This document shows positions 1 to 64,000 of a stretch of 64,000 nucleotides of DNA, one piece after another. The notes under the pieces were generated by a model. The model saw nothing but the letters and a program-made list of their open reading frames with translations, did no database searches and had not been told where the DNA came from. The DNA lies in NCBI RefSeq assembly GCF_902170565.1, contig NZ_CABHXX010000095.1:186001-250000 (forward strand), written 5' to 3'. How positions within the stretch are numbered: the first letter of the stretch is position 1; every line of letters starts with the position of its first letter. Origin of the DNA: Yersinia thracica. Its GTDB lineage: Bacteria > Pseudomonadota > Gammaproteobacteria > Enterobacterales > Enterobacteriaceae. A program made the translations under genes and the position numbers.

Positions 1-534
1 CTGAACGCCAGCGGCACAAGCCGTGACTGGCGCACCAATCGGCCCTTTGAAATGATGTTTGATGGAGACATGACCGGCGGCCAGATTCACCAGGAATGAG
101 GGCACGGTGAAAGGGGATAGGCGCTTTGGCCCACGGCTATCCGTGGTGCGCACCGCATTGGCGATGGAGGGAAAACCACCAATACCCGAACCAATGATGG
201 TCGCGGTGCGTTCTTGTTTTTCTTCATTATCGGCTTGCCAGCCAGCGTGGGCAATAGCTTCATCTGCCGCGGCCATAGCAAATTCAATAAAGCGATCCAT
301 TTTCTTTTGATCTTTCGGCGCAACAGCTTTGTCAGGATCAAAGCCAGCTTCAGGATCGTCTGCAATTGTGGGGACTTGCCCACCAATTTTTGCCGGTAAA
401 TCATCTACAATTTCGTCTGGTAGAACACGGATACCCGATTGCCCTGCCAACAAACGCTGCCACACAGCATCGATACCGCAGCCTAATGGGGAAACCACAC
501 CCATTCCTGTAATTACTACACGGCGCATATTCAT
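1..534 (-). CDS. Beta-ketoacyl-ACP synthase II-like protein (FabF family), partial at window edge
   Basis: The first 178 codons of a condensing enzyme that continues past the left edge. It should condense malonyl-ACP with an acyl-ACP in the cytoplasm. Visible: the N-terminal MRRVVITGMGVVSPLG typical of KAS II, the LLAGQSGI segment, KDQKKMDRFI, the IIGSGIGG loop, and at the edge TACAAG, which holds the catalytic cysteine. The start at 534 is preceded by AAGGA at good spacing and forms a TAATG overlap with the upstream hxlR-type gene, so the two are translationally coupled. The sequence (for example VDDLPAKIGGQVP) looks less like the housekeeping E. coli FabF and more like a paralogue with a dedicated job; that is an impression from memory. 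Not expected at this place in E. coli, where rmf follows fabA. Confidence 0.85.
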   Translation of the reverse strand, partial: MNMRRVVITGMGVVSPLGCGIDAVWQRLLAGQSGIRVLPDEIVDDLPAKIGGQVPTIADDPEAGFDPDKAVAPKDQKKMDRFIEFAMAAADEAIAHAGWQADNEEKQERTATIIGSGIGGFPSIANAVRTTDSRGPKRLSPFTVPSFLVNLAAGHVSIKHHFKGPIGAPVTACAAGVQ

Positions 535-1076
535 TATTTTTCCTTTGGAGACTCAATTGAATGGGGGGAATGCCTGGCACTGGCTAAGTTTTTCTCACGC
601 ATCAATGCCAACCGTTTATTAATTATATCGCTCCTGACCGAACCTGCCGCGAGGGTGACGTCCTCTGCACGGATAGGTCGTTGGGTAGCATTGTCCAGTA
701 ATATGGGTTCGACAGGGGCACCGCTACGGCGATCTGTGAGTATGGCTGCGGGGCCATTCGGCGCAAAATGTTGATTACCCCAATGAAACAAAGCAGCTAT
801 CACCGGGAAGAAATCATTACCACGTTCAGTCAATAAGTATTCATAGCGGGCGGGGCGAGAATGATAAAGCCGTTTCTGCAAGATGCCACTTTCCACCAAA
901 TACTTTAGACGGCGGGTGAGAATAGTGGGTGAAAGCTGCAAACTTTGCTGAAATTCATCAAACCGTGTTAATCCCTGAAAAGCATCACGGATGATCAGTA
1001 TGCTCCACCATTCGCCTACCCGTTCGAGAGAACGCGCCACCGGGCAGGGCATATCTTGAAAGTGAGTTCTTTGCAT
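534..1076 (-). CDS. HxlR-family winged-helix transcriptional regulator
   Basis: A 180-residue regulator. The N-terminal 110 residues carry the HxlR signature: CPVARSLERVGEWWSILIIRDAFQGLTRFDEFQQ, then the recognition region SPTILTRRLKYL and the wing GILQKRLYHSRPARYEYLLTERG, given here as separate short pieces of one domain. The C-terminal 70 residues are a family-variable extension. The start at 1076 is chosen because AGGAG lies just upstream; an in-frame ATG at 1121 lacks one. It is the first gene of a two-gene operon with the FabF-like gene (TAATG junction). A perfect 27 bp inverted repeat lies 59 bp before the start and is the likely autoregulatory operator. HxlR proteins often sense redox-active or electrophilic compounds; the ligand here is unknown. 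Confidence 0.85.
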   Translation of the reverse strand: MQRTHFQDMPCPVARSLERVGEWWSILIIRDAFQGLTRFDEFQQSLQLSPTILTRRLKYLVESGILQKRLYHSRPARYEYLLTERGNDFFPVIAALFHWGNQHFAPNGPAAILTDRRSGAPVEPILLDNATQRPIRAEDVTLAAGSVRSDIINKRLALMREKNLASARHSPHSIESPKEK

Positions 1077-1134
1077 ATCACTCCTCGGATGATTTTTGTG
1101 GGCAGAGAGAACGGTTGCCAAAGCTAAATATTTT

Positions 1135-1161
1135 CAGTAACTACATTTATTGTAGTTACTG
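1135..1161. promoter_or_regulatory. Perfect inverted repeat, probable HxlR-family operator
   Basis: CAGTAACTACA, a 5 nt spacer, then TGTAGTTACTG: both 11 bp arms match perfectly. It sits upstream of the HxlR-type gene and between that operon and fabA, whose terminator-like hairpin lies 50 bp away. HxlR-family operators commonly contain GTA-type half-sites in this form, so autoregulation is a reasonable inference. Confidence 0.7.
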
Positions 1162-1211
1162 GTGTTTAAAAAAATGCCATTGGCATCATAACCATTGGCA
1201 TCATAAGAAGT

Positions 1212-1237
1212 GTGCAGGGGATTAACAGCCCCTGCAC
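1212..1237 (-). terminator. Hairpin downstream of fabA
   Basis: GTGCAGGGG and CCCCTGCAC form a 9 bp stem with an 8 nt loop, starting 9 bp after the fabA stop codon. There is no long T-run, so termination may be weak or the hairpin may protect the mRNA end. Beside it a 14-base unit ending in GGCATCATAA occurs twice in tandem (about 1183-1209). Confidence 0.5.
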
Positions 1238-1245
1238 CAGAAATA

Positions 1246-1764
1246 TTAGAAAGCAGCAGTGTCTTTAAACAGGCCAACTTTCAGGTCGGTGGCGGTATAA
1301 ATGACTTTGCCATCAACTAATACTTCACCATCAGCCACACCCATAATCAGTTTACGCATAATAATGCGTTTAAAATTAATACGATATGTCACTTTCTTAG
1401 CATCTGGCAGAACTTGCCCGGTAAATTTCACTTCACCGACACCGAGTGCGCGGCCTTTGCCTTCGCCACCCAACCAGCCAAGATAGAAACCAACCAATTG
1501 CCACATCGCATCAAGGCCCAGGCAACCAGGCATTACCGGGTCACCAATAAAGTGGCAACCGAAGAACCATAGGTCCGGATTAATATCCAGTTCCGCTTCC
1601 ACATAACCTTTGCCATAGGTGCCGCCGTCTTCTGTCATTTTGACGACACGGTCCATCATTAACATATTGCCTGCTGGCAATGGTGGACCGCCAGCGCCAA
1701 ACAGCTCGCCACGGCCTGATGCTTCAAGGTCTTCTTTTGTATAGGATTCGCGTTTATCTACCAT
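1246..1764 (-). CDS. fabA: 3-hydroxyacyl-[acyl-carrier-protein] dehydratase/isomerase FabA
   Basis: 172 residues, the full family length. FabA dehydrates 3-hydroxydecanoyl-ACP and isomerises the trans-2 product to cis-3, the branch point for unsaturated fatty acids. Visible: [22 protein letters not shown], the active-site histidine in [22 protein letters not shown] (split here into its known HFxGDPVMPG core), and the aspartate helix in GLDAMW. The start [13 protein letters not shown] matches E. coli FabA. It lies downstream of lonH on the same strand, as in E. coli, and a FabR-type palindrome lies 39 bp before the start. Confidence 0.98.
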
Positions 1765-1802
1765 GTTCTCAGTAAGCCTTATTTTAATGAAGTGCGTACA
1801 AT

Positions 1803-1820
1803 AGCGTACACCTGTACGCT
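1803..1820. promoter_or_regulatory. FabR-type operator of fabA
   Basis: AGCGTACA-CC-TGTACGCT is an 18 bp perfect palindrome and fits the AGCGTACAnnTGTACGCT pattern known for FabR sites at fabA and fabB. It lies in the fabA promoter region, 39 bp before the start codon, consistent with repression in response to unsaturated acyl-ACP. Confidence 0.8.
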
Positions 1821-1832
1821 GAACAAGTCCGA

Positions 1833-3605
1833 TCAGCCCTGGTTAAACCAGTTCAGCCAGCGTAATGGCCATGGCCAACGGTGTCTGTCTTGCGGATTGA
1901 CTTGTGAGATTCGCTCTTGAATTATACCCAATAAGCTAGGTTGTTGCTCATCGGCATAAACCACACCGGTTAACAACGGTAATGCCTCTGCGGCGGTATC
2001 AACAGCCCATAAATGGAACTGGCCTTGCTGCACGGCATCAATCACCGCTTGATTCAAGCATAAATGACGGACATTAGTGGCAGGTAAAATAACCCCCTGA
2101 TTGCCCGTTAGCCCGCGGCGCTGACAAGCTTCGAAGAAACCTTCGATCTTTTCATTCACACCACCAATAGGCTGCACATTACCAAATTGGTCAACAGAAC
2201 CTGTGACGGCGATTTGCTGATTGATTGGCTGCTGTGAAAGGGCGCTGATCAGCGCGCAAAGTTCTGCCAGTGAAGCACTGTCGCCGTCAACCTCGCCATA
2301 AGATTGCTCGAAAACAATCGAGGCAGAGAAGGGCAGCGGCTGATCAAGCTCCAGTTCTGAAATCAAGAACGCCTGCATAATCATCATGCCTTTAGCATGA
2401 ATATTACCGCCTAACTCAGCTTTACGTTCCACATCAACAAATTCGCCATCACCTAAATGGACCACACAACTGATACGCGCGGGTTCACCAAAGGCGTAAG
2501 GATGGCCTGGATATTCCAATACTGACAGGCCATTAATCTGGCCGACAACCTGACCTTCGGTTTCAATCAGAATTTGTCCCAACTCTATTTCATCTTGCAT
2601 CCGTTCAGCGAGGTAACTATTACGCCAATCGCGGGCGTTCAGCGCAACTTCTAGCGTATTGGCTGTGATGGTGTCCTCTTCGGCATAGAGTGCGGCCTCT
2701 GCCAGTTGGCTAGTCAGCCATTGCGGGCATAACGGCAGGCTTCCTTGATCACCGCTGTAACGCACCGCCTGACGGAATAGTACCGGCCAGGCATCAGCAG
2801 ATAACGAAGGCAACTGTTTCTGTTGCAAAAGTGAATTAATATAGCCGCACCACAATGTCATGCCATCAATATCGACCAGCGGCAACTCGACTTCGAACTC
2901 GCCATAAATAGCCAATTCACCCAGTTCAGGTTCCATATCGTGGAAATCAGCCAAACCAAGACGATCGCCCACCAGAATCAAGCGCAGATCCAGTGGCATT
3001 GAGGGGATATGTACCGGCAGAGGACGGGTTTCATCAGGCGACAGCCAGTCAAAGCGCTGTTGAGCTATCATCTGTTTCAGGCGCAGCCACATCAAAGGTT
3101 GAGCTTGTAATGCCCGTACCGACAAGATCAATACACCGCCATTAGCTTGATGCACTAAGCCGGGTTGTAGATTTATTTGATCTTTATGCCATCTGACACA
3201 ACCAAACAGTTGTTCGGGTTCGACCCATTCTTGGTAGAGACAGCGCGAAACCGCCGCAAATGGCTCGTCACCGCGTTGAGCTGGTTGCCAACTGACCTGG
3301 TGTCCATGCACGAGGTAGTCTCCGCCAAACAGGGCTGAAGCATCAGGTTGGAGCTCTTTAACAGCTTGAGCGATCAATGCCAGATATTCAGTACTTTCCT
3401 GTGCTTTGATCAACATAAAACGCGGACGTGACTGTGGATGACAGAATAACGTCATGCCATTTTCGAGCCGCGGTTGAATCGCCGAAAAAGAAACAGGCTC
3501 CAACTGGGAGGCTGTAGCAAATAACGCTTCATATGGCGCTGTGTTCGGCAGCAGCGACTGCCATTCAAGTCTGTTATTGGTCAAAGTGATAGATGCAATC
3601 GTCAA
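1833..3605 (-). CDS. lonH: Lon-like protease LonH (YcbZ)
   Basis: 590 residues, colinear with E. coli YcbZ. The C-terminal third is a Lon-type serine/lysine protease domain: [19 protein letters not shown] carries the catalytic serine, and [22 protein letters not shown] carries the catalytic lysine (quoted as the known motif cores DGDSAS and NEKIEG). The N-terminal part holds the [13 protein letters not shown] segment but no good Walker A, as in the family. Start is a TTG giving MTIASITL, which aligns with MTITKLAW in E. coli; the ribosome-binding site is poor. It precedes fabA on the same strand and is divergent from matP. The physiological substrate is not established. Confidence 0.9.
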
Positions 3606-3794
3606 AAAGGGAAAGGGCGATTATACAAGAATAAAGCAGGCTGCATATATGTAGAGTAGCAGTTGGTGGCAAGGAGTAGGATATCGGCAGTATTCCGTAC
3701 AAAAAACAATCTAATCATGTGCTTTTAGTAGGGTGAAATTCTGCGTAAAACTGTTATGCTTAAGTTAAGTTACACGGTCACTAAAGAGCTATCT

Positions 3795-4250
3795 ATGAAA
3801 TATCAGCAACTGGAAAATCTGGAAAGCGGTTGGAAGTGGGCCTATTTGGTTAAAAAACACCGTGAAGGTGAAGCCATTACCCGCCATATAGAAAACAGTG
3901 CGGCTCAGGATGCGGTAGAGCAGTTGATGAAGCTGGAAAGTGAACCTGTGAAAGTGTTGGAGTGGATTGATGTTCACATGAATGTGCAATTGGCTAACAG
4001 GATGAAGCAGACTATCCGGGCCAGGCGTAAGCGGCATTTTAATGCGGAGCATCAACATACCCGCAAGAAATCAATCGATCTGGAGTTTTTGGTGTGGCAA
4101 CGTTTGGCGGCCTTAGCAAGGCGTAGAGGCAATACTCTGTCAGAGACTGTTGTTCAGTTAATTGAAGATGCCGAACGTAAAGAGAAATATAAAAGCCAGA
4201 TGTCATCTTTGAAACAGGACTTACAGGATATTCTCAGTAAAGACATTTGA
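3795..4250 (+). CDS. matP: Macrodomain Ter organiser MatP
   Basis: 151 residues. MatP binds matS sites in the terminus region and organises the Ter macrodomain through tetramerisation and contact with ZapB. Visible: the N-terminal four-helix region beginning [21 protein letters not shown] and the C-terminal ribbon-helix-helix/coiled coil around [23 protein letters not shown] (only landmarks quoted). The start at 3795 matches the E. coli N terminus; an upstream in-frame ATG at 3756 would add 13 unlikely residues. Divergent from lonH and convergent with ompA, the E. coli order. Confidence 0.96.
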
Positions 4251-4338
4251 TATGAATGGGTATAAATCAATACTAACGCCGCTAAAATACTACAATTAAG
4301 AAAACAGGATATAACTCGATTTTTCTTAATTGCATGAT

Positions 4339-4367
4339 AAAAAAAACCCCGCAATGCGGGGTTTTTT
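4339..4367. terminator. Bidirectional intrinsic terminator between matP and ompA
   Basis: CCCCGC-AAT-GCGGGG with an A-run on the left and a T-run on the right. It lies between the convergent matP and ompA genes and can end both transcripts. Confidence 0.9.
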
Positions 4368-4382
4368 ACGAAAGCAGTAAAC

Positions 4383-5435
4383 TTAAGCCTGTGGCTGAGT
4401 TACAACTTCTTTGTAGCCTTTAACTTCGATCTCTACGCGACGATCTGGTGCAAGGCACTCAATCAGAGCAGCACGTGGTTTCACGTTGTCACAGGTGTTG
4501 CCTGTAACTGGGTTTGCTTGGCCTTCACCGCGAGCGGTGATTTTGTCAGCAGGGATACCTTTAGAAACCAGGTAATCACGCACGCTGTCAGCACGACGCT
4601 GAGACAGAGCTAAGTTAGGAGCTGGTTGACCAATACGGTCAGCGAAGCCCAGAACAACTACAGAACCGTCTTTAGGATCGATAGAGCTCAGCTGTGAATA
4701 CAGTTGATCCAGAGCTTGCTGGCCTTCTGCTTTCAGAGTTGACTTGTTGAAAGCGAACAGCACGTCTGATTTCAGAGTGAAACGCTTAGTGTCAACAACT
4801 GGAGCTGGTGCTGGTGCTGGAGCGATTGGAGCTACAGCATCTTCCTGACCGAAACGGTAAGAAACACCTACGCTCAGCATGCCGTTGTCTGGACGAGCAC
4901 CAACGGTAGCTTTATCACCGATGTTGCTAACCCATTGGTATTCCATACGGGTTGCCCAGTTCTTAGTCCATGCGTATTCAGCACCCAGAGCTACCAATGG
5001 AGAAACACCGGTGTCATGAGCACTATAACGTGCGCCATCAATAGAACCATCGGTATCTGCACGCCATACCATACCACCCAGACGAGTGTACAGGTCCAGA
5101 TCTTGAGCTACTGGATAGCTCAGTTTAGCAGCCAATTGGACGCCTTGAGCTTTGAATGCGCCATTGTTAGTGTCGCCTTTGTAAGGCATACGGCCAAGCC
5201 AGTCGTATCCCATTTCAAAGCCGAGGTATTGGTTTGCTTGGTAACCCAAGAACGCACCAGCACCTACTTGGTCTTTATGAGTAGGACCGTCATTGTTAAT
5301 GATGGAACCTGTGTCTTGGAACTGAGACCAACCCAGTTTACCACCGGTGTACCAGGTGTTATCTTTCGGTGCGGCTTGCGCTACTGTAGCGAAACCAGCC
5401 AGTGCCACTGCTAATGCGATAGCTGTCTTTTTCAT
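4383..5435 (-). CDS. ompA: Outer membrane protein OmpA
   Basis: 350 residues. The signal peptide [21 protein letters not shown] is cleaved before APKDNTW. Residues about 22-195 form the eight-stranded barrel; a proline/alanine linker (APAPAPAP) follows; the last 130 residues are the periplasmic peptidoglycan-binding OmpA domain with [33 protein letters not shown] and the paired cysteines ([13 protein letters not shown]). The known pattern NxxLSxxRAxxVxxxL is intact. Codon use is that of a highly expressed gene. Start 5435 is the signal-peptide methionine. The long upstream leader fits the stabilising 5' untranslated region known for ompA. Confidence 0.98.
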
Positions 5436-5792
5436 TTTACGCCTCGTTATCATCCAAATAGGCAATGAGCTTTAAAAGCTAAGCCCTTGGTTAAAATTCT
5501 TCGTCAAGGTTTTAACGCTCCCGTTAATTACGCTGCCAGTATAATTTGGCGTTTTAGAGCAACCTTGGCGATGTAAAGTCTACAACGTGGCGAGAAAGTT
5601 ACAAGTGTGATGTGATATTCTGACTGAAAAAAAACCGAAATTGTGCATAATCTTTAACGATTTAGCCGTAAAAAGGCTCTTTTTGTAGACGTTATTTTCT
5701 GCTGTAAGCCGCATTCTGACTCGCTTTATGTCGATTTATCAGGAGTAATCCCTAAATATTGTAATAATTCATGGGATAAATCCTAAATTTAC
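5436..5792. other. ompA leader and promoter region
   Basis: A 357 bp AT-rich gap between ompA and sulA. It should hold the ompA promoter and its long leader. No protein-coding gene is apparent. A short AGCC/GGCT hairpin followed by CTTTTT near 5664-5684 reads in the plus direction but has only four base pairs, so I do not call it a terminator. Confidence 0.5.
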
Positions 5793-6299
5793 TTAATGAT
5801 ACAAAGAAGAATGAATTTTTAACGTTGCGCACTGTCCTTGAGCGAGTTTTGTGTCATCTAAAGGACGCATAACAAACCCATAAGCATTCCCTAACTTTGC
5901 GGCCAAACGCAATCTGATGCGGTCATTTTCTGACAACTCGGGTAGCCAACCAAGAACGACACTGTAGTTTCCTGTTAGTAACGCTTTTTCCATCGCATCA
6001 ACAGTTGATAATGGATTAATTTGCCTCGCCTGAACGACCTTAGTTATTGGTAGCCCCGATTGCTGAAGCCATAAACGGCTCAATTTCTGTTGTGGCGTTA
6101 GCCATAGGAGCCATCGAGATTGTTTACCGAGCTGTTGTAATAAAGGAAGCAATAATTGCGCTACAGTAGGCTGGTTTTCACTGTACACAAGTTCACTGAT
6201 AAGGCCACTATCCGTTTGAGTATCAACTCGTTGCGGTGCATCACGGGTAACAAGAGAATGATGATTAGCATTATAAGGTTTTAGTGATTGAGTACGCAT
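5793..6299 (-). CDS. sulA: SOS cell division inhibitor SulA
   Basis: 168 residues. SulA binds FtsZ and blocks septum formation during the SOS response; Lon degrades it. The family core is seen in [23 protein letters not shown] (partial quote) and in the central [17 protein letters not shown] region, and the protein ends in the SSLYH tail, close to the Lon-recognition end of E. coli SulA. Start 6299 gives [10 protein letters not shown] as in the family. A perfect LexA box sits 23 bp before the start. Neighbours ompA and sxy are the same as in E. coli. Confidence 0.95.
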
Positions 6300-6321
6300 T
6301 ATGAACCTCGCCTGTAGTGTG

Positions 6322-6337
6322 CTGTATGCATATACAG
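6322..6337. promoter_or_regulatory. LexA box of sulA
   Basis: CTGTATGCATATACAG fits CTGT-N8-ACAG exactly and lies just upstream of sulA, so sulA is under direct LexA control. Confidence 0.95.
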
Positions 6338-6528
6338 TAGTCACTGTTTGTTCGAAGATCAACTAAATTTTTACAAGATGCTTCGCATTATTGTGATGAA
6401 AATACATGAAAACCGATTTTGTGTTTGGCTCTGTTATCCATATTGCGTATTTTCTAATTAGTTGTTCCTCTTACACTTATTACAACTGGATAGGGACGTT
6501 GGATCGGATTTTTACTAAAGGAGTAGTG

Positions 6529-7164
6529 ATGAAAAACATATCAGAGAATAAGATAAGACAAGCACAGAATCGCTTTGATTTTTTAGGGGAAATTACAGCT
6601 CGCTCACAATTTGGCGGTTATGGGTTGCTAGCCAATGGCATTATGTTTTCAGTGGTTTCGGAGGGCGAGCTATATTTACGTGCGAATGACAGGGTTGAAA
6701 ATTTATTCCGCGCCAGAGACATGACCAATCTTGTTTATGCCAAACGTGGGCTTCCTATTTTATTGCGTTATTATTGGGTGGACTCTCTCTTATGGGATGA
6801 TGACCTCGCACTACGTCATTTTGTAAAACAGGCCTATCAAGGGGCTAAATCTGAAGTTTTAAGCAAAAAATGCCCGCCAGTTCGTTTGAAAGACTTACCT
6901 AACCTCAGTGCCAGCCTCGAACGACTATTATGGAAAGTCGGTATTAAGAGTGTGGCGGAGTTGAGGCTTGAAGGTGCTAAGCGCTGCTATTTGAAGTTGC
7001 GTACCTTAAAGTGTTCACTTGGCGTGAATGTTTTATTGGCTCTTGCCGGGGCGATCAGTGGCCATCACTATGCTGTGCTACCCCTCATAATGCGCAGTGA
7101 ACTTATTGAATGGTTTGAAATGCATATTCGTACTGTCGGTGTTGCACAATATGAAACAGTATAA
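6529..7164 (+). CDS. sxy: TfoX/Sxy family competence regulator
   Basis: 211 residues. Sxy/TfoX acts with CRP to switch on competence (CRP-S) promoters. The N-terminal TfoX domain contains ARSQFGGYGLLANGIMFSVV and LYLRANDRVENLF; the C-terminal helix-hairpin-helix-like domain contains KDLPNLSASLERLLWKVGIKSV (landmarks only). Start 6529 is chosen because AAAGGAG lies upstream; an in-frame ATG at 6406 would add 41 unconserved residues. Divergent from sulA and convergent with yccS, as in E. coli. Confidence 0.9.
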   Translation: MKNISENKIRQAQNRFDFLGEITARSQFGGYGLLANGIMFSVVSEGELYLRANDRVENLFRARDMTNLVYAKRGLPILLRYYWVDSLLWDDDLALRHFVKQAYQGAKSEVLSKKCPPVRLKDLPNLSASLERLLWKVGIKSVAELRLEGAKRCYLKLRTLKCSLGVNVLLALAGAISGHHYAVLPLIMRSELIEWFEMHIRTVGVAQYETV

Positions 7165-7201
7165 AGAAAGGGCCATCGATAGAAACTGGCCCAAGGTTCA
7201 A

Positions 7202-9337
7202 TTAGCCAGTGTGGCTGATACGTTTATTGAGCTCACTGAGTTCAGGTAATAGTTCAAGCAATAAGCCAATCTGTTGTAATACCAATTGATCTTTGCTCTC
7301 CGGCTCAGGATTACAGCTCTGTAGCCGGGTTGATAAGCCTGCTAACACTTGCGCCATTTTTGTACTGTCGGGTTGTTCTTGCTCAAGTGTACCTTCAACA
7401 TAACAAATAGCATCGTTGAGCAACCTCAGGGTGGTGGTATTGGTCAGCTTTTCACGATGAGCGCCCAGCGCAGATATATAACTCAGCATGGTGTGGTTGA
7501 GGCAAAGTAAACGGAATGCGGCTTCCTGAGTTTCTTTGTTGTTCTTAGGCTCTGCTGACATATTTGAAATGACGGAGGCCAATTCGGCATCGCAATTATG
7601 GGCATCTCGGCGGGCGATACGATAAGGCAAGCTATTATCTTTACCTTGATAATATTGCACTAAGATAGCATCCAGATAACGGCAGTTCGCATTAAGTGTT
7701 CTACGAACCACTGCGGGAAGTTGGCGGAATTTCCAGTCTGGCCAGATAAAACTCACCGCGACCCAGGCAATTGCGCAACCGAGTAGGGTGTCAAACACGC
7801 GGGGTGCAGCAACCTCAAATCCTTCTCCGAGCAAGTTAAAACACAACAAAACCAGCAACGTAATGAACATGGTCGCATGGGCATACTGAACATTGCGGAA
7901 AGCAAAAAACAGCACGCCGGTAATGACAATCAGGATTAACTGACCCTCAATGGAAGGGACAAAATAAAGGATTGGCAGCCCGATAAGGATACCCGCCAAG
8001 GTGCCAATGATACGCAGTGCCAGGCGGCGCCTGGTTGCATTGTAGTTGGGTTGGCAGACAAAAAGGCTGGTCAGTAAAATCCAATAACCGTGTCGCATTC
8101 CGGTCAGTTGAATAAATGCATAACCCACGCAGAGTACCACTGACATGCGGACAGCATGGCGGAAAAGCGCGGATTGTGGGGTCAGATGGCGGCTGATACG
8201 CAATTTTATATCGCTCCATCCGGTGATGCGGTCATCAGATAAGCTGCTTTCAGGTTGCGGGCCTTCAGCGAGGACTTGCTCTGATTCAATCCCTGCTAAT
8301 TGGGCATCAATGGCCCGCAGGTTTTTGAGCAAATGGGAAAGCGCTTTAACTTGCGGCACATGCTCATTTTGGGCTAATTCTCTGGCCAGGGCTGCATCCA
8401 GAAAGGTAAACGCCCGTTCGAAACGCGGGTCATGCTGATATTTCTGTCTCATTAGAATTGATTGCGACAGTTGTACACAAGCTCGGGCTTGCATGCTCAG
8501 CAGACGTTGAAAGCGGAATAACACGTCACTGTAGCGGAATTTTTCGCGCAATATTTGATATTGAACATGGGATGAACTGGCGCGTTCATGAATATCTTGC
8601 GCCACAAAATAATAGTGGAGGGTTCGTCGTGTTTCGCGCTGGCCGCGATCGCCTTTCAGCCGCGTAACCAGTGAGGTTTTGGCTTGATTCAGCATCGAGA
8701 CTAATGTGCTATTGGCCATTGCAACGTCAATAAGCGGCTGATTAACCTCAGATTCAATATCAGGATCAAATAGATTGGCTTTTGCTTCCAGGTATTGAGC
8801 CAGATGTTGATAGCAGCGGGCCAAATTATCCTGTAAGGGGCGGATAGGAAAAATAAGGTGCCCACATAGGGTCAGCACGTTATACCAGACGGCACCGAGT
8901 ATCAGTAGCAAAGGTTGCTGATACCAAATATGGTACATCGAAGTGCCCAACATGGTGTAGATAGCAATTAACAAGGCACCAAAGGCGATAGTGGCATAAC
9001 GTTGGCCTAAGGCGCCCAGCAAGATAAAGCCACAAGTTGAAAAAGTCAGGCCAAGGGCAAAGAGCCAAGGATAAGGAAATAACAGCTCAATAGAGGCTGA
9101 TGCGATAAAAAAGCAAATCAGTGTGATGAATAGATTGCGCAACCGCCCAGCCAAGCGGTCATCAAGATCAGTTAATGCTGCGGCCACGACACCGAGAGTT
9201 AGAGGGATTGTCAGTTTGGGCTGCTCAATCCACCAGGGAACCGCCGTTACACCCACCAACGCGATAAAGATACGAACATGATAAAGCAGGCTGCTATTGT
9301 AAATATAACGGCGTAAACCAGTGACGAAAGTGAGCAC
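7202..9337 (-). CDS. yccS: YccS/YhfK-type inner membrane protein (FUSC family)
   Basis: 711 residues with two blocks of hydrophobic segments (about residues 20-165 and 400-530) separated by a large soluble region, the FUSC layout. The N terminus MLTFVTGLRRYIYNSSLLYHVRIF is the YccS pattern. It begins with GTG at 9337, preceded by GAGG. FUSC proteins are related to aromatic acid efflux components; the substrate of YccS is not known. It overlaps functionally with the next gene: yccF starts 25 bp upstream on the same strand, so yccF-yccS form an operon. The C terminus converges with sxy. Confidence 0.92.
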   Translation of the reverse strand: MLTFVTGLRRYIYNSSLLYHVRIFIALVGVTAVPWWIEQPKLTIPLTLGVVAAALTDLDDRLAGRLRNLFITLICFFIASASIELLFPYPWLFALGLTFSTCGFILLGALGQRYATIAFGALLIAIYTMLGTSMYHIWYQQPLLLILGAVWYNVLTLCGHLIFPIRPLQDNLARCYQHLAQYLEAKANLFDPDIESEVNQPLIDVAMANSTLVSMLNQAKTSLVTRLKGDRGQRETRRTLHYYFVAQDIHERASSSHVQYQILREKFRYSDVLFRFQRLLSMQARACVQLSQSILMRQKYQHDPRFERAFTFLDAALARELAQNEHVPQVKALSHLLKNLRAIDAQLAGIESEQVLAEGPQPESSLSDDRITGWSDIKLRISRHLTPQSALFRHAVRMSVVLCVGYAFIQLTGMRHGYWILLTSLFVCQPNYNATRRRLALRIIGTLAGILIGLPILYFVPSIEGQLILIVITGVLFFAFRNVQYAHATMFITLLVLLCFNLLGEGFEVAAPRVFDTLLGCAIAWVAVSFIWPDWKFRQLPAVVRRTLNANCRYLDAILVQYYQGKDNSLPYRIARRDAHNCDAELASVISNMSAEPKNNKETQEAAFRLLCLNHTMLSYISALGAHREKLTNTTTLRLLNDAICYVEGTLEQEQPDSTKMAQVLAGLSTRLQSCNPEPESKDQLVLQQIGLLLELLPELSELNKRISHTG

Positions 9338-9361
9338 AAAAAACCTCTAAAAACAGAAAAT

Positions 9362-9814
9362 TCAGCGTTGCTGATACTGGCGTTGAGCATTAGCCATTCT
9401 TGCCTGTTGCGCCATTTCGACAGAAACGACACGGCGTCCTACTGGCCATAACGCGATAGCGGCAATCTTAAAATTGGCAATTCCGACGGGAATACCAATT
9501 ATGGTGATACATTGCACAATCCCGGTGGCAATATGTGATAAACATAGCCACCAACCAAATAAAATAAACCAAACGATATTCAGTAAAGAACCGCCGGCGG
9601 ATAACAGAGGATTACTTTTTTCTGGGTATAATTCATTGACATGGATCGCCTCATTGCCATAAGGGAGAAATGATAACTTGGTAATTTCCCAGCAAGAGCG
9701 AGTTAATGGTAAGGTGAAAATCAGCATGACACTGACCACGGTGGCCAATAGCCAGCCCAATGTGGTGAAGAAACCACCTAAAACAAAATTAAGAATATTC
9801 AATACAGTACGCAT
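9362..9814 (-). CDS. yccF: YccF family inner membrane protein
   Basis: 150 residues with about four hydrophobic segments and the doubled YccF motif: LPLTRSCWEITKLSFLPYGN in the first half and a second GIPVGIANFKIAALALWPVG-like segment near residue 115 (read as GIANFKIAAIALWPVG). The function is unknown. First gene of the yccF-yccS operon and divergent from helD, the conserved arrangement. Confidence 0.92.
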   Translation of the reverse strand: MRTVLNILNFVLGGFFTTLGWLLATVVSVMLIFTLPLTRSCWEITKLSFLPYGNEAIHVNELYPEKSNPLLSAGGSLLNIVWFILFGWWLCLSHIATGIVQCITIIGIPVGIANFKIAAIALWPVGRRVVSVEMAQQARMANAQRQYQQR

Positions 9815-10006
9815 AGTGATTAATCTACCTGGCTGAATAAAAACCGCAATGCGGGTGAGTGATAACTGGCGTTAGCTATTCTATACGCATAGCGCCGGTT
9901 AGTTTCCTTTGTTAACTATCGGATACCTGTTGTTTAAACTCAATTATTTTATTTACACTCCATCATGTTATTTCAATTCACTTAATACGAGTAATGGCGC
10001 GCAGAT

Positions 10007-12061
10007 ATGGAACTTAAAGCGACATCTTTTGGCAAGCATCTGGCTCAGCATCCCTATAACCGGGTTCGCTTGCTGAATGCGGGCATCGAAGTCTGCGGTG
10101 ATAAACATCAATACCTGATTCCTTTCAACCAGTTGGTTAACATTCAATGTAAGCGCGGTATTGTCTGGGGCGAGATGGAGTTTGAATTGCCTAGCCAACA
10201 AGTTGTGCGTTTGCATGGCACCGAATGGCAGGAAACTCAACGTTTCTATCATCATTTATTGGGCATCTGGCAGCAATGGAGTGAGGAGATGAGCCTGGTT
10301 TGTGTTGAGGTTTTACATAAACAAGTTGAATTGATTAAGCGAATTGAGCAGCAGGATAAATGGTTTAAACGCAGTGAGTTAAGCCAGGTACAGGCGTCTA
10401 TTCGCGAAGCTTTCACGTCATTGCCGATACCGGTTCAGCGTTTAACCGAGTTTGATTCTTGCCGCGCCGATTATGAGCTTTGTTTGCGCTGGCTGGATCA
10501 GGGTAACCGCAGTGTTGATCGTCGCAATCAGCAATGGACTCATCGCATGCTGGAGGAACATCAAGATTTCTTCCAGAGCGTAGAAACTTCTCCCCTCAAT
10601 GAGTCGCAAAGCCGGGCGGTCGTCAACGGAGAGGATTCAGTATTGGTGCTGGCCGGTGCTGGCAGCGGTAAAACCTCGGTGCTGGTTGCACGAGCGGGTT
10701 GGTTACTGCGCCGCAATGAAGCGCTGCCGGAGCAAATTTTACTCCTCGCTTTTGGCCGCCAGGCGGCTGATGAAATGAACAGTCGCATCAAGCAACGGCT
10801 TGGTGTGGATGATATTCAAGCCAAAACTTTCCATGCACTTGCGTTGCAGATAATCCAGCAAGGTAGTCGTAAAACGCCAGTGATAAGTCAACTTGAATCT
10901 GACAGCCAAGCCAGGCGGTCGCTGTTGATCAAACATTGGCAACAGCAGTGCAGTGAAAAAAAGGCGCAGGCTAAAGGGTGGCGAGAATGGCTAACGGGTG
11001 AGTTGGAGTGGGAAGTCGATGACGGCGAATTTTGGCGTGATTCGCGGCTTGCAGCTCGACTTGCTGGGCGGCTTGAACGTTGGTTAGGGTTGATGCGGAT
11101 GCATGGCGGTAGTCAGGCCGAAATGATTGAGCAGGCTGATGAAGAAGTGCGAGACCTCTTCCAAAAACGTATACGACTAATGGCACCGTTACTGAAAGCA
11201 TGGAAAACGGCGCTGAAAGAAGAGGGGACAGTTGATTTCTCCGGGCTGATTCATCAGGCCGTCAACTTGCTGAAAAAAGGGCGATTTGTTAGCCCGTGGA
11301 AGCATATATTAGTCGATGAGTTTCAGGATATTTCGCCACAGCGCGCCATGTTATTGACTGCTTTGCGTAAACAAAATAAGCAAACTTGTCTGTTTGCGGT
11401 TGGGGATGATTGGCAGGCTATTTATCGGTTCAGCGGCGCAGAACTTTCTCTCACCACTGCTTTTAGCCAGAATTTTGGTGAAGGCGCTGAGTGCGCATTG
11501 GATACTACCTATCGTTTTAATGACAGGATTGGTGAAATTGCTAACCGGTTTATTCAGCAGAATCCATACCAATTGAAAAAGCCACTGAACAGCTTGAGTA
11601 AAGGTAATAAAAAGTCAGTGACTATTTTACCGAATGAACAGCTCGAAGCGCTATTGGATAAGCTAAGTGGTTTTGTTAAGGATGATGAGCGCATTCTTAT
11701 TTTGGCCCGTTACCACCATTTGCGGCCAGTAATTTTGCAAAAAGTGGCGACCCGCTGGCCGAAGTTAACCATTGATTTTATGACAATTCATGCCAGTAAA
11801 GGTCAACAAGCAGATTATGTGATTATTGTTGGTTTACATGATGGGAGTGATGGTTTCCCGGCTGCGACGCGCGAGTCAATTTTGGAGGATGTGTTGCTAC
11901 CGGCCCCTGAAAATTTCCCTGATGCGGAAGAACGGCGTTTGCTGTATGTCGCTATGACGCGAGCAAAACATCAGGTTTGGCTACTGCAAGATACGGCTAA
12001 CCCCTCTATTTTTGTTAATCAACTTAGTGAGTTAGGGGTATCAACTCAGCGCAAACCCTAG
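10007..12061 (+). CDS. helD: DNA helicase IV HelD
   Basis: 684 residues, UvrD/Rep-like superfamily 1 helicase with 3'-5' polarity. Visible: Q motif region SPLNESQSRAVV, Walker A AGAGSGKTSVLVARAGWLL (motif I), motif Ia LAFGRQAADEM, motif II VDEFQDIS, motif III FAVGDDWQAIYRFSGA, motif V MTIHASKGQQADYVI and motif VI YVAMTRAKHQVWL. The N-terminal 160 residues precede the helicase core, as in E. coli HelD. Divergent from yccF. Confidence 0.97.
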   Translation: MELKATSFGKHLAQHPYNRVRLLNAGIEVCGDKHQYLIPFNQLVNIQCKRGIVWGEMEFELPSQQVVRLHGTEWQETQRFYHHLLGIWQQWSEEMSLVCVEVLHKQVELIKRIEQQDKWFKRSELSQVQASIREAFTSLPIPVQRLTEFDSCRADYELCLRWLDQGNRSVDRRNQQWTHRMLEEHQDFFQSVETSPLNESQSRAVVNGEDSVLVLAGAGSGKTSVLVARAGWLLRRNEALPEQILLLAFGRQAADEMNSRIKQRLGVDDIQAKTFHALALQIIQQGSRKTPVISQLESDSQARRSLLIKHWQQQCSEKKAQAKGWREWLTGELEWEVDDGEFWRDSRLAARLAGRLERWLGLMRMHGGSQAEMIEQADEEVRDLFQKRIRLMAPLLKAWKTALKEEGTVDFSGLIHQAVNLLKKGRFVSPWKHILVDEFQDISPQRAMLLTALRKQNKQTCLFAVGDDWQAIYRFSGAELSLTTAFSQNFGEGAECALDTTYRFNDRIGEIANRFIQQNPYQLKKPLNSLSKGNKKSVTILPNEQLEALLDKLSGFVKDDERILILARYHHLRPVILQKVATRWPKLTIDFMTIHASKGQQADYVIIVGLHDGSDGFPAATRESILEDVLLPAPENFPDAEERRLLYVAMTRAKHQVWLLQDTANPSIFVNQLSELGVSTQRKP

Positions 12062-12125
12062 AATGTCATTGCATGAAAAATTCACATGTGCAGTTTTTTG
12101 TTAAAAATAAAGCCCGGGGGTAATC

Positions 12126-12320
12126 CCCTAAATAATTCGAGTTGCAGGAAGGCGGCAATTGAGCGACAAATCGGTCGGGAACCGATTTGAACAGGATTTA
12201 TGCTGCCCGTAGGGTGAGCCTCAGGGATGAGGCTCATTAGTCCCCAGGAGCTTACATAAGTAAGTGATTGGGGTGAACGAAGGCAGCCAACGCCCATGCA
12301 GCTTGAAGAATGACGGGGTA
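12126..12320 (+). repeat. ERIC element, long form with about 70 bp insertion
   Basis: The outer parts match ERIC: AATTCGAGTTGCAGGAAGGC at the left, CCCCAGGAGCTTACATAAGT and AAGTAAGTGATTGGGGTGAA in the centre, GCAGCTTGAAGAATGACGGG at the right. Between the left arm and the centre lies an extra segment of about 70 bp with its own two hairpins (AAATCGGT/ACCGATTT and GAGCCTCA/TGAGGCTC). Long ERIC forms of this kind are known in yersiniae. It follows mgsA on the transcribed strand, opposite in orientation to the ERIC at 12833. Confidence 0.9.
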
Positions 12321-12356
12321 TGGTATCAGTCCAGTTATCGCCCCCGAGCCTAATGA

Positions 12357-12815
12357 TTATTTCAAGCGTTGCTGTAAGTAGCGCTCATAATCCGGGATGG
12401 CGATGGTCACTTCACTGCTAAATAAGGTGGAGCCAATCAAGAAATCGGCGGTAGAGCGGTTGGTCGCGACCGGAATATTCCACACTGTTGCCAAACGTAG
12501 CAGGGCTTTGACATCTGGGTCATGTGGTACGGCATTGAGTGGATCCCAGAAGAAAATCAAAATATCAATTTTCTTCTCAGATATCAGCGCCCCAACTTCC
12601 TGATCACCCCCCATTGGGCCACTGAGCAGGCAGCGGACATCAATCCCCGTGGCCTTCTGTACCAGGTTTCCGGTGGTACCCGTTGCATAAAGTTCGTGCT
12701 GTGCCAAAAGATCTCTGTTTTCCATGACCCATTCGAGCAGAGATTTTTTGCAATGGTCGTGGGAAACCAGGGCAATGTGTTTACGTGCCGCAATAGTGCG
12801 GGTGGTGAGTTCCAT
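12357..12815 (-). CDS. mgsA: Methylglyoxal synthase
   Basis: 152 residues. MgsA converts dihydroxyacetone phosphate to methylglyoxal and phosphate, an overflow route under phosphate limitation. Visible: [17 protein letters not shown] with the active-site histidine, [13 protein letters not shown] (phosphate binding), the [13 protein letters not shown] motif with the catalytic aspartate, and [20 protein letters not shown] with the second. Start 12815 has AAGGA seven bases before it. helD and yccT are the usual neighbours. ERIC elements flank the gene on both sides: one ends 18 bp before the start codon, the other begins 37 bp after the stop. Confidence 0.97.
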
Positions 12816-12832
12816 CAACTTTTCCTTCAATG

Positions 12833-12957
12833 TACCCGTCATACTTCAAGCTGCATGGGCGTTGGCTGTCTTCGTTCACCCCAATCACTTACTTATGTAA
12901 GCTCTTAGGGATTTACTCAGTTGCCGCCTTCCTGCAACTCGAATTATTTAGGGTATG
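12833..12957 (-). repeat. ERIC element in the mgsA leader
   Basis: A standard-length ERIC (about 125 bp): CCCGTCATACTTCAAGCTGC at one end, CACCCCAATCACTTACTTAT and ATGTAAGCTCTTAGGGATTT in the centre, CTGCAACTCGAATTATTTAG at the other. It lies immediately upstream of mgsA, so it is probably in the mRNA leader or moves the promoter away from the gene. Confidence 0.92.
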
Positions 12958-13076
12958 AGTGCCAGCGGTTTCCAGACAGATTACTGAAATGGTGATTTTG
13001 TGCATAGTGGTAACGCCAAGAAATGCGAGGGGACAAGCATAACCTGATGTTTAAGAACGGCCTTGGCTCTACCTCA

Positions 13077-13760
13077 CTACTTTGTGGGTTGTTTTTTAGC
13101 CCACAGTAGAAAACGCTGTTGCGTTTCGGCATCGGTTTGCAGGAACCAATATTGCAGCATTTGTTCTGCCACATTCTCACCTTGTAAATTGGTCTTTTTC
13201 TGGGCGGTATTTGTGCCTGCAACGGCGATTGTTGTTCCTGGCACAGCACTCACCGGTGAGGGAGGGATCTTGGCAAAAGAGGGAACCGAAGCACTGAATT
13301 GCCCGACGTTATAGGTGGCCATTGCCGTTTCAAGGGTTGCAGCAGTATTGAGATTATCCTGATGCAATACATCATAGCGCACCGATAATGGCCGCCCGTT
13401 ATCACCTATAAGCTGATATATCGGGTTTTTGGAGAACTTACTGGCATCTCGTTCAGTCTCGATAGTGGGCAATTTTATCGCGACTGAACTGATGTTGCGG
13501 GTGTTAAATACCACCACTAACGGTGGAGAGGCATATAATATTTTCGGATCAGCCGGAAGAGGTTTTGCAACTTTGAACAAGATTTGATGCTGACCATTAT
13601 TTAATTCCAAGCTATCAGCCCCTTTGAGCAAGGATCCTGACATATTTTTACCATCGACCACCAACAGGTCAATTTCCGGCGCGAGTTTTAAGGTCGTGGC
13701 TATAGCGGAAGCACTACAGCAAACGGCCAGAATCCCTGCGACCACCAGACCAACTTTCAT
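13077..13760 (-). CDS. yccT: YccT/CsgI family periplasmic protein (DUF2057)
   Basis: 227 residues with a signal peptide (about residues 1-21, ending SASAIA before TTLKLAPEI). The mature part shows the DUF2057 pattern: [34 protein letters not shown] and the C-terminal [20 protein letters not shown]. The E. coli homologue has been reported to inhibit curli assembly in the periplasm (CsgI); whether that applies here is not known, since no curli genes are in the window. Position next to mgsA and divergent from yccU matches E. coli. Confidence 0.9.
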
Positions 13761-14072
13761 GTGCTACTCCTGAGGGTGATATCCGTTTATATTGTCAGAC
13801 AGGCTAGATTATGTGTCAAAGTCTTTCCGGTTGCCCATATTTATTTACTTTCTGAAACAAGCAGTATAACTATATTGTTGTTATCTCAATGAATTTAAAG
13901 ATTAGATCACCAATCTAACCGTTATTCTTGCTATACCTATTAAACCAAATCAATTAGACGGCGTTTATCATCATTTTCTACATGATATACACTTGGTGTC
14001 ACCTGACATGTGTAAATCCATCTGGATACAAATGGATTGAAATATTCTTTTAGCGCATCAGAGGAACTGAAA
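13761..14072. other. Intergenic region between yccT and yccU
   Basis: 312 bp of AT-rich sequence between divergent genes. It must hold both promoters. I see no palindromic operator, hairpin or small reading frame that I can support. Confidence 0.4.
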
Positions 14073-14489
14073 ATGCACGATAAAGACATTGCTGACATTC
14101 TCCAACAGGTAAAGACAATTGCATTAGTGGGGGCAAGTGATAACCCTGCGCGGCCCAGTTATGGTGTTATGGCTTACCTACTACAGCAGGGGTATCAGGT
14201 GACGCCTGTCAGCCCCAAACTGGTGGGGAAGACATTACTGGGTCAGCAGGTTTATGCTGAATTGGCCGATATCCCTTATCCTGTTGATATGATTGATGTA
14301 TTTCGTAACACTGAAGCGGCATATGGCGTTGCGCAGGAAGCCATTGCTATCGGAGCCAAAGTGCTGTGGCTGCAAATTGGTGTGATTAATGAATTAGCGG
14401 CAACATTGGCGGCAGATGCAGGGCTAAAAGTTGTTATGGATCGCTGCCCTAAAATTGAAATCCCGCGATTAGGACTCGAGAAAGAGTAA
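14073..14489 (+). CDS. yccU: YccU family CoA-binding protein
   Basis: 138 residues, a single Rossmann-type CoA-binding domain as in the acyl-CoA synthetase alpha part: IALVGASDNPARPSYGVMAYL with the nucleotide-binding glycine, VTPVSPKLVGKTLLGQ, VDMIDVFRN and CPKIEIPRL near the C terminus. Start 14073 has GAGGA upstream and gives MHDKDIADIL. The physiological role is unknown. An ERIC remnant begins within 10 bp after the stop codon. Confidence 0.92.
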   Translation: MHDKDIADILQQVKTIALVGASDNPARPSYGVMAYLLQQGYQVTPVSPKLVGKTLLGQQVYAELADIPYPVDMIDVFRNTEAAYGVAQEAIAIGAKVLWLQIGVINELAATLAADAGLKVVMDRCPKIEIPRLGLEKE

Positions 14490-14495
14490 TTTTTC

Positions 14496-14621
14496 TATAC
14501 CCGTCATCTTTCAAGATGCAGGGGTGTTGGCTGCTATCACTTACCTAAGTCATTGAGTTATCTCAACTCCTTGGGTTCATTCTGTTGCCGCCTACCTGCA
14601 GCCCGAAATCTATTGGGTATA
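14496..14621 (-). repeat. Degenerate ERIC element
   Basis: About 125 bp keeping the ERIC ends (TACCCGTCATCTTTCAAGAT and a GCCGCCTACCTGCAGCCCGA variant) and a mutated centre (CACTTACCTAAGTCATTGAG). It lies directly after yccU and before the hspQ terminator, so the yccU transcript probably runs into it. Confidence 0.75.
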
Positions 14622-14648
14622 AAAACCCGGCAACTAATGCCGGGTTTT
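14622..14648. terminator. Intrinsic terminator between yccU and hspQ
   Basis: AAAACCCGGC and GCCGGGTTTT form a 10 bp stem with a 7 nt loop, symmetrical for both strands. It can end yccU (plus) and hspQ (minus). Confidence 0.88.
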
Positions 14649-14665
14649 ATCAATCAGTGCAAAAC

Positions 14666-14983
14666 TTAGTTGCGCAGGCGCGGAGCCTGTAATTGATGGC
14701 GGATAGAAGCGGCCAATTCATCTAATGAAGGTTGCTCCGGGTGAGCATCCATATCTTCATAAGTCAGCTGCGCTTCAGCCAGATAAGTATGTATCGGTTG
14801 CCCCTCATCATCTTCAATAACCACGTGATACCAAGGTGATGAACGCAAAGTATCATTATTTGCAACTTCATCAGGGGCTGGTGGCTCAAGAGAATATTCA
14901 GGATCGATATCAATCACTACACCCAAGTAGCCATGTAGGCTGTGGCGAACCTGTTGCCCAATACCGAATTTGCTGGCGATCAT
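14666..14983 (-). CDS. hspQ: Heat shock protein HspQ
   Basis: 105 residues. HspQ (YccV) is a small heat-induced protein reported to bind hemimethylated DNA and to act as a specificity factor for Lon. Visible: [21 protein letters not shown], the [20 protein letters not shown] core and a C-terminal [20 protein letters not shown] (quoted as landmarks). Start 14983 has GGAGG five bases before it; a longer form from 15043 would add 20 unconserved residues. It lies 61 bp downstream of rlmI on the same strand. Confidence 0.95.
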
Positions 14984-15044
14984 GATAACCTCCGGAGAAA
15001 CATTACACTGCCATCTATATGAGGGCAGTGTAGGGCATTTCAAG

Positions 15045-16229
15045 TCACATTATCCGACACGCAAAGCCTTTCAGGTACAAACCCTCAGGATATGTCGCGA
15101 TAACAGGGTGGTCCGCGGCCTGACGGAACTGCTCTATAAATTGTATATCATGGCCTGCATCTAATGCAGCATCGGCTAAAATTTTCTGGAATAAATCTAT
15201 TGGCATCAAGCCCGAGCAGGAGAAACTTAATAAGATGCCGCCGGGACGTAATAACTGTATAGCTAACATATTAATATCTTTATAACCACGACAAGCGCTG
15301 GCCAGTTGACTTTTATTTTCCACAAATTTCGGTGGGTCCATGATGATCATGTCAAATTTTTCCCCTTGTGCGCGGTAATTACGCAGCAATTGGAACACAT
15401 CATCACGAACAAACTCGGCTTTGCTCAAGTCTAACTGGTTCAGCTCGACGTTTTGTTTGGCAATATCCAATACTGATTGCGAGGTATCAACACTGATAAC
15501 TTGCTGGCAATTCCCCATCAACGCCGCGACGGCAAAAGCTCCGGTATAAGAGAAACAGTTCAGAACGCGGCGGCCCTCGGCATAATGACGCGCTGCGAGG
15601 CGGCTATCGCGCTGGTCTAAATAAAAGCCTGTTTTATGGCCTTGCTGAATATCAACCAGCAATTGCATGCCGTGCTCAGTGATAGGTAACAGTGCCGGGG
15701 GCATTTCGCCACAGACCGTGCCCTGAGTCAGCGGTAAACCTTCTTTTTTACGCACCGAAACATCGGAGCGGTCATAAATAGAGCATTCCGGGTAGCACTG
15801 TTGTAATGCGCTGACCAGCGCTGCGCGTTGATATTCAGCCCCTGCCGACAACAATTGCAATACCAGGAAATTTTGGAAGCGGTCAATGGTGATGCCCGGT
15901 AGGCCGTCGGATTCACCGGCAATCAGGCGGTAGCCATTCAAACCATCGCGCTGCGCCAACCAATCCCGCCAGGTTTGTGCCCGTTGTAGACGGCGAACAA
16001 AAAATTCACTGTCGATAACTTCATCTTGTTGGAACGTCCAGACTCGCGCCACAATTTGTGATTCAGGAGAGTAGGCGGCGCGGGCCAGCCATTTACCCTG
16101 ACTATCAAGAATATCGATGGTTTCACCGGGAACTGCATTACCTTCAAGGTGTTGTACGGCCCCAGAGAAAATCCATGGATGGCGACGAAGTAAGGATTTT
16201 TCACGTCCTTTGGCAAGAAATAGGCGCAT
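15045..16229 (-). CDS. rlmI: 23S rRNA (cytosine-1962-C5)-methyltransferase RlmI
   Basis: 394 residues, two parts. Residues 1-80 form a PUA domain ([35 protein letters not shown]). Residues 190-394 form the S-adenosylmethionine Rossmann fold: [16 protein letters not shown] (motif I), [35 protein letters not shown] (motif IV, DPPKF) and [10 protein letters not shown] with the conserved cysteine. It methylates C1962 of 23S rRNA. Upstream of hspQ on the same strand, as in E. coli. Confidence 0.96.
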
Positions 16230-16491
16230 TGTAATATTCTTATTAAATCAAAATAGTTGAAATTGATAAGTCATTATCAATCAAAATAAGGCCATTATGA
16301 TATAGCAATATCATGCCGCTCACTACCACGACGGCCTTGATATCTGGCGGCCATTGGGGCGATTCTGTGTCTAATTGGCGGGCATATTGTGTTCAACAGG
16401 GCGACTAAAAACTTTTTCACTACTATATTCAGAGAGCTATAGTATTCATAGTTCTATAGTGACTTTCTTTCTGCCAAGTAGGGACAGCATC

Positions 16492-16701
16492 ATGACGAAT
16501 AAACAAATTGACTTAGCACTCACAGAAAAACAAAAAGAAGAAATTGACGAGATTGCGCTACAGCGCGTCCAGGCAATGAACAGTGATGAGTTTCTGTGTA
16601 ATAGCATTGACCAAAAAATTCACTCGATGGAAGAACAGGTGAAATCTTATTTCCAATCGCGTTTTTCATTCCACTTGAACCAGAAGAACAGTGATAAATA
16701 G
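16492..16701 (+). CDS. Small uncharacterised protein (69 residues)
   Basis: I do not recognise this protein. It is 69 residues, acidic/helical in the middle ([20 protein letters not shown]) with a likely amphipathic helix and no membrane segment or cysteine cluster (one Cys, in FLCNS). Start 16492 is the natural ATG of the helix-forming part; the ribosome-binding site is weak (AGGGACAGC). It ends 13 bp before acyP and may be cotranscribed with it. E. coli has nothing at this position between rlmI and acyP. Coding use looks real because the frame is open and the protein is well composed, but conservation cannot be judged here. Confidence 0.6.
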
Positions 16702-16714
16702 ATGCGGGGTTAAT

Positions 16715-16993
16715 ATGGCAAAAGTATGCACCGCGGCTTATGTTTATGGTGTAGTTCAAGGTGTAGGGTTTCGCTATAGCACGCAACGGCAAGCACTGGC
16801 GTTGGGGGTGACCGGTTATGCCCGCAATTGTGACGATGGCAGTGTAGAAGTGGTGGCTTATGGTGAACAACAGGCGGTCGAGCAACTGATAGCGTGGATT
16901 AAACAGGGCGGGCCACGGGGCGCGCGAGTTGATCGCCTGCTGACAGAGCCTCATCCGGCCACGCCATTTGCGACATTTAACATTCGCTACTAG
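16715..16993 (+). CDS. acyP: Acylphosphatase
   Basis: 92 residues, full length. Hydrolyses acyl phosphates. The signature [16 protein letters not shown] has the catalytic arginine (GFR) and [17 protein letters not shown] has the catalytic asparagine (RN). Start 16715 gives [12 protein letters not shown], matching the family N terminus. Convergent with tusE, as in E. coli. Confidence 0.96.
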
Positions 16994-17019
16994 CCGCCCA
17001 CCCAGAATGTGGCTGCCAA

Positions 17020-17349
17020 TTAAATACATTTCACCGGTTTTGGCAGCCCGGCAATTTTTGTCGCTTGCTTGGCTGGCCCTTTCGGGAATAAACGGTAGAG
17101 ATAGCGGCTATTACCTTTTTCTTCACCATATTTCTGTGCCATGGCTTTTACCAACATCCGGATGGCCGGTGACGTATTGAATTCCTGATAAAAAGTGCGC
17201 ACAAAACGCACCACTTCCCAATGAGGTTCAGTGAGGGTAATGCCCTCTTGTTCAGCTAATATCGGGGCCAGAGCTTCACTCCAGTCTGCGCTATTTTTCA
17301 GGTAACCTTGCGCGTCGGTATCAATCGTGCGGCCTTCAAACTCCAACAT
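17020..17349 (-). CDS. tusE: Sulfurtransferase TusE (DsrC family)
   Basis: 109 residues. TusE takes persulfide sulfur from TusBCD and passes it to MnmA for 2-thiouridine of tRNA. The DsrC fold is visible: [52 protein letters not shown] (landmark), and the penultimate cysteine in LPKPVKCI, the active residue. Start 17349 is the methionine before LEFEGR. The E. coli neighbour yccA is missing; the next feature is the serine tRNA. Confidence 0.96.
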
Positions 17350-17555
17350 ACAACCTCGGTGGTTCAATCAATGAAACGGCTGCTAATTTAGCAAATATTT
17401 GCCGGTACCCCAAAGAAGTCTGTGCTGTTGCTGGGTAAAATAGCCTCGAGATAATAGATACTCTGAGCGGTTGTACAGTGAATCATCATCATGACGATTA
17501 ATTCATCATTCGAGAATCAGATGGCGGCTTTTTGGGCGATTAAACACAAACAAGC

Positions 17556-17584
17556 TTTACAAGCGGCGGAGCTCTGTTTATAGT
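17556..17584 (+). promoter_or_regulatory. Promoter of the serine tRNA gene
   Basis: TTTACA at 17556-17561 and TATAGT at 17579-17584 are separated by 17 bp, followed by a GC-rich discriminator (TCGGCTCG), the form expected for a stringently controlled tRNA promoter. The mature tRNA begins 13 bp after the -10 box. Confidence 0.75.
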
Positions 17585-17596
17585 TCGGCTCGTTGC

Positions 17597-17684
17597 GGAG
17601 GGGTGGCCGAGTGGCTGAAGGCAACGGTCTTGAAAACCGTCGACGGGTAACCGTTCGAGAGTTCGAATCTCTCCTCCTCCGCCA
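17597..17684 (+). tRNA. serT: tRNA-Ser(UGA)
   Basis: 88 nt class II tRNA: acceptor GGAGGGG pairs with CTCCTCC, D-arm GGCCGAGTGGCTGAAGGC, anticodon loop CTTGAAA with anticodon TGA between stems AACGGT/ACCGTC, long variable arm GACGGGTAACCGT, T-loop GTTCGAATC and an encoded 3' CCA. It is the homologue of E. coli serT, which also lies after tusE. No direct repeat of its 3' end was noticed downstream within the window. Confidence 0.97.
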
Positions 17685-17708
17685 TCATTTCTCTGTTTCC
17701 CCTGCTTT

Positions 17709-17978
17709 CTATCCTTGCTTAACCTCCTGATATACCTTGATTTTATCGGTCATATTTGTTCTTTCTGACATAATAAAACTGGCAAATCCTGCGCCAAAAT
17801 AATGAACGATAAGTTTTTCAAACTCCCTGTTATTCATCACATCATCCGCAGCAGAAAAAGGTTTAATGACATTTTGGCTAAACCTTATTCTAAACCCTTT
17901 TTTTAATGTACTTTTTAACCTATTGATTTTATATAAGAATCCCCAAGGTTTTAAAAAATCATTTTTTATTACTAGGGT
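17709..17978 (-). pseudogene. Start-less reading frame, possible gene remnant after the tRNA
   Basis: An open frame of 89 codons on the minus strand, from just after a TAA to a TAG at 17709, contains no usable start codon in its first half (the first ATG is codon 48). The residue mix (DFLKPWGFLYKINRLKSTLK, KLIVHYFGAGFASF) looks protein-like, basic at the N-terminal side, and ends QEVKQG. I do not recognise it. It may be the 3' part of a gene whose start was lost, or chance. The AT-rich composition and the position beside a tRNA fit a decayed insertion. The remaining gap to nrfA (17979-18085) holds nothing I can support. Confidence 0.3.
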
Positions 17979-18085
17979 TTAATGCGCTTTTATTATCAGT
18001 CAGTTATCTGTATTGTTCTACAGTTCACTGCCGCACAGGCAGCTTAGAAATCTATCTGACTTCATATTTCTCCTTTTTCATTCCA

Positions 18086-18101
18086 TACCTCTAAAGAGGT
18101 A
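18086..18101. promoter_or_regulatory. NarL/NarP 7-2-7 site upstream of nrf
   Basis: TACCTCT-AA-AGAGGTA: both heptamers fit the TACYYMT consensus and form the exact 7-2-7 inverted arrangement that NarP needs and NarL also binds. It is about 300 bp before the nrfA start. Confidence 0.75.
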
Positions 18102-18185
18102 TATATTTGATTTTATGCAAAAATTGTTTGGTGCTGAGTTTTTTTTGAGCTGGTTCATAAAATCAAATACCCATACAAAGAATGT

Positions 18186-18199
18186 TTGATCTAAAACAA
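18186..18199. promoter_or_regulatory. FNR-like site upstream of nrf
   Basis: TTGAT-CTAA-AACAA matches the FNR consensus TTGAT-N4-ATCAA in 9 of 10 bases. If it sits at -41.5, transcription would begin near 18234, with TTTACT near 18222 as a -10 element. The promoter geometry is inference. Confidence 0.6.
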
Positions 18200-18392
18200 G
18201 CATTGTTACTACAACAAATCATTTACTGAAAATCCTCCTTACTATCTCCATAACCCCCACTGGGTGAAATCTGTCATGGGTCTCTCTGGGTGAGTGTTTT
18301 ACATCCCAGTGCGGGCTTAAAAATAAAAAAATGACTGTCTGGTGCAAGCACCGGCGGCGTCCGGTATGGAAAAACACACTGGAGTACCTATT

Positions 18393-19811
18393 GTGAGCAA
18401 ATTTATAAGACAAATGTCGGTAGGGATATTGGCGCTTTTGGTCATCGGAGGGGTGTTTTCTGTGTCGGCAGCACCTACGCCGCCGATTGAGGCCCGCAAC
18501 GATAAGTTCGCGCAGCAGCATGCGGATCAGTTCTCCTCTTGGTTGAAAACCAAAGAAAGTGGGCCGCGAGAAGATGCTTTGGCCGAAGATCCTAATCTGG
18601 TGATTCTGTGGGCGGGTTATCCTTTCGCCAAAGATTACAACAAACCGCGCGGGCATGCTTATGCCGTCACTGATGTGCGGGAAACCTTGCGTACCGCGGC
18701 CCCTAAAACTGCTGAAGACGGTCCATTGCCCATGGCATGTTGGAGCTGTAAAAGCCCGGATGTCGCCCGCTTAATCAATGAGCAGGGGGAAGAGGGCTAT
18801 TTCAAAGGAACATGGGCCAGAGGCGGCCCGGAAGTGGTCAATCAGTTGGGATGCGCCGATTGCCATGACACCGCCTCGGCCGATTTTGCGGCGGGCAAAC
18901 CCGCATTGGTGCTATCACGCCCCTATATTGATCGCGCGCTGCAATCTATCAACAAACCTTTCGAGCATGCCAGCCGTCTGGATCAACAGTCTATGGTGTG
19001 CAGCCAGTGCCATGTGGAATATCACTTCGCCGGTAAAGATAAAGCTGTGAAACTCCCTTGGGATCAAGGGACTGATGTGGATTCGATGGAGAAATATTAC
19101 GACAAAATTGCTTTCTCTGATTGGGTTCACCCGCTGTCAAAAGCCCCTCTGCTGAAAGCGCAACATCCTGAATACGAAACCTGGCGTGCAGGTATTCACG
19201 GTAAAAATAATGTCAGTTGCGTTGATTGCCATATGCCGACAATCCAAAATGCGGCGGGTAAAGTGTATACCGATCATCAAATCCGCAATCCCTTTGATAG
19301 CTTCGAAACCACCTGTGTTAACTGCCATACCCAAGATAAAAAAACCTTGCAAGATATTGTCGCTGAACGCAAAGCCAGCATTCAGGAGTTGAAACTGAAT
19401 GTTGAGAAACAGTTGGTTCATGCGCATTACGAGGCCAAAGCGGCCTGGGATGCCGGGGCGACTGAGCAAGAAATGCAGCCGATTTTGCAGGATATTCGCC
19501 ATGCGCAGTGGCGCTGGGATTACGCCATTGCCTCCCACGGTATTCATATGCATGCACCGGATGTGGGGCTGCGGGTCCTCGGCGGCGCGTTGAATAAAGC
19601 CGCCGACGCCCGCACCAAATTGGCTCGTTTACTGGCCACCAAGGGGATTAGCCACGAAATTCCACTGCCGGATATCTCCACCAAACTCAATGCGCAAAAA
19701 GCGCTGGGGATGGACATGGATAAGCTGAACAGTGAGAAACAGGAGTTTCTGCAACAAGTGGTGCCAGCCTGGGACGCAGAAGCCAAAAAAGCGGGCCGTT
19801 TGAGCCAGTAA
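18393..19811 (+). CDS. nrfA: Cytochrome c552 ammonia-forming nitrite reductase NrfA
   Basis: 472 residues with a GTG start at 18393 (GGAG eight bases upstream); an ATG at 18366 lacks a ribosome-binding site. A signal peptide (hydrophobic [17 protein letters not shown]) exports it to the periplasm. Haem motifs in order: CWSCK (the lysine-ligated active-site haem), CADCH, CSQCH, CVDCH, CVNCH, so five haems, the NrfA set. It reduces nitrite to ammonium by six electrons. The sequence is close to E. coli NrfA over its whole length ([29 protein letters not shown]). First gene of the nrf cluster. Confidence 0.97.
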
Positions 19812-19900
19812 AAGGCGTTCCGGTGGGGTAAAACACCTGCCGGAGCTATTCCAGAGACAAACTAGCCCCCACTTGGGGCTATAGCAAAGGTGGAATAACT

Positions 19901-20467
19901 ATGCGCGTTTTACCTTCATTCTGTTCAGCAGTGTTGCTGGTAGTGTTGGCTCTGTACACGCTGCCCACACTCGCCACAACATCGGCTGAACCGCCGAAAC
20001 CCGCCGACTCGCGCCATGTGGTGGAGCCGCAGCGCAACCCGGATGCAGCTTGTGTCCAATGCCATAAAGAACAAAAAGATGAGTTGCACGGCAAACATGC
20101 CACGGCCATCAACCCAAATACTCAACTGGCGGTAACGTGCACCAATTGCCATGGAAAAGCATCAATACTGCACCGAAATGGCGTCAAAGATGTGATGCGT
20201 TTTAATAGCGATATGTTGAATGCCGATAAGGCGATGTTCAGTGTGTCACAACAAAACAGTGTTTGTATGAGTTGTCATCAGCCGGAAAAATTACGCGAAG
20301 CATTCTGGCCACATGATGTGCATATGCTGAAACTTTCTTGTGTCAGTTGTCATCAGTTGCATCCCAAAACAGATCCAATGCATGGGCTGGATGATAAAGG
20401 GCGGGTCAAAATCTGTGTGGATTGCCATCGCCGTCAGCAGGAGTTGCTCCCTAAGGATGCGCCATGA
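19901..20467 (+). CDS. nrfB: Pentahaem cytochrome c NrfB
   Basis: 188 residues with a signal peptide (SAVLLVVLALYTLPTLA). Five CXXCH motifs: CVQCH, CTNCH, CMSCH, CVSCH and CVDCH. NrfB passes electrons to NrfA in the periplasm. ATG at 19901 follows AGGTGG. It starts 89 bp after nrfA and its stop overlaps the nrfC start by four bases (ATGA). Confidence 0.95.
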   Translation: MRVLPSFCSAVLLVVLALYTLPTLATTSAEPPKPADSRHVVEPQRNPDAACVQCHKEQKDELHGKHATAINPNTQLAVTCTNCHGKASILHRNGVKDVMRFNSDMLNADKAMFSVSQQNSVCMSCHQPEKLREAFWPHDVHMLKLSCVSCHQLHPKTDPMHGLDDKGRVKICVDCHRRQQELLPKDAP

Positions 20468-21135
20468 AGACCAATCGTCGTCACTTTATCGTCAGTATGG
20501 GGGCGCTGATTTTTATGACCGGCTCATCTGGGCGGCCATTGGCGCTGAGCGGCACGATTGATGGTGTTCGTTACGGTATGTTGCATGACGAAACCCACTG
20601 CATTGGCTGCACCGCCTGTATGGATGCTTGCCGTGAAGTCAATCAGGTGCCCGCCGGTGTTTCGCGCTTAAGTATTATCCGCAGTCAGCCGATTGGCGAA
20701 TTCCCGGCGGTGAAATATCAGTTTTACCGCCACTCTTGCCAGCATTGTGATAAAGCGCCGTGTGTCGATGTTTGCCCCACCGGAGCTTCTTATCGCGATA
20801 AGGCGACCGGAATTGTTGACGTCGATCCTGACCTTTGCGTCGGGTGCCAGTATTGCATCGCGGCCTGTCCGTATCGGGTTCGTTTTATTCATCCAGTGAC
20901 GAAAACCGCCGACAAATGCGATTTTTGCCGCAAAACTAATCTCAAGCAGGGCAAACAACCGGCTTGTGTCTTGTCGTGCCCAACTAAAGCACTGGTTTTT
21001 GGCAATTTGGATGATGCTAACAGTGAATTAGTGAAGCTGCTGCATCAGCGCAGGGTCTATCGCGCCAAGTTACATCTGGGAACACGACCGAAACTTTACC
21101 GTGTTCCTTTCCAGTATGGGGAGATAACCGGATGA
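20464..21135 (+). CDS. nrfC: Ferredoxin-type iron-sulfur protein NrfC
   Basis: 223 residues. An N-terminal twin-arginine-like stretch is not strict (TNRRHFIVSMG, with RR followed by HFI), fitting Tat export. Four cysteine clusters: CIGCTACMDAC, CQHCDKAPCVDVCP, CVGCQYCIAACP and CDFC...CVLSCP, typical of four [4Fe-4S] centres. It links NrfD to NrfB. Starts within nrfB's stop (ATGA) and ends on nrfD's start. Confidence 0.95.
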   Translation: MKTNRRHFIVSMGALIFMTGSSGRPLALSGTIDGVRYGMLHDETHCIGCTACMDACREVNQVPAGVSRLSIIRSQPIGEFPAVKYQFYRHSCQHCDKAPCVDVCPTGASYRDKATGIVDVDPDLCVGCQYCIAACPYRVRFIHPVTKTADKCDFCRKTNLKQGKQPACVLSCPTKALVFGNLDDANSELVKLLHQRRVYRAKLHLGTRPKLYRVPFQYGEITG

Positions 21136-22097
21136 GTCCTGCACTGAATACGCCCTTTCATTTTGAGTCATTAGTCTGGGACTGGCCGATTGCTATCTAT
21201 CTGTTTTTAATCGGGGTTTCAGCCGGCATGGTGGTAGTGAGCTTGCTGGTTAAGTGGCGCGTCTTGGGGGAGGATGCCGCGCAAAGTGGCTTGCTAAAAT
21301 CCACCGCGATTATTGCGCCACTGGCGGTTATCGCGGGTTTGCTTATTTTGATCCTGCACCTGACCCGGCCCTGGACTTTCTGGAAGCTGATGTTTTTCTA
21401 CAGCAGCAGCTCGGTGATGTCATTGGGCGTCATGTTATTTCAGATCTATATGCTGGTGTTATTGGTTTGGTTGGCGGTGATATTCCGCCGGGGAATAACG
21501 ACATTTTTACAGCCTTACCCTAAGTTGAGCTGGATTAGCGCGCTACTGAATAAACTGGCCCCAATTGAACGCAAGCTTGAGCCGTTAATGATGTTTCTGG
21601 CGGTCGCGTTAGGGGCTTATACCGGTTTTCTGTTATCCGCGTTAAAGAGCTACCCACTGTTGAATAACCCGGTATTGCCGGTGTTATTCCTGTTTTCGGG
21701 GGTGTCTTCCGGTATCGCCGCCATGGTGTTGTGCTCGGTAGTTTTTTTCAAAGAGCCGCTCCATAGCCCGGCATTGGCTTTTGTTCATCGATTGGAAAAA
21801 CCGGTGGTTTGGTTGGAGCTTTTTCTGCTGTTGGCTTTTTTTACCGGGCTATGGTTCGGCGGTGGACAGAAAGAAGTGGCGGTGACAGTTGCCCTCGGCG
21901 ACGGTTTCTGGGCGCTAATGTTCTGGTTCTGGGTGATAGGCTGCGGCATGGTGCTGCCATTGGCCCTAAACCGCTATTGCAGCCATAACCTGCGCCACCG
22001 AGTCTCATTCCTGCTCACCGTTTCCGGTTTAAGTTTGTTCGGCGTATTCGTTTTGCGTTTTTTCATTCTTTATGCCGGTCAGATGACCTTGGTCTGA
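21132..22097 (+). CDS. nrfD: NrfD polytopic quinol-oxidising membrane subunit
   Basis: 321 residues with about eight hydrophobic segments and no cofactor motifs, as expected for the NrfD/PsrC family. It oxidises menaquinol and passes electrons to NrfC. Opening WDWPIAIYLFLIGVSAGM is the family pattern. The ATG overlaps the nrfC stop. Confidence 0.95.
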   Translation: MSPALNTPFHFESLVWDWPIAIYLFLIGVSAGMVVVSLLVKWRVLGEDAAQSGLLKSTAIIAPLAVIAGLLILILHLTRPWTFWKLMFFYSSSSVMSLGVMLFQIYMLVLLVWLAVIFRRGITTFLQPYPKLSWISALLNKLAPIERKLEPLMMFLAVALGAYTGFLLSALKSYPLLNNPVLPVLFLFSGVSSGIAAMVLCSVVFFKEPLHSPALAFVHRLEKPVVWLELFLLLAFFTGLWFGGGQKEVAVTVALGDGFWALMFWFWVIGCGMVLPLALNRYCSHNLRHRVSFLLTVSGLSLFGVFVLRFFILYAGQMTLV

Positions 22098-22158
22098 TGA
22101 GAAATGGTGTGATGGAGAAATGGTCTGATGGATAAGATTGAGTGATGGATAAAATTCT

Positions 22159-24060
22159 ATGACAGGAGAATTTGGGCTGCTTTCACTGCTGGCGGCGGCG
22201 TCACTGGCGCTATTGCTCGGTTGTGTGCCCTTTATAGCTTTGTATGGGCGGCGAATGCCATTGCTTGTCTGGCTGCCGTCGCTCAGCTATGGCGTGACTT
22301 TATTGATTACATTGGCGATGTTGGCTCTGGGTTGGTGCTTTGTCACCGATGATTTTTCGGTGTTGTATGTTGCCCAGCACGCCAATAGTCAGCTGCCGCT
22401 GTTTTATAAAATTGCGGCAATCTGGGGCGGGCACGAAGGCTCCATGTTATTTCTGCTGTTTGCACTGGGCTTGTGGAGCAGCGCACTGACACTCTTTCGC
22501 CGCCATTTTCCGTTGCGATTTTTTGCCCGCTCATTGGGTGTGATGGGCTGGCTGCTGGTTGCCTTCAGCGTATTTATCCTCTTTTTCTCCAACCCCTTTG
22601 TGCGATTATTCCCCACCTTAGCGCAGGGGCGCGATTTGAACCCGATGCTGCAAGATCTCGCGCTGATATTTCACCCTCCGCTGCTGTATCTGGGTTATAG
22701 CGGTTTTGCTATCAGTTTTGCTTTTGCGGTCGCGACATTGCTTGAGGGCAAAAGTAGCCAAAATATAGCGCGCTACAGCCGCCCATGGGTGCTGGCGGCT
22801 TGGGGTTTATTGAGTATCGGGATTTTACTGGGCGCTTGGTGGGCATACAGTGAATTGGGCTGGGGAGGCTGGTGGTTCTGGGACCCGGTAGAAAATGCGT
22901 CATTATTACCCTGGCTGACCAGCACGGCATTATTGCATGTTTTGGCTATCAGTGAGCGGCGCGGTTTGTATCATCAATGGGGCATTTTGCTGTCATTGGT
23001 GACATTTCAACTCTGCTTGTTAGGGACATTTATCGTCCGCTCCGGCGTGTTGACCTCAGTTCATGCTTTTGCGGTTGATAGCGCCCGTGGCGGGGCTTTA
23101 TTGGCGCTATTCGGCATGGTGACATTGATTTCTTTGATGTTATTTGCACTGCGGGTGCGGGGTAATCATCGCACGGCTGATTTCGCGCTATTTTCTTTGG
23201 AAACCTTGCTGCTGGCGGCGCTAGTGTTACTCAGTATCGCGGCGGTCACAGTGTTGATTGGTACTTTATATCCTTTAATTTTCAGCGCATTAGGTTTGGG
23301 GTCACTCTCTGTTGGTGCGCCTTATTTTAACCAAACACTGACGCCTTTTGTGTTGCTGTTGTTATTGCTGATGGGGGCCGCGCCATTTGCTGATTGGCAG
23401 CAAAGCCGCAAAATCCCGCGCTGGCGTCTGGCGGTTCCTGCCTTATTGGCTATCTCGGGGGCGCTATTCAGTGCGGGCTGGTTTCAATCACATTCACATT
23501 CACAATGGCAGCCAGCCATGATACCGGGTGTCACACTGGCCCTGTGGGCATTATTTGCCCCGCTGTTTGCCGCCAGGATCCGCTGGCGCTCATGGTTGAT
23601 TCATGGCGGGGTAGCCATCAGCTTGCTGAGTATGCTGTTTGCTTCCTATCACTCGACGGAGCTGGGCAGCCGTATGTCCCCTGGTCGCGAAGCAACATTG
23701 GCGGGCTACCAACTGACTTATCAGCAAACTGAATTACTGGTCGGCCCGAATTATACCAGTGAGCGGGCGCATATCAGGGTGAGTCAGCATGGGCGACCCA
23801 TCACCACATTGTTACCTGAGCGGCGGCATTATACCGCGCGTGAAATGTTGATGATTGAGCCGGCGATAGCCAGTGGCCCCTTGGCCGATTTTTATGCCGT
23901 GTTAGGGGATAATCTGTCTGCCGGGGAGTATAGCGTGCGTTTATATCATAAGCCGATGGTCAGTTGGATTTGGGGCGGCGCAGTGATAATGGTGTTCGGC
24001 GGCGTGCTGACACTGTGGCGTAGATCCAAACCTGCCAGTGATATTGTGGAGGACAAATGA
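22159..24060 (+). CDS. nrfE: NrfE, CcmF-like haem lyase subunit
   Basis: 633 residues, multi-spanning, CcmF/NrfE family. The tryptophan-rich haem-binding motif WGGWWFWDPVENASLLPWL lies near residue 234, and the surrounding histidine-bearing loops are present (HEGSM, HPPLLYLGY). With NrfF and NrfG it attaches haem to the CWSCK site of NrfA, which the general Ccm system cannot do. It begins 61 bp after nrfD, the only real gap in the rest of the cluster. Confidence 0.95.
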   Translation: MTGEFGLLSLLAAASLALLLGCVPFIALYGRRMPLLVWLPSLSYGVTLLITLAMLALGWCFVTDDFSVLYVAQHANSQLPLFYKIAAIWGGHEGSMLFLLFALGLWSSALTLFRRHFPLRFFARSLGVMGWLLVAFSVFILFFSNPFVRLFPTLAQGRDLNPMLQDLALIFHPPLLYLGYSGFAISFAFAVATLLEGKSSQNIARYSRPWVLAAWGLLSIGILLGAWWAYSELGWGGWWFWDPVENASLLPWLTSTALLHVLAISERRGLYHQWGILLSLVTFQLCLLGTFIVRSGVLTSVHAFAVDSARGGALLALFGMVTLISLMLFALRVRGNHRTADFALFSLETLLLAALVLLSIAAVTVLIGTLYPLIFSALGLGSLSVGAPYFNQTLTPFVLLLLLLMGAAPFADWQQSRKIPRWRLAVPALLAISGALFSAGWFQSHSHSQWQPAMIPGVTLALWALFAPLFAARIRWRSWLIHGGVAISLLSMLFASYHSTELGSRMSPGREATLAGYQLTYQQTELLVGPNYTSERAHIRVSQHGRPITTLLPERRHYTAREMLMIEPAIASGPLADFYAVLGDNLSAGEYSVRLYHKPMVSWIWGGAVIMVFGGVLTLWRRSKPASDIVEDK

Positions 24061-24623
24061 AACAGCGGTGGCCTTGGTTGCTGGTCCCAGTGCTGGCCTT
24101 TTTCTTAGGATTGGTGCTCTACAGCGGCCTAAATCGTGACCCGCATCATATTGAGTTAGCAGAGAAAAACCGGCCAATCCCCGAATTTTCATTATCTGAA
24201 TTACAGCAACCAGAACAAAAAATAACGCGGAGCCAACTGCTGGGGAAAGTGACGGTGATTAATGTATGGGCCAGTTGGTGCGCCAGTTGCAAACAAGAGC
24301 TGGCGGTATTAGGCCAAATTGCTAACAGCTTAAAGAGTGCCAACAGCCTGAATAAAGTACAGTTTTACGGGTTGAATTACCGCGATGATCGCCAGGCGGC
24401 ATTGAATACACTCCACCGCTACAGTAATCCTTATCAAAAGAATCTTTATGACCCACAAGGGATTTTAGCGCTGGCGATGGGAGTGTATGGCACCCCCGAA
24501 ACCTGGCTGATTGATGCTAATGGTGTTATTCGCCAGCGCTATGCGGGTGAGATGACATTAGAAATATGGCAACAGCAGTTTATGCCATTACTGGCGCAAT
24601 GGGCTAAGGCGGAAACACCATGA
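24057..24623 (+). CDS. DsbE/CcmG-like thioredoxin-fold protein within the nrf cluster
   Basis: 188 residues: one N-terminal membrane anchor (WLLVPVLAFFLGLVLYSG) and a periplasmic thioredoxin domain with NVWASWCASCKQE (CxxC), GVYGTPETWLID (cis-proline) and a C-terminal helix. It should keep apocytochrome cysteines reduced before haem attachment. It overlaps nrfE (ATGA) and nrfF (ATGA), so it is an integral part of the operon. E. coli nrf has no such gene; a dedicated reductant for NrfA maturation is the natural reading. Some clusters call it nrfX, but I leave the symbol open. Confidence 0.9.
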   Translation: MKQRWPWLLVPVLAFFLGLVLYSGLNRDPHHIELAEKNRPIPEFSLSELQQPEQKITRSQLLGKVTVINVWASWCASCKQELAVLGQIANSLKSANSLNKVQFYGLNYRDDRQAALNTLHRYSNPYQKNLYDPQGILALAMGVYGTPETWLIDANGVIRQRYAGEMTLEIWQQQFMPLLAQWAKAETP

Positions 24624-25030
24624 AAACCCTGTTGCTGCTGTTATCACTGGTTTTCTCGCCATGGGTGTTGGCCGATTTGGTGGATACTTACCACTTTAGT
24701 TCGCCACAAAATCAACAACAAGCGCTAGCTCTGGCAAAAGAATTACGTTGCCCGCAATGTCAGAATCAAAACTTATTGGAATCAACATCACCCATCGCGC
24801 AGGACTTGCGCTTAGAAGTCTACCGCTTGGTGGAAGCGGGGCACAGTTCTCAGGAAATTATGGCCCTAATGACACAGCGCTATGGTGATTTTGTGCTTTA
24901 TCGGCCGCCGGTGCGCAGTGCCACACTGATACTGTGGTTTGGGCCGGGAGTGCTGCTGGCCTGTGTGTTAGGCGGGTTAGTGCTACGCATTCGAAATCGA
25001 GCGGCCTCAGGTTCGAGAGGGGGGCGCTGA
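24620..25030 (+). CDS. nrfF: NrfF, CcmH-like haem lyase subunit
   Basis: 136 residues with a signal peptide (LLLLLSLVFSPWVLA), the LRCPQCQNQNLLESTSPIA motif (CxxC redox pair of CcmH/NrfF), the RYGDFVLYRPP helix region and a C-terminal membrane segment. Interacts with NrfE and NrfG to act on the NrfA lysine-haem site. Overlaps the preceding gene (ATGA) and the next (TGATG). Confidence 0.94.
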   Translation: MKTLLLLLSLVFSPWVLADLVDTYHFSSPQNQQQALALAKELRCPQCQNQNLLESTSPIAQDLRLEVYRLVEAGHSSQEIMALMTQRYGDFVLYRPPVRSATLILWFGPGVLLACVLGGLVLRIRNRAASGSRGGR

Positions 25031-25689
25031 TGATATTGGCAATCGGGATGGCGATATTATTGCTCATGATTTTAAGCGGCATATGGTGGCCTTGGTCAAG
25101 GCAATATGGCCGTCTGAGTTGGTGCTGGCCGTTGGGGTTGAGCTTGTTGCTCCCGACACTTATTCTGTTGGGATATCAGCAACTAGGCCACTATGCCGCG
25201 GTGCAGCAGGAGGTTTTACGCCAGCAAGAAGCGACGCGATTGAACAATATGTTGGATAAGCAAAGCAGCGACCCAACATTATTTCTATTACAGCAGCGTA
25301 TCCGGCAGTCACCTGATAACAGCGAACTCTGGTTTAGTTTGGCTCAATATTATTTGTATCAGAATGAATTTGAGGACGCGCTGGTAGCATTGCAGCAGAC
25401 AGAACGTTTGCAGGGGGCGAGTGCTTCAATAGATGCTGCCCGAGCGACTCTGTTTTATTATCAGTCAGGGCAAAAAATGACTGAGGATGTGACCTATTGG
25501 CTACAGCAAGCACTGGCAAAAGACCCGCTGCAATATACCGCACTGATGTTGCAAGCCAATGATAACTTTATTCATGCCAAGTATGCGCAAGCTATTGTTA
25601 TCTGGCAGAAAATACTCGAAATCCCTCATCCTGATGTCGATCGCGCGATGATTATCCGAGCCATGACTTTAGCTCGGGCATTGCAGTAG
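25030..25689 (+). CDS. nrfG: NrfG, TPR-type haem lyase subunit
   Basis: 219 residues. Two N-terminal membrane segments (IGMAILLLMILSGIWW and a second around GLSLLLPTLILLG), then tetratricopeptide-like repeats: SELWFSLAQYYLYQNEFEDAL-type and ALLQANDNFIHAKYAQAIVIW-type helices (landmarks read from the sequence). NrfG binds the NrfA C-terminal region. The chosen start at 25030 overlaps the nrfF stop; upstream in-frame codons would only add read-through sequence. Last gene of the cluster; no plus-strand terminator follows. Confidence 0.92.
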   Translation: MILAIGMAILLLMILSGIWWPWSRQYGRLSWCWPLGLSLLLPTLILLGYQQLGHYAAVQQEVLRQQEATRLNNMLDKQSSDPTLFLLQQRIRQSPDNSELWFSLAQYYLYQNEFEDALVALQQTERLQGASASIDAARATLFYYQSGQKMTEDVTYWLQQALAKDPLQYTALMLQANDNFIHAKYAQAIVIWQKILEIPHPDVDRAMIIRAMTLARALQ

Positions 25690-25731
25690 AGTCGTCATCC
25701 AATAAAACTCTGTTGTAGCCAAATAATAGAC

Positions 25732-25799
25732 AAAAAAAACCCTTACCAATCTCATTTGGTAAGGGATGCCAATTCGGCCAACACCAGGGAAACATTATA
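25732..25799 (-). ncRNA. ArcZ-like Hfq-type small RNA
   Basis: On the minus strand the segment GTTTCCCTGGTGTTGG (25793-25778) reproduces the conserved ArcZ seed. It is followed by a small hairpin (GCC-GAATT-GGC) and a strong terminator hairpin (CCCTTACCAA with TTGGTAAGGG, 25740-25765) and eight Ts, the same order of parts as the processed 3' half of E. coli ArcZ. An AT-rich TATAAT directly precedes the seed: it may be a -10 box or an RNase E site, so the 5' end is uncertain (up to about 25815). The E. coli 5' half is not recognisable. E. coli arcZ lies near arcB, so this is a relocated or second copy. Confidence 0.7.
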
Positions 25800-25838
25800 A
25801 CCGGTTACTTATCATACGATTAATTTAGGTTACTCAAA

Positions 25839-25850
25839 TGACTTAAGTCA
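25839..25850. promoter_or_regulatory. TGACTTAAGTCA palindrome upstream of the ArcZ-like RNA
   Basis: A perfect 12 bp dyad about 46 bp upstream of the seed. On the minus strand it reads TTGAC-TTAA-GTCAT, which has the TGA-N6-TCA core of CRP/FNR-family sites. The rest of the interval to 26187 contains no gene that I can support; a 34-codon frame at about 25873 has no ribosome-binding site. Confidence 0.4.
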
Positions 25851-26187
25851 AGTTTATCAAAATTACATTAATATGTTTAATGTTTATATGTTTTTGAAGA
25901 ATATTTTTTTTACGCTCTTAGCGGCATTAATAGACTTGAAAGTAAGCGGCGGTTTAAATGCGCGACAGGCGACAAGATAAATCGTGAATTGTGACGATAA
26001 AATCGTCCGGGCAGGGCTGTCACACAGCAAAGATTTTTGCGGGTTTTGGCATCCAGATGCGCTATAGGTGCGGAGCAATAATCTTATTGGCATCTTTTTA
26101 GGAGAAAAGTGACATTAGACAGGACTTTTATACCAGAAATGGTTATAACGAAACAATGTTTCATTTCTTGTTCGAAAGGATGTTGAC

Positions 26188-27114
26188 GTGGACCGGAGTC
26201 CTCCGCTTTTTACCCATAAAAAATTTGTTTTTCTTGTCGCGACATTTTGTTGTCTTCTTTGGGGTAGTGCCTATCCGGCGATAAAGAATGGCTATGCGCT
26301 GTTTCATATTGCACCCGATGATATTCCGAGCAAGATGGTATTTGCGGGTTATCGTTTTTTATTGGCCGGAATAGTGTTGCTGCTTTTTGCTGTGGTCAGC
26401 GGCAAGGCGATTGGCCGCCTCAAGAAAAGCCAATATAAGCAAATTGCTCTATTGGGGCTAACACAGACAACCTTACAGTATGTGTTTTTCTATATTGGTC
26501 TGGCCTACACCACGGGGGTTAAAGGCTCTATCATGAATGCGACCGGCACATTTTTCAGTGTGCTATTAGCGCATTATATTTATAAAAATGACCGTCTGAC
26601 ATTCAATAAAATCATTGGATGCGCTTTAGGCTTTGCCGGTGTCATGGTGGTGAATTTTGGTTCCGATATAATGGACTTTAATTTCACCTTGATGGGCGAG
26701 GGTTGTGTGGTGTTGGCGGCTTTTATTCTGTCTGCTGCCAGTATTTATGGTAAACGGATTTCACAAACCATGGATACCACTGTGATGACGGGGTATCAGT
26801 TGGCGATCGGCGGGTTAGTATTAACGCTGGGCGGCTATCTCTTTGGCGGCTATTTAAGTGATTTTGGTTGGCAGGCATTATTGTTGCTGGGCTATTTGGT
26901 GCTGTTGTCTTCAGCTGCATTTGCGCTGTGGAGCTTATTGCTAAAATATAATCGAGTCGGCATGGTAGCGCCATTCAATTTCCTTATCCCCGTTTCTGGT
27001 GCGGTGTTGTCCGCCATTTTCCTGAACGAAAGTATTTTGGAATGGAAAAATGCCATTGCTCTGGTATTAGTCTGTGTGGGGATTGTTTTGGTTAATAAAA
27101 TTAAATCGGTATAG
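26188..27114 (+). CDS. EamA/DMT-family transporter
   Basis: 308 residues with about ten hydrophobic segments in two EamA repeats: residues 10-145 (LLWGSAYPAIKNGYALF) and 165-305 (the second half ending VLVCVGIVLVNKIKSV). Drug/metabolite exporters of this class move amino acids or small metabolites out of the cell; the substrate here is not deducible. GTG start at 26188 with AAAGGA upstream. It stands alone, divergent from the ArcZ-like RNA and convergent with the sensor gene that follows. Confidence 0.9.
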   Translation: MDRSPPLFTHKKFVFLVATFCCLLWGSAYPAIKNGYALFHIAPDDIPSKMVFAGYRFLLAGIVLLLFAVVSGKAIGRLKKSQYKQIALLGLTQTTLQYVFFYIGLAYTTGVKGSIMNATGTFFSVLLAHYIYKNDRLTFNKIIGCALGFAGVMVVNFGSDIMDFNFTLMGEGCVVLAAFILSAASIYGKRISQTMDTTVMTGYQLAIGGLVLTLGGYLFGGYLSDFGWQALLLLGYLVLLSSAAFALWSLLLKYNRVGMVAPFNFLIPVSGAVLSAIFLNESILEWKNAIALVLVCVGIVLVNKIKSV

Positions 27115-27223
27115 CAGAAAACTGTCAAAGATGATCAAAAGTTAATCATGTAAAATGTTCGCTGTAATGGATGATTACAGCGAATAAAAGTATGACTCTT
27201 CCCATCATGGCTAAGGGGATATG

Positions 27224-29956
27224 TCATTTACTCTGTTCTTTATTGATCAATATCTGGCATTGCTTAATAATAGATAAGAAGGGTATCAAATTTTGTTCAA
27301 AAGCGTGTGATATTAATGCAATATTTTCTGGCTCATGTTGCAAGATGGCTGCATAGCTATCACATTGATTCATTAGCTCCTCAAACTGAAGCAAACTTAA
27401 CATCCTTTTAATATTATGGACGATCTCGAGCCTGGCTTCTTTATCTTCAGGATGCGTGTTTTGTAATTGTTGGATATTTTCACTCACGGAATCTGATAGA
27501 ACATTGACTATAGCTAATAGCGTGTTCTGGTTCCCATAAGCATTTTTCTCTAATAGTGTGAGTAATTTGTAGGTCTGTCGTGATGACTTAATATTGTCTA
27601 GTATCTCTTGTAGCTGTTCAATCGATAATGGCTTAGCGATTAGCCCAACCGCGCCAAGTGCTAAACTCTTCTCTTCAATTTCTTTTTCAACGCGATCAGT
27701 ATAAATATAGCAAGGTGGCGGATATTTGGTAGATTCTGCCAGTGTTTTTAGTACGTCGTAGCCTGTAATGTTTTTCATGGTTAAGTTAGTGATAACAGCA
27801 TCAAGCGCCCCTTTGTTTGATAACTGTTTCACTTCAAGCAATTCATTGGTATCGCTAACATTAACATTATATTCTAAGAGTTGAGCCTTAAGTAACAACT
27901 TACTGATGGAGTTATCGTCAATAATCGCAATATGAAGCATACTATAATTACGGTCATCCGCATTTTCTTTCGCAGTTGTAAATGTAATATCTGTTTTTTT
28001 ACTGTGTATAGCATCAAACCAACCACCAATTAACATGACTGGTTGCTTATCGCTACTTTGAGTCGGTGATATCCATTGCCTAATGTAAAAATCAATATTT
28101 GAAATTTCATACATTTGACCAGAATTAATCTCTTTGTTAGTTGAGTATGCAGTCTCGTGTAATTCCATTATTTTTGACAAACTGTTTGGTGCCAGAGATT
28201 TAATGTTTTGTAATGATTTAATACTGTTAGGATCGTTGATTGAAAGGAACGCATAAAATGCTTTGTTGGCTAAAATAATATCGCCATTAACCTTCACTTT
28301 ATAAAGCGGGGCCGGGTTTGCATCTATAATTTCTTTTAAGTTACTGTTATATAACTCTAAATCATTCTTGCGCCGTTTTCTTAGGCGATTATTGATATAA
28401 AAAATCACGCTAATCACTGCTATAACAGCTAATACTGATAAAGTCAGGTAAATAATAGCAGGGATTCTTGGCGCAATGGTAGATGGAGGTGTAATTGATT
28501 TTGACCAGTGATAGTCGATCATCTCTAAATTGTTATAGGGTAATGTAAGCATGACATTTTTAATAATATCATTAAGGATTGTGTATTTACGATTAATTGT
28601 GAATGCTATAACCGCCGGTGGGTTTGTCAATTGGTATTCTTTTAATTGTTTTTCGTAAAAATATTTAATCCAATAAGATGATACAATTTTAGGCATGATG
28701 GCAACATCTGCTTTATTATTAACTATGGCACTTAATAAATCTAATTCGGAACCTTCAATAGTGATTATTTCTGATTTGGGAAATTCAGCCGCAATTTCCT
28801 GTATTACTTTCTGGCCCTTTACTAGTACAATGCGCTTACCATTGATGTTTTTTGAGCTTTGTATATCGCTATCATTCGCCCTTACAACTGCTACGAATCT
28901 TGAAATATAAAATGGCGGGCTGAAAATGGTATTAGGTGTATAATTTGAAGTAACACTACGATGAGCCCCCATATCGGCCTTTCCTAATGATACATATTCA
29001 ATCATTTCCCCCAGGGATTCGACAAAAACGGGTTTAAATTTAAGACCGGTACTGGCTGAAACAATCTCCAAAAGTTGTGCCGATAACCCACTGAAATTAC
29101 CTTCATCGTCCTGATACCCTATTGGATAAGAGTATTTAGGCACCGCAACAATGATGGTTTTTTTCTCTGCCACCCATTCTTTTTGCTCGGGAGTTAGTTG
29201 AATTTTTTGATAGTTACCTAATTGGGCATAATTAAGCCAATACATCTCATCATCATTAGGATATTTAGACGACTTCTCTAACATGAAGGAACTCAGTGTA
29301 TTAAATAATTTTTTGTCAATTGAGGGGGTTAAGGCAAAAATGAATTTTGTATCATAATTATATGTTAACGGAGCATATTGAATGTCTATTGCGTTTTCTT
29401 GCACTATACGGTTAGTGTTAAAAATACCCGCAACATAAATAGAATAGGGATCTGCCAGTAAAACCTTTAGAACTTCGGCCTCTGGCTGATCTTCTATTAT
29501 TTGAGCATGAGGATAAATCTTTTTCAGGCTTTCAGCGGAAATCTGTTGTGAGAGTGAATAGACTGTTTTTATGTCTCTCTGGCGCTGGCTGTTTTGTAGT
29601 TTATAAAGGCGAGTTTGCCAAAAAACCGGTGAGTTAATTGCAATTTTACATTGTGTTATTTGAGTAAACCCAATAGCAATACTGATTTTTCCGCTTTCTA
29701 AATCATCACATAAATCATTTTTATTTTTATAATGAACATATTCAAATTGAAAATTATTTTTTTCGCTGAATTGATTGAGATAATCGACAGCTAACCCGCT
29801 GGGCGGTGAAGTTCCTTCGCGAAACAATAATGGAGATAGGTTATCAAGATAACCGACATTGACTAATGTCCTGATTATTTCTTGTGGGGCAGCAACAGCA
29901 CCATAGGTTAGAGATGTCAGGATAATGAGAATGATACCGGTTAAAAAATTTTTCAT
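27224..29956 (-). CDS. BvgS/EvgS-like sensor protein lacking the histidine-kinase core
   Basis: 910 residues. Signal peptide to about residue 22; two periplasmic solute-binding (SBP_bac_3) domains at about 30-250 and 265-490; one membrane segment at 500-522; PAS domain at 535-650; receiver domain at 672-795; Hpt domain at about 800-905. Between PAS and receiver there are only about 20 residues, so HisKA and HATPase domains are absent. In the receiver the acidic pair is present (D680, D681) and K775 is kept, but the phosphoacceptor site reads VITNLTMKN, giving Asn724. The Hpt histidine is present (VHNIKRM, His847). The reading frame is intact. It may have kept ligand sensing with an altered output, or be decaying. 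No cognate regulator adjoins it. Confidence 0.85.
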   Translation of the reverse strand: MKNFLTGIILIILTSLTYGAVAAPQEIIRTLVNVGYLDNLSPLLFREGTSPPSGLAVDYLNQFSEKNNFQFEYVHYKNKNDLCDDLESGKISIAIGFTQITQCKIAINSPVFWQTRLYKLQNSQRQRDIKTVYSLSQQISAESLKKIYPHAQIIEDQPEAEVLKVLLADPYSIYVAGIFNTNRIVQENAIDIQYAPLTYNYDTKFIFALTPSIDKKLFNTLSSFMLEKSSKYPNDDEMYWLNYAQLGNYQKIQLTPEQKEWVAEKKTIIVAVPKYSYPIGYQDDEGNFSGLSAQLLEIVSASTGLKFKPVFVESLGEMIEYVSLGKADMGAHRSVTSNYTPNTIFSPPFYISRFVAVVRANDSDIQSSKNINGKRIVLVKGQKVIQEIAAEFPKSEIITIEGSELDLLSAIVNNKADVAIMPKIVSSYWIKYFYEKQLKEYQLTNPPAVIAFTINRKYTILNDIIKNVMLTLPYNNLEMIDYHWSKSITPPSTIAPRIPAIIYLTLSVLAVIAVISVIFYINNRLRKRRKNDLELYNSNLKEIIDANPAPLYKVKVNGDIILANKAFYAFLSINDPNSIKSLQNIKSLAPNSLSKIMELHETAYSTNKEINSGQMYEISNIDFYIRQWISPTQSSDKQPVMLIGGWFDAIHSKKTDITFTTAKENADDRNYSMLHIAIIDDNSISKLLLKAQLLEYNVNVSDTNELLEVKQLSNKGALDAVITNLTMKNITGYDVLKTLAESTKYPPPCYIYTDRVEKEIEEKSLALGAVGLIAKPLSIEQLQEILDNIKSSRQTYKLLTLLEKNAYGNQNTLLAIVNVLSDSVSENIQQLQNTHPEDKEARLEIVHNIKRMLSLLQFEELMNQCDSYAAILQHEPENIALISHAFEQNLIPFLSIIKQCQILINKEQSK

Positions 29957-30242
29957 AATGACTGGCTCTTTATATAGCCTGAGTGTAAAAACCGGGCTGA
30001 ATTTAGGGTTTTAGTGCTTGAGTTTGTATTCTTGACCGTGGAGAAGAAATCACTCTGACATTAGAGTTACCAGACGAATTTATAATGTTATCTGTCAGCT
30101 TATACTCACGACCTTTGAGCGAAAGCATAGAGAGAATAATTAACTACGGCGTGTGCCAATAAGAACTGTGGCTACGAATTCATTATAAGCCACTGATTAT
30201 GGCTCACAATATATACTATTATTGATTGATTTATCAACAAAT

Positions 30243-30280
30243 AAATACAACAGATTAACATCTATTAATCTGTTGTATTT
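30243..30280. terminator. Perfect 16 bp inverted repeat, probable terminator
   Basis: AAATACAACAGATTAA and TTAATCTGTTGTATTT, loop CATCTA. On the plus strand an eight-T run follows within 6 bp. On the minus strand it lies 150 bp after the antiporter gene and could end that transcript. The remaining gap (29957-30242 and 30281-30431) holds the sensor promoter and nothing else I can support. Confidence 0.5.
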
Positions 30281-30431
30281 AATGGTTTTTTTTTGAAATG
30301 GAATTGACTGGGACTAGAATTCACCACGGGTACATATTTATATTGCCAATAAAACACAAAAAAATCTTAAATAAAATAAGCGCATTCTAAGCCCGAGTTG
30401 AATATTAGATCGAGCGGTTGTGCTACTCGAC

Positions 30432-32159
30432 TCAGGCTTTATCAGTGACTATCTTAACCCCGACCCGGCTCACTCGGTCAGATTCCATTTCGGCAATGGT
30501 CCACGTCAGACCATCCCATTCAATCTGATCACCAATAACCGGCTCACCACCAAAGAGATAGAGCACGAATTGGCCCAGTGTTTGTTGTTTATCAACACCC
30601 GGCTCCAGATTGAGACCATAAATCTGAGATATATCATGAAGTTTTGCATCAGCATCAAGAATAAAGTCGCCGAAGAAACGCTCATCCAACTGGATGCTGG
30701 GGGACTGACTAAAGAGTTTCCCCAGTGCGGGTAAATCATGTTCTTGACCAATAACACACAAAATATCGCCCTCTTTCAGGCGGGTACTGCCGGTGGGATG
30801 TAACAGATCCTTGCCACGGAACAGTGCGGCAATACGCGTTCCCTCTGGCATTTTCAAATCACGCAGAGTAGCGCCGATACACCATTTATCACAGCTGAGC
30901 TGGTAAATGAATTGCTCCCACTGGTTATTTTTATCAATGTCTAAACCAATCCGTGCCACTGGCGCGAGAGCCGGAGGCACCACCAGTTTTGTTTTGCGCG
31001 CCGCGAATGACAAACTGGTGCCTTGCAGCAGCAGTGAAACCAGCACCACGAAAAAGGCGACATTAAAGAATAAATTTGCATTGGGAATACCCGCCATCAT
31101 CGGGAATACGGCCAGAATAACCGGGACTGCACCGCGTAAACCGACCCACGATATAAAGATGCGCTCGCGCAGATTAAAACTGGGGAAGGGCAACAGGCCG
31201 ATGAATACTGACAGCGGTCGGGCGAATAAAATCATCCACAATGAGAGAATTAATGCCGGAATGGCAATCGGCAGCAACTCACTTGGGTTCAGCAGCAACC
31301 CTAATACCAGGAACATGCCAATTTGGCTGAGCCACGCCAGCCCATCAAAGGTTTGCAAAATCCCAGAGCGGTTGCGGATCGGGCGATTGCCCAGTAGCAA
31401 GCCACAGAGATAGACCGCCAAAATACCGCTGCCATTCAGCGCGGTGGCGAGTGAAAAGACCAGAATGCCGCCGCACACCGCCAGTAATGGATATAAACCA
31501 CTGGGTAATTCTATCCGATTGATGAGTAATATCAGTAAGCCGCCGCCGCCCAAGCCGATGAGGATACCCAAGCCAAACTGTTGAATTAAGTGGACCAAAA
31601 ACATCCAGCTTAGGCTAGTTTCACCGGCTGAAATCATGGAAATCAGAGTCACAGTCAAAAAGACGGCCATGGGGTCGTTACTGCCCGATTCTATTTCAAG
31701 AGTGGCGCTAACACGTTCGTTGAGACCTTTCCCGCCTAACAGTGAGAAGACCGCCGCCGCATCGGTTGACCCTATAATCGCCCCAATTAATAAGCCTTGA
31801 ATGATATCTAAATCAAATAGCCAGGCCGCCGCCATACCTGTCAGGCCGGCAGTAATCAATACCCCGACAGTCGCCAGCGAAAGGGCTGGCCACAATGCGA
31901 CACGGAATGATGATGCTCGGGTGCGCATACCGCCATCTAATAGAATGACGGCCAGCGCCAGGTTGCTCACCAAATACGCGACAGGATAATTATCGAAAGC
32001 AATTCCGCCGATGCCGTCGGCGCCCGCCAACATGCCGATGGCCAAAAAGATGACTAAAATGGGGATGCCCAGGCGGGAAGAGAGTGAACTCAGTAAAATA
32101 CTGGCTCCCACCAGCACCGCGCCAATCAAAAAAAGGCTGTTAATAGTGATGGCATCCAA
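30432..32159 (-). CDS. nhaP2: K+/H+ antiporter of the NhaP2/CvrA type
   Basis: 575 residues. CPA1-family exchanger with about 12 membrane segments in the first 400 residues, containing [16 protein letters not shown] and the [11 protein letters not shown] motif with the ion-binding Asn-Asp. The cytoplasmic part has a TrkA-C-like domain ([17 protein letters not shown]) and a CorC/HlyC-like tail ([16 protein letters not shown]). Implicated in cell volume and K+ adaptation at low osmolarity in related bacteria. Start 32159 matches [20 protein letters not shown]. Confidence 0.93.
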
Positions 32160-32358
32160 TGTGGGAGATCTCCTGATATGAAAAGAAATGGCGGGTGAGC
32201 AGAATTATTATACACAGATTTGGAGGAATCGATGGGAAGATATGACCTAATTCAATATGTTAAATAAAGGTATAGCCACAGCATATAGTAAGGTATCGCC
32301 AGATCGCTCACCTTTAATCGCCCAGTGGGGAATCAAGGGTGAACGTTGGATAATGAAA

Positions 32359-32604
32359 TTAATCGCGTTTTAGTGTTGCTAGCGATCTTTTTAGTGCTTC
32401 AGCCGTCACTGATTTTTCCGGTTCAGGAAGACTATCGACAGAAAGTTGTGAAAGTTCATTGACTAATACGCTGCGGTCTTTACCGGTGATCGCGCTATCC
32501 AAAGCACCGCTAAGACGGCTAATCAAGGTAAACAAGGTGCTAAACTCAGCGACTGGCGTAGTATCAGATGTGGGATTATTCTCAATAGATTCTTGCTTAC
32601 TCAT
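32359..32604 (-). CDS. Small uncharacterised protein (81 residues)
   Basis: Not recognised. 81 residues, soluble, polar N terminus (MSKQESIENNPTSDTTPVAE), then two predicted helices (FSTLFTLISRLSGALDSAI and EALKRSLATLKRD). AGAGGA lies seven bases before the start at 32604; the longer in-frame form from 32700 is not needed. It lies alone between nhaP2 and opgC on the same strand as both. The upstream region 32160-32358 between it and nhaP2 shows no other feature. Confidence 0.6.
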   Translation of the reverse strand: MSKQESIENNPTSDTTPVAEFSTLFTLISRLSGALDSAITGKDRSVLVNELSQLSVDSLPEPEKSVTAEALKRSLATLKRD

Positions 32605-32793
32605 CACAATTCCTCTTTTTGTTGTCACTGCAAGTGAAACAAACCCTGATAAGGAATCAACAGGATAATTGCTCTGAAAGCAGAGCGCACAGTGAGGCAT
32701 TTGCCATCCCGCATCTACATGATGGCCTCACAGTGTAGCGGTTTTATGACCAAAACGGTATGCAGTTAGATAGATCACTTGGCAATAACTTTA

Positions 32794-33954
32794 TTACTTT
32801 GCATAATTCTTTGATTGCGTCGTTTGCTGCTGCGACTTGCCAGAAAACAAGAATTTTAGCAAAGGAATACGGCGATGAACCTCATATAACATAAATGAAA
32901 TCAAACACACCAAGAGCATTCCGAGTAAGAAACCCAAGCCATTGTTGTCAATTTTGGGGGTGACAAAGGCACCATAAATCAAGGTCAATGGATGATGCAC
33001 CAGATAAATGAAAAGAGAGGCATTGACCAGGTACGTGATGCGCGCAGAAGGATAATTGAGCAACTGATACCCTAGCGAGTAGACCACGTTGGTCATAGTC
33101 ACACCCATTAATGCTTTAATAATAAGATCCAGCTCGAAGGCAAAAAACTCAGCAGTATTAAAGTGTTGGTTTAAATAGTAAGCACCAAATAACAGGAGTG
33201 AAGCGGCTAGTGCGCCCGGCGAAAAGGTGAGAAAAACCTGCTTGAGTGGCGGGTAGATAAAGCTGTAAGCACCCAGAAGAAAGAAAGGCAGATAAAACAC
33301 GGTTTCCATCACAACGAAATTGAAGGCACTATTAAAGAGTATTTCAGGGTTTAGGATAAATATTATTCTGCGTATTACTGAATAAATGAATACGAATAAA
33401 AATAATGATAGTGAGATTTTTCCTATGTTATTCATTCCCTTTATCAAGGCCGGAACTGAGAGCTGTTTATTCTTCATTTTCTGGAACAGATAAAAACAAA
33501 GTGTGGTCAATAAGGCGAGTGTTAACAAAAACCATAAGTGAGAAACAACTTCCCAAATAGCAATATTTATTTTTTGATAAATTGTAAATGAATTCCAATC
33601 TTGTAATTTACTGGTGTATTTTTTAAGTAAGAAAAACTGAGGCAGAGTAATGAGCGGGATAGCAGTAATTAACGGAATAACAACACGTTCCAGTCGGACT
33701 TGTAGCCAGCGGTGGCGCTCATAACGCTGATATAGCATGAACGAAAAATAACCAGAAATAACAAAAAATACTTGCATGCGGAAGGCATGGATAAAGTCAT
33801 TCAATAGGGTAAATGCCAATGAAGGATGGCTGCTATTCACTGCCCAATGGTGGCTGGAGTATATAAGTGAAAGGTGAAAAGGAATGCCGAGTAACATCAA
33901 ATAGGCGCGGATAGCGTCTAAAAAGTACTCCCGTTGGTTAGTATTTTTTTTCAT
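32794..33954 (-). CDS. opgC: Glucans biosynthesis protein OpgC (MdoC), succinyl transferase
   Basis: 386 residues, acyltransferase-3 family with about ten membrane segments. The family start is seen in REYFLDAIRAYLMLLGIPFHLSLIYSS. In E. coli OpgC adds succinyl groups to osmoregulated periplasmic glucans. Divergent from opgGH, the conserved arrangement. Confidence 0.95.
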   Translation of the reverse strand: MKKNTNQREYFLDAIRAYLMLLGIPFHLSLIYSSHHWAVNSSHPSLAFTLLNDFIHAFRMQVFFVISGYFSFMLYQRYERHRWLQVRLERVVIPLITAIPLITLPQFFLLKKYTSKLQDWNSFTIYQKINIAIWEVVSHLWFLLTLALLTTLCFYLFQKMKNKQLSVPALIKGMNNIGKISLSLFLFVFIYSVIRRIIFILNPEILFNSAFNFVVMETVFYLPFFLLGAYSFIYPPLKQVFLTFSPGALAASLLLFGAYYLNQHFNTAEFFAFELDLIIKALMGVTMTNVVYSLGYQLLNYPSARITYLVNASLFIYLVHHPLTLIYGAFVTPKIDNNGLGFLLGMLLVCLISFMLYEVHRRIPLLKFLFSGKSQQQTTQSKNYAK

Positions 33955-34275
33955 ACTTATTCGCTATTTGTTATCGGAATTAGAATAACGTATCTGATTT
34001 TGCCCAGAATATTTTTTATAGTAATTACTCATTGGTAACTATATGCGTTATCAATGGATCAGTGCGACAATAAACACTACTATAAGGGTTAATAATTTTC
34101 CATAGCGTATTTTAGTCTAGCTTGCTAGGCTGGTGGCTTAGCCACTGGTTTAAATACTGGGCTGGCGGTGTAAGTTTGGGTAGAACATTAGCCGGGACTT
34201 ATCAACGGCACCGGCTGGATAAACCGTCAATAATTTGGCTGTTATGATTTAGGGGGAGATGTGGGAGTTAATATT
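33955..34275. other. opgC-opgG divergent promoter region
   Basis: About 320 bp between divergent genes, expected to hold both promoters. Two short inverted repeats are seen (around GTGGCTTAGCCAC near 34133-34145), without a known match. No small gene. Confidence 0.4.
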
Positions 34276-35847
34276 TTGTCGAACGTCAATAGAATGTCAA
34301 AAGGGTCACGCGCAAACAGCGTCAGATGGCTAGGGGTGGCTCTCTTGCTGTCATTATTCACTTCTCAGGCCATGGCTTTCTCATTAGATGATGTGGCTAA
34401 ACAGGCACAGACTCTGGCGGGTAAAGGTTTTGAAGCGCCGAAAAGTAATCTGCCATCGCAATTTCGTGAAATGAAATTTGCCGATTACCAGCAAATTCAG
34501 TTTAACCATGATAAATCGTATTGGAACAAACTGGATACGCCATTTAAGTTAGAGTTTTATCATCAAGGTATGTATTTCGATACACCGGTGCAAATTAATG
34601 AAGTGACTGCCACCAGTGTGAAGCCTATCAATTATAGCCCGGACTACTTTAACTTTGGCTCGGTCAAGCATGACCCCGAGTCCGTGAAGAATTTGGGTTT
34701 TGCCGGGTTCAAAGTGCTTTATCCTATTAACAAAGTGGATAAAAAAGACGAAATTATCAGCATGCTTGGTGCCAGTTATTTTCGTGTGATTGGTAAAGGC
34801 CAGGTTTATGGTCTTTCTGCGCGCGGGCTGGCGATTGATACTGCATTGGCTTCTGGCGAGGAATTCCCGCGTTTTCGTGAGTTCTGGATTGAACGTCCAA
34901 AACCTAATGATAAGCACCTGGTTATTTTTGCTTTGCTGGATTCCCCTCGCGCCACCGGGGCTTATCGTTTTGTAGTTTATCCGGGCCGCGATACCACCAT
35001 TGATGTGCAAGCTAAAGTTTTCTTGCGCGATAAAGTAGAGAAACTGGGGATTGCGCCATTAACCAGTATGTTCTTGTTTGGCCCAAGTCAGCCGTCTGCG
35101 GTGTTGAACTATCGCCCAGCCTTGCATGATTCCAATGGTCTTTCTATTCATGCCGGTAATGGTGAATGGATCTGGCGACCGCTGAACAATCCCAAGCATT
35201 TGTCAGTCAGCACTTATACGGTTGAAAATCCCCAAGGATTCGGTTTGCTGCAACGCGGCCGTGAATTCTCGCAGTATGAGGATTTAGACGATCGCTATGA
35301 TTTGCGTCCGAGCGCCTGGGTTGAACCCCGTGGTGATTGGGGCAAAGGTAAAGTGGAGCTGGTGGAAATCCCAACCGCGGATGAAACTAACGATAACATC
35401 GTGGCTTTCTGGACACCGGATGTTTTACCGGATGCCAAGAATTCGCTCGATCTGAATTACCGCCTGCATTTCACCCGTGATGAAGACAAATTGCATTCAC
35501 CGGATGTGGCTTATGTGAAACAAACTCTGCGCTCAACTGGGGATGTGAAACAGTCGAATCTGATCCGTGAGCCAGACGGCAGTGTGGCTTTCCTGGTTGA
35601 TTTTGTCGGCCCGGTACTGAAATCACTGGATGAAAATGCGCCACTGGCTTCGCAGGTCAGTATTGATGACAACGGTGAATTGATCGAAAACAGTGTTCGT
35701 TACAATCCAGTGACCAAAGGCTGGCGTTTGACACTGCGGTTAAAAGTTAAGGATGCCAAGAAACCAATAGAAATGCGCGCTGCGCTGGTTAATGGCGACA
35801 AAACCCTGACGGAAACCTGGAGCTATCAGCTACCTGCCAATGAATAA
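34276..35847 (+). CDS. opgG: Glucans biosynthesis protein OpgG (MdoG)
   Basis: 523 residues from a TTG at 34276, which has GGGAG eight bases upstream. A GTG at 34261 (short spacing to AGGGGG) and an ATG at 34294 (no ribosome-binding site) are alternatives. The signal peptide ends FTSQAMA before [18 protein letters not shown]. The periplasmic protein is needed for glucan backbone and branching. Strong match to E. coli OpgG throughout ([32 protein letters not shown]-type C terminus reading [11 protein letters not shown]). Overlaps opgH by 8 bp. Confidence 0.95.
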
Positions 35848-38422
35848 GTTAAATCAATCTACTGTACAGGATTATATTGCGGACTTGCCCTTGACTGCGC
35901 AGCAGCAAGGGGCGTTGCGCGATGCTTTGCCCGAGGATGTGCTACTCGCCAGCACACCTGATGCGATACCGCGGGTACATCAGCAATTGGCGGCCAGTAC
36001 ATCAGGAAATGGGGTTTTCAGTGAGCAAGACAGTGCATTGGCTTCGGTCAATGCCCGCTTGCAAGCGGCATGGCCGGATGCTCTGACGGATGGCAAGTTA
36101 CTGGCGCAAGACGATGAGGGGCGCACGGTTATTCATGCTACGCCGCCCATCAAGCGTACCAGTATGGCACCGCAGGCCTGGCGCACTAATCCGGTCGGGC
36201 GTTTTTGGGATTCGCTACTGGGCCGCAGCCCGGTGTCACGCGCGCAAACACATGAACAGGCACTCGCCGAGAAAAAATGGCGCAGCGTGGGGTCTCTGCG
36301 CCGCTATATATTGCTGATATTGATTGTGTTGCAAACCACCATTGCGACCAGCTATATGAAGACCATTTTACCTTATCAGGGCTGGGCCTTAATTGATCCG
36401 TTCGAAATTTGGCAGCAAAACTGGCAGGTTTCGGTGATGCAATTGCTGCCTTATTTACTGCAAACTGGCATTCTTATTTTGTTCGCCGTGTTGTTCTGCT
36501 GGGTCTCAGCCGGTTTCTGGACTGCGCTGATGGGGTTCTTGCAATTACTGATGGGTAAAGACAAATACAGTATTTCCTCCACCATCAAAGGGGATGAGGC
36601 GCTAAATCCAGCACACCGGACAGCGCTGATTATGCCCATTTGTAATGAGGACGTGGAGCGCGTATTTGCCGGTTTGCGGGCCACTTATGAATCGGTGGCT
36701 GCCACCGGGCAACTTGAGCACTTTGATATTTATGTGCTGAGTGACAGTTACGACCCAGATATCTGTGTGGCGGAGCAAAAAGCCTGGCTGGAATTGTGCC
36801 GTGATGTGGATGGGCACGGGCGTATTTTCTATCGCCGCCGTCGGCGTCGGGTGAAACGCAAAAGTGGCAATATTGATGACTTTTGCCGCCGTTGGGGCAG
36901 CCAATACAGCTATATGGTGATATTGGATGCCGACAGCGTGATGAGCGGTGGCTGTCTGACGGGATTGGTGCGGCTGATGGAAGCCAATCCGAATGCCGGG
37001 ATAATTCAGTCTGCGCCGAAAGCCTCCGGTATGGACACCTTGTATGCCCGAATTCAGCAATTTGCCACTCGCGTTTATGGCCCGTTGTTCACCGCCGGGT
37101 TACATTACTGGCAACTGGGCGAATCCCATTATTGGGGCCATAACGCCATCATCAGGGTGAAGCCGTTTATTGAGCATTGTGCTTTGGCACCCTTGCCGGG
37201 CGAAGGCTCATTCGCCGGCGCTATTCTCTCCCATGACTTTGTGGAAGCGGCATTAATGCGCCGTGCTGGATGGGGCGTGTGGATTGCCTATGATCTACCG
37301 GGCAGCTATGAAGAATTGCCGCCTAACTTGCTCGATGAGTTAAAACGAGACCGCCGCTGGTGCCACGGTAACTTAATGAATTTTAGGTTGTTTTTGGTTA
37401 AAGGTATGCACCCGGTTCACCGTGCGGTGTTCCTCACCGGTGTGATGTCTTATTTGTCGGCTCCGCTGTGGTTTATGTTCCTGGTGTTGTGTACGGCGCT
37501 GCAAGCGGTGCATACCTTGATGGAGCCGCAGTACTTCTTACAGCCGCGCCAGTTGTTCCCGGTATGGCCTCAGTGGCGGCCGGAATTGGCCATTGGTTTG
37601 TTCTCCACCACCTTGGTCTTGCTGTTCTTACCTAAGTTACTCAGCATCATTCTTATCTGGGCTAAGGGTGCGAAAGAGTACGGCGGGGCACTCCGTTTGC
37701 TGCTGTCGATGCTGGCGGAAATGCTGTTCTCAGTATTGCTGGCCCCGGTGCGGATGCTGTTCCACACAGTATTTGTGGTCAGTGCTTTCCTCGGCTGGTC
37801 GGTGCAGTGGAATTCACCGCAACGCGATGATGACGCCACGCCATGGAGTGAAGCTATGGTTCGCCACGGGCCACAACTGTTGCTCGGTGTGGTTTGGGCG
37901 AGTGGTGTGGCCTGGTTGGATCTGCGTTTCTTATGGTGGTTATCGCCCATCGTCTTCTCGCTGATCCTGTCGCCGGTGGTCTCTGTGTTCTCCAGCCGCC
38001 GTACCTTGGGGCTGGCCAGTAAACGGGCGAAATTATTCCTGATCCCGGAGGAATATAATCCGCCACGGGAATTGGTTGCCACAGAAGAATATCTGAAACT
38101 TAACCATCAGCGGGCGCTCAGTCATGGCTTCTTCCATGCGGTAATGAACCCATCGTATAACGCGTTAGTCAGTGCCATGGCAACGGCTCGCCATCACACT
38201 CGCGTGATTATCGAGCAATATCGTTGTGAGCGGGTGGAACAGGCCCTGGAGGCTGGGCCGGAGAAATTGGCTAAATTACAGCGCTTGGAACTGCTCAGTG
38301 ACCCGGTCATGATTTCACGTTTGCACCAGCAAGTTTGGCAACAGCCGGAACAGTACCCAATCTGGAACGGCTATTATCGCCAACTGGCGCATAATATGAA
38401 GGCGTTTCCCGCCGCGAAATAG
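35840..38422 (+). CDS. opgH: Glucosyltransferase OpgH (MdoH)
   Basis: 860 residues. Family-2 glycosyltransferase that makes beta-1,2-linked glucan from UDP-glucose at the inner membrane. Visible: [20 protein letters not shown], the [12 protein letters not shown] metal-binding DxD, the [20 protein letters not shown] acceptor region and RRWCHGN (Q/RxxRW). Several membrane segments flank the catalytic domain. Its ATG overlaps the end of opgG, so both are one transcript. Confidence 0.97.
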
Positions 38423-38440
38423 CGGTGAGGTAAAATAAAA

Positions 38441-38464
38441 AACGGGCATATAAATTGCCCGTTT
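38441..38464 (+). terminator. Terminator-like hairpin of opgGH, first copy (left YPAL target duplicate)
   Basis: AACGGGCA-TATAAAT-TGCCCGTT: 8 bp stem, 7 nt loop, directly after opgH. An identical 24 bp sequence recurs at 38631. The T-run follows only the second copy. Confidence 0.8.
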
Positions 38465-38630
38465 GAGGTTATTGACAAAGTGCCTGCAGCGGTGAAAACA
38501 GGCAGATCGTAAAGACGCCGTAAATACATCCTTGTAGGCTCGAGCCGCGCCATCCCTGGCGCGGACGCTTTACTCTTCTGCCCGTCCTCACCACCAGAGA
38601 TCGAGTCATTGGGGTTTGTCAGCAGTCTGA
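38465..38630. repeat. YPAL-type palindromic insertion
   Basis: 166 bp flanked by exact 24 bp duplicates. Nested inverted parts, from outside in: GACAAA/TTTGTC, GGTGA/TCACC, GGCAGA/TCTGCC, GTAAAG/CTTTAC, and the core CCGCGCCA-TCCC-TGGCGCGG (38545-38564). Length, palindromic build, and insertion in a terminator after a stop codon fit YPAL elements described in yersiniae. No reading frame inside. Confidence 0.85.
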
Positions 38631-38657
38631 AACGGGCATATAAATTGCCCGTTTTTT
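38631..38657 (+). terminator. Terminator of opgGH, second copy (right YPAL target duplicate)
   Basis: Same hairpin as at 38441, here followed by TTTTTTT, so it is the functional intrinsic terminator. It is also 48 bp before yceK. Confidence 0.9.
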
Positions 38658-38704
38658 TGTGTATATAAAAGCTTTCTGTGAAGAGTAAAAGTCGATGGAA
38701 TCCC

Positions 38705-38965
38705 ATGTTTAAACTGACCCGCCGCTGGCCTCCGCTGACCCGCATTCTCATGCTCGGGACCGCTATTTTGTTGCTATCGGGCTGCGGCAGTATCATCAGC
38801 CGCACCGTGCCGGGGCAGGGGCATGGACACCAATATTACCCCGGTGTGCAATGGGATATGCGTGATGGGCCATGGAAATACATCACGGTGATTGATGTTC
38901 CTTTATCAATGATTGTTGATACTTTTATGCTGCCAATTGACGCCCAGCACGGCCCCTATGAGTAA
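38705..38965 (+). CDS. yceK: YceK family lipoprotein (DUF1375)
   Basis: 86 residues. Lipoprotein signal with lipobox LLSG-C at residues 22-25, then IISRTVPGQGHGHQYYPGVQWDM, the DUF1375 core, and DVPLSMIVDTFMLPIDAQHGPYE at the end (landmarks). Function not known. In E. coli yceK also follows opgH. Start 38705; three upstream in-frame codons to 38678 look spurious. Confidence 0.9.
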   Translation: MFKLTRRWPPLTRILMLGTAILLLSGCGSIISRTVPGQGHGHQYYPGVQWDMRDGPWKYITVIDVPLSMIVDTFMLPIDAQHGPYE

Positions 38966-39132
38966 TGCTATGGTGTGGTCGTTGATAATGTTGTTGCTGG
39001 CAAGTGAATTCACAGACTGGCGTCATATTTAACCCTTTTACATGGGCTTTAACGCCGGTAATCAGCAGGTTGTGCAGGTCTTATTTTCATTTTTAGTCTC
39101 AGCATTCAAATGTGCTATCAAAGGAGAGCCAG

Positions 39133-39585
39133 ATGTCATCCAAACCCATTGGTTTGCCCGCTACCGGCTTGACGAAAGAAGCAGCCATATTGCCACAAAC
39201 TTCGGTGATGCGAGTGGCCAGAGCCACGGATAATCTCAAATTAATCAGCGAGATGTACTGTAACGGCTTAGGGTTCACTCTGTTGGGCATTTTTGCCGAT
39301 CATCAAGGATTTGACGGTGCCATTCTGGGTCACCCACATCATGCTTATCATTTAGAGTTTACTCATCATCACGGCACTCGGGTAGGTTTTGCGCCCACGC
39401 AGGATAATTTATTAGTCTTTTATCTGCCGGATGAAGCGCAATGGGCAGGGCAATGCCAGCAAATGTTGGCTGCCGGTTTTCGCGCAGTGGCCTCTTATAA
39501 CCCTTATTGGGATGTCAGTGGTAAAACTTTCGAAGATACAGAGGGTTATCGGGTAGTTTTACAGCAGCGGGCATGGGAACTGTAA
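39133..39585 (+). CDS. VOC (glyoxalase/bleomycin resistance-type) family protein
   Basis: 150 residues, one vicinal-oxygen-chelate fold: TSVMRVARATDNLKLISEMY, LGFTLLGIFADHQGFDGAILGHPHHAYHLEFTHH (parts) with possible metal-ligand histidines and glutamates, and the second repeat LLVFYLPDEAQWAGQCQQML to ASYNPYWDVSGKTFEDTEGYRVVL. Start 39133 has AAGGAG upstream. Substrate unknown; could be an antibiotic-binding or lyase-type member. A CCCGCC/GGCGGG hairpin without T-run follows the gene (about 39609-39625). Confidence 0.85.
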   Translation: MSSKPIGLPATGLTKEAAILPQTSVMRVARATDNLKLISEMYCNGLGFTLLGIFADHQGFDGAILGHPHHAYHLEFTHHHGTRVGFAPTQDNLLVFYLPDEAQWAGQCQQMLAAGFRAVASYNPYWDVSGKTFEDTEGYRVVLQQRAWEL

Positions 39586-39647
39586 AGTTAATTTGAGCAT
39601 AATAAACCCGCCATAAAGGCGGGGTGGTGCAGTTTAACTCATCACAC

Positions 39648-41183
39648 TTAGGCAGTTTGCTGGCCCTGAGTGTTGTTCATCAGGCGACGAATCGGCACGA
39701 TAAGCAATATCAATACCGCCGCACAGATAACCAAGGCAATTGAACAGCGCGCAAACAAGGTTGGCAGCATATCAAGCTGGTCAGCTTTAACATGCCCGCC
39801 AATCAAGCCCGCCGCCAGATTACCCAGTGAACTGGCGCAGAACCACAGCCCCATCACCTGACCGCGCATTCTATCCGGTGCCAGTAAGGTCATGGTCGCC
39901 AGCCCGATAGGGCTAAGGCACAATTCGCCCAAGGTCAGCAGCAAAATACTCATCACTAACCACCATGGTGAAACGCCCGCGCCGCCACTGCTGAGGACAT
40001 GCTGTGCGGCATACATCATCACGGCGAAACCGGCCGCAGCGCATAAAATACCAATCACGAATTTAGTGATGCTGCTCGGCTGAATCTTTTTCTTCGCCAG
40101 TGCTGGCCACGCCCAACTGAACACTGGCGCTAACAGGATGATAAACAGTGCATTTATTGACTGGAACCAGACGGTCGGGATCTCAAAGCCCATCACCATG
40201 CGGTCAGTATAATCATTGGCAAACAGGTTAAATGAGGTCGGTTTTTGTTCAAACGCAGACCAGAAGAATGCCGCTGACACCAACAAAATAAAGCACACCA
40301 ATAAACGGGCGCGATCTTTACGGCTCATTTTGGCAAAAGCGAACAAATAGACGAAATAGAGTGTCACGGAGGCGGCAATGACATACACCAGCAAGCTGGC
40401 AATCAGCACCGGATTAATCGGGATAATGCCCTGTGAAATCAGCGCAATAATTGCCACCACCACCAGCATAATGGCGGCAACCCATTTGCCCACACCCTGG
40501 CGTTGATTGGTTGGTTTATTCCAGCTTGAGTCCAGCCCCACTTCTGCGTCATAGCGCTTCATCGCCGGTATGGCAAAGCCACGGAAGATAAGCAACGCCA
40601 CCAGCATACCAATCCCGCCGATACCAAAGCCCCAATGCCAGCCATGAGTTCGCAGCAACCAGCCGGAAAGCAGCGGTGCAATAAACGACCCCATATTGAT
40701 ACCCATATAGAACAGTGAAAAACCACCGTCACGGCGGGCATCACCCGGCTTATAGAGGGTACCGACCATCACCGAAATACAGGTTTTGAACAGGCCGGTG
40801 CCGAGCACAATAAATGCTAAGCCGATAAAAAACAGGTCATTGCCGAAGAAAGCAGATAAGGCAATCGACAGATGGCCCAAGGCAATCAGAATCGAGCCAT
40901 ACCACACTGCGCGTTGTTGGCCCAGCCAGTTATCCGCCAGCCAACCGCCGGGTAGCGCCGCCAGATACATACTCCCGGCAAAAATCCCGACGATAGCCGA
41001 AGCTTGCTCACGGGGTAGGCCCATGCCGCCATCAAAAACGGTGGCCGCCATGAACAGAATTAACAGAGGGCGAATACCGTAGAACGAAAAACGCTCCCAC
41101 ATTTCGGAAAGAAACAGTCCACTGAGCGGATAAGGGTGCCCAAAGAATGTACGACCGCCAGGGGTGTTAACAGAGGTTTGCAT
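39648..41183 (-). CDS. POT-family proton-dependent oligopeptide transporter
   Basis: 511 residues, about 14 hydrophobic segments. PTR2 signatures: EMWERFSFYGIRPLLILF (the ExxERFxYY motif) near the N terminus, and FSLFYMGINMGSFIAPLLSG. Imports di- and tripeptides with protons. It is less like E. coli DtpA (which has ELWERFGYYG) than other POT branches. Start 41183 gives MQTSVNTPGG with GGAAG upstream; the 31 extra residues from 41276 look spurious. Confidence 0.93.
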   Translation of the reverse strand: MQTSVNTPGGRTFFGHPYPLSGLFLSEMWERFSFYGIRPLLILFMAATVFDGGMGLPREQASAIVGIFAGSMYLAALPGGWLADNWLGQQRAVWYGSILIALGHLSIALSAFFGNDLFFIGLAFIVLGTGLFKTCISVMVGTLYKPGDARRDGGFSLFYMGINMGSFIAPLLSGWLLRTHGWHWGFGIGGIGMLVALLIFRGFAIPAMKRYDAEVGLDSSWNKPTNQRQGVGKWVAAIMLVVVAIIALISQGIIPINPVLIASLLVYVIAASVTLYFVYLFAFAKMSRKDRARLLVCFILLVSAAFFWSAFEQKPTSFNLFANDYTDRMVMGFEIPTVWFQSINALFIILLAPVFSWAWPALAKKKIQPSSITKFVIGILCAAAGFAVMMYAAQHVLSSGGAGVSPWWLVMSILLLTLGELCLSPIGLATMTLLAPDRMRGQVMGLWFCASSLGNLAAGLIGGHVKADQLDMLPTLFARCSIALVICAAVLILLIVPIRRLMNNTQGQQTA

Positions 41184-41512
41184 AAAGTCTTCCCATAGAA
41201 TCGCTTTAAAATGAGCGAATAAACCGTCATCGCGTGTCAGCTCTTTGGCGCAGTGGCCAACTGTTGGACTTAACACACGTTACAGTAGAATTTAACGCCA
41301 TAATAACGTCATTTTTTAATTTCCACTGGGGGTTATATCGTATTTTTAGATGAAAAGTCGACATTCATCGTAATTATCAATCAGTTTAAACTGAATATTA
41401 GGGCTTTTTTCGCTGTTTTTATCGGCATTTGGCGGGTGTTTATGCTGAAAAAACACACAAACCCAGATTGCTTTATCTCGATTTTTCGTCGCCTCAGCGG
41501 CGTCATTTTGAG
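41184..41512. other. Intergenic region between the POT gene and mdtG
   Basis: 329 bp, AT-rich, with an imperfect hairpin CGCCTCAGCGGCG close to mdtG's stop. Holds the POT promoter and the mdtG 3' end. I see no gene. Confidence 0.4.
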
Positions 41513-42757
41513 TTAGTTATCTTGCTGTTGTTGAACTTCGCGCTGCTGTGCTTTTAAGGGCTGGCGTTGCAAACACCAGTAAGAATACAGGGCGTTAAAC
41601 AGCACCACCACGGCGGTGACGCAGAATACTGCGCGGAAACCATAGCTGGCGGATACCGCCGCACCCAGTAATGGGCCGCTAACATTCCCCACATCACGGA
41701 ATGATTGGTTATAGCTAAAAATTCTACCCGCAACCTGATTGGTACAGTTATAAATCAGTAAAGTCTGCACCGCGGGTAACAATGCGCCATCTGTCGCGCC
41801 CAATAAAAAGCGCAAAATGCCCAGTTGCAATGGGGTTTGCACAAAGGCCATCGGGATTAAAATCAGGATGGATAATGCCAGCATGGCGATCAAAATGCGT
41901 TCTGGCCCGATTTTATCCCCCAACTTGCCCAAGCGCGGCGCACTTATCAGCGCAGCGACACCCGGCACCGAGGCAATCATGCCACTGACAAAGGCCAAAT
42001 TATGGATATCTCCGGCCAGTTCGCGCACATACAGAGTCAAGATGGGGGCAATCGAGCCGGTCGCAACCTGGATAATCATGGTGGTGACAAACAAACTCAG
42101 AATTAACTTAGGGTTTTTCAGTGAGTTAAATACCTGTCGCCCATTCAGCATATCTTTCTTCAGCACTGGTGCAAACTGCTCGCGGACATAAAACCAGGTC
42201 ATAGTAAAGCAGGCGAATAACACTCCGGCAGTGATAAAAAACACTGGACGCAAACCATAATTATCCGCCAATAATCCACCAATCAATGGGCCGATTAATG
42301 CACCACTGACCCCGCCGGTTGAGAGTGTGCCCAATGCCCAGCCACTTTTGTTGCGCGGCACCTGAGTGGCAATCAGCGCGTTGGCATTAGGAATAAAGCC
42401 ACCTAACAGCCCCAGTAGGGCGCGCAGGGCTAAAAATTGCCAAATATTCTGCGCCATGCCCATCAGCACCATCACAATTCCCATGCCGAGGGCGGATCGC
42501 AGCAGCATGATTTTCCGGCCTTTTCGGTCAGCAAGGCTGCCCCAGAAAGGCGCGGCAATGGCGGAAAACAGGAAAGTAATGCTGAACACCAAACCCGACC
42601 ACATGTTCAATGACTGGTGGCCGCTCACACCCAACTGTTCCACATACAGTGGCAGAAATGGCATGATCAAACTGAATGCCGCGCCGGTTAGAAAACAGCC
42701 TAACCAGGTGACAAATAAGTTTCTTTTCCAGTTAACAGGTTGTGGTGCCGGGGTCAT
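41513..42757 (-). CDS. mdtG: Multidrug efflux MFS transporter MdtG
   Basis: 414 residues, 12 membrane segments, major facilitator of the DHA1 type. Close to E. coli MdtG (YceE): [32 protein letters not shown]-type motif A reading [15 protein letters not shown], and YVREL and [20 protein letters not shown]. Pumps drugs such as fosfomycin and deoxycholate when overexpressed in E. coli. Start 42757 matches the family N terminus. Confidence 0.95.
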
Positions 42758-43032
42758 AAGTTACCGATTAAACAAGGGATTGCTTCTCAACAAGCTGAGC
42801 GCTTTGCGTCTCTTTATTCGTCGATAGGGGCGTTTGAAGGGGCAACAAAGCACAAGAATAAAACAGTTAGCTTGGTAATTATGCGCCTATAGCACATTGA
42901 CATCAATGAGATGAATGTTAGTTTTTATTAAAATGAAAAGAGGGTTTGAAATTTGGGGATATACTTATTCGATTAGGTTATAACTGAATGGAGGGGGCTT
43001 TAGCAGTTTGTTATAACTCATTGTCATGAAAT
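42758..43032. other. Intergenic region upstream of mdtG
   Basis: Holds the mdtG promoter (AT-rich 42840-42960). No gene or repeat seen. Confidence 0.35.
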
Positions 43033-43063
43033 AAAAAAGCCACTACGCGATGGGCGCAGTAGC
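43033..43063 (-). terminator. Terminator of the DoxX-like gene
   Basis: On the minus strand GCTACTGCGC pairs with GCGTAGTGGC (with G-U pairs), followed by six Ts. It lies 24 bp after the stop codon. Confidence 0.8.
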
Positions 43064-43086
43064 TCATTTATCAGCGCAGATTATTA

Positions 43087-43521
43087 TCAGCGATAAGCTT
43101 CATTTTTGGTGACGGAATAACGGCCGCTACCCAACAACATGATAGCCACGCCGCCGAGGAAGTACATGGCTTCGTTTTCCAAACCCCATGCGCCCACTTG
43201 GGTCAGGGTGAAGAACTTACCGGTGCCGACCATCAATACCGCGACCAACAAGTTAACGGCATAAATGAAAGCTGCCGGGCGAGTAAATAAACCAAGAATA
43301 ATCAGAATTGGGGTGACAATCTCGCCAATGTAAACGCCATAGGCGACAAAGGCGGGGATGCCCTGCGCCTGTAAAGAAGCGGCGATCCAACTGGTGCCGT
43401 GTTGAATTTTTGCCACACCATGAAATAACATCAAGACACCGAATGTCAGGCGTAATAACAATTTGCCGCCGTTCGGATGATCTGTTAGTCGAGTGAACCA
43501 GAGATTAAGAGTTGCGAGCAT
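43087..43521 (-). CDS. DoxX family membrane protein
   Basis: 144 residues, four membrane segments, DoxX/SURF4-like: LLLRLTFGVLMLFHGVAKI, VAYGVYIGEIVTPILIILG, PAAFIYAVNLLVAVLMVG, AMYFLGGVAIMLLGSGRYSV. Function not defined; related proteins are quinol-linked or redox-stress membrane proteins. The start at 43521 has AAGGA five bases before it. A longer in-frame version (43602) is translated ERIC sequence and is rejected. Confidence 0.9.
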   Translation of the reverse strand: MLATLNLWFTRLTDHPNGGKLLLRLTFGVLMLFHGVAKIQHGTSWIAASLQAQGIPAFVAYGVYIGEIVTPILIILGLFTRPAAFIYAVNLLVAVLMVGTGKFFTLTQVGAWGLENEAMYFLGGVAIMLLGSGRYSVTKNEAYR

Positions 43522-43544
43522 ATATATCCTTACCAAGAAAAAGA

Positions 43545-43670
43545 TATTCCCGTCATACTTCAAGCTGCATGTGTGTTGGCTGCGTTCACTCACCCCAGTC
43601 ACTTACCTGTGTAAGCTCTTGGGGACTCGCTCAATTGCCGCCTTCCTGCAACTCGAATTATTTAGGGCGT
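43545..43670 (-). repeat. ERIC element upstream of the DoxX-like gene
   Basis: Standard form: CCCGTCATACTTCAAGCTGC, CACCCCAGTCACTTACCTGT, GTAAGCTCTTGGGGACTCGC, CTGCAACTCGAATTATTTAG. It begins 24 bp before the DoxX start codon, so it is likely in its leader. The rest of the gap to lpxL holds AT-rich sequence only. Confidence 0.93.
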
Positions 43671-43849
43671 CACCGGAAGATAACCAAGGGAAATTAATTC
43701 AGTATCATCAGACCAGTACTATATTTCTATCGGATAATACTGACAGATTGTATCAAAAAAACTGATGTAAACTAATTCTCATTATCATCTGTTATATTAT
43801 TTTGCTCTAAGCTAATTCCGTTTAACTCAGTTAATTCCATTTAACTAAG

Positions 43850-44770
43850 CTAGTCATACAGCGAAGGTGCGCCCTCGGGGCGGGTTTTAAACCGCCGGTG
43901 CAGCCACATGTATTGATCCGTGGCACGCAAAATCTCTTTTTCGATCACTTTATTCATAAAGGCCGCGGCGTCGACTTCATTATCCAGCGGGAAATTATCC
44001 ACCGCCGGTTGTAAAATCAGTTGATAACCTTTGCCGTCCGGTAACCGACGTGGTGTGAAAGGAATAATTGCGGGGTTACCCATACGCACCAGAAGATAAG
44101 TCCCGGTGGTGGTGGCGGCCTGGTCAACAGCAAACAGTGGCACGAACACACTGCTGCGAGGGCCATAGTCATGGTCGGGCGCATACCAGATAATGTCACC
44201 TTGCTTGAGGCTGCGAACCATCCCTTTGAGGTCTCTACGATCAAGCATGGCTTTATTTGACCGCATCCGGCCCCAGGTCTGCATCCAATCCATGGCTTTA
44301 TTATCATGTGGACGATAAACGCCAATTCCCGGATTGTAGATACCAAAAATACGCGCGCCCAACTCTAGCGTCAGAAAATGCAAGCCAATCAACAAAACCC
44401 CTTTGCCCTCATCACGCGCCTGTTGAATATGCTCCAGCCCGCTGACACTGCACCAGCGCTTAATTCGCCAGTCTGGCCAAAACCACGCCATGCCGGTTTC
44501 AAATATCCCCATGCCGACGGATTCAAAATTCTTAACCAGCAGTTCATCCCGCTCGCTTTTCGGCATGTCAGGGAAGCACAACGCCAGATTGCGCCGCGTT
44601 ATTCGCTTACGTCGTGCAAGAAAACGCATGGAAAAACGGCCAAGGGAGGTGCCCATGAAATAGATGACCGGATAGGGGAGCAGCACCAGTAAGTAGAGAA
44701 TACCGAGGCCGAGCCAGGTCAGCCAATAACGGGGGTGCAGTAGTGAGCGATTAAAAGAAGGAACTTGCAT
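43850..44770 (-). CDS. lpxL: Lipid A biosynthesis lauroyl acyltransferase LpxL
   Basis: 306 residues. Adds the secondary acyl chain to the Kdo2-lipid IVA precursor. One N-terminal anchor ([20 protein letters not shown]) and the HX4E catalytic dyad in [31 protein letters not shown] and [17 protein letters not shown] are the E. coli LpxL pattern. Start chosen at 44770 ([19 protein letters not shown]) by comparison with E. coli; upstream codons up to 44821 are in frame and the ribosome-binding site is weak, so the start is less certain. Confidence 0.93.
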
Positions 44771-45013
44771 ATCTGTTCTCAGCATTATTGTCATTCGTTC
44801 GGACATCTTGATGGTGCGCATTGAGTTAATCAGAGAACCTCAATAGGCCCAGTCCCAACCTACTTATCTGTCGTTTTAAGGTAGCCTATTGTGGCATTTT
44901 TAGAGACTTACAGGAAAATAGACCGCACCAAAAAGCCATTTTTTTGCTGTTTTGTTGAATGTTTCATCAAAAAAATGATTTGTTTGATGATTATATGAGC
45001 AGGGCGAATGGCG

Positions 45014-45598
45014 CTATTTTAGCGGGTTGAGCAAGATGACTAATTCCGCCAGACTGCTAACGGCCATTTTTTCCATCACTTTGGCCCGATGCACTTCGAC
45101 GGTTCGCACGGAAACACAGGCAACATCGGCAATATCGCGATTAATCAAACCTTGCATCACCCACTGAGCAATCATCCGTTCCCGAGGGGTCAGCGAATCA
45201 TAGCGCAGTTGCACCTGTCGGCGGGTCAGCAGTTGTTCAGATTGTGCCAAACCTTGCTGCAAGGCCGCGATTAAAGGGGCCGTCGCCACTGGCTTTTGCA
45301 GGAAATCGACCGCGCCTAATTTCATTTGCTCAACCGCTTGTGGCACTTCGCCATGTGCGGTGAGAAATATCACCGCCAGTGTGCTGTTTAGCTGGCGCAT
45401 CTGCGCATAAACCTGAGTGCCATCCAGCACTGGCATGCGGATATCAAGCAATAATACGCCGGGCTGATATAAGTTAGCTTGCGCCAAAAAATCTGCGCCG
45501 TCATGCCACACTTTCACTTTATAGCCGAGGCTCTCCAGTAAAAAACGGCAGGCGTCAGTGACAGCAATATCGTCATCAACCAGATGAATCAGTGACAA
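45014..45598 (-). CDS. ttrR: Tetrathionate response regulator TtrR
   Basis: 194 residues. FixJ-type: receiver with VDDDIAVTDACRFLLES, phosphoacceptor LLLDIRMPVLDG, TAHGEVPQAVEQMKLGAVDFLQKP; C-terminal LuxR helix-turn-helix from LTPRERMIAQWVMQGLINRDIADVACVSVRTVEVH (landmarks). Begins with TTG at 45598, AGGAG seven bases upstream, overlapping ttrS by 23 bp. Activates ttrBCA with tetrathionate in Salmonella; same layout here. Confidence 0.95.
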   Translation of the reverse strand: MSLIHLVDDDIAVTDACRFLLESLGYKVKVWHDGADFLAQANLYQPGVLLLDIRMPVLDGTQVYAQMRQLNSTLAVIFLTAHGEVPQAVEQMKLGAVDFLQKPVATAPLIAALQQGLAQSEQLLTRRQVQLRYDSLTPRERMIAQWVMQGLINRDIADVACVSVRTVEVHRAKVMEKMAVSSLAELVILLNPLK

Positions 45599-47336
45599 AA
45601 GTAAGCTCCTTACCTGGATTAAGTGGCAACATTAGGGTGACTTGTAGCCCCAGATTACCATTGGCGGCCACCTGATTGCGTAAGGTGAGTTTTCCGCCCT
45701 GGCTATTTATCAGCCGTTGGCAAATCACCAAACCAAGGCCAAGGCCTTCACTTTTCGTCGAGCGGAAAGGGGCAAAAGGGTGGCTGAGTTGCTCGGGAGT
45801 CAATCCCCCAGCGTCATCTTGTAATGTCAGTATCGCCCAGCCAACTTGCTGATAGGCACTCAACCATAACTGACGCGCCCCGGCTTGCAAACTATTGGTT
45901 ATCAAGTTGCATAACACCTGATCCAGCAAGGTCGGAGGCAAGTGCAGCGCTATCCGTGGGTCAATCTCGGTGTGCAATTGGCAGGGGGGTTGGTGCTGCT
46001 CCGCCCCCAACAATTGCCACAGATGCTTGAGTAATTCATGCAGCGGCGGGCTGGTGATCGTCCTTTCCTGCGCCGGTAATTTCCCCGCCCACAGGCGCAA
46101 GTTAGCAATAGTATCGGCCCCGCGCTGAGCTTGTTGGCTGATTTGTTCCAGAATAGGCAGTAAGGGGTGGTCAGCTTGCTCCCGTTGCAGGCGAATGGCG
46201 CAGCCGTCGGCATAATGTTGAATGGCGGAAAGCGGCTGGTTTAATTCATGAGCAAAGCCCGAGGCCATTTCTCCCAGAATACTCAGGCGCTGGGCCTGTT
46301 CCAATGCACTTTCCTTGATTCTAAGCTGTTGATGTAATTGTTCTAATTGGCGGCTGCGGCGGCGCACCAGAAAAGCCACCCAAATATGATTAGCGCCGAG
46401 TAATAGCAGGGTCAGCGCAATTGCGGCAATCAATAACCGGTGCTGTTGTGCCCAATGGAGGATTTGTTGCCAAAAATAAGGCTGCTGCGGATGCTGGTTA
46501 ACTGAGCGCAATAAGCTTTCCACTTGACTGGTCGAAGACGCCGCGCCCCATTGTGGCGCGTTGCTGTCAGCGGGGTTGAGCAAAATTCGCGTGACATTAT
46601 CGGCTAACTCATCCGGCACCTGTGAAAGCGCGGCAAATGACCAATTAGGATACAACTCGGTGCTGGTGAGGCAGGGGATAGTGGATTGTTTGGCCAGCAA
46701 TGGCCGGAAATCGCGGGTATGCACCAGCCCTTCGGCTTGCATATCTTCCAGCAAGCAGGTGGGGACGATAGCGGCAGAAATCGCGCGGTCACGCAGCAGA
46801 TAAATCAATGCATCCACCGGGAAACCGGAAAAATGTAACTTAAAATCCTGTTCCGGTTGCAGCCCGACATCACGCAATGCTTTGTATCCTAATAAGTAAC
46901 CGCCAAAGGCCTCAGGAGATACCGCGCCGACACCTTTGCCCATCAGCCCTTGCGGCGAGCGAATGTCGCTGTCTGCACGCACCAAAATGACACTGCCAAT
47001 GACATTGCGGCTGGTGCCCCCGGGCTCATGACTTGAGCGCAATGACACTAACCAGCGCAGGGGGAAATGGCTATCAATCTGCACATATTGCGCCGGATTG
47101 GTGAGCAGAAAATCAATCTGATTCTGTGCCACGGCGTTTTTCATCGCCTGTAAGTCCAGCGGTAATAACTGAAAATGCTGCCCCGGCAGGTGCTGATTCA
47201 AGTTATCAACCAAGGGCTGCCAATGTGCTTGCGCTTGAGCATCACCCCGTAACGCCAACACGCCAATAGTCCAATCGCGGGCTTGGGCGGCAGAAACACA
47301 CCAAAACAACATTATCGCCAGCACTCTGAAATTCAT
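45576..47336 (-). CDS. ttrS: Tetrathionate sensor histidine kinase TtrS
   Basis: 586 residues: signal peptide, periplasmic PhnD-like binding domain (residues about 20-290), one membrane segment near 300-325 (LLIAAIALTLLLLGANHIWVAFL), then the kinase: FAHELNQPLSAIQHYADG (H-box), LCNLITNSLQAGA (N), LQDDAGGLT (G1), GLGLGLVICQRL (G2). All catalytic motifs are intact. Upstream partner of ttrR, divergent from ttrBCA. Confidence 0.95.
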   Translation of the reverse strand: MNFRVLAIMLFWCVSAAQARDWTIGVLALRGDAQAQAHWQPLVDNLNQHLPGQHFQLLPLDLQAMKNAVAQNQIDFLLTNPAQYVQIDSHFPLRWLVSLRSSHEPGGTSRNVIGSVILVRADSDIRSPQGLMGKGVGAVSPEAFGGYLLGYKALRDVGLQPEQDFKLHFSGFPVDALIYLLRDRAISAAIVPTCLLEDMQAEGLVHTRDFRPLLAKQSTIPCLTSTELYPNWSFAALSQVPDELADNVTRILLNPADSNAPQWGAASSTSQVESLLRSVNQHPQQPYFWQQILHWAQQHRLLIAAIALTLLLLGANHIWVAFLVRRRSRQLEQLHQQLRIKESALEQAQRLSILGEMASGFAHELNQPLSAIQHYADGCAIRLQREQADHPLLPILEQISQQAQRGADTIANLRLWAGKLPAQERTITSPPLHELLKHLWQLLGAEQHQPPCQLHTEIDPRIALHLPPTLLDQVLCNLITNSLQAGARQLWLSAYQQVGWAILTLQDDAGGLTPEQLSHPFAPFRSTKSEGLGLGLVICQRLINSQGGKLTLRNQVAANGNLGLQVTLMLPLNPGKELTFVTDSSG

Positions 47337-47373
47337 GCATGTTCCTTTTTATGATCCCCGTCGCAGTGCGCAA

Positions 47374-47387
47374 TTGTCCTGGATCAA
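47374..47387. promoter_or_regulatory. FNR-like site upstream of ttrB
   Basis: TTGTC-CTGG-ATCAA: one half-site is perfect, the other 3 of 5. On the opposite strand it reads TTGAT-CCAG-GACAA. FNR control of ttrBCA is known in Salmonella. It sits in the divergent ttrS-ttrB region. Confidence 0.5.
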
Positions 47388-47388
47388 G

Positions 47389-47400
47389 TCCCTAAAGGGA
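47389..47400. promoter_or_regulatory. TCCCT-AA-AGGGA inverted repeat in the ttr control region
   Basis: Two 5 bp arms 2 bp from the FNR-like site. A candidate TtrR site, but no consensus is available to me. Confidence 0.3.
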
Positions 47401-47486
47401 ATGTGGAAAACCACAATAGGGCTTCTGTCCGTCTATTTCTACACTCCCCACATCAAGAAGATTCTTATCAAGAAGGTGAGAAGACA

Positions 47487-48221
47487 ATGGATCAAGGGAA
47501 AAGAGCATTTCTACAGCGCCTGGGGGTGTTAACCGCCGGTGCCGCACTGGTGCCATTAGCCGAAGCGGGCTGGCAGATGGAGCCGGTGCGCAAAAATGGT
47601 GATATCAAACGGCGCTATGCCATGTTGATTGATTTGCGCCGTTGCATTGGCTGCCAGGCATGCACTGTCAGTTGTGCTATTGAGAACCAACTGCCGCAAG
47701 GCCAGTTCCGCACTACCGTCAATCAATATCAAATTGCGCTGTCGGGGGCAGAAAGTGTCACTAACGTATTGCTACCTCGGCTGTGTAATCACTGCGATAA
47801 CCCGCCGTGTGTGCCGGTCTGCCCAGTGCAAGCCACTTATCAGCGGCAAGACGGTATTGTGGTTATCGACAATACCCGCTGCGTAGGTTGCGCTTATTGT
47901 GTGCAGGCTTGCCCTTATGAGGCGCGGTTTATCAATCACAGCACCCAAACAGCGGATAAATGCACCTTTTGTGTTCACCGCCTTGATGCCGGATTATTAC
48001 CCGCCTGTGTGGAATCTTGTGTCGGTGGGGCGCGGATTATGGGTGATTTGCGCGATGGCAACAGCATCTTGCGCAAAATGCTGTTGGAACATGCCACTGA
48101 CATCAAAGTATTGAAACCGGAACAAGGGACGCACCCGCAGGTGTTTTACCTCGGATTAAACGAGGTGTTCACTCAGCCATTACAAGGCCAACCCGCACTT
48201 TGGCAGGAGGTTCATGCATGA
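47487..48221 (+). CDS. ttrB: Tetrathionate reductase iron-sulfur subunit TtrB
   Basis: 244 residues. Tat signal with a Lys-Arg pair (KRAFLQRLG), the exception known for Salmonella TtrB. Four cysteine clusters: CIGCQACTVSC, CNHCDNPPCVPVCP, CVGCAYCVQACP, CTFC...CVESC. It takes electrons from TtrC to TtrA. Start 47487 is preceded by AAGGTGAG; the stop overlaps ttrC (ATGA). Confidence 0.95.
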   Translation: MDQGKRAFLQRLGVLTAGAALVPLAEAGWQMEPVRKNGDIKRRYAMLIDLRRCIGCQACTVSCAIENQLPQGQFRTTVNQYQIALSGAESVTNVLLPRLCNHCDNPPCVPVCPVQATYQRQDGIVVIDNTRCVGCAYCVQACPYEARFINHSTQTADKCTFCVHRLDAGLLPACVESCVGGARIMGDLRDGNSILRKMLLEHATDIKVLKPEQGTHPQVFYLGLNEVFTQPLQGQPALWQEVHA

Positions 48222-49273
48222 TTATGATCCGTGAAATTTTGGCTCGCCCGCAGGATATCGCCTGGCTACCTTGGGCGGTGCAATATTTCTTCTTTATTGG
48301 CTTAGCCTGCGGCGCGGTGCTGTTTGCTGGGGGGCAGCGCATGTTCTCCCGCCGAGGATTGCTATCCGCGCAACAAAGCCAATTGGAATTTGCCGCAATG
48401 ATGCTGGCGGTGACCGCCGTGGTGGTGGCCCCGCTGGCGCTGAATGCGGACCTCCATCAACCGGCCCGAGTCTGGCATTTTTATGCCCATTTCACCCCGT
48501 GGTCGTGGATGTCGTGGGGTTCCATCTTCTTACCGCTGTTTAGCATGCTGGTCATGGGCTATTTTCTGGTGCTGATTTATAGCCGGTTGAAAGCCAAACC
48601 TTTGCCACGGCTATTGGCTGGATTGGCCCTGCTTAGCGCACTTTCCGCCCTCAGCATTTTGCTTTATACCGGGCGCGAAGTGTCGACATTACGCGCCCAA
48701 CCGCTGTGGTTTAGCGGGTGGTTACCGCTGTTTATCTTCCTGACTGCCTGTCAGGCCATCCCCTCGCTATTATCTGTGTGGCTGTGGCGAGAACCGCAAT
48801 ATCAGCGCCCACTGGCGCGCTGGCAGTTAGTCAATTTAGTGCTGCTGGCGTTGGTCACCGTACTGTGGGCCAGTGGTGATAATGTCTCGGCGCAAGCCCT
48901 GCGCGATTGGGCGGCACAAGCTCCAGTAACGGCGGCATTCCCGGTGGCGCTGTGGCTGCTGTTATTCGGGCTGGCCCTGTTCAATGGCAAAAAAATAGTA
49001 TCCACCCCAGTGATAGCGGCTCAGGCATTGATTGCTCTGACACTGTGCTGGTCAGTGCGCTGGTTGCTGTTGATGCAAACGCAAACATTGCCTAAATACA
49101 ATGTGTTAGCCAATCCTTACTCCTTGCCGTTGGGCAGCGAGGGATTGCTGGCAATTATTGGTACTTTCGGATTATGGGTCGCAGCTATCATTGCAATCCG
49201 CGAAGGTGTCAGATGGCTTGAACAAAAAGTAACAAGTACAAATCGAGTAGAAGGGGAAATACATCATGGCTAA
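48218..49273 (+). CDS. ttrC: Tetrathionate reductase membrane subunit TtrC
   Basis: 351 residues with about nine membrane segments, NrfD/PsrC family: WLPWAVQYFFFIGLACGAVLF at the start, WSWMSWGSIFLPLFSMLVMGY. Oxidises menaquinol. The ATG at 48218 has GGAGG seven bases upstream and overlaps ttrB by four bases. Confidence 0.94.
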   Translation: MIMIREILARPQDIAWLPWAVQYFFFIGLACGAVLFAGGQRMFSRRGLLSAQQSQLEFAAMMLAVTAVVVAPLALNADLHQPARVWHFYAHFTPWSWMSWGSIFLPLFSMLVMGYFLVLIYSRLKAKPLPRLLAGLALLSALSALSILLYTGREVSTLRAQPLWFSGWLPLFIFLTACQAIPSLLSVWLWREPQYQRPLARWQLVNLVLLALVTVLWASGDNVSAQALRDWAAQAPVTAAFPVALWLLLFGLALFNGKKIVSTPVIAAQALIALTLCWSVRWLLLMQTQTLPKYNVLANPYSLPLGSEGLLAIIGTFGLWVAAIIAIREGVRWLEQKVTSTNRVEGEIHHG

Positions 49274-52200
49274 GTCTACACGGCGTCAATGGTTAAAGGG
49301 CAGCTTAGCTTTGGGGGGCGTGGTGGCGTTTGGTGCCAGCTACCATGATGTTGCCCGCAAAACACTGGCCGGATTGGTGGATGGCAGTGCGGGTAAACTG
49401 ACTCTTGACCCCATCAGTGGCAATGCTTTGCCGACGGAAGGGCGAGTCGGGCCGCAGTGGCAGGCCAATCCGCAACAGGCGGTTTCCATGACTCAATGTT
49501 TTGGCTGCTGGACACTGTGCGGCTTGCGAGTGCGTGTCGATACCCAACAGAATAAGATCCTGCGTATTGCCGGTAATCCTTACCATCCCTTATCTCACGA
49601 CCATCACTTTCCTTATCAATTACCGCTCAGCGAAGCATTGCAACGGCTTGGCGGCGAACAAGGAATGGCGGGGCGCTCAACCGCCTGTGCCCGAGGGGCG
49701 ACTCTGTTGGAGGGGGTCGATAGCCCTTATCGCATCACGGAACCGATGAAGCGCGTGGGGCCACGCGGCAGTGGTCAATGGCAGCGCATTAGCTTTGAAC
49801 AGTTAGTTACCGAAGTGACCGACGGCGGTGATTTATTCGGCGAGGGGCCGGTCGAGGGGCTGCGGGCCATCCGTGATTTGGTGACGCCGATTGATGCCAG
49901 GCAACCGTCACTCGGGCCAAAAGCCAATCAATTATTGGTGACTATTGCCGGTGATGATGGGCGCGATGCTTTTATTCAACGCTTTGCTAATCAATCATTT
50001 GGCACTAAAAATCTGGGCAGCCACGGTGCCTATTGTGGGTTAGCCTATCGCGCTGGCTCAGGGGCACTGATGGGGGATTTGGACAAAAACGCCCATGTGA
50101 AGCCGGATTGGGATAACGTCCGTTTTGCTTTGTTTTTGGGAACCTCACCGGCGCAATCCGGTAACCCATTTAAGCGCCAGGGGCGGCAGTTAGCTAATGC
50201 GCGCCAACGCGATGATTTCAATTATGTGGTGGTCTCGCCCGCCTTACCGCTGACGACCACATTAGCCAATCAGCATAACCGCTGGGTGCCGGTGCTTCCG
50301 GGGACTGACGCTGCACTGGCGATGGGAATGATCCGTTGGATTATTGAACAGGAGCGTTTTAACCGAGCTTATCTCGCCATGGCTGGTGAAATGGCGATGC
50401 AAGCCGCCGGAGAGCGCAGTTGGACCAATGCCAGCCACTTAGTTATCACCACAGAAAGCCATCCTTTAGCTGGCCAGTTTTTACGCGCCACTATGTTGAG
50501 CGGCGAACCGGTGTTGAGTGGCGAACCGGTCGCCGAGGGAGAAGAAAGCCCAGTGTTGGTACAAACCACCGAGGGGGCATTGCAGCCCGCCGCACAGGTG
50601 CTACAGGCCGAGTTATTTGTCACGCGAGAGGTCACTTTGCATGATGGGCAACGTGTTCAGGTGCAGTCTGGCATGACATGCCTGCGACAAGCCGCCGCGC
50701 GCTTTACACTGGCCGAATACAGTCAGCAATGCGGCGTGCCGGAGGCGACCATTATCGGTTTAGCCCGAGAATTCACGGCTTATCAGCGCCAGGCGGCGGT
50801 GATTTCTCATGGCGGCATGATGGGCGGCAATGGTTTTTACACCACCTGGGCGGTCATGATGTTGAATGCCATGATTGGTAATCTCAACCTTAAAGGTGGC
50901 GTTTCGGTTGGTGGCGGCAAGTTTGATGGTTTTGCCGACGGGCCGCGCTACCAGTTAGCGACCTTTGCGGGCATGGTTAAGCCAAAAGGTTTACCGCTAT
51001 CACGCAGTAAACAACCTTATGAAAAATCAGAGGAATATCAACAAAAAATTCAGCGAGGGCAATCGGGTTACCCGGCGCGTGGCCCGTGGTATCCGTTTGT
51101 CGGCGGGCAATTGACCGAACAATTAGCCCCGGCATTGGCGGGCTATCCCTATCCGCTGAAAGCTTGGATAAGCCATATGACCAACCCGTTGTATGGGGTG
51201 GCGGGCTTGCGCAATCTGATTGAGGAGCGGTTACAAGACCCACGACAGTTGCCATTATTCATTGCCATTGATGCTTTTATGAATGAAACCACGGCACTGG
51301 CGGATTATATCGTGCCGGACACCCATAACTTTGAGAGTTGGGGATTCAGTGCGCCATGGGCCGGGGTGTTAGTGAAAGCCAGCACTGCCCGTTGGCCGGT
51401 GGTGGAATCACGCACCGCCCGCACCGCCCAAGGTGAGCCGGTCGCGATGGAAAGTTTCCTGATTGCCGTCGCTAAGGCCATGAAATTACCGGGGTTTGGT
51501 GCCAATGCTATGCAGGACAGCGAGGGCAATAGTTTGTCGCTGGACAGAGCGGAAGATTATTACTTGCGGGCCGCCGCCAATATTGCCTATGGTGGCGAAA
51601 AGCCACTGCCAGCCGCGGCGGATGATGAATTGCGCTTAACCGGCGTTGATCGTTTGTGGCCTGCGCTCCAGCGCAGTTTGCAGCAGGATGAACAGCGGCG
51701 GGTGGCTTATTTGCTGGCTCGCGGCGGGCGGTTTGCGCCTTATGAGAAAAGCTGGAATGGTGATGCCACCGGGCCGCAATGGAAAAAACCACTGCAAATC
51801 TGGAATGAAAACGTGGCGAAACATCATCATGCTATTACCGGCGAGCGTTACAGCGGGTGCCCGACCTGGTATCCGCCGCGTCTGGCGGACGGTTCAGATG
51901 TGTTCCAACATTATCCGGCAACTGACTGGCCATTGCGTTTGATGTCATTTAAATCCCATCTGATGAGCAGCTCAACCGCTATGATTGAGCGCTTACGTGC
52001 GGTCAAATCCACCAACTTGGTGGCGATCAATCCGCTGGATGCGCAGCGCAGTGGGATTCAGCATGGTGATATTGTGCGGTTAATGACTCCAGGGGGGCAG
52101 ATGGAAGTGCAGGTCAGCCTATTGGACGGTGTTATGCCGGGGGTTGTTGCTATTGAGCATGGTTATGGACATCGCGAAATGGGTGCCAGAGCCCACTCAC

Positions 52201-52367
52201 TGGATGGTGTCGTGATGGCGTCAGACCCACGAATCGGCCAGGGAACCAACCTGAATGATTTGGGCTTTACCGACCCCACCCGAGAAGTTCCCAACACTTG
52301 GCTGGATTGGGTGAGTGGCGCGGCAGTTCGGCAGGGGCTACCGGCCAAACTGGAAATCATGCGCTAA
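49266..52367 (+). CDS. ttrA: Tetrathionate reductase catalytic subunit TtrA
   Basis: 1033 residues. Tat signal STRRQWLKGSLALGG with the canonical twin arginine; [4Fe-4S] site CFGCWTLCGLRVRV; molybdopterin guanine dinucleotide-binding regions around GTSPAQSGNPFKRQGR, GGMMGGNGFYTTWAVMM and the C-terminal NPLDAQRSGIQHGDIVRLMTPGG. Reduces tetrathionate to thiosulfate in the periplasm. Starts inside the end of ttrC (8 bp overlap, AAGGGG upstream). An 18 bp unit is duplicated in tandem at 50493-50530 (LSGEPV twice). Confidence 0.96.
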   Translation: MAKSTRRQWLKGSLALGGVVAFGASYHDVARKTLAGLVDGSAGKLTLDPISGNALPTEGRVGPQWQANPQQAVSMTQCFGCWTLCGLRVRVDTQQNKILRIAGNPYHPLSHDHHFPYQLPLSEALQRLGGEQGMAGRSTACARGATLLEGVDSPYRITEPMKRVGPRGSGQWQRISFEQLVTEVTDGGDLFGEGPVEGLRAIRDLVTPIDARQPSLGPKANQLLVTIAGDDGRDAFIQRFANQSFGTKNLGSHGAYCGLAYRAGSGALMGDLDKNAHVKPDWDNVRFALFLGTSPAQSGNPFKRQGRQLANARQRDDFNYVVVSPALPLTTTLANQHNRWVPVLPGTDAALAMGMIRWIIEQERFNRAYLAMAGEMAMQAAGERSWTNASHLVITTESHPLAGQFLRATMLSGEPVLSGEPVAEGEESPVLVQTTEGALQPAAQVLQAELFVTREVTLHDGQRVQVQSGMTCLRQAAARFTLAEYSQQCGVPEATIIGLAREFTAYQRQAAVISHGGMMGGNGFYTTWAVMMLNAMIGNLNLKGGVSVGGGKFDGFADGPRYQLATFAGMVKPKGLPLSRSKQPYEKSEEYQQKIQRGQSGYPARGPWYPFVGGQLTEQLAPALAGYPYPLKAWISHMTNPLYGVAGLRNLIEERLQDPRQLPLFIAIDAFMNETTALADYIVPDTHNFESWGFSAPWAGVLVKASTARWPVVESRTARTAQGEPVAMESFLIAVAKAMKLPGFGANAMQDSEGNSLSLDRAEDYYLRAAANIAYGGEKPLPAAADDELRLTGVDRLWPALQRSLQQDEQRRVAYLLARGGRFAPYEKSWNGDATGPQWKKPLQIWNENVAKHHHAITGERYSGCPTWYPPRLADGSDVFQHYPATDWPLRLMSFKSHLMSSSTAMIERLRAVKSTNLVAINPLDAQRSGIQHGDIVRLMTPGGQMEVQVSLLDGVMPGVVAIEHGYGHREMGARAHSLDGVVMASDPRIGQGTNLNDLGFTDPTREVPNTWLDWVSGAAVRQGLPAKLEIMR

Positions 52368-52379
52368 TCCGCTATCAAA

Positions 52380-52500
52380 GTTGGTTCCAATTATAGCTCA
52401 GTGAGTGAAGGGGCGACCGCACCTGGGGGCGCTCCGGTCGCTTACGCGACTACAGCCTCAACGGCACGTTTCCCCTTTATTTGACTTTATCAGCAGTCTG
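52380..52500. repeat. Unclassified inverted-repeat element after ttrA
   Basis: Contains AAGGGG/CCCCTT and CGACCG/CGGTCG pairs around a GGGGGC core and ends TTTATCAGCAGTCTGAA, nearly the same as the end of the YPAL element at 38612-38633, again directly before a terminator hairpin. No flanking duplicate was found. Identity uncertain. Confidence 0.4.
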
Positions 52501-52530
52501 AATCCCTCTCTATCGAAGAGGGATTTTTTA
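52501..52530 (+). terminator. Intrinsic terminator after ttrBCA
   Basis: AATCCCTCT-CTATCGA-AGAGGGATT followed by TTTTT. Confidence 0.9.
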
Positions 52531-52610
52531 TTTCTGCGGTATGATATTGCCTGTGTATCTATTGGTTAGTCATTTCAGTGGTGTTATTCATTCTTACCGG
52601 AGAGCCGTCG

Positions 52611-52769
52611 ATGACAGTTGCAAAACTCAGTGCGGGTTTATTGGTCGTCGGTGGCATATTGGGTTATCTCGGTGCTGATTGGCAGAGTAAACCGTTACTG
52701 ATTGCTGCCGGAATGACCTTGCTCGCTGGCGTTATTTTTTCTGCTTTGACTGAGCGAGTGAGCCGCTAA
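52611..52769 (+). CDS. Small hydrophobic protein (52 residues)
   Basis: 52 residues with two membrane segments: LSAGLLVVGGILGYLGA and LLIAAGMTLLAGVIFSAL, joined by DWQSKP. GGAGA ten bases before the start at 52611. I do not recognise the family. Precedes trhO on the same strand with a 177 bp gap. Confidence 0.6.
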   Translation: MTVAKLSAGLLVVGGILGYLGADWQSKPLLIAAGMTLLAGVIFSALTERVSR

Positions 52770-52946
52770 AGATGTGCCGTGGCGGGGTTTCAGGTATTAT
52801 ATGCGCCGCACGGGATAACCGGTGCCGAAATATCAGTTATATTGCGCGATGATTTAGCGTGGTTAGCAACCTAATGGCTAACCTAACCCATTGAGCAATA
52901 GTTAAATATTCATCAGTAACCTCTCTGAAAGACAGGAACGTACACC

Positions 52947-54011
52947 ATGCCAGTGTTACATAACCGAATTTCTAATGAGGAACTTAAAGCGCGCATGTTG
53001 GCTGAAACCGAACCGCGCACCACAGTTTCTTTTTATAAATATTTCATGCTGGAAGATGCAAAAACCTTCCGCGATAACCTCTATAGCCAATTTGTTAAAC
53101 TCGGGGTGTTTGGCCGGGTTTATGTGGCAAAAGAGGGAATCAATGCCCAAATTAGCGTGCCTGCAAATCGTTATGATGAGTTTAAAGTCGCGCTGTTTGC
53201 CGCTCATCCCGCGCTGGACCAAGTGCGATTGAATGTTGCGCATGAAGATGACGGCAAGTCATTTTGGGTGCTACGCATGAAAGTTCGCGAGCGTATTGTG
53301 GCTGACGGTATCGACGATGACAGCTTCGACCCCAGCAATGTTGGGCATTATCTGAAGGCCGACCAGGTCAATCAGATGATTGATGACCCCGATACTTTGT
53401 TTGTCGATATGCGCAATCATTATGAATACGAAGTAGGCCATTTCGAAAATGCGATAGAAGTTCCTTCGGATACTTTCCGCGAACAACTGCCGATGGCGGT
53501 TGATATGCTGCAACATAATAAAGATAAGAATATTGTGATGTATTGCACCGGTGGGATTCGTTGCGAGAAAGCCAGCGCCTATATGCTGCATAATGGCTTT
53601 AAAAATGTTTATCACGTCGAAGGCGGGATTATCGAATATGCCCGTAAAGCCAAAGAACAGGGATTGCCGCTTAAGTTTATTGGTAAAAACTTTGTTTTCG
53701 ATGAGCGAATGGGCGAACGGATATCTGAAGATGTCATTGCACATTGCCATCAGTGCGGCACCCCAAGTGATACGCATACTAATTGCAAGAATGATGGTTG
53801 CCACTTACTGTTTATTCAATGCCCGGTTTGTTCAGCAAAATTTGAAGGTTGCTGTAGTCAGATTTGCCAGGAAGAGCTGAAGCTTCCACAGGAAGAGCAA
53901 CGCGCTCGTCGGGCAGGGCGAGAGAATGGCATTAAGATTTTTAATAAATCTAAAGGGTTGCTACAAACAACTATGCATATTCCCATGCCGGAAAAGGGTA
54001 CGGATAAGTAA
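52947..54011 (+). CDS. trhO: tRNA uridine hydroxylase TrhO (YceA)
   Basis: 354 residues. The N-terminal UPF0176 region ([35 protein letters not shown]), a rhodanese domain with the catalytic cysteine in [16 protein letters not shown], and a cysteine-rich C-terminal part ([18 protein letters not shown]). It performs oxygen-dependent 5-hydroxylation of U34. In E. coli it lies next to lpxL; here the ttr genes stand between. Confidence 0.94.
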
Positions 54012-54110
54012 TATCTGGTGCTATTAAAATAAGGCGTTGTCGGTTATTTTATCCGCTAGCGTCTTTTTTTTGCCATTTGAGCCGTGGCGGTTTCAATACA
54101 AGGATTAATA

Positions 54111-55172
54111 ATGACAAAACCTGTGGTAAGTGGCCAAGGGTTGCGGTTAGTTGCGATGCTGGCAATGTTGGTAGTGATTATGGCCGGGGTCAAAGCGGCA
54201 TCGCCTATTGTAGTCCCTTTTTTACTGGCGATATTTCTCGCTATTGTTTTAAACCCTTTGGTGAAATTACTCGAAAAAATAAAAATCCCCCGGACATTGG
54301 CTATCGTCTTATTGGTAACCATTATTGTTTTACTGATGGCATTACTGTTTAGCCGCTTAGGTTCTTCATTAAATGAATTTGCCCGCTCACTACCACAATA
54401 TCGCGGGATGATGCTGGAAAAAATGCGCGACCTGCAAGAGTTCGCCATGCGCTTTAATATCGAATTTTCGGTGGATGACATTATGAAACATGTCGATCCC
54501 AGCATGGCCATGAACTTTGTTACCCGCCTGCTAAGCCATCTTTCTGGTGCTATGGCCAGCACGTTCTTGCTGTTAATGACCGTCGTTTTCATGTTATTTG
54601 AAGTCGAGCGTCTTCCCTATAAAATGCAATTAATGTTTGATAACCCAGAACAAGGAAATGCGATTCTGCGGCGTGCGCTGAATGGTGTAACGCATTATCT
54701 GGTGATTAAGACCATTATTAGTATTGCGACGGGGATTGTCATTTGGCTATTTTTGGCCGCGATGGGGGTTAGGTTTGCTTTCCTGTGGGGGTTACTGGCC
54801 TTTGTTCTCAATTACATACCCAACATCGGGTCTGTATTGGCCGCTATTCCACCCATTATTCAGGCCTTACTCTTTAACGGTTTTGCTGACGCCTTTGCGG
54901 TAACTGGCGGTTATATTCTCATTAATCTGATTGGCGGTAATATTATCGACCCACGCATGATGGGCCGTGGTTTAGGGTTATCAACATTGGTGGTGTTCTT
55001 ATCATTAATTTTCTGGGGATGGTTATTGGGGCCGATAGGTATGTTGCTGTCAGTTCCATTAACCATTATTGCCAAGATTGTACTGGAATTAACTCCTGCC
55101 GGTTATAAGTTTGCGGTGTTACTGAGTGATGGTAAGCCTGCTAAGATTGAGTCGGACACTCCTGTATCCTAA
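54111..55172 (+). CDS. tqsA: AI-2E family transporter TqsA
   Basis: 353 residues with about eight membrane segments. Close to E. coli TqsA: RFAFLWGLLAFVLNYIPNIGSVLAAIPP and DPRMMGRGLGLSTLVVFLSLIFWGWLLGP (landmarks). Reported to export autoinducer-2. Start 54111 has AAGGA six bases upstream; the longer in-frame form from 54084 lacks one. Confidence 0.9.
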   Translation: MTKPVVSGQGLRLVAMLAMLVVIMAGVKAASPIVVPFLLAIFLAIVLNPLVKLLEKIKIPRTLAIVLLVTIIVLLMALLFSRLGSSLNEFARSLPQYRGMMLEKMRDLQEFAMRFNIEFSVDDIMKHVDPSMAMNFVTRLLSHLSGAMASTFLLLMTVVFMLFEVERLPYKMQLMFDNPEQGNAILRRALNGVTHYLVIKTIISIATGIVIWLFLAAMGVRFAFLWGLLAFVLNYIPNIGSVLAAIPPIIQALLFNGFADAFAVTGGYILINLIGGNIIDPRMMGRGLGLSTLVVFLSLIFWGWLLGPIGMLLSVPLTIIAKIVLELTPAGYKFAVLLSDGKPAKIESDTPVS

Positions 55173-55236
55173 CTTAACATCTGAGGGCCGCAGGTGATTT
55201 GGTGCCTGTTGGCCCGGTTAAAAAGGGAGGGGTGAG

Positions 55237-55350
55237 TTAATAGAAAAAGAAGTAAATATCCAGCGCCAACAACATTAACCACAAACAGATATAGAGCATT
55301 AAATGCTCTCGTACATTATTGATAACCATTGAGATGAATTTACTTAACAT
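55237..55350 (-). CDS. YceO-like small membrane protein (DUF2770)
   Basis: 37 residues: MLSKFISMVINNVREHLMLY then a hydrophobic stretch ICLWLMLLALDIYFFFY. The INNVREHLMLYxxLWxLL pattern matches E. coli YceO (INNIREHLMLYLFLWGLL). An in-frame stop precedes the ATG. In E. coli yceO is the neighbour of solA; here an RcsA-like gene is between them. Confidence 0.75.
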   Translation of the reverse strand: MLSKFISMVINNVREHLMLYICLWLMLLALDIYFFFY

Positions 55351-55674
55351 ACCGACTGCCTGAGGTTAAAGTTATAGCCCATTATAGGTGGTTTTAATTG
55401 GGTAAACAATCAGTTAGGAGTTAAACCCTTGTCTAAGGGAATAATAAAAGAAATAACTTATTTTCAGATGTGTGTATAAAGTGAAGGAAATAGAAAATTA
55501 GTTTATATAAAAAGACATTTAGTAGAATGTAACCGATATTTTTAACGGGAGGCTATGTCGCGTTGTTTTCTCGGCTACATTATTCATAATCTAAATATAT
55601 ATGTGTATTATTTGTCTATTTGTCTATATGTCGAGTGCCATTAGCTGATGCCGTCTCTAAATACAGACCAAATT
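55351..55674. other. AT-rich intergenic region
   Basis: 324 bp, strongly AT-rich with ATATAT-type runs. Upstream of the YceO-like gene and downstream of the LuxR-type gene. No gene, hairpin or repeat that I can support. Confidence 0.35.
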
Positions 55675-56259
55675 CTAGTATAAATATTTAAATACATTAT
55701 AGATAAAACACAGTTCCAAGCGGTTTCTGACTTTTATTTTTTCAGTAATATGGCGCTTATGTGAGTAAACCGTACTATCGCTGATATTTAACTTTCTGGC
55801 TATACGGTAATTAGGCATTTCTGTCATCCAATAGCACATAACTTTATGTTCTTGTGGGCTGAACAGTGATGCAGGGCATGGCAGCATTGGCTTATCTTCT
55901 CCATTTGAAACATTTGATAAGCTTTGCAATAGTTCAGGTAAATGCTTCTTAGCCAAGATTGAAACGGAATCCGTTAGAGGGATAGGCGTTTCGCTAAAGG
56001 GATATGATGCATCCAGATAAATATAAACTCTTGCCTGACCACAGCAACTGATAAATTGTGCTAATAATGGGCAGTGTCCACCGAACCGACAATATTGTGT
56101 AAGATTAACAATTATTATTTCAGGATTAAAATGATCAATTGCTAATGTTGCCTGCTCAACGGTAGAAACATCCATTAAATGAAGAGATGCGGAACTATTT
56201 AAATAAGTATTTACCCCTGAACGGGTATAAAAACACTCGTCAATAATTAATATTTTCAT
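55675..56259 (-). CDS. LuxR-type regulator with degenerate receiver (RcsA/BglJ-like)
   Basis: 194 residues. N-terminal part has a receiver-like fold (MKILIIDECFYTRSGVNTYL) but the phosphoacceptor position reads IIIVNLTQ, Asn instead of Asp. C-terminal LuxR helix-turn-helix: FSPQEHKVMCYWMTEMPNYRIARKLNISDSTVYSHKRHITEK (landmarks). Such proteins, for example RcsA and BglJ, act without phosphorylation, often as partners of RcsB. Start 56259 (MKILIID) chosen by the fold. No adjacent kinase gene; target unknown. Confidence 0.8.
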   Translation of the reverse strand: MKILIIDECFYTRSGVNTYLNSSASLHLMDVSTVEQATLAIDHFNPEIIIVNLTQYCRFGGHCPLLAQFISCCGQARVYIYLDASYPFSETPIPLTDSVSILAKKHLPELLQSLSNVSNGEDKPMLPCPASLFSPQEHKVMCYWMTEMPNYRIARKLNISDSTVYSHKRHITEKIKVRNRLELCFIYNVFKYLY

Positions 56260-56509
56260 GTGACATACATCCTTGTCTAACTGCAACCATACCTGACTGC
56301 ATATTAGGATAAGGTAATCCTCTGACGACTAAGGCGTCAATTCGGCATTTACGATGTTTTTTTGCGGGTTTTATGAGTTAATGGCTATTAATTACCAGGC
56401 TAATGTGGTTTTGATGCTAACGATGAGATATGAATTAATTGCCAATGACTTATCTTAAGTCTCAATGGTCATTGGCAATAATTTAGTGAATCAATTGTGG
56501 GTATGAGCG

Positions 56510-57631
56510 CTATAAATCCGTGAATCGAGCCAAAGAAAAGGCAGTAATATCAATAGGTGATGGTTTATCTTGTGCAAAGAATGCAGCGACCTCGCCCAGC
56601 GCAGTGGCAAATTTAAACCCATGGCCACTTAACCCCGTCACGACCATAATATTGGGGTTATTCGGCAAAGTATCGATGATGAAATCTTCATCAGGGCTCA
56701 TATCATAACTGCATGCTGCACCATGTAAACAAACGCCCACGCCGGGTAAGAAATTACGCAAAAAACCAAATACTTCTGTTCCGTCTTCAGCATAACTGCC
56801 AAAGGGCTTGCGCTGTGTCGCTGATTCTATGGGTTGCCCACCATTATGTTTACCGAGTTTCAGTTCATCATTTTGTGAAGGAAATCCGTAGTAATGAATA
56901 TGGTCCGGTGTTTCCACCGTGAATGCTGGGAAATGATTCCCTTCACTGTAGCGGCCATCGGCATGGTGCCAGGAAAAGACTTTGCGTATTGCAGTCACCG
57001 GCAATTGCGGCAGCAACTCTTTCACCCAAGTTCCGGCAGTAACAACCACTTTTTTAGCACTGTAGGTACCGTCGATGGTGACGACATCAATGCCTTCATC
57101 CAGAGGTTCAATCGCGGTCACTGGGCAGTTAAATAGAATGCCACAACCTGCTTCAGTAACAGTTTTGATCAGTGTTTTTATCGCCAACTCTGAACGGAGG
57201 AAACCTGAATGCGGTTCGAACACGCCAATATAATTATCTGGGACAGTAAACACCGGCCACTTTTCACGAATTTGCGCCGCATTTAGGATCTCAACCGGCA
57301 AATTAAATTGTTGAGCACTGTGTTGTGAGTTTTTTAGAAAGACGGAATCCACTGGCCCCAAATTAAGCACGCCACAGGCCTGGAACAATTTTTCACCGGT
57401 TTGGGCTGAAAGTTGATCCCAAAGTGCTTGAGCACGTAATACTAATGGGACATATTTCTCGCCTTCACCATATGCATGGCGAATGATTCTGGTATCGCCA
57501 TGGTGGCTGCCTGCTTGGTGAGGCGGCATGGCGCTGTCAATCATCAGCACATTTAAACCGGCTTGCGAGGCATAGTAACCTGCGGCTGAACCGACCGAGC
57601 CACTACCAATGACAATCAAATCATAATCCAT
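56510..57631 (-). CDS. solA: N-methyl-L-tryptophan oxidase SolA
   Basis: 373 residues, monomeric sarcosine oxidase family. FAD-binding [19 protein letters not shown] at the start; the covalent-flavin cysteine in [31 protein letters not shown] near the end. Oxidatively demethylates N-methyl amino acids. Start 57631 is the methionine of MDYDLIVIG. Same neighbour bssS as in E. coli. Confidence 0.94.
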
Positions 57632-57842
57632 ATTTTTCACCCTGCTGAATACCACCGCGAACCCTATTTAACGCCCGATCTTATTTAATATTGTTTGATT
57701 TGTAACGCAGTTTTATCCTGACAATGACCAGAGCGATTTAAATTAAAGGCAGTAAGTTGTGATAAAAATTAAAACGATAGTAATAACATGAGACCCAAGA
57801 GAGCAAAAGGGATGTTCGCCATCTTATGGTGGAAGCGGTTAA

Positions 57843-57880
57843 TAAAAAGGCACCGAGTGATATTCACTGGTGCCTTTTTA
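57843..57880. terminator. Terminator after bssS
   Basis: GGCACC-G-AGTGA-TAT-TCACT-GGTGCC with A-run and T-run on either side. Confidence 0.9.
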
Positions 57881-57911
57881 CGAGCTTTGAGAAATTAATT
57901 GCTGGTGATAA

Positions 57912-58166
57912 TTAATGCTTACGGTGGTCCAAATCTTGGTAATCTGATGATTCAATTTTAGCAATGCCTGCTTCTAATATATTTATTAATTGTCGCGCAA
58001 CATCAGTTGTCAGCCAGAGTGTTCTATCAACTAGCGCATCTTCTGGTGGTTGATTCATGGAAGACAGGTAATGAAGACGTATCATCATCGCGTCATATAC
58101 ATCTACAGTGCTGATATCCCAACCTACGAGCGGGTGAGTCTGGATAACTTCATCATTTCTGTCCAT
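57912..58166 (-). CDS. bssS: Biofilm regulator BssS
   Basis: 84 residues, close to E. coli BssS: IQTHPLVGWDISTVDVYDAM, LWLTTDVARQLINILEAGIAKIES. Affects biofilm formation and indole/AI-2-linked gene expression in E. coli; mechanism unclear. Confidence 0.95.
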   Translation of the reverse strand: MDRNDEVIQTHPLVGWDISTVDVYDAMMIRLHYLSSMNQPPEDALVDRTLWLTTDVARQLINILEAGIAKIESSDYQDLDHRKH

Positions 58167-58375
58167 AAAGACCCCTTATATAGTAGTTACTGAACGGTAG
58201 TGACTAATGAGGATCAATGCGGCCCAATACTGAGTGAGCTTTTTCAGTATACGCAACCGTTGATGAATTTGGCGATTATCTACAGATATTTACAAATTAT
58301 TTATTTTCTGATGATTAATGAATCGAAAGTTAAAAATAAAAAATGTGAAAGGGAACAGCCCAATATTTACTGATA

Positions 58376-58411
58376 TAAAAAAGCCGAGGAGCGACTCCCC
58401 GGCAAAAAAAC
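58376..58411 (-). terminator. Terminator after dinI
   Basis: On the minus strand GCCGGGGAGTCGCTCCTCGGC folds as a hairpin and is followed by TTTTTT. Confidence 0.85.
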
Positions 58412-58460
58412 AGCATTTATCTGCAACATATCGCCGTCATTGACAGCCTATTGCAGTGGG

Positions 58461-58706
58461 TTACTCCGCGTCGAACCAGTCATCCGCGCTTTCCCATATT
58501 TCTTGTAATATTTCAGATATGAGGTCTTTATCCGTTTTGGCGCCACCTAAAACAGAAAGATTATTCGCACCGGCATAGCGTACTTGTACGGCGGTGGTAG
58601 TCTCTGGGAATTTAGTATTCAGCCGTTTACTCAATTCATTGGTGAGTGCTTCGATAGCACCTGCGGGTAATTGGTTTTTCTTATCAATACTGACTTCAAC
58701 ACGCAT
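58461..58706 (-). CDS. dinI: DNA damage-inducible protein DinI
   Basis: 81 residues. RecA modulator: MRVEVSIDKKNQLPAGAIEAL and the acidic C-terminal helix ISEILQEIWESADDWF that binds the RecA filament. GGAGG precedes the start. A perfect LexA box lies 24 bp upstream. Neighbours bssS and pyrC match E. coli. Confidence 0.96.
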   Translation of the reverse strand: MRVEVSIDKKNQLPAGAIEALTNELSKRLNTKFPETTTAVQVRYAGANNLSVLGGAKTDKDLISEILQEIWESADDWFDAE

Positions 58707-58729
58707 ATTTGGCCCTCCGAATATTTATA

Positions 58730-58745
58730 CTGTTTATTTATACAG
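58730..58745. promoter_or_regulatory. LexA box of dinI
   Basis: CTGTTTATTTATACAG, exact CTGT-N8-ACAG. Confidence 0.95.
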
Positions 58746-58822
58746 TATAAATATTCAGGCCGCAACTGACTAAGAAAAAAATTTTCAGCTGTAGAGAAAA
58801 ATGTGCTCTACAGCTGATGTTA

Positions 58823-59869
58823 TCAGGCTTTAACTGACCAATTGAGAGTCTGACCGGCAAGGAAAGGAATGATAGATTCGTTTCCTAATGTGATTTCTTC
58901 TGGTTGCTGGAAAGGTTCCCGAACCAACTCAACAAAATCTTCGTTAACCGGCAAGTCATAAAAGCGCGGGCCATTCAAAGAGCAGAAAGCTTCCAAATGT
59001 TCCAATACATTCATTTCTTCAAACACAGTGGCATAAGCTGAAAGCGCCGACGGGGCGTTGAAAACACCGGCACAGCCGCAAGATGATTCTTTCCGATGTT
59101 TAGCATGAGGAGCAGAGTCAGTACCAAGGAAGAAACGGTCTGAACCACTGGCCACGGCTTGCCGCAAGGCATCTTGATGAGTGCTCCGCTTCAGAATTGG
59201 CAAGCAGAACAGGTGAGGGCGGATCCCACCAACCAACATATGATTGCGGTTGAACATCAAATGTTGAGGAGTGATGGTCGCACCAAGGAAACGATTGCCT
59301 GCCAGCACATAGTCGGCCGCATCTTTGGTGGTGATGTGCTCAAAGACAATTTTCAATTCTGGGAATTTACGGCGTATCGGTTCCAGAATCGTTTCAATAA
59401 AACGCGCTTCACGATCAAAAATATCCACCGCGGCATCGGTGACTTCACCGTGAATTAACAGCGGCATGCCAATCTTCTGCATTTGTTCAAACAGCGGATA
59501 AATCGCTGGAATATCAGAGACACCATGCGTCGAGTTAGTGGTGGCATTGGCCGGATATAATTTGGCCGCAGTAAATACGCTGTTTTCAAAGCCGTGGGTC
59601 AGTTCATTGACATCCAGGGTATTGGTCAGGTAGCACGTCATCAGTGGGGTGAATCTATGACCTGCAGGTATTGCCGCCAAAATACGTTCCCGATAAGCAA
59701 TAGCACTGGCAACAGTGGTGATCGGTGGGGTCAAATTTGGCATGACGATGGCCCGGGCAAATACCTCGGAAGTATAGGGCAGCACGGTGCTGAGTATTTC
59801 GTCATCACGTAAGTGAATATGCCAGTCATCTGGGCGGCGAATTTTCAGGGTTTGAGGTTGTGCAGTCAT
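58823..59869 (-). CDS. pyrC: Dihydroorotase PyrC
   Basis: 348 residues. Cyclises carbamoyl-aspartate in pyrimidine synthesis. Metal-binding DWHIHLRD at the start, [11 protein letters not shown] (carboxylated lysine), [39 protein letters not shown]. Full-length type II enzyme. The upstream sequence shows no PurR box that I can identify. Confidence 0.97.
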
Positions 59870-60116
59870 TCAACGGGCTCCGCAGTCATGATGAAATATT
59901 GGTTTTTGTGCTGTTTCCGGCGGGGTGTAAGGATAAGCGGAAAGTGCTTAGGATGCATCTGATTGTTACGGTTAAGTTGAAAACAATATTTTTGGTCAGT
60001 TGAAAATAATGTCAAAAGGGGCTCTTATAGAGAGGCGCCAAGTCACATTGTCCTACAGGGCGAGTGATTGATTTATCGGCAAGTATGCTAATTAAATATC
60101 AGATGGGAGAATAATC

Positions 60117-60404
60117 ATGGAAGTTCGTGTCATTGCCAGTTTAGTGGCGAAACCTGAGTTTATTGCTGAAGTTAAAGCGGCAGTTCATCAGGTTATCGAC
60201 CCGAGCCGTGAGGAAAAGGGGAATCTGCAATATGATCTCCATGCCGAAAGCGGCCAAGAAGGTTCTTTTGTATTTTTCGAACGCTGGGCATCTGATGATG
60301 CATTGGAAAAACATAATAAAACTGAACATTTTAAAGAATTTGTTAAAGCGCTAGAGGGCAAGCTGGAAAGCCTTGAGATCAAGAACGTGAAGCAGATTGC
60401 TTGA
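60117..60404 (+). CDS. Antibiotic biosynthesis monooxygenase (ABM) domain protein
   Basis: 95 residues, a single dimeric alpha-beta barrel: MEVRVIASLVAKPEFIAEVKAA, GNLQYDLHAE, FVFFERWASDDALEKHNKTEHF. Family YgiN-like quinol monooxygenases; substrate unknown. Well-placed GGGAG/GAATAATC before ATG. Stands alone between pyrC and rne. Confidence 0.9.
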   Translation: MEVRVIASLVAKPEFIAEVKAAVHQVIDPSREEKGNLQYDLHAESGQEGSFVFFERWASDDALEKHNKTEHFKEFVKALEGKLESLEIKNVKQIA

Positions 60405-60418
60405 GTTTATCGGCGAAA

Positions 60419-60446
60419 TAAAAAACCCGCCAGATGGCGGGTTTTG
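60419..60446. terminator. Bidirectional terminator between the ABM gene and rne
   Basis: AAAACCCGCC-AGAT-GGCGGGTTTT, symmetrical. Serves the convergent genes. Confidence 0.92.
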
Positions 60447-60473
60447 CAATATTAGGACTGAATGATATTGCTA

Positions 60474-63400
60474 TTATTCGACCGATTGTGGTTTTGTTGC
60501 CGGTGCAGTGGCCTGAGTTGCCGCAGCATGACCACCCGCAGAACCTTTACCTGCAAAATCAAAGGCTGGGCGTTCCCATTGGCCTTGAGCTGATGATGCA
60601 GGGACGTAATCAGGCGCAGGTGCTTTGGTCATCGGTGCTGAAGCATAGTGCTTAAATAGCACGCCTTCAGGATGAGCAACAACCGGCTGTTGTGCTGCCA
60701 CGGCAACAGGAGCCACAACGGCCTCTTCTGTCACATTGACCTCTTCAGCTACAGTTTCGGCAACCACAGTTTCCGCAGCAATCACTTCTGGCTCGGTTAT
60801 TTCTTCAACCACAGCTTCTTCGACTACCGCTTCCACACCAACAGTTTCCACAACAATCGCTTCTGGCTCGATTGCTTTTTCAACCGCTGTTTCTGTTGCA
60901 GCCGCTTCTTCAACCACAGGTTCAGCTGCTGTGATAGCTTCAGCTTCTGGTGCTATTTCAGTCACCTGAACAGGTTCTTCAATCGCGCGAGTTTCAACAG
61001 TGGTTTCTACTGCTGCTGGCTCAATAACGGCTGTTTCTGCCATTGTTGTTTCTACAATTGTTGTTTCTACGACCACAGGTGCACGGCCAGGTACGGCAGC
61101 GGCGGATGAGGATGACCCCCCCGGCTTATGTTGTGGTGTCGGCACGGCAATTTCAGCTACGGCAGCAGTAACAACTGGAGCAGCAATCACTGGAGTAACA
61201 ACAACTGATGCGGCAGCAATAGCGATTGATGTTTCTACAGCGGCAACTTCTTGCACGCGTTCTACTGGCAATTGTTCTTCAACCGGGTTTTCCACAAAGG
61301 CTTGTTCAACCTGCCGGGCAACCGGATAACGCACCCACACCTTACCCGACGCCATTTCTGGTGAGGCGAAAGCACCCGCCAGCGGCATAGCAGATTGTGT
61401 TGGATAGCGCTCATCACGATAGCGACGACGGCGTTGGCCGCTGACACGCAGGTGGCGAGGCGAGCGGCGAGAGCGACGTGGCATGCCATTTTCATTGTTG
61501 GCATTGCGGTCGTTCGTTGCATCATCATCAGCCTGAGAGCTAGTTTGCGTCAGTAATTTCACTTCTTCCTGCACTACTGGTGCAGCAACCTGAGCAACTG
61601 GGGCAGTGACCGGTGTTTCCAGAACATTCAGCTCATCATTCGCGGATTGAATACGGACTTTCTGATTCAATTGGCGGCGTTGACGGCGCTGCATCACCTG
61701 TTGGCGCTCTTCTTGCTCAGGTTGTACTTCTTCTACAGCTGCGGCAATGACATCAATATCATCAACTTTAGCTTTAACATCCTGTGGTGCCTGGCGTTTG
61801 TCATCCTGACGACGACGCTGGCGATCACCGCGGCGCTGTGGCTGCTCTTCACGCGGTGCTTTATCCGCTTCTACAACTTCAGTTTGCGCTAATGGCGCAG
61901 TTGTCTGTTGCGTTGGGCGTTTATTGCGGCGTTGATCTTCACGGCCCTCGCGATTGCTATTATCGCGGTTAGCATTGTCACGGCTGTTGTTATCACGAGC
62001 ATTGTTATCACGGCTTGAGTTATCACGGCTTGAGTTATCACGGCTTGAGTTATCACGATTGGAGTTATCGCGACCTTCACGTGGCGTGCGGTCACCGCGA
62101 TCTTTACGGTTATTATTCTGGCGACGAGGATTACGGCGATCATTGCGACGATTTTCGCTATTTTCCGTTTTCTCAACTTCGACCGGTTTAATTTCTTCTG
62201 CTGATGTGCCGAATATACCTTTCAGGCCACTGAGCAGACGGCTGAAGAAACCAGGTTGTTCATCCGTCGCAACAGTTTTCTGTGGTGCAACAGTTGGCTT
62301 AACAGGCGTAGCTGTAGGGGCTGACTCTGGCGGCACTTCAGTTGGCAGAGAGAAAGTCGCCAACGCCGGTTGCTCTGGGCGTTTACGCTCAATAGTCGCT
62401 TCTTCCAGCGGTTGCGCCATTTCTGCTTCATGCAGTTGTGGCAACAAATAGCTGAGAGTCGGGACTTCTTCGCCTTTGCGTACGCGAAGCACCGAGTAAT
62501 GCGGCGTTTGCATTTGATCGTTTGGCACGATCACTGCACGTACACCACCCTGGCGTTTTTCGATGGCATTGACGGATTCACGTTTTTCGTTCAACAGATA
62601 CGAAGCAATTTGTACCGGCACAATCGCGTGAACTTCATGAGTATTTTCTTTCAGCGCTTCTTCTTCAATCAAACGCAGAATAGAAAGTGACAGGGATTCG
62701 TTGTCACGTACAGTACCGGTACCGCTACAGCGTGGGCATACATGGTGGCTTGACTCACCCAGTGACGGGCTGAGGCGCTGGCGGGACATTTCCAGTAAAC
62801 CGAAGCGGGAAATGCGGCCAATCTGGATACGCGCACGATCCTGACGGACGGCATCGCGCAAACGGTTTTCCACTTCACGCTGGTGGCGAACCGGTGTCAT
62901 ATCGATAAAGTCGATGACAATCAGGCCACCCAAGTCGCGTAGACGTAATTGGCGAGCAATCTCATCGGCAGCTTCAAGGTTGGTATTGAATGCGGTTTCT
63001 TCGATATCACCACCACGCGTTGCTCGCGCGGAGTTAATATCAATCGCCGTCAGCGCTTCGGTAGTGTCAATAACAATCGAACCGCCGGAAGGCAGACGCA
63101 CTTCGCGTTGGAAGGCAGATTCAATCTGTGACTCAATTTGGTAGTGACTGAATAATGGAATTTCACCACTATACAATTTAATTTTGCTGCTGAAATCCGG
63201 GCGGCCGAGCGCGGCGATATGCTCTTTAGCCAGTTCGAGAACTTTAGGGTTATCTATCAGGATTTCGCCGATGTCCGGGCGCAGATAATCACGGAAAGCA
63301 CGGACAATCACGTTACTTTCCTGATGGATCAGGAATGGTGCAGGGCGACCTTCAGCGGCTTTTTTAATCGCATCCCAATGCTTCAGACGGAATGATAAGT

Positions 63401-63947
63401 CCCATTGCAGCGCATCAGCAGATTTACCGACACCGGCGGTACGCACAATCAGGCCCATGCCGTCAGGCAATTGCAGGGAGGATAGGGCTTCTTTCAGTTC
63501 AGTGCGGTCATCACCCTCGATACGGCGAGAAATACCCCCGGCCCGTGGGTTGTTTGGCATCAGAACTAAATAACTACCTGCCAGGCTGATGAAAGTCGTG
63601 AGTGCGGCACCTTTATTACCGCGTTCTTCTTTATCAACCTGAACAATAACTTCCTGGCCTTCGCGCAGCACATCTTTGATGTTTGGGCGGCCATGAGAGG
63701 AATAATTACTAGGGAAATATTCGCGAGATATTTCTTTTAATGGGAGAAAACCATGTCGTTCAGCGCCGTAATCAACAAAAGCGGCTTCCAGACTAGGTTC
63801 GATTCGAGTGATTTTACCTTTGTAAATATTCGCTTTTTTCTGTTCATGACCTGGGCTTTCAATATCCAAATCATACAGCCGCTGTCCATCTACAAGGGCA
63901 ACACGCAACTCTTCTTGCTGAGTGGCGTTAATCAACATTCTTTTCAT
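60474..63947 (-). CDS. rne: Ribonuclease E
   Basis: 1157 residues. The N-terminal ~530 are the catalytic half: S1 domain ([23 protein letters not shown]), 5'-sensor/RNase H-like region, DNase I-like part with [23 protein letters not shown] and the metal-binding aspartates (VIDFIDM), and the zinc-link CPRCSGTG. The rest is the unstructured degradosome scaffold: membrane-associating helix region near 570-585 ([15 protein letters not shown]), arginine-rich stretches, RDNSS-type repeats at about residues 626-672, and long Glu/Val/Ala/Thr-rich low complexity to the C terminus. Only about 50 bp of its leader is in the window. Confidence 0.97.
61968..62072 (-). repeat. 15 bp tandem repeats inside rne (RDNSS-type repeats)
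   Basis: On the plus strand units of CTTGAGTTATCACGG recur with 15 bp period, three identical and several degenerate. They encode RDN[SN][SNA] five-residue repeats in the scaffold part of RNase E. Confidence 0.9.
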
Positions 63948-64000
63948 CTTTAACTTACTCGTTATTTTTACATTGTCATTAGAACTGCGGGCAAAATAAC

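What the first reader, a model, noticed from the sequence alone, without database searches (positions are those of the whole stretch)
25732..25860. ArcZ-like small RNA between nrfG and an EamA exporter gene
The minus strand has a strong intrinsic terminator (25732-25765) with no gene feeding it. Upstream of it lies the 15-base ArcZ seed TTTCCCTGGTGTTGG, then a small GCC/GGC hairpin, the same order as in the processed 3' half of E. coli ArcZ. A TATAAT abuts the seed and a TGACTTAAGTCA dyad lies further upstream. E. coli arcZ sits near arcB, so this is either a moved or an additional copy, beside an anaerobic respiration cluster. A second seed-sharing RNA would be a new layer on rpoS/flhD-type targets.
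Basis: partly seen in the sequence, partly recalled or inferred. Interest (0 to 1): 0.85.

Follow-up and report, generated by a model that had tools for sequence, protein, structure and literature searches.

The report
Extra ArcZ-seed small RNA gene
A Yersinia genome carries, besides its normal arcZ gene, a second very short gene for a small RNA with the same gene-recognising sequence but its own, probably oxygen-sensing, switch, so the same set of genes could be controlled under a different condition.

Summary
On the minus strand at 25732-25792 lie the ArcZ seed, a GCC/GGC hairpin and a U8 terminator, fed by no gene. It is an additional copy: arcZ stands intact at arcB-elbB in this Yersinia genome. 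By Rfam score it is not ArcZ (19 bits; the genome's arcZ 53.5). Across 21 Yersinia orthologues 57 of 61 RNA columns are invariant, against 3 of 72 downstream. The likelier promoter is the FNR-like dyad (25838-25851) with TATGAT (25811-25816), not the TATAAT touching the seed. Paralogues keep that geometry with CRP-like sites; others have a TreR-like operator. A pattern for short ArcZ-seed RNAs hits 44 of 392 family genomes (3 judged coding). 56 of 100 distinct copies lie within 1.5 kb of a quorum-sensing-type luxR gene; 0 of 47 arcZ copies do. 16 of 21 Yersinia loci adjoin a luxR gene (yenR, by recall); 12 of those 16 carry an anti-seed motif in the presumed yenS. Best reading: an unrecognised set of ArcZ mimics under different sensors; the window copy gives ArcZ-type regulation at low oxygen. 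Expression was not testable here.

The parts
25732..25806 (-). predicted sRNA, about 71-75 nt (5' end inferred, 25802-25806)
   Evidence: promoter geometry, U8 terminator
25778..25792 (-). ArcZ-identical seed TTTCCCTGGTGTTGG
   Evidence: 15 of 15 columns invariant in 21 Yersinia orthologues, the window's own included
25768..25778 (-). small GCC/GGC hairpin starting on the last base of the seed
   Evidence: shorter of the two stretches folded; the longer one folds it otherwise; 69 of 81 distinct class sequences keep a strict Watson-Crick stem of 3 bp or more (loop 3-9), shuffled mean 11.9, max 23 of 81 in 200 rounds
25732..25765 (-). intrinsic terminator, 10-bp stem, 6-nt loop, U8
   Evidence: compensatory C-G to T-A change in L024
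25811..25816 (-). probable -10 box TATGAT
   Evidence: 29-34 bases after the dyad centre, same place as TATAAT in CRP-like paralogues L026, L027, L033; TATGAT in 18, CATGAT in 2, TACGAC in 1 of 21 orthologues
25838..25851 (-). FNR-like activator site TTGACTTAAGTCAT
   Evidence: 11 of 14 columns invariant in 21 orthologues
25794..25799 (-). TATAAT abutting the seed, probably leader sequence
   Evidence: absent at this place in the CRP-like paralogues L026, L027, L033
24934..25689 (+). nrfG (ORF as listed; true start probably later), convergent neighbour
   Evidence: NCBIfam NrfG 148.7 bits, below its cut-off of 306; nrfE and nrfF beside it
26188..27114 (+). EamA-type exporter gene, divergent neighbour
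   Evidence: EamA is beside the sRNA in 5 of 21 Yersinia loci

Best explanation
The locus encodes a 71-75 nt trans-acting, presumably Hfq-bound sRNA that is a primary-transcript equivalent of processed ArcZ. It has the ArcZ seed near its 5' end, a small hairpin and a U-rich terminator, so it needs no RNase E cleavage. Its own class II promoter is switched on by a CRP/FNR-family activator, most likely FNR at low oxygen. It would put ArcZ targets under control when arcZ itself is repressed by ArcA. Shown here: the anatomy, its conservation, the separate arcZ gene, and paralogues with exchanged operators. Inferred: transcription, Hfq binding, FNR as the activator, and shared targets.
For: Seed, hairpin and terminator present. 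57 of 61 RNA columns invariant in 21 orthologues against 3 of 72 alignment columns after the T-run, with a compensatory stem change in L024. Canonical arcZ between arcB (895 bits) and elbB (337.7 bits) in the same genome. Dyad centre to seed is 52-54 bases with a hexamer at 29-34 (28-33 in L025 and L032) that is -10-like in 11 of the 12 copies examined, FNR-like and CRP-like alike; L021 has TACGAC. fnrS of the same genome has a degenerate FNR-like site TTGAGCAATATCAA, centre about 42.5 bases upstream of its start, -10 about one base further away than here (spacing counted by eye). Third operator type: GGGAACGTTCCC in the sRNA promoter of L028; that 12-mer occurs only twice in G015, here and between treR and treB (TreR 525.7 bits scored on the G000 copy, TreB 906.6 bits on the G015 copy). 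Possible relative seen in cells: P. ananatis pPAR237, Hfq-dependent; published primers put the seed on its strand (PMC6749038 passages; my inference, the RNA's sequence was not seen). ArcZ review abstract: ArcAB represses arcZ at low oxygen in most bacteria studied, and the 55-60 nt processed form is the part conserved for target control.
Against: No transcript data for this strand were available. By my count the site fits the recalled FNR consensus in only 7 of 10 half-site positions (CRP 6 of 10). At perfect FNR consensus sites of this genome (15 of 23 examined, both directions) no -10 enrichment appears at this spacing; whether those sites are intergenic was not checked. A plain sigma-70 scan prefers another promoter here, TTGACT (25851-25846), 18 bases, TAAATT (25827-25822), in which the dyad would overlap the -35 and could be a repressor site; but TAAATT is kept in only 6 of 21 orthologues. 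TATAAT by the seed is kept in 20 of 21, slightly better than TATGAT (18 of 21). L021 has a decayed dyad and -10 but intact RNA. The RF00081 score is at noise level. 1 of 25 Yersinia genomes (G006) has no copy.
Confidence: 0.7

Rival explanations
1. Same RNA and targets, but the dyad is bound by CRP-cAMP or by another regulator, perhaps a repressor over the -35 of the TTGACT/TAAATT promoter, so the signal is not oxygen through FNR.
For: Paralogues L026, L027, L033 have near-consensus CRP sites at the same place and L054 a mixed FNR/CRP site. The sigma-70 scan prefers TTGACT/TAAATT. [quoted passage not shown] pseudotuberculosis (passages).
Against: The window dyad and its orthologues have T, not G, at the left half-site base that separates FNR from CRP (recalled rule); the fnrS promoter has similar geometry (by eye); TAAATT is kept in only 6 of 21 orthologues.
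Confidence: 0.28
2. The RNA mainly acts locally: it pairs with the neighbouring yenS RNA of the quorum-sensing locus rather than with the ArcZ mRNA regulon.
For: In 16 of 21 Yersinia loci a luxR gene lies about 560-700 bp away, and in 12 of those 16 CGCCAAYACCAGGG, a seed complement, lies between them on the sRNA strand.
Against: The window genome has EamA there instead, and its only exact CGCCAAYACCAGGG is the back of arcZ, yet the sRNA is intact. Duplex energies beat the best of 200 shuffles in only 2 of 8 loci for the sRNA and 5 of 8 for ArcZ.
Confidence: 0.12
3. A decayed or relocated arcZ copy without function, or a stray terminator.
For: Low RF00081 score.
Against: Near-invariant RNA in 21 orthologues against drifting flanks, a compensatory change, intact arcZ elsewhere.
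Confidence: 0.03
4. The TATAAT at 25794-25799 is the true -10 box and the RNA starts inside the seed, giving a 50-55 nt RNA lacking TTTCCC.
For: Perfect hexamer, conserved in 20 of 21 orthologues.
Against: No -35-like hexamer at the right distance by eye; L021 has TATAAA there, and L026, L027, L033 have no TATAAT there but one 29-34 after the dyad; in 48 of 98 class copies the best-scoring -10 lies 9-17 bases before the seed, in 7 it lies 0-2 bases before.
Confidence: 0.12

Closest known systems
ArcZ (RF00081), processed 3' form
   Same: 15-base seed, then small G+C hairpin, then terminator; about the same length
   Different: predicted own promoter instead of release by RNase E; different hairpin and terminator sequence; not at arcB-elbB; probably the opposite oxygen response
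pPAR237 of Pantoea ananatis (PMC6749038, passages)
   Same: published primers put the ArcZ seed on its strand (my inference); Hfq-dependent, intergenic, intrinsic terminator as reported
   Different: lies near eanIR, 191 nt; seed not mentioned in the passages seen; antisense partner pPAR238 would carry the complement; its sequence was not seen here
YenS of Y. enterocolitica / EsaS of P. stewartii (PMC3493969, PMC13365800, passages)
   Same: YenS is a reported small RNA of a luxR locus and PesaS a LuxR-activated promoter; a presumed yenS sits next to this sRNA in 16 of 21 Yersinia loci
   Different: activated by YenR or EsaR and, in the presumed yenS of my alignment, bearing an anti-seed, not the seed; the window genome lacks that neighbour
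FnrS (RF01796)
   Same: short sRNA with an FNR-type promoter of like geometry
   Different: different RNA family; the genome has its own fnrS (109.4 bits)

Membership tests
ArcZ (RF00081) | covariance score at or above the gathering score (66) | tested here: not met
   19.0 bits; arcZ of the same genome also falls short at 53.5
ArcZ (RF00081) | location between arcB and elbB | tested here: not met
   nrfG/EamA context; L001 holds that place
ArcZ (RF00081) | seed UUUCCCUGGUGUUGG | tested here: met
   exact, 15 of 15
ArcZ (RF00081) | RNase E release of a 55-60 nt form from a longer precursor | not testable with these tools
   predicted leader of 10-14 nt leaves no precursor arm (start inferred)
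ArcZ (RF00081) | Hfq dependence | not testable with these tools
   U8 tail present; binding not measured
Independent intergenic sRNA gene | own promoter and intrinsic terminator, no feeding gene | tested here: met
   at sequence level only; which of three possible promoters is used is open
FNR class II promoter | TTGATnnnnATCAA-like site about 41.5 upstream of the start | tested here: inconclusive
   7 of 10 half-site bases (consensus recalled, my count); spacing fits; no enrichment at other genomic FNR sites
YenS/EsaS | divergent from a luxR gene and LuxR-activated | tested here: not met
   no luxR within the 3-kb locus of the window copy (L003/L004); in other species the sRNA has its own promoter downstream of the presumed yenS; activation itself not testable

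The most novel reading that the evidence does not exclude
The ArcZ seed is a portable regulatory word. Enterobacterales repeatedly place a minimal seed-hairpin-terminator cassette under other sensors (FNR-like, CRP-like, TreR, LuxR loci, perhaps prophages), so many signals feed one ArcZ-type target set. At quorum-sensing loci the cassette is opposed by an anti-seed RNA (YenS, EsaS, pPAR238), making a seed/anti-seed switch; this would also explain the second, YenI-independent motility effect reported for YenS.
Probability: 0.4. Interest if true: 0.9.

Novelty: new variant of a known kind. Interest (0 to 1): 0.72.

Why it matters
ArcZ is a major post-transcriptional hub (RpoS, FlhDC, virulence regulators; abstract). 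If the seed also exists as separate short genes with other inputs, arcZ deletion phenotypes in genera that carry them (Yersinia, Serratia, Erwinia, Pantoea and others) may underestimate or misassign that hub, and oxygen control of the regulon may be bidirectional rather than simply off in anoxia. It also gives a sequence-level hypothesis linking the quorum-sensing RNAs YenS, EsaS and pPAR237/238 with ArcZ.

Tried and rejected
Relocated arcZ: rejected, arcZ persists. Rfam membership: ArcZ 19.0 bits equals a seedless chance hit; NsiR1, Cyano-2, STnc260, Pseudomon-1 and snR62 also sub-threshold. -10 spacing at perfect FNR sites: no signal. Plasmids with the window sRNA, and phages with the L131 copy: no match. 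Duplexes of the presumed YenS with sRNA or ArcZ: mixed against shuffles. luxI beside the Yersinia luxR: the 68-aa end fragment in L008 matched no NCBIfam family, so it is unproven. The name ArcZ2 in print is a Dickeya allele, not a paralogue. RmaA/Hrs6 of Erwinia amylovora: no seed relation stated in the passages seen. Sequence spelled from the pPAR238 primers not found in the one genome searched for it (G060).

Rows dropped: 16 cores (L114, L119, L120 and 13 loci) judged coding or chance by eye, leaving 100 of 116, all with a T-run within 86 bases after the seed. The loci are redundant by relatedness; independent origins were not counted.

Full report
Observation. Reading the minus strand (coordinates rechecked) confirms every element named: seed 25792-25778, GCC/GGC hairpin 25778-25768, terminator 25765-25732, TATAAT 25799-25794 and the dyad 25851-25838. 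The ORF list shows no minus-strand ORF of 80 aa or more between 25732 and 26722. The fold is better than shuffles (z -2.4 and -2.5; the small hairpin appears in the shorter of the two stretches folded, while the longer one pairs the leader with the same bases). The exact 15-mer occurs twice in the 4.31 Mb genome: here and in arcZ.

Is it ArcZ? The genome has a canonical arcZ, L001 (53.5 bits), between arcB (895 bits) and elbB (337.7 bits). The window locus scores 19.0 bits, the same as L002, which has no seed. So it is an additional gene sharing the seed and layout, not a member by score or place.

Conservation. A 181-base query hits 24 of 25 genomes of the genus, 21 of them over 159 bases or more and 3 only over part of the RNA, and 0 of 16 from other families of the order. 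A pattern for seed, hairpin and CCCTTA stem hits 24 of 25, seven of them with two copies, reversed control 0; G006 has only arcZ. Named contigs with matching lengths and identical cores show that the genus is Yersinia; the window's species was not identified. In the 21 orthologues of the window locus (its own included) 57 of 61 RNA columns are invariant (seed 15 of 15, dyad 11 of 14), against 25 of 60 upstream of the dyad and 3 of 72 alignment columns after the T-run. L024 has a compensatory change in the terminator stem. The neighbours are less constant: nrfG is beside it in 12 of 21 loci, plus a fragment in L010, and EamA in 5 of 21.

Promoter. In 12 copies examined the dyad centre lies 52-54 bases before the seed, with TATGAT, CATGAT, TATAAT or TAAAAT at 29-34 (TATTAT at 28-33 in L025 and L032); L021, with a decayed dyad and TACGAC, is the exception. 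Sites are FNR-like in the window type, L025 and L032, CRP-like in L026, L027 and L033, mixed in L054 (FNR and CRP consensus recalled). The genome's fnrS (109.4 bits) shows nearly the same geometry with a degenerate FNR-like site (counted by eye). Against this: perfect FNR sites of the genome show no -10 at that spacing (15 of 23 looked at); a plain sigma-70 scan prefers TTGACT/TAAATT here, although TAAATT is kept in only 6 of 21 orthologues; and TATAAT by the seed is kept in 20 of 21, TATGAT in 18 of 21. L028-L031 carry GGGAACGTTCCC, or GGGAACGATCCC in L029, over a TTGACG -35. That pattern occurs twice in G015, the second place being between treR and treB, and once in G000, again at treR-treB. 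Hence different regulators probably drive near-identical RNAs.

The wider class. A paralogue-only pattern hits 44 of 392 family genomes and 21 of 154 genera, reversed control 0; L114, L119 and L120, in one genome each, look coding and were dropped, leaving 41 of 392. A scan of named genomes gave 74 stretches; 13 are outside Enterobacterales or judged coding, leaving 61, among them Serratia, Edwardsiella, Mixta, Izhakiella, Rahnella, Rouxiella, Ewingella, Hafnia, Winslowiella, Prodigiosinella, Erwinia, Pantoea and Yersinia. In one further genus (g135) 22 of 37 genomes carry a non-ArcZ seed RNA. 69 of 81 distinct sequences keep a strict stem of 3 bp or more from the last seed base, against 11.9 on average and at most 23 in 200 shuffles; 79 of 81 do so under a looser rule (G-U and longer loops allowed). 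Promoter scores exceed shuffles (median 9.1 against 6.0; 46% above the shuffled 90th percentile, 98 copies); the best -10 lies 9-17 bases before the seed in 48 of 98. Of the eleven loci given to Rfam at E up to 0.5, ten are paralogue loci: none of these sRNAs matched a family of its own, and L030 gave a sub-threshold ArcZ match of 24.6 bits.

Quorum-sensing link. With an HMM built from seven LuxR proteins of these loci, 56 of 100 distinct copies have a LuxR gene within 1.5 kb (27 tandem upstream, 21 divergent, 7 convergent, 1 downstream). 44 have none, 11 of these with a short flank; 0 of 47 arcZ cores have one. Pfam found Autoind_bind plus GerE beside six paralogues (L134, L135, L115, L102, L103, L122); the Yersinia LuxR was scored only by NCBIfam, below cut-off (SdiA 80.5 bits). 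The HMM was made from the same loci, and close relatives are counted separately.

yenS. In 16 of 21 Yersinia loci the order is luxR, an intergenic transcript-like element, then this sRNA; L009 keeps a luxR fragment. The names yenR and yenS rest on position and recall; the yenS start is inferred. 12 of 16 carry CGCCAAYACCAGGG (7 with C, 5 with T), which pairs with the ArcZ seed; L007, L012, L017 and L022 deviate. PMC3493969 (passages) reports 165- and 105-nt YenS RNAs with one 5' end, YenR activation, yenI inhibition and a possible second motility role; by my inferred start only the longer form would contain the motif. The window genome has no such copy of the motif. Duplex energies beat the best of 200 shuffles in 2 of 8 loci for the sRNA and 5 of 8 for ArcZ, so the decoy idea rests on the uninterrupted conserved complement.

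Literature. PMC6749038 (passages): pPAR237 and pPAR238 of P. ananatis are Hfq-dependent, partly antisense and near eanIR; their primers imply seed and anti-seed strands respectively, which is my inference without the RNA sequences. PMC10168573 (passages): a Dickeya ArcZ allele that is not processed appears inactive, which supports the value of a ready-made short form. PMC12112432 (passages): rovM and flhDC rise in a Y. ruckeri arcZ deletion; that species has at least three short copies (L025, L033, L260). No paper linking a short ArcZ-seed paralogue to ArcZ was seen in the listings of searches of the held open-licence library or in the passages opened; not every listed paper was opened, and subscription papers and supplements were not seen.

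Judgement. The real-gene and seed-mimic parts are strong; FNR control is moderate; function by the ArcZ regulon is inferred from seed identity; nothing here shows expression of the window copy. On rechecking, the competing promoter reading and the 20-of-21 conservation of TATAAT were added, and the odds of the main reading were lowered slightly (0.72 to 0.70).

Noticed in passing
L008, L010, L011, L014, L018, L019, L024 and five further Yersinia loci, between luxR and the sRNA: Conserved CGCCAAYACCAGGG, complement of the ArcZ seed, followed by a GCCATCTGGATG/CATTCAGATGGC hairpin in the presumed yenS; a possible ArcZ decoy.
   Followed up: partly
L028, L029, L030, L031: sRNA paralogues with a TreR-operator-like dyad over the -35; suggests trehalose control.
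   Followed up: partly
L128:1500 and L131:1494: Seed RNAs near Phage_antiter_Q (L128) and phage lysozyme (L131) genes, so possibly prophage-borne; no match of the L131 copy in the phage collection.
   Followed up: partly
L033:68-928: A UilS-family quorum-quenching lactonase gene (513.8 bits) beside the CRP-like copy of Y. ruckeri.
   Followed up: no
L025:695-824: Sub-threshold Rfam matches (HgcC, RAGATH-18) at the 3' end of a TnpB gene; possibly its guide RNA.
   Followed up: no
window:38465-38571: Yersinia sRNA Ysr224 (RF02770, 123.9 bits), plus strand.
   Followed up: no
window:18023-18050: A single CRISPR-DR4 repeat match (RF01317) near a tRNA match at 17597-17681.
   Followed up: no
genus g135 genomes, e.g. 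L225, L228: A shorter form in which the seed runs straight into one GCCCGC/GCGGGC terminator hairpin; 15 of 37 genomes.
   Followed up: partly
L102, L103, L234, L236 and like luxR-linked copies: A larger inverted repeat lies just upstream of the seed (by eye), so these RNAs may be longer, with a 5' hairpin, unlike the window copy.
   Followed up: no
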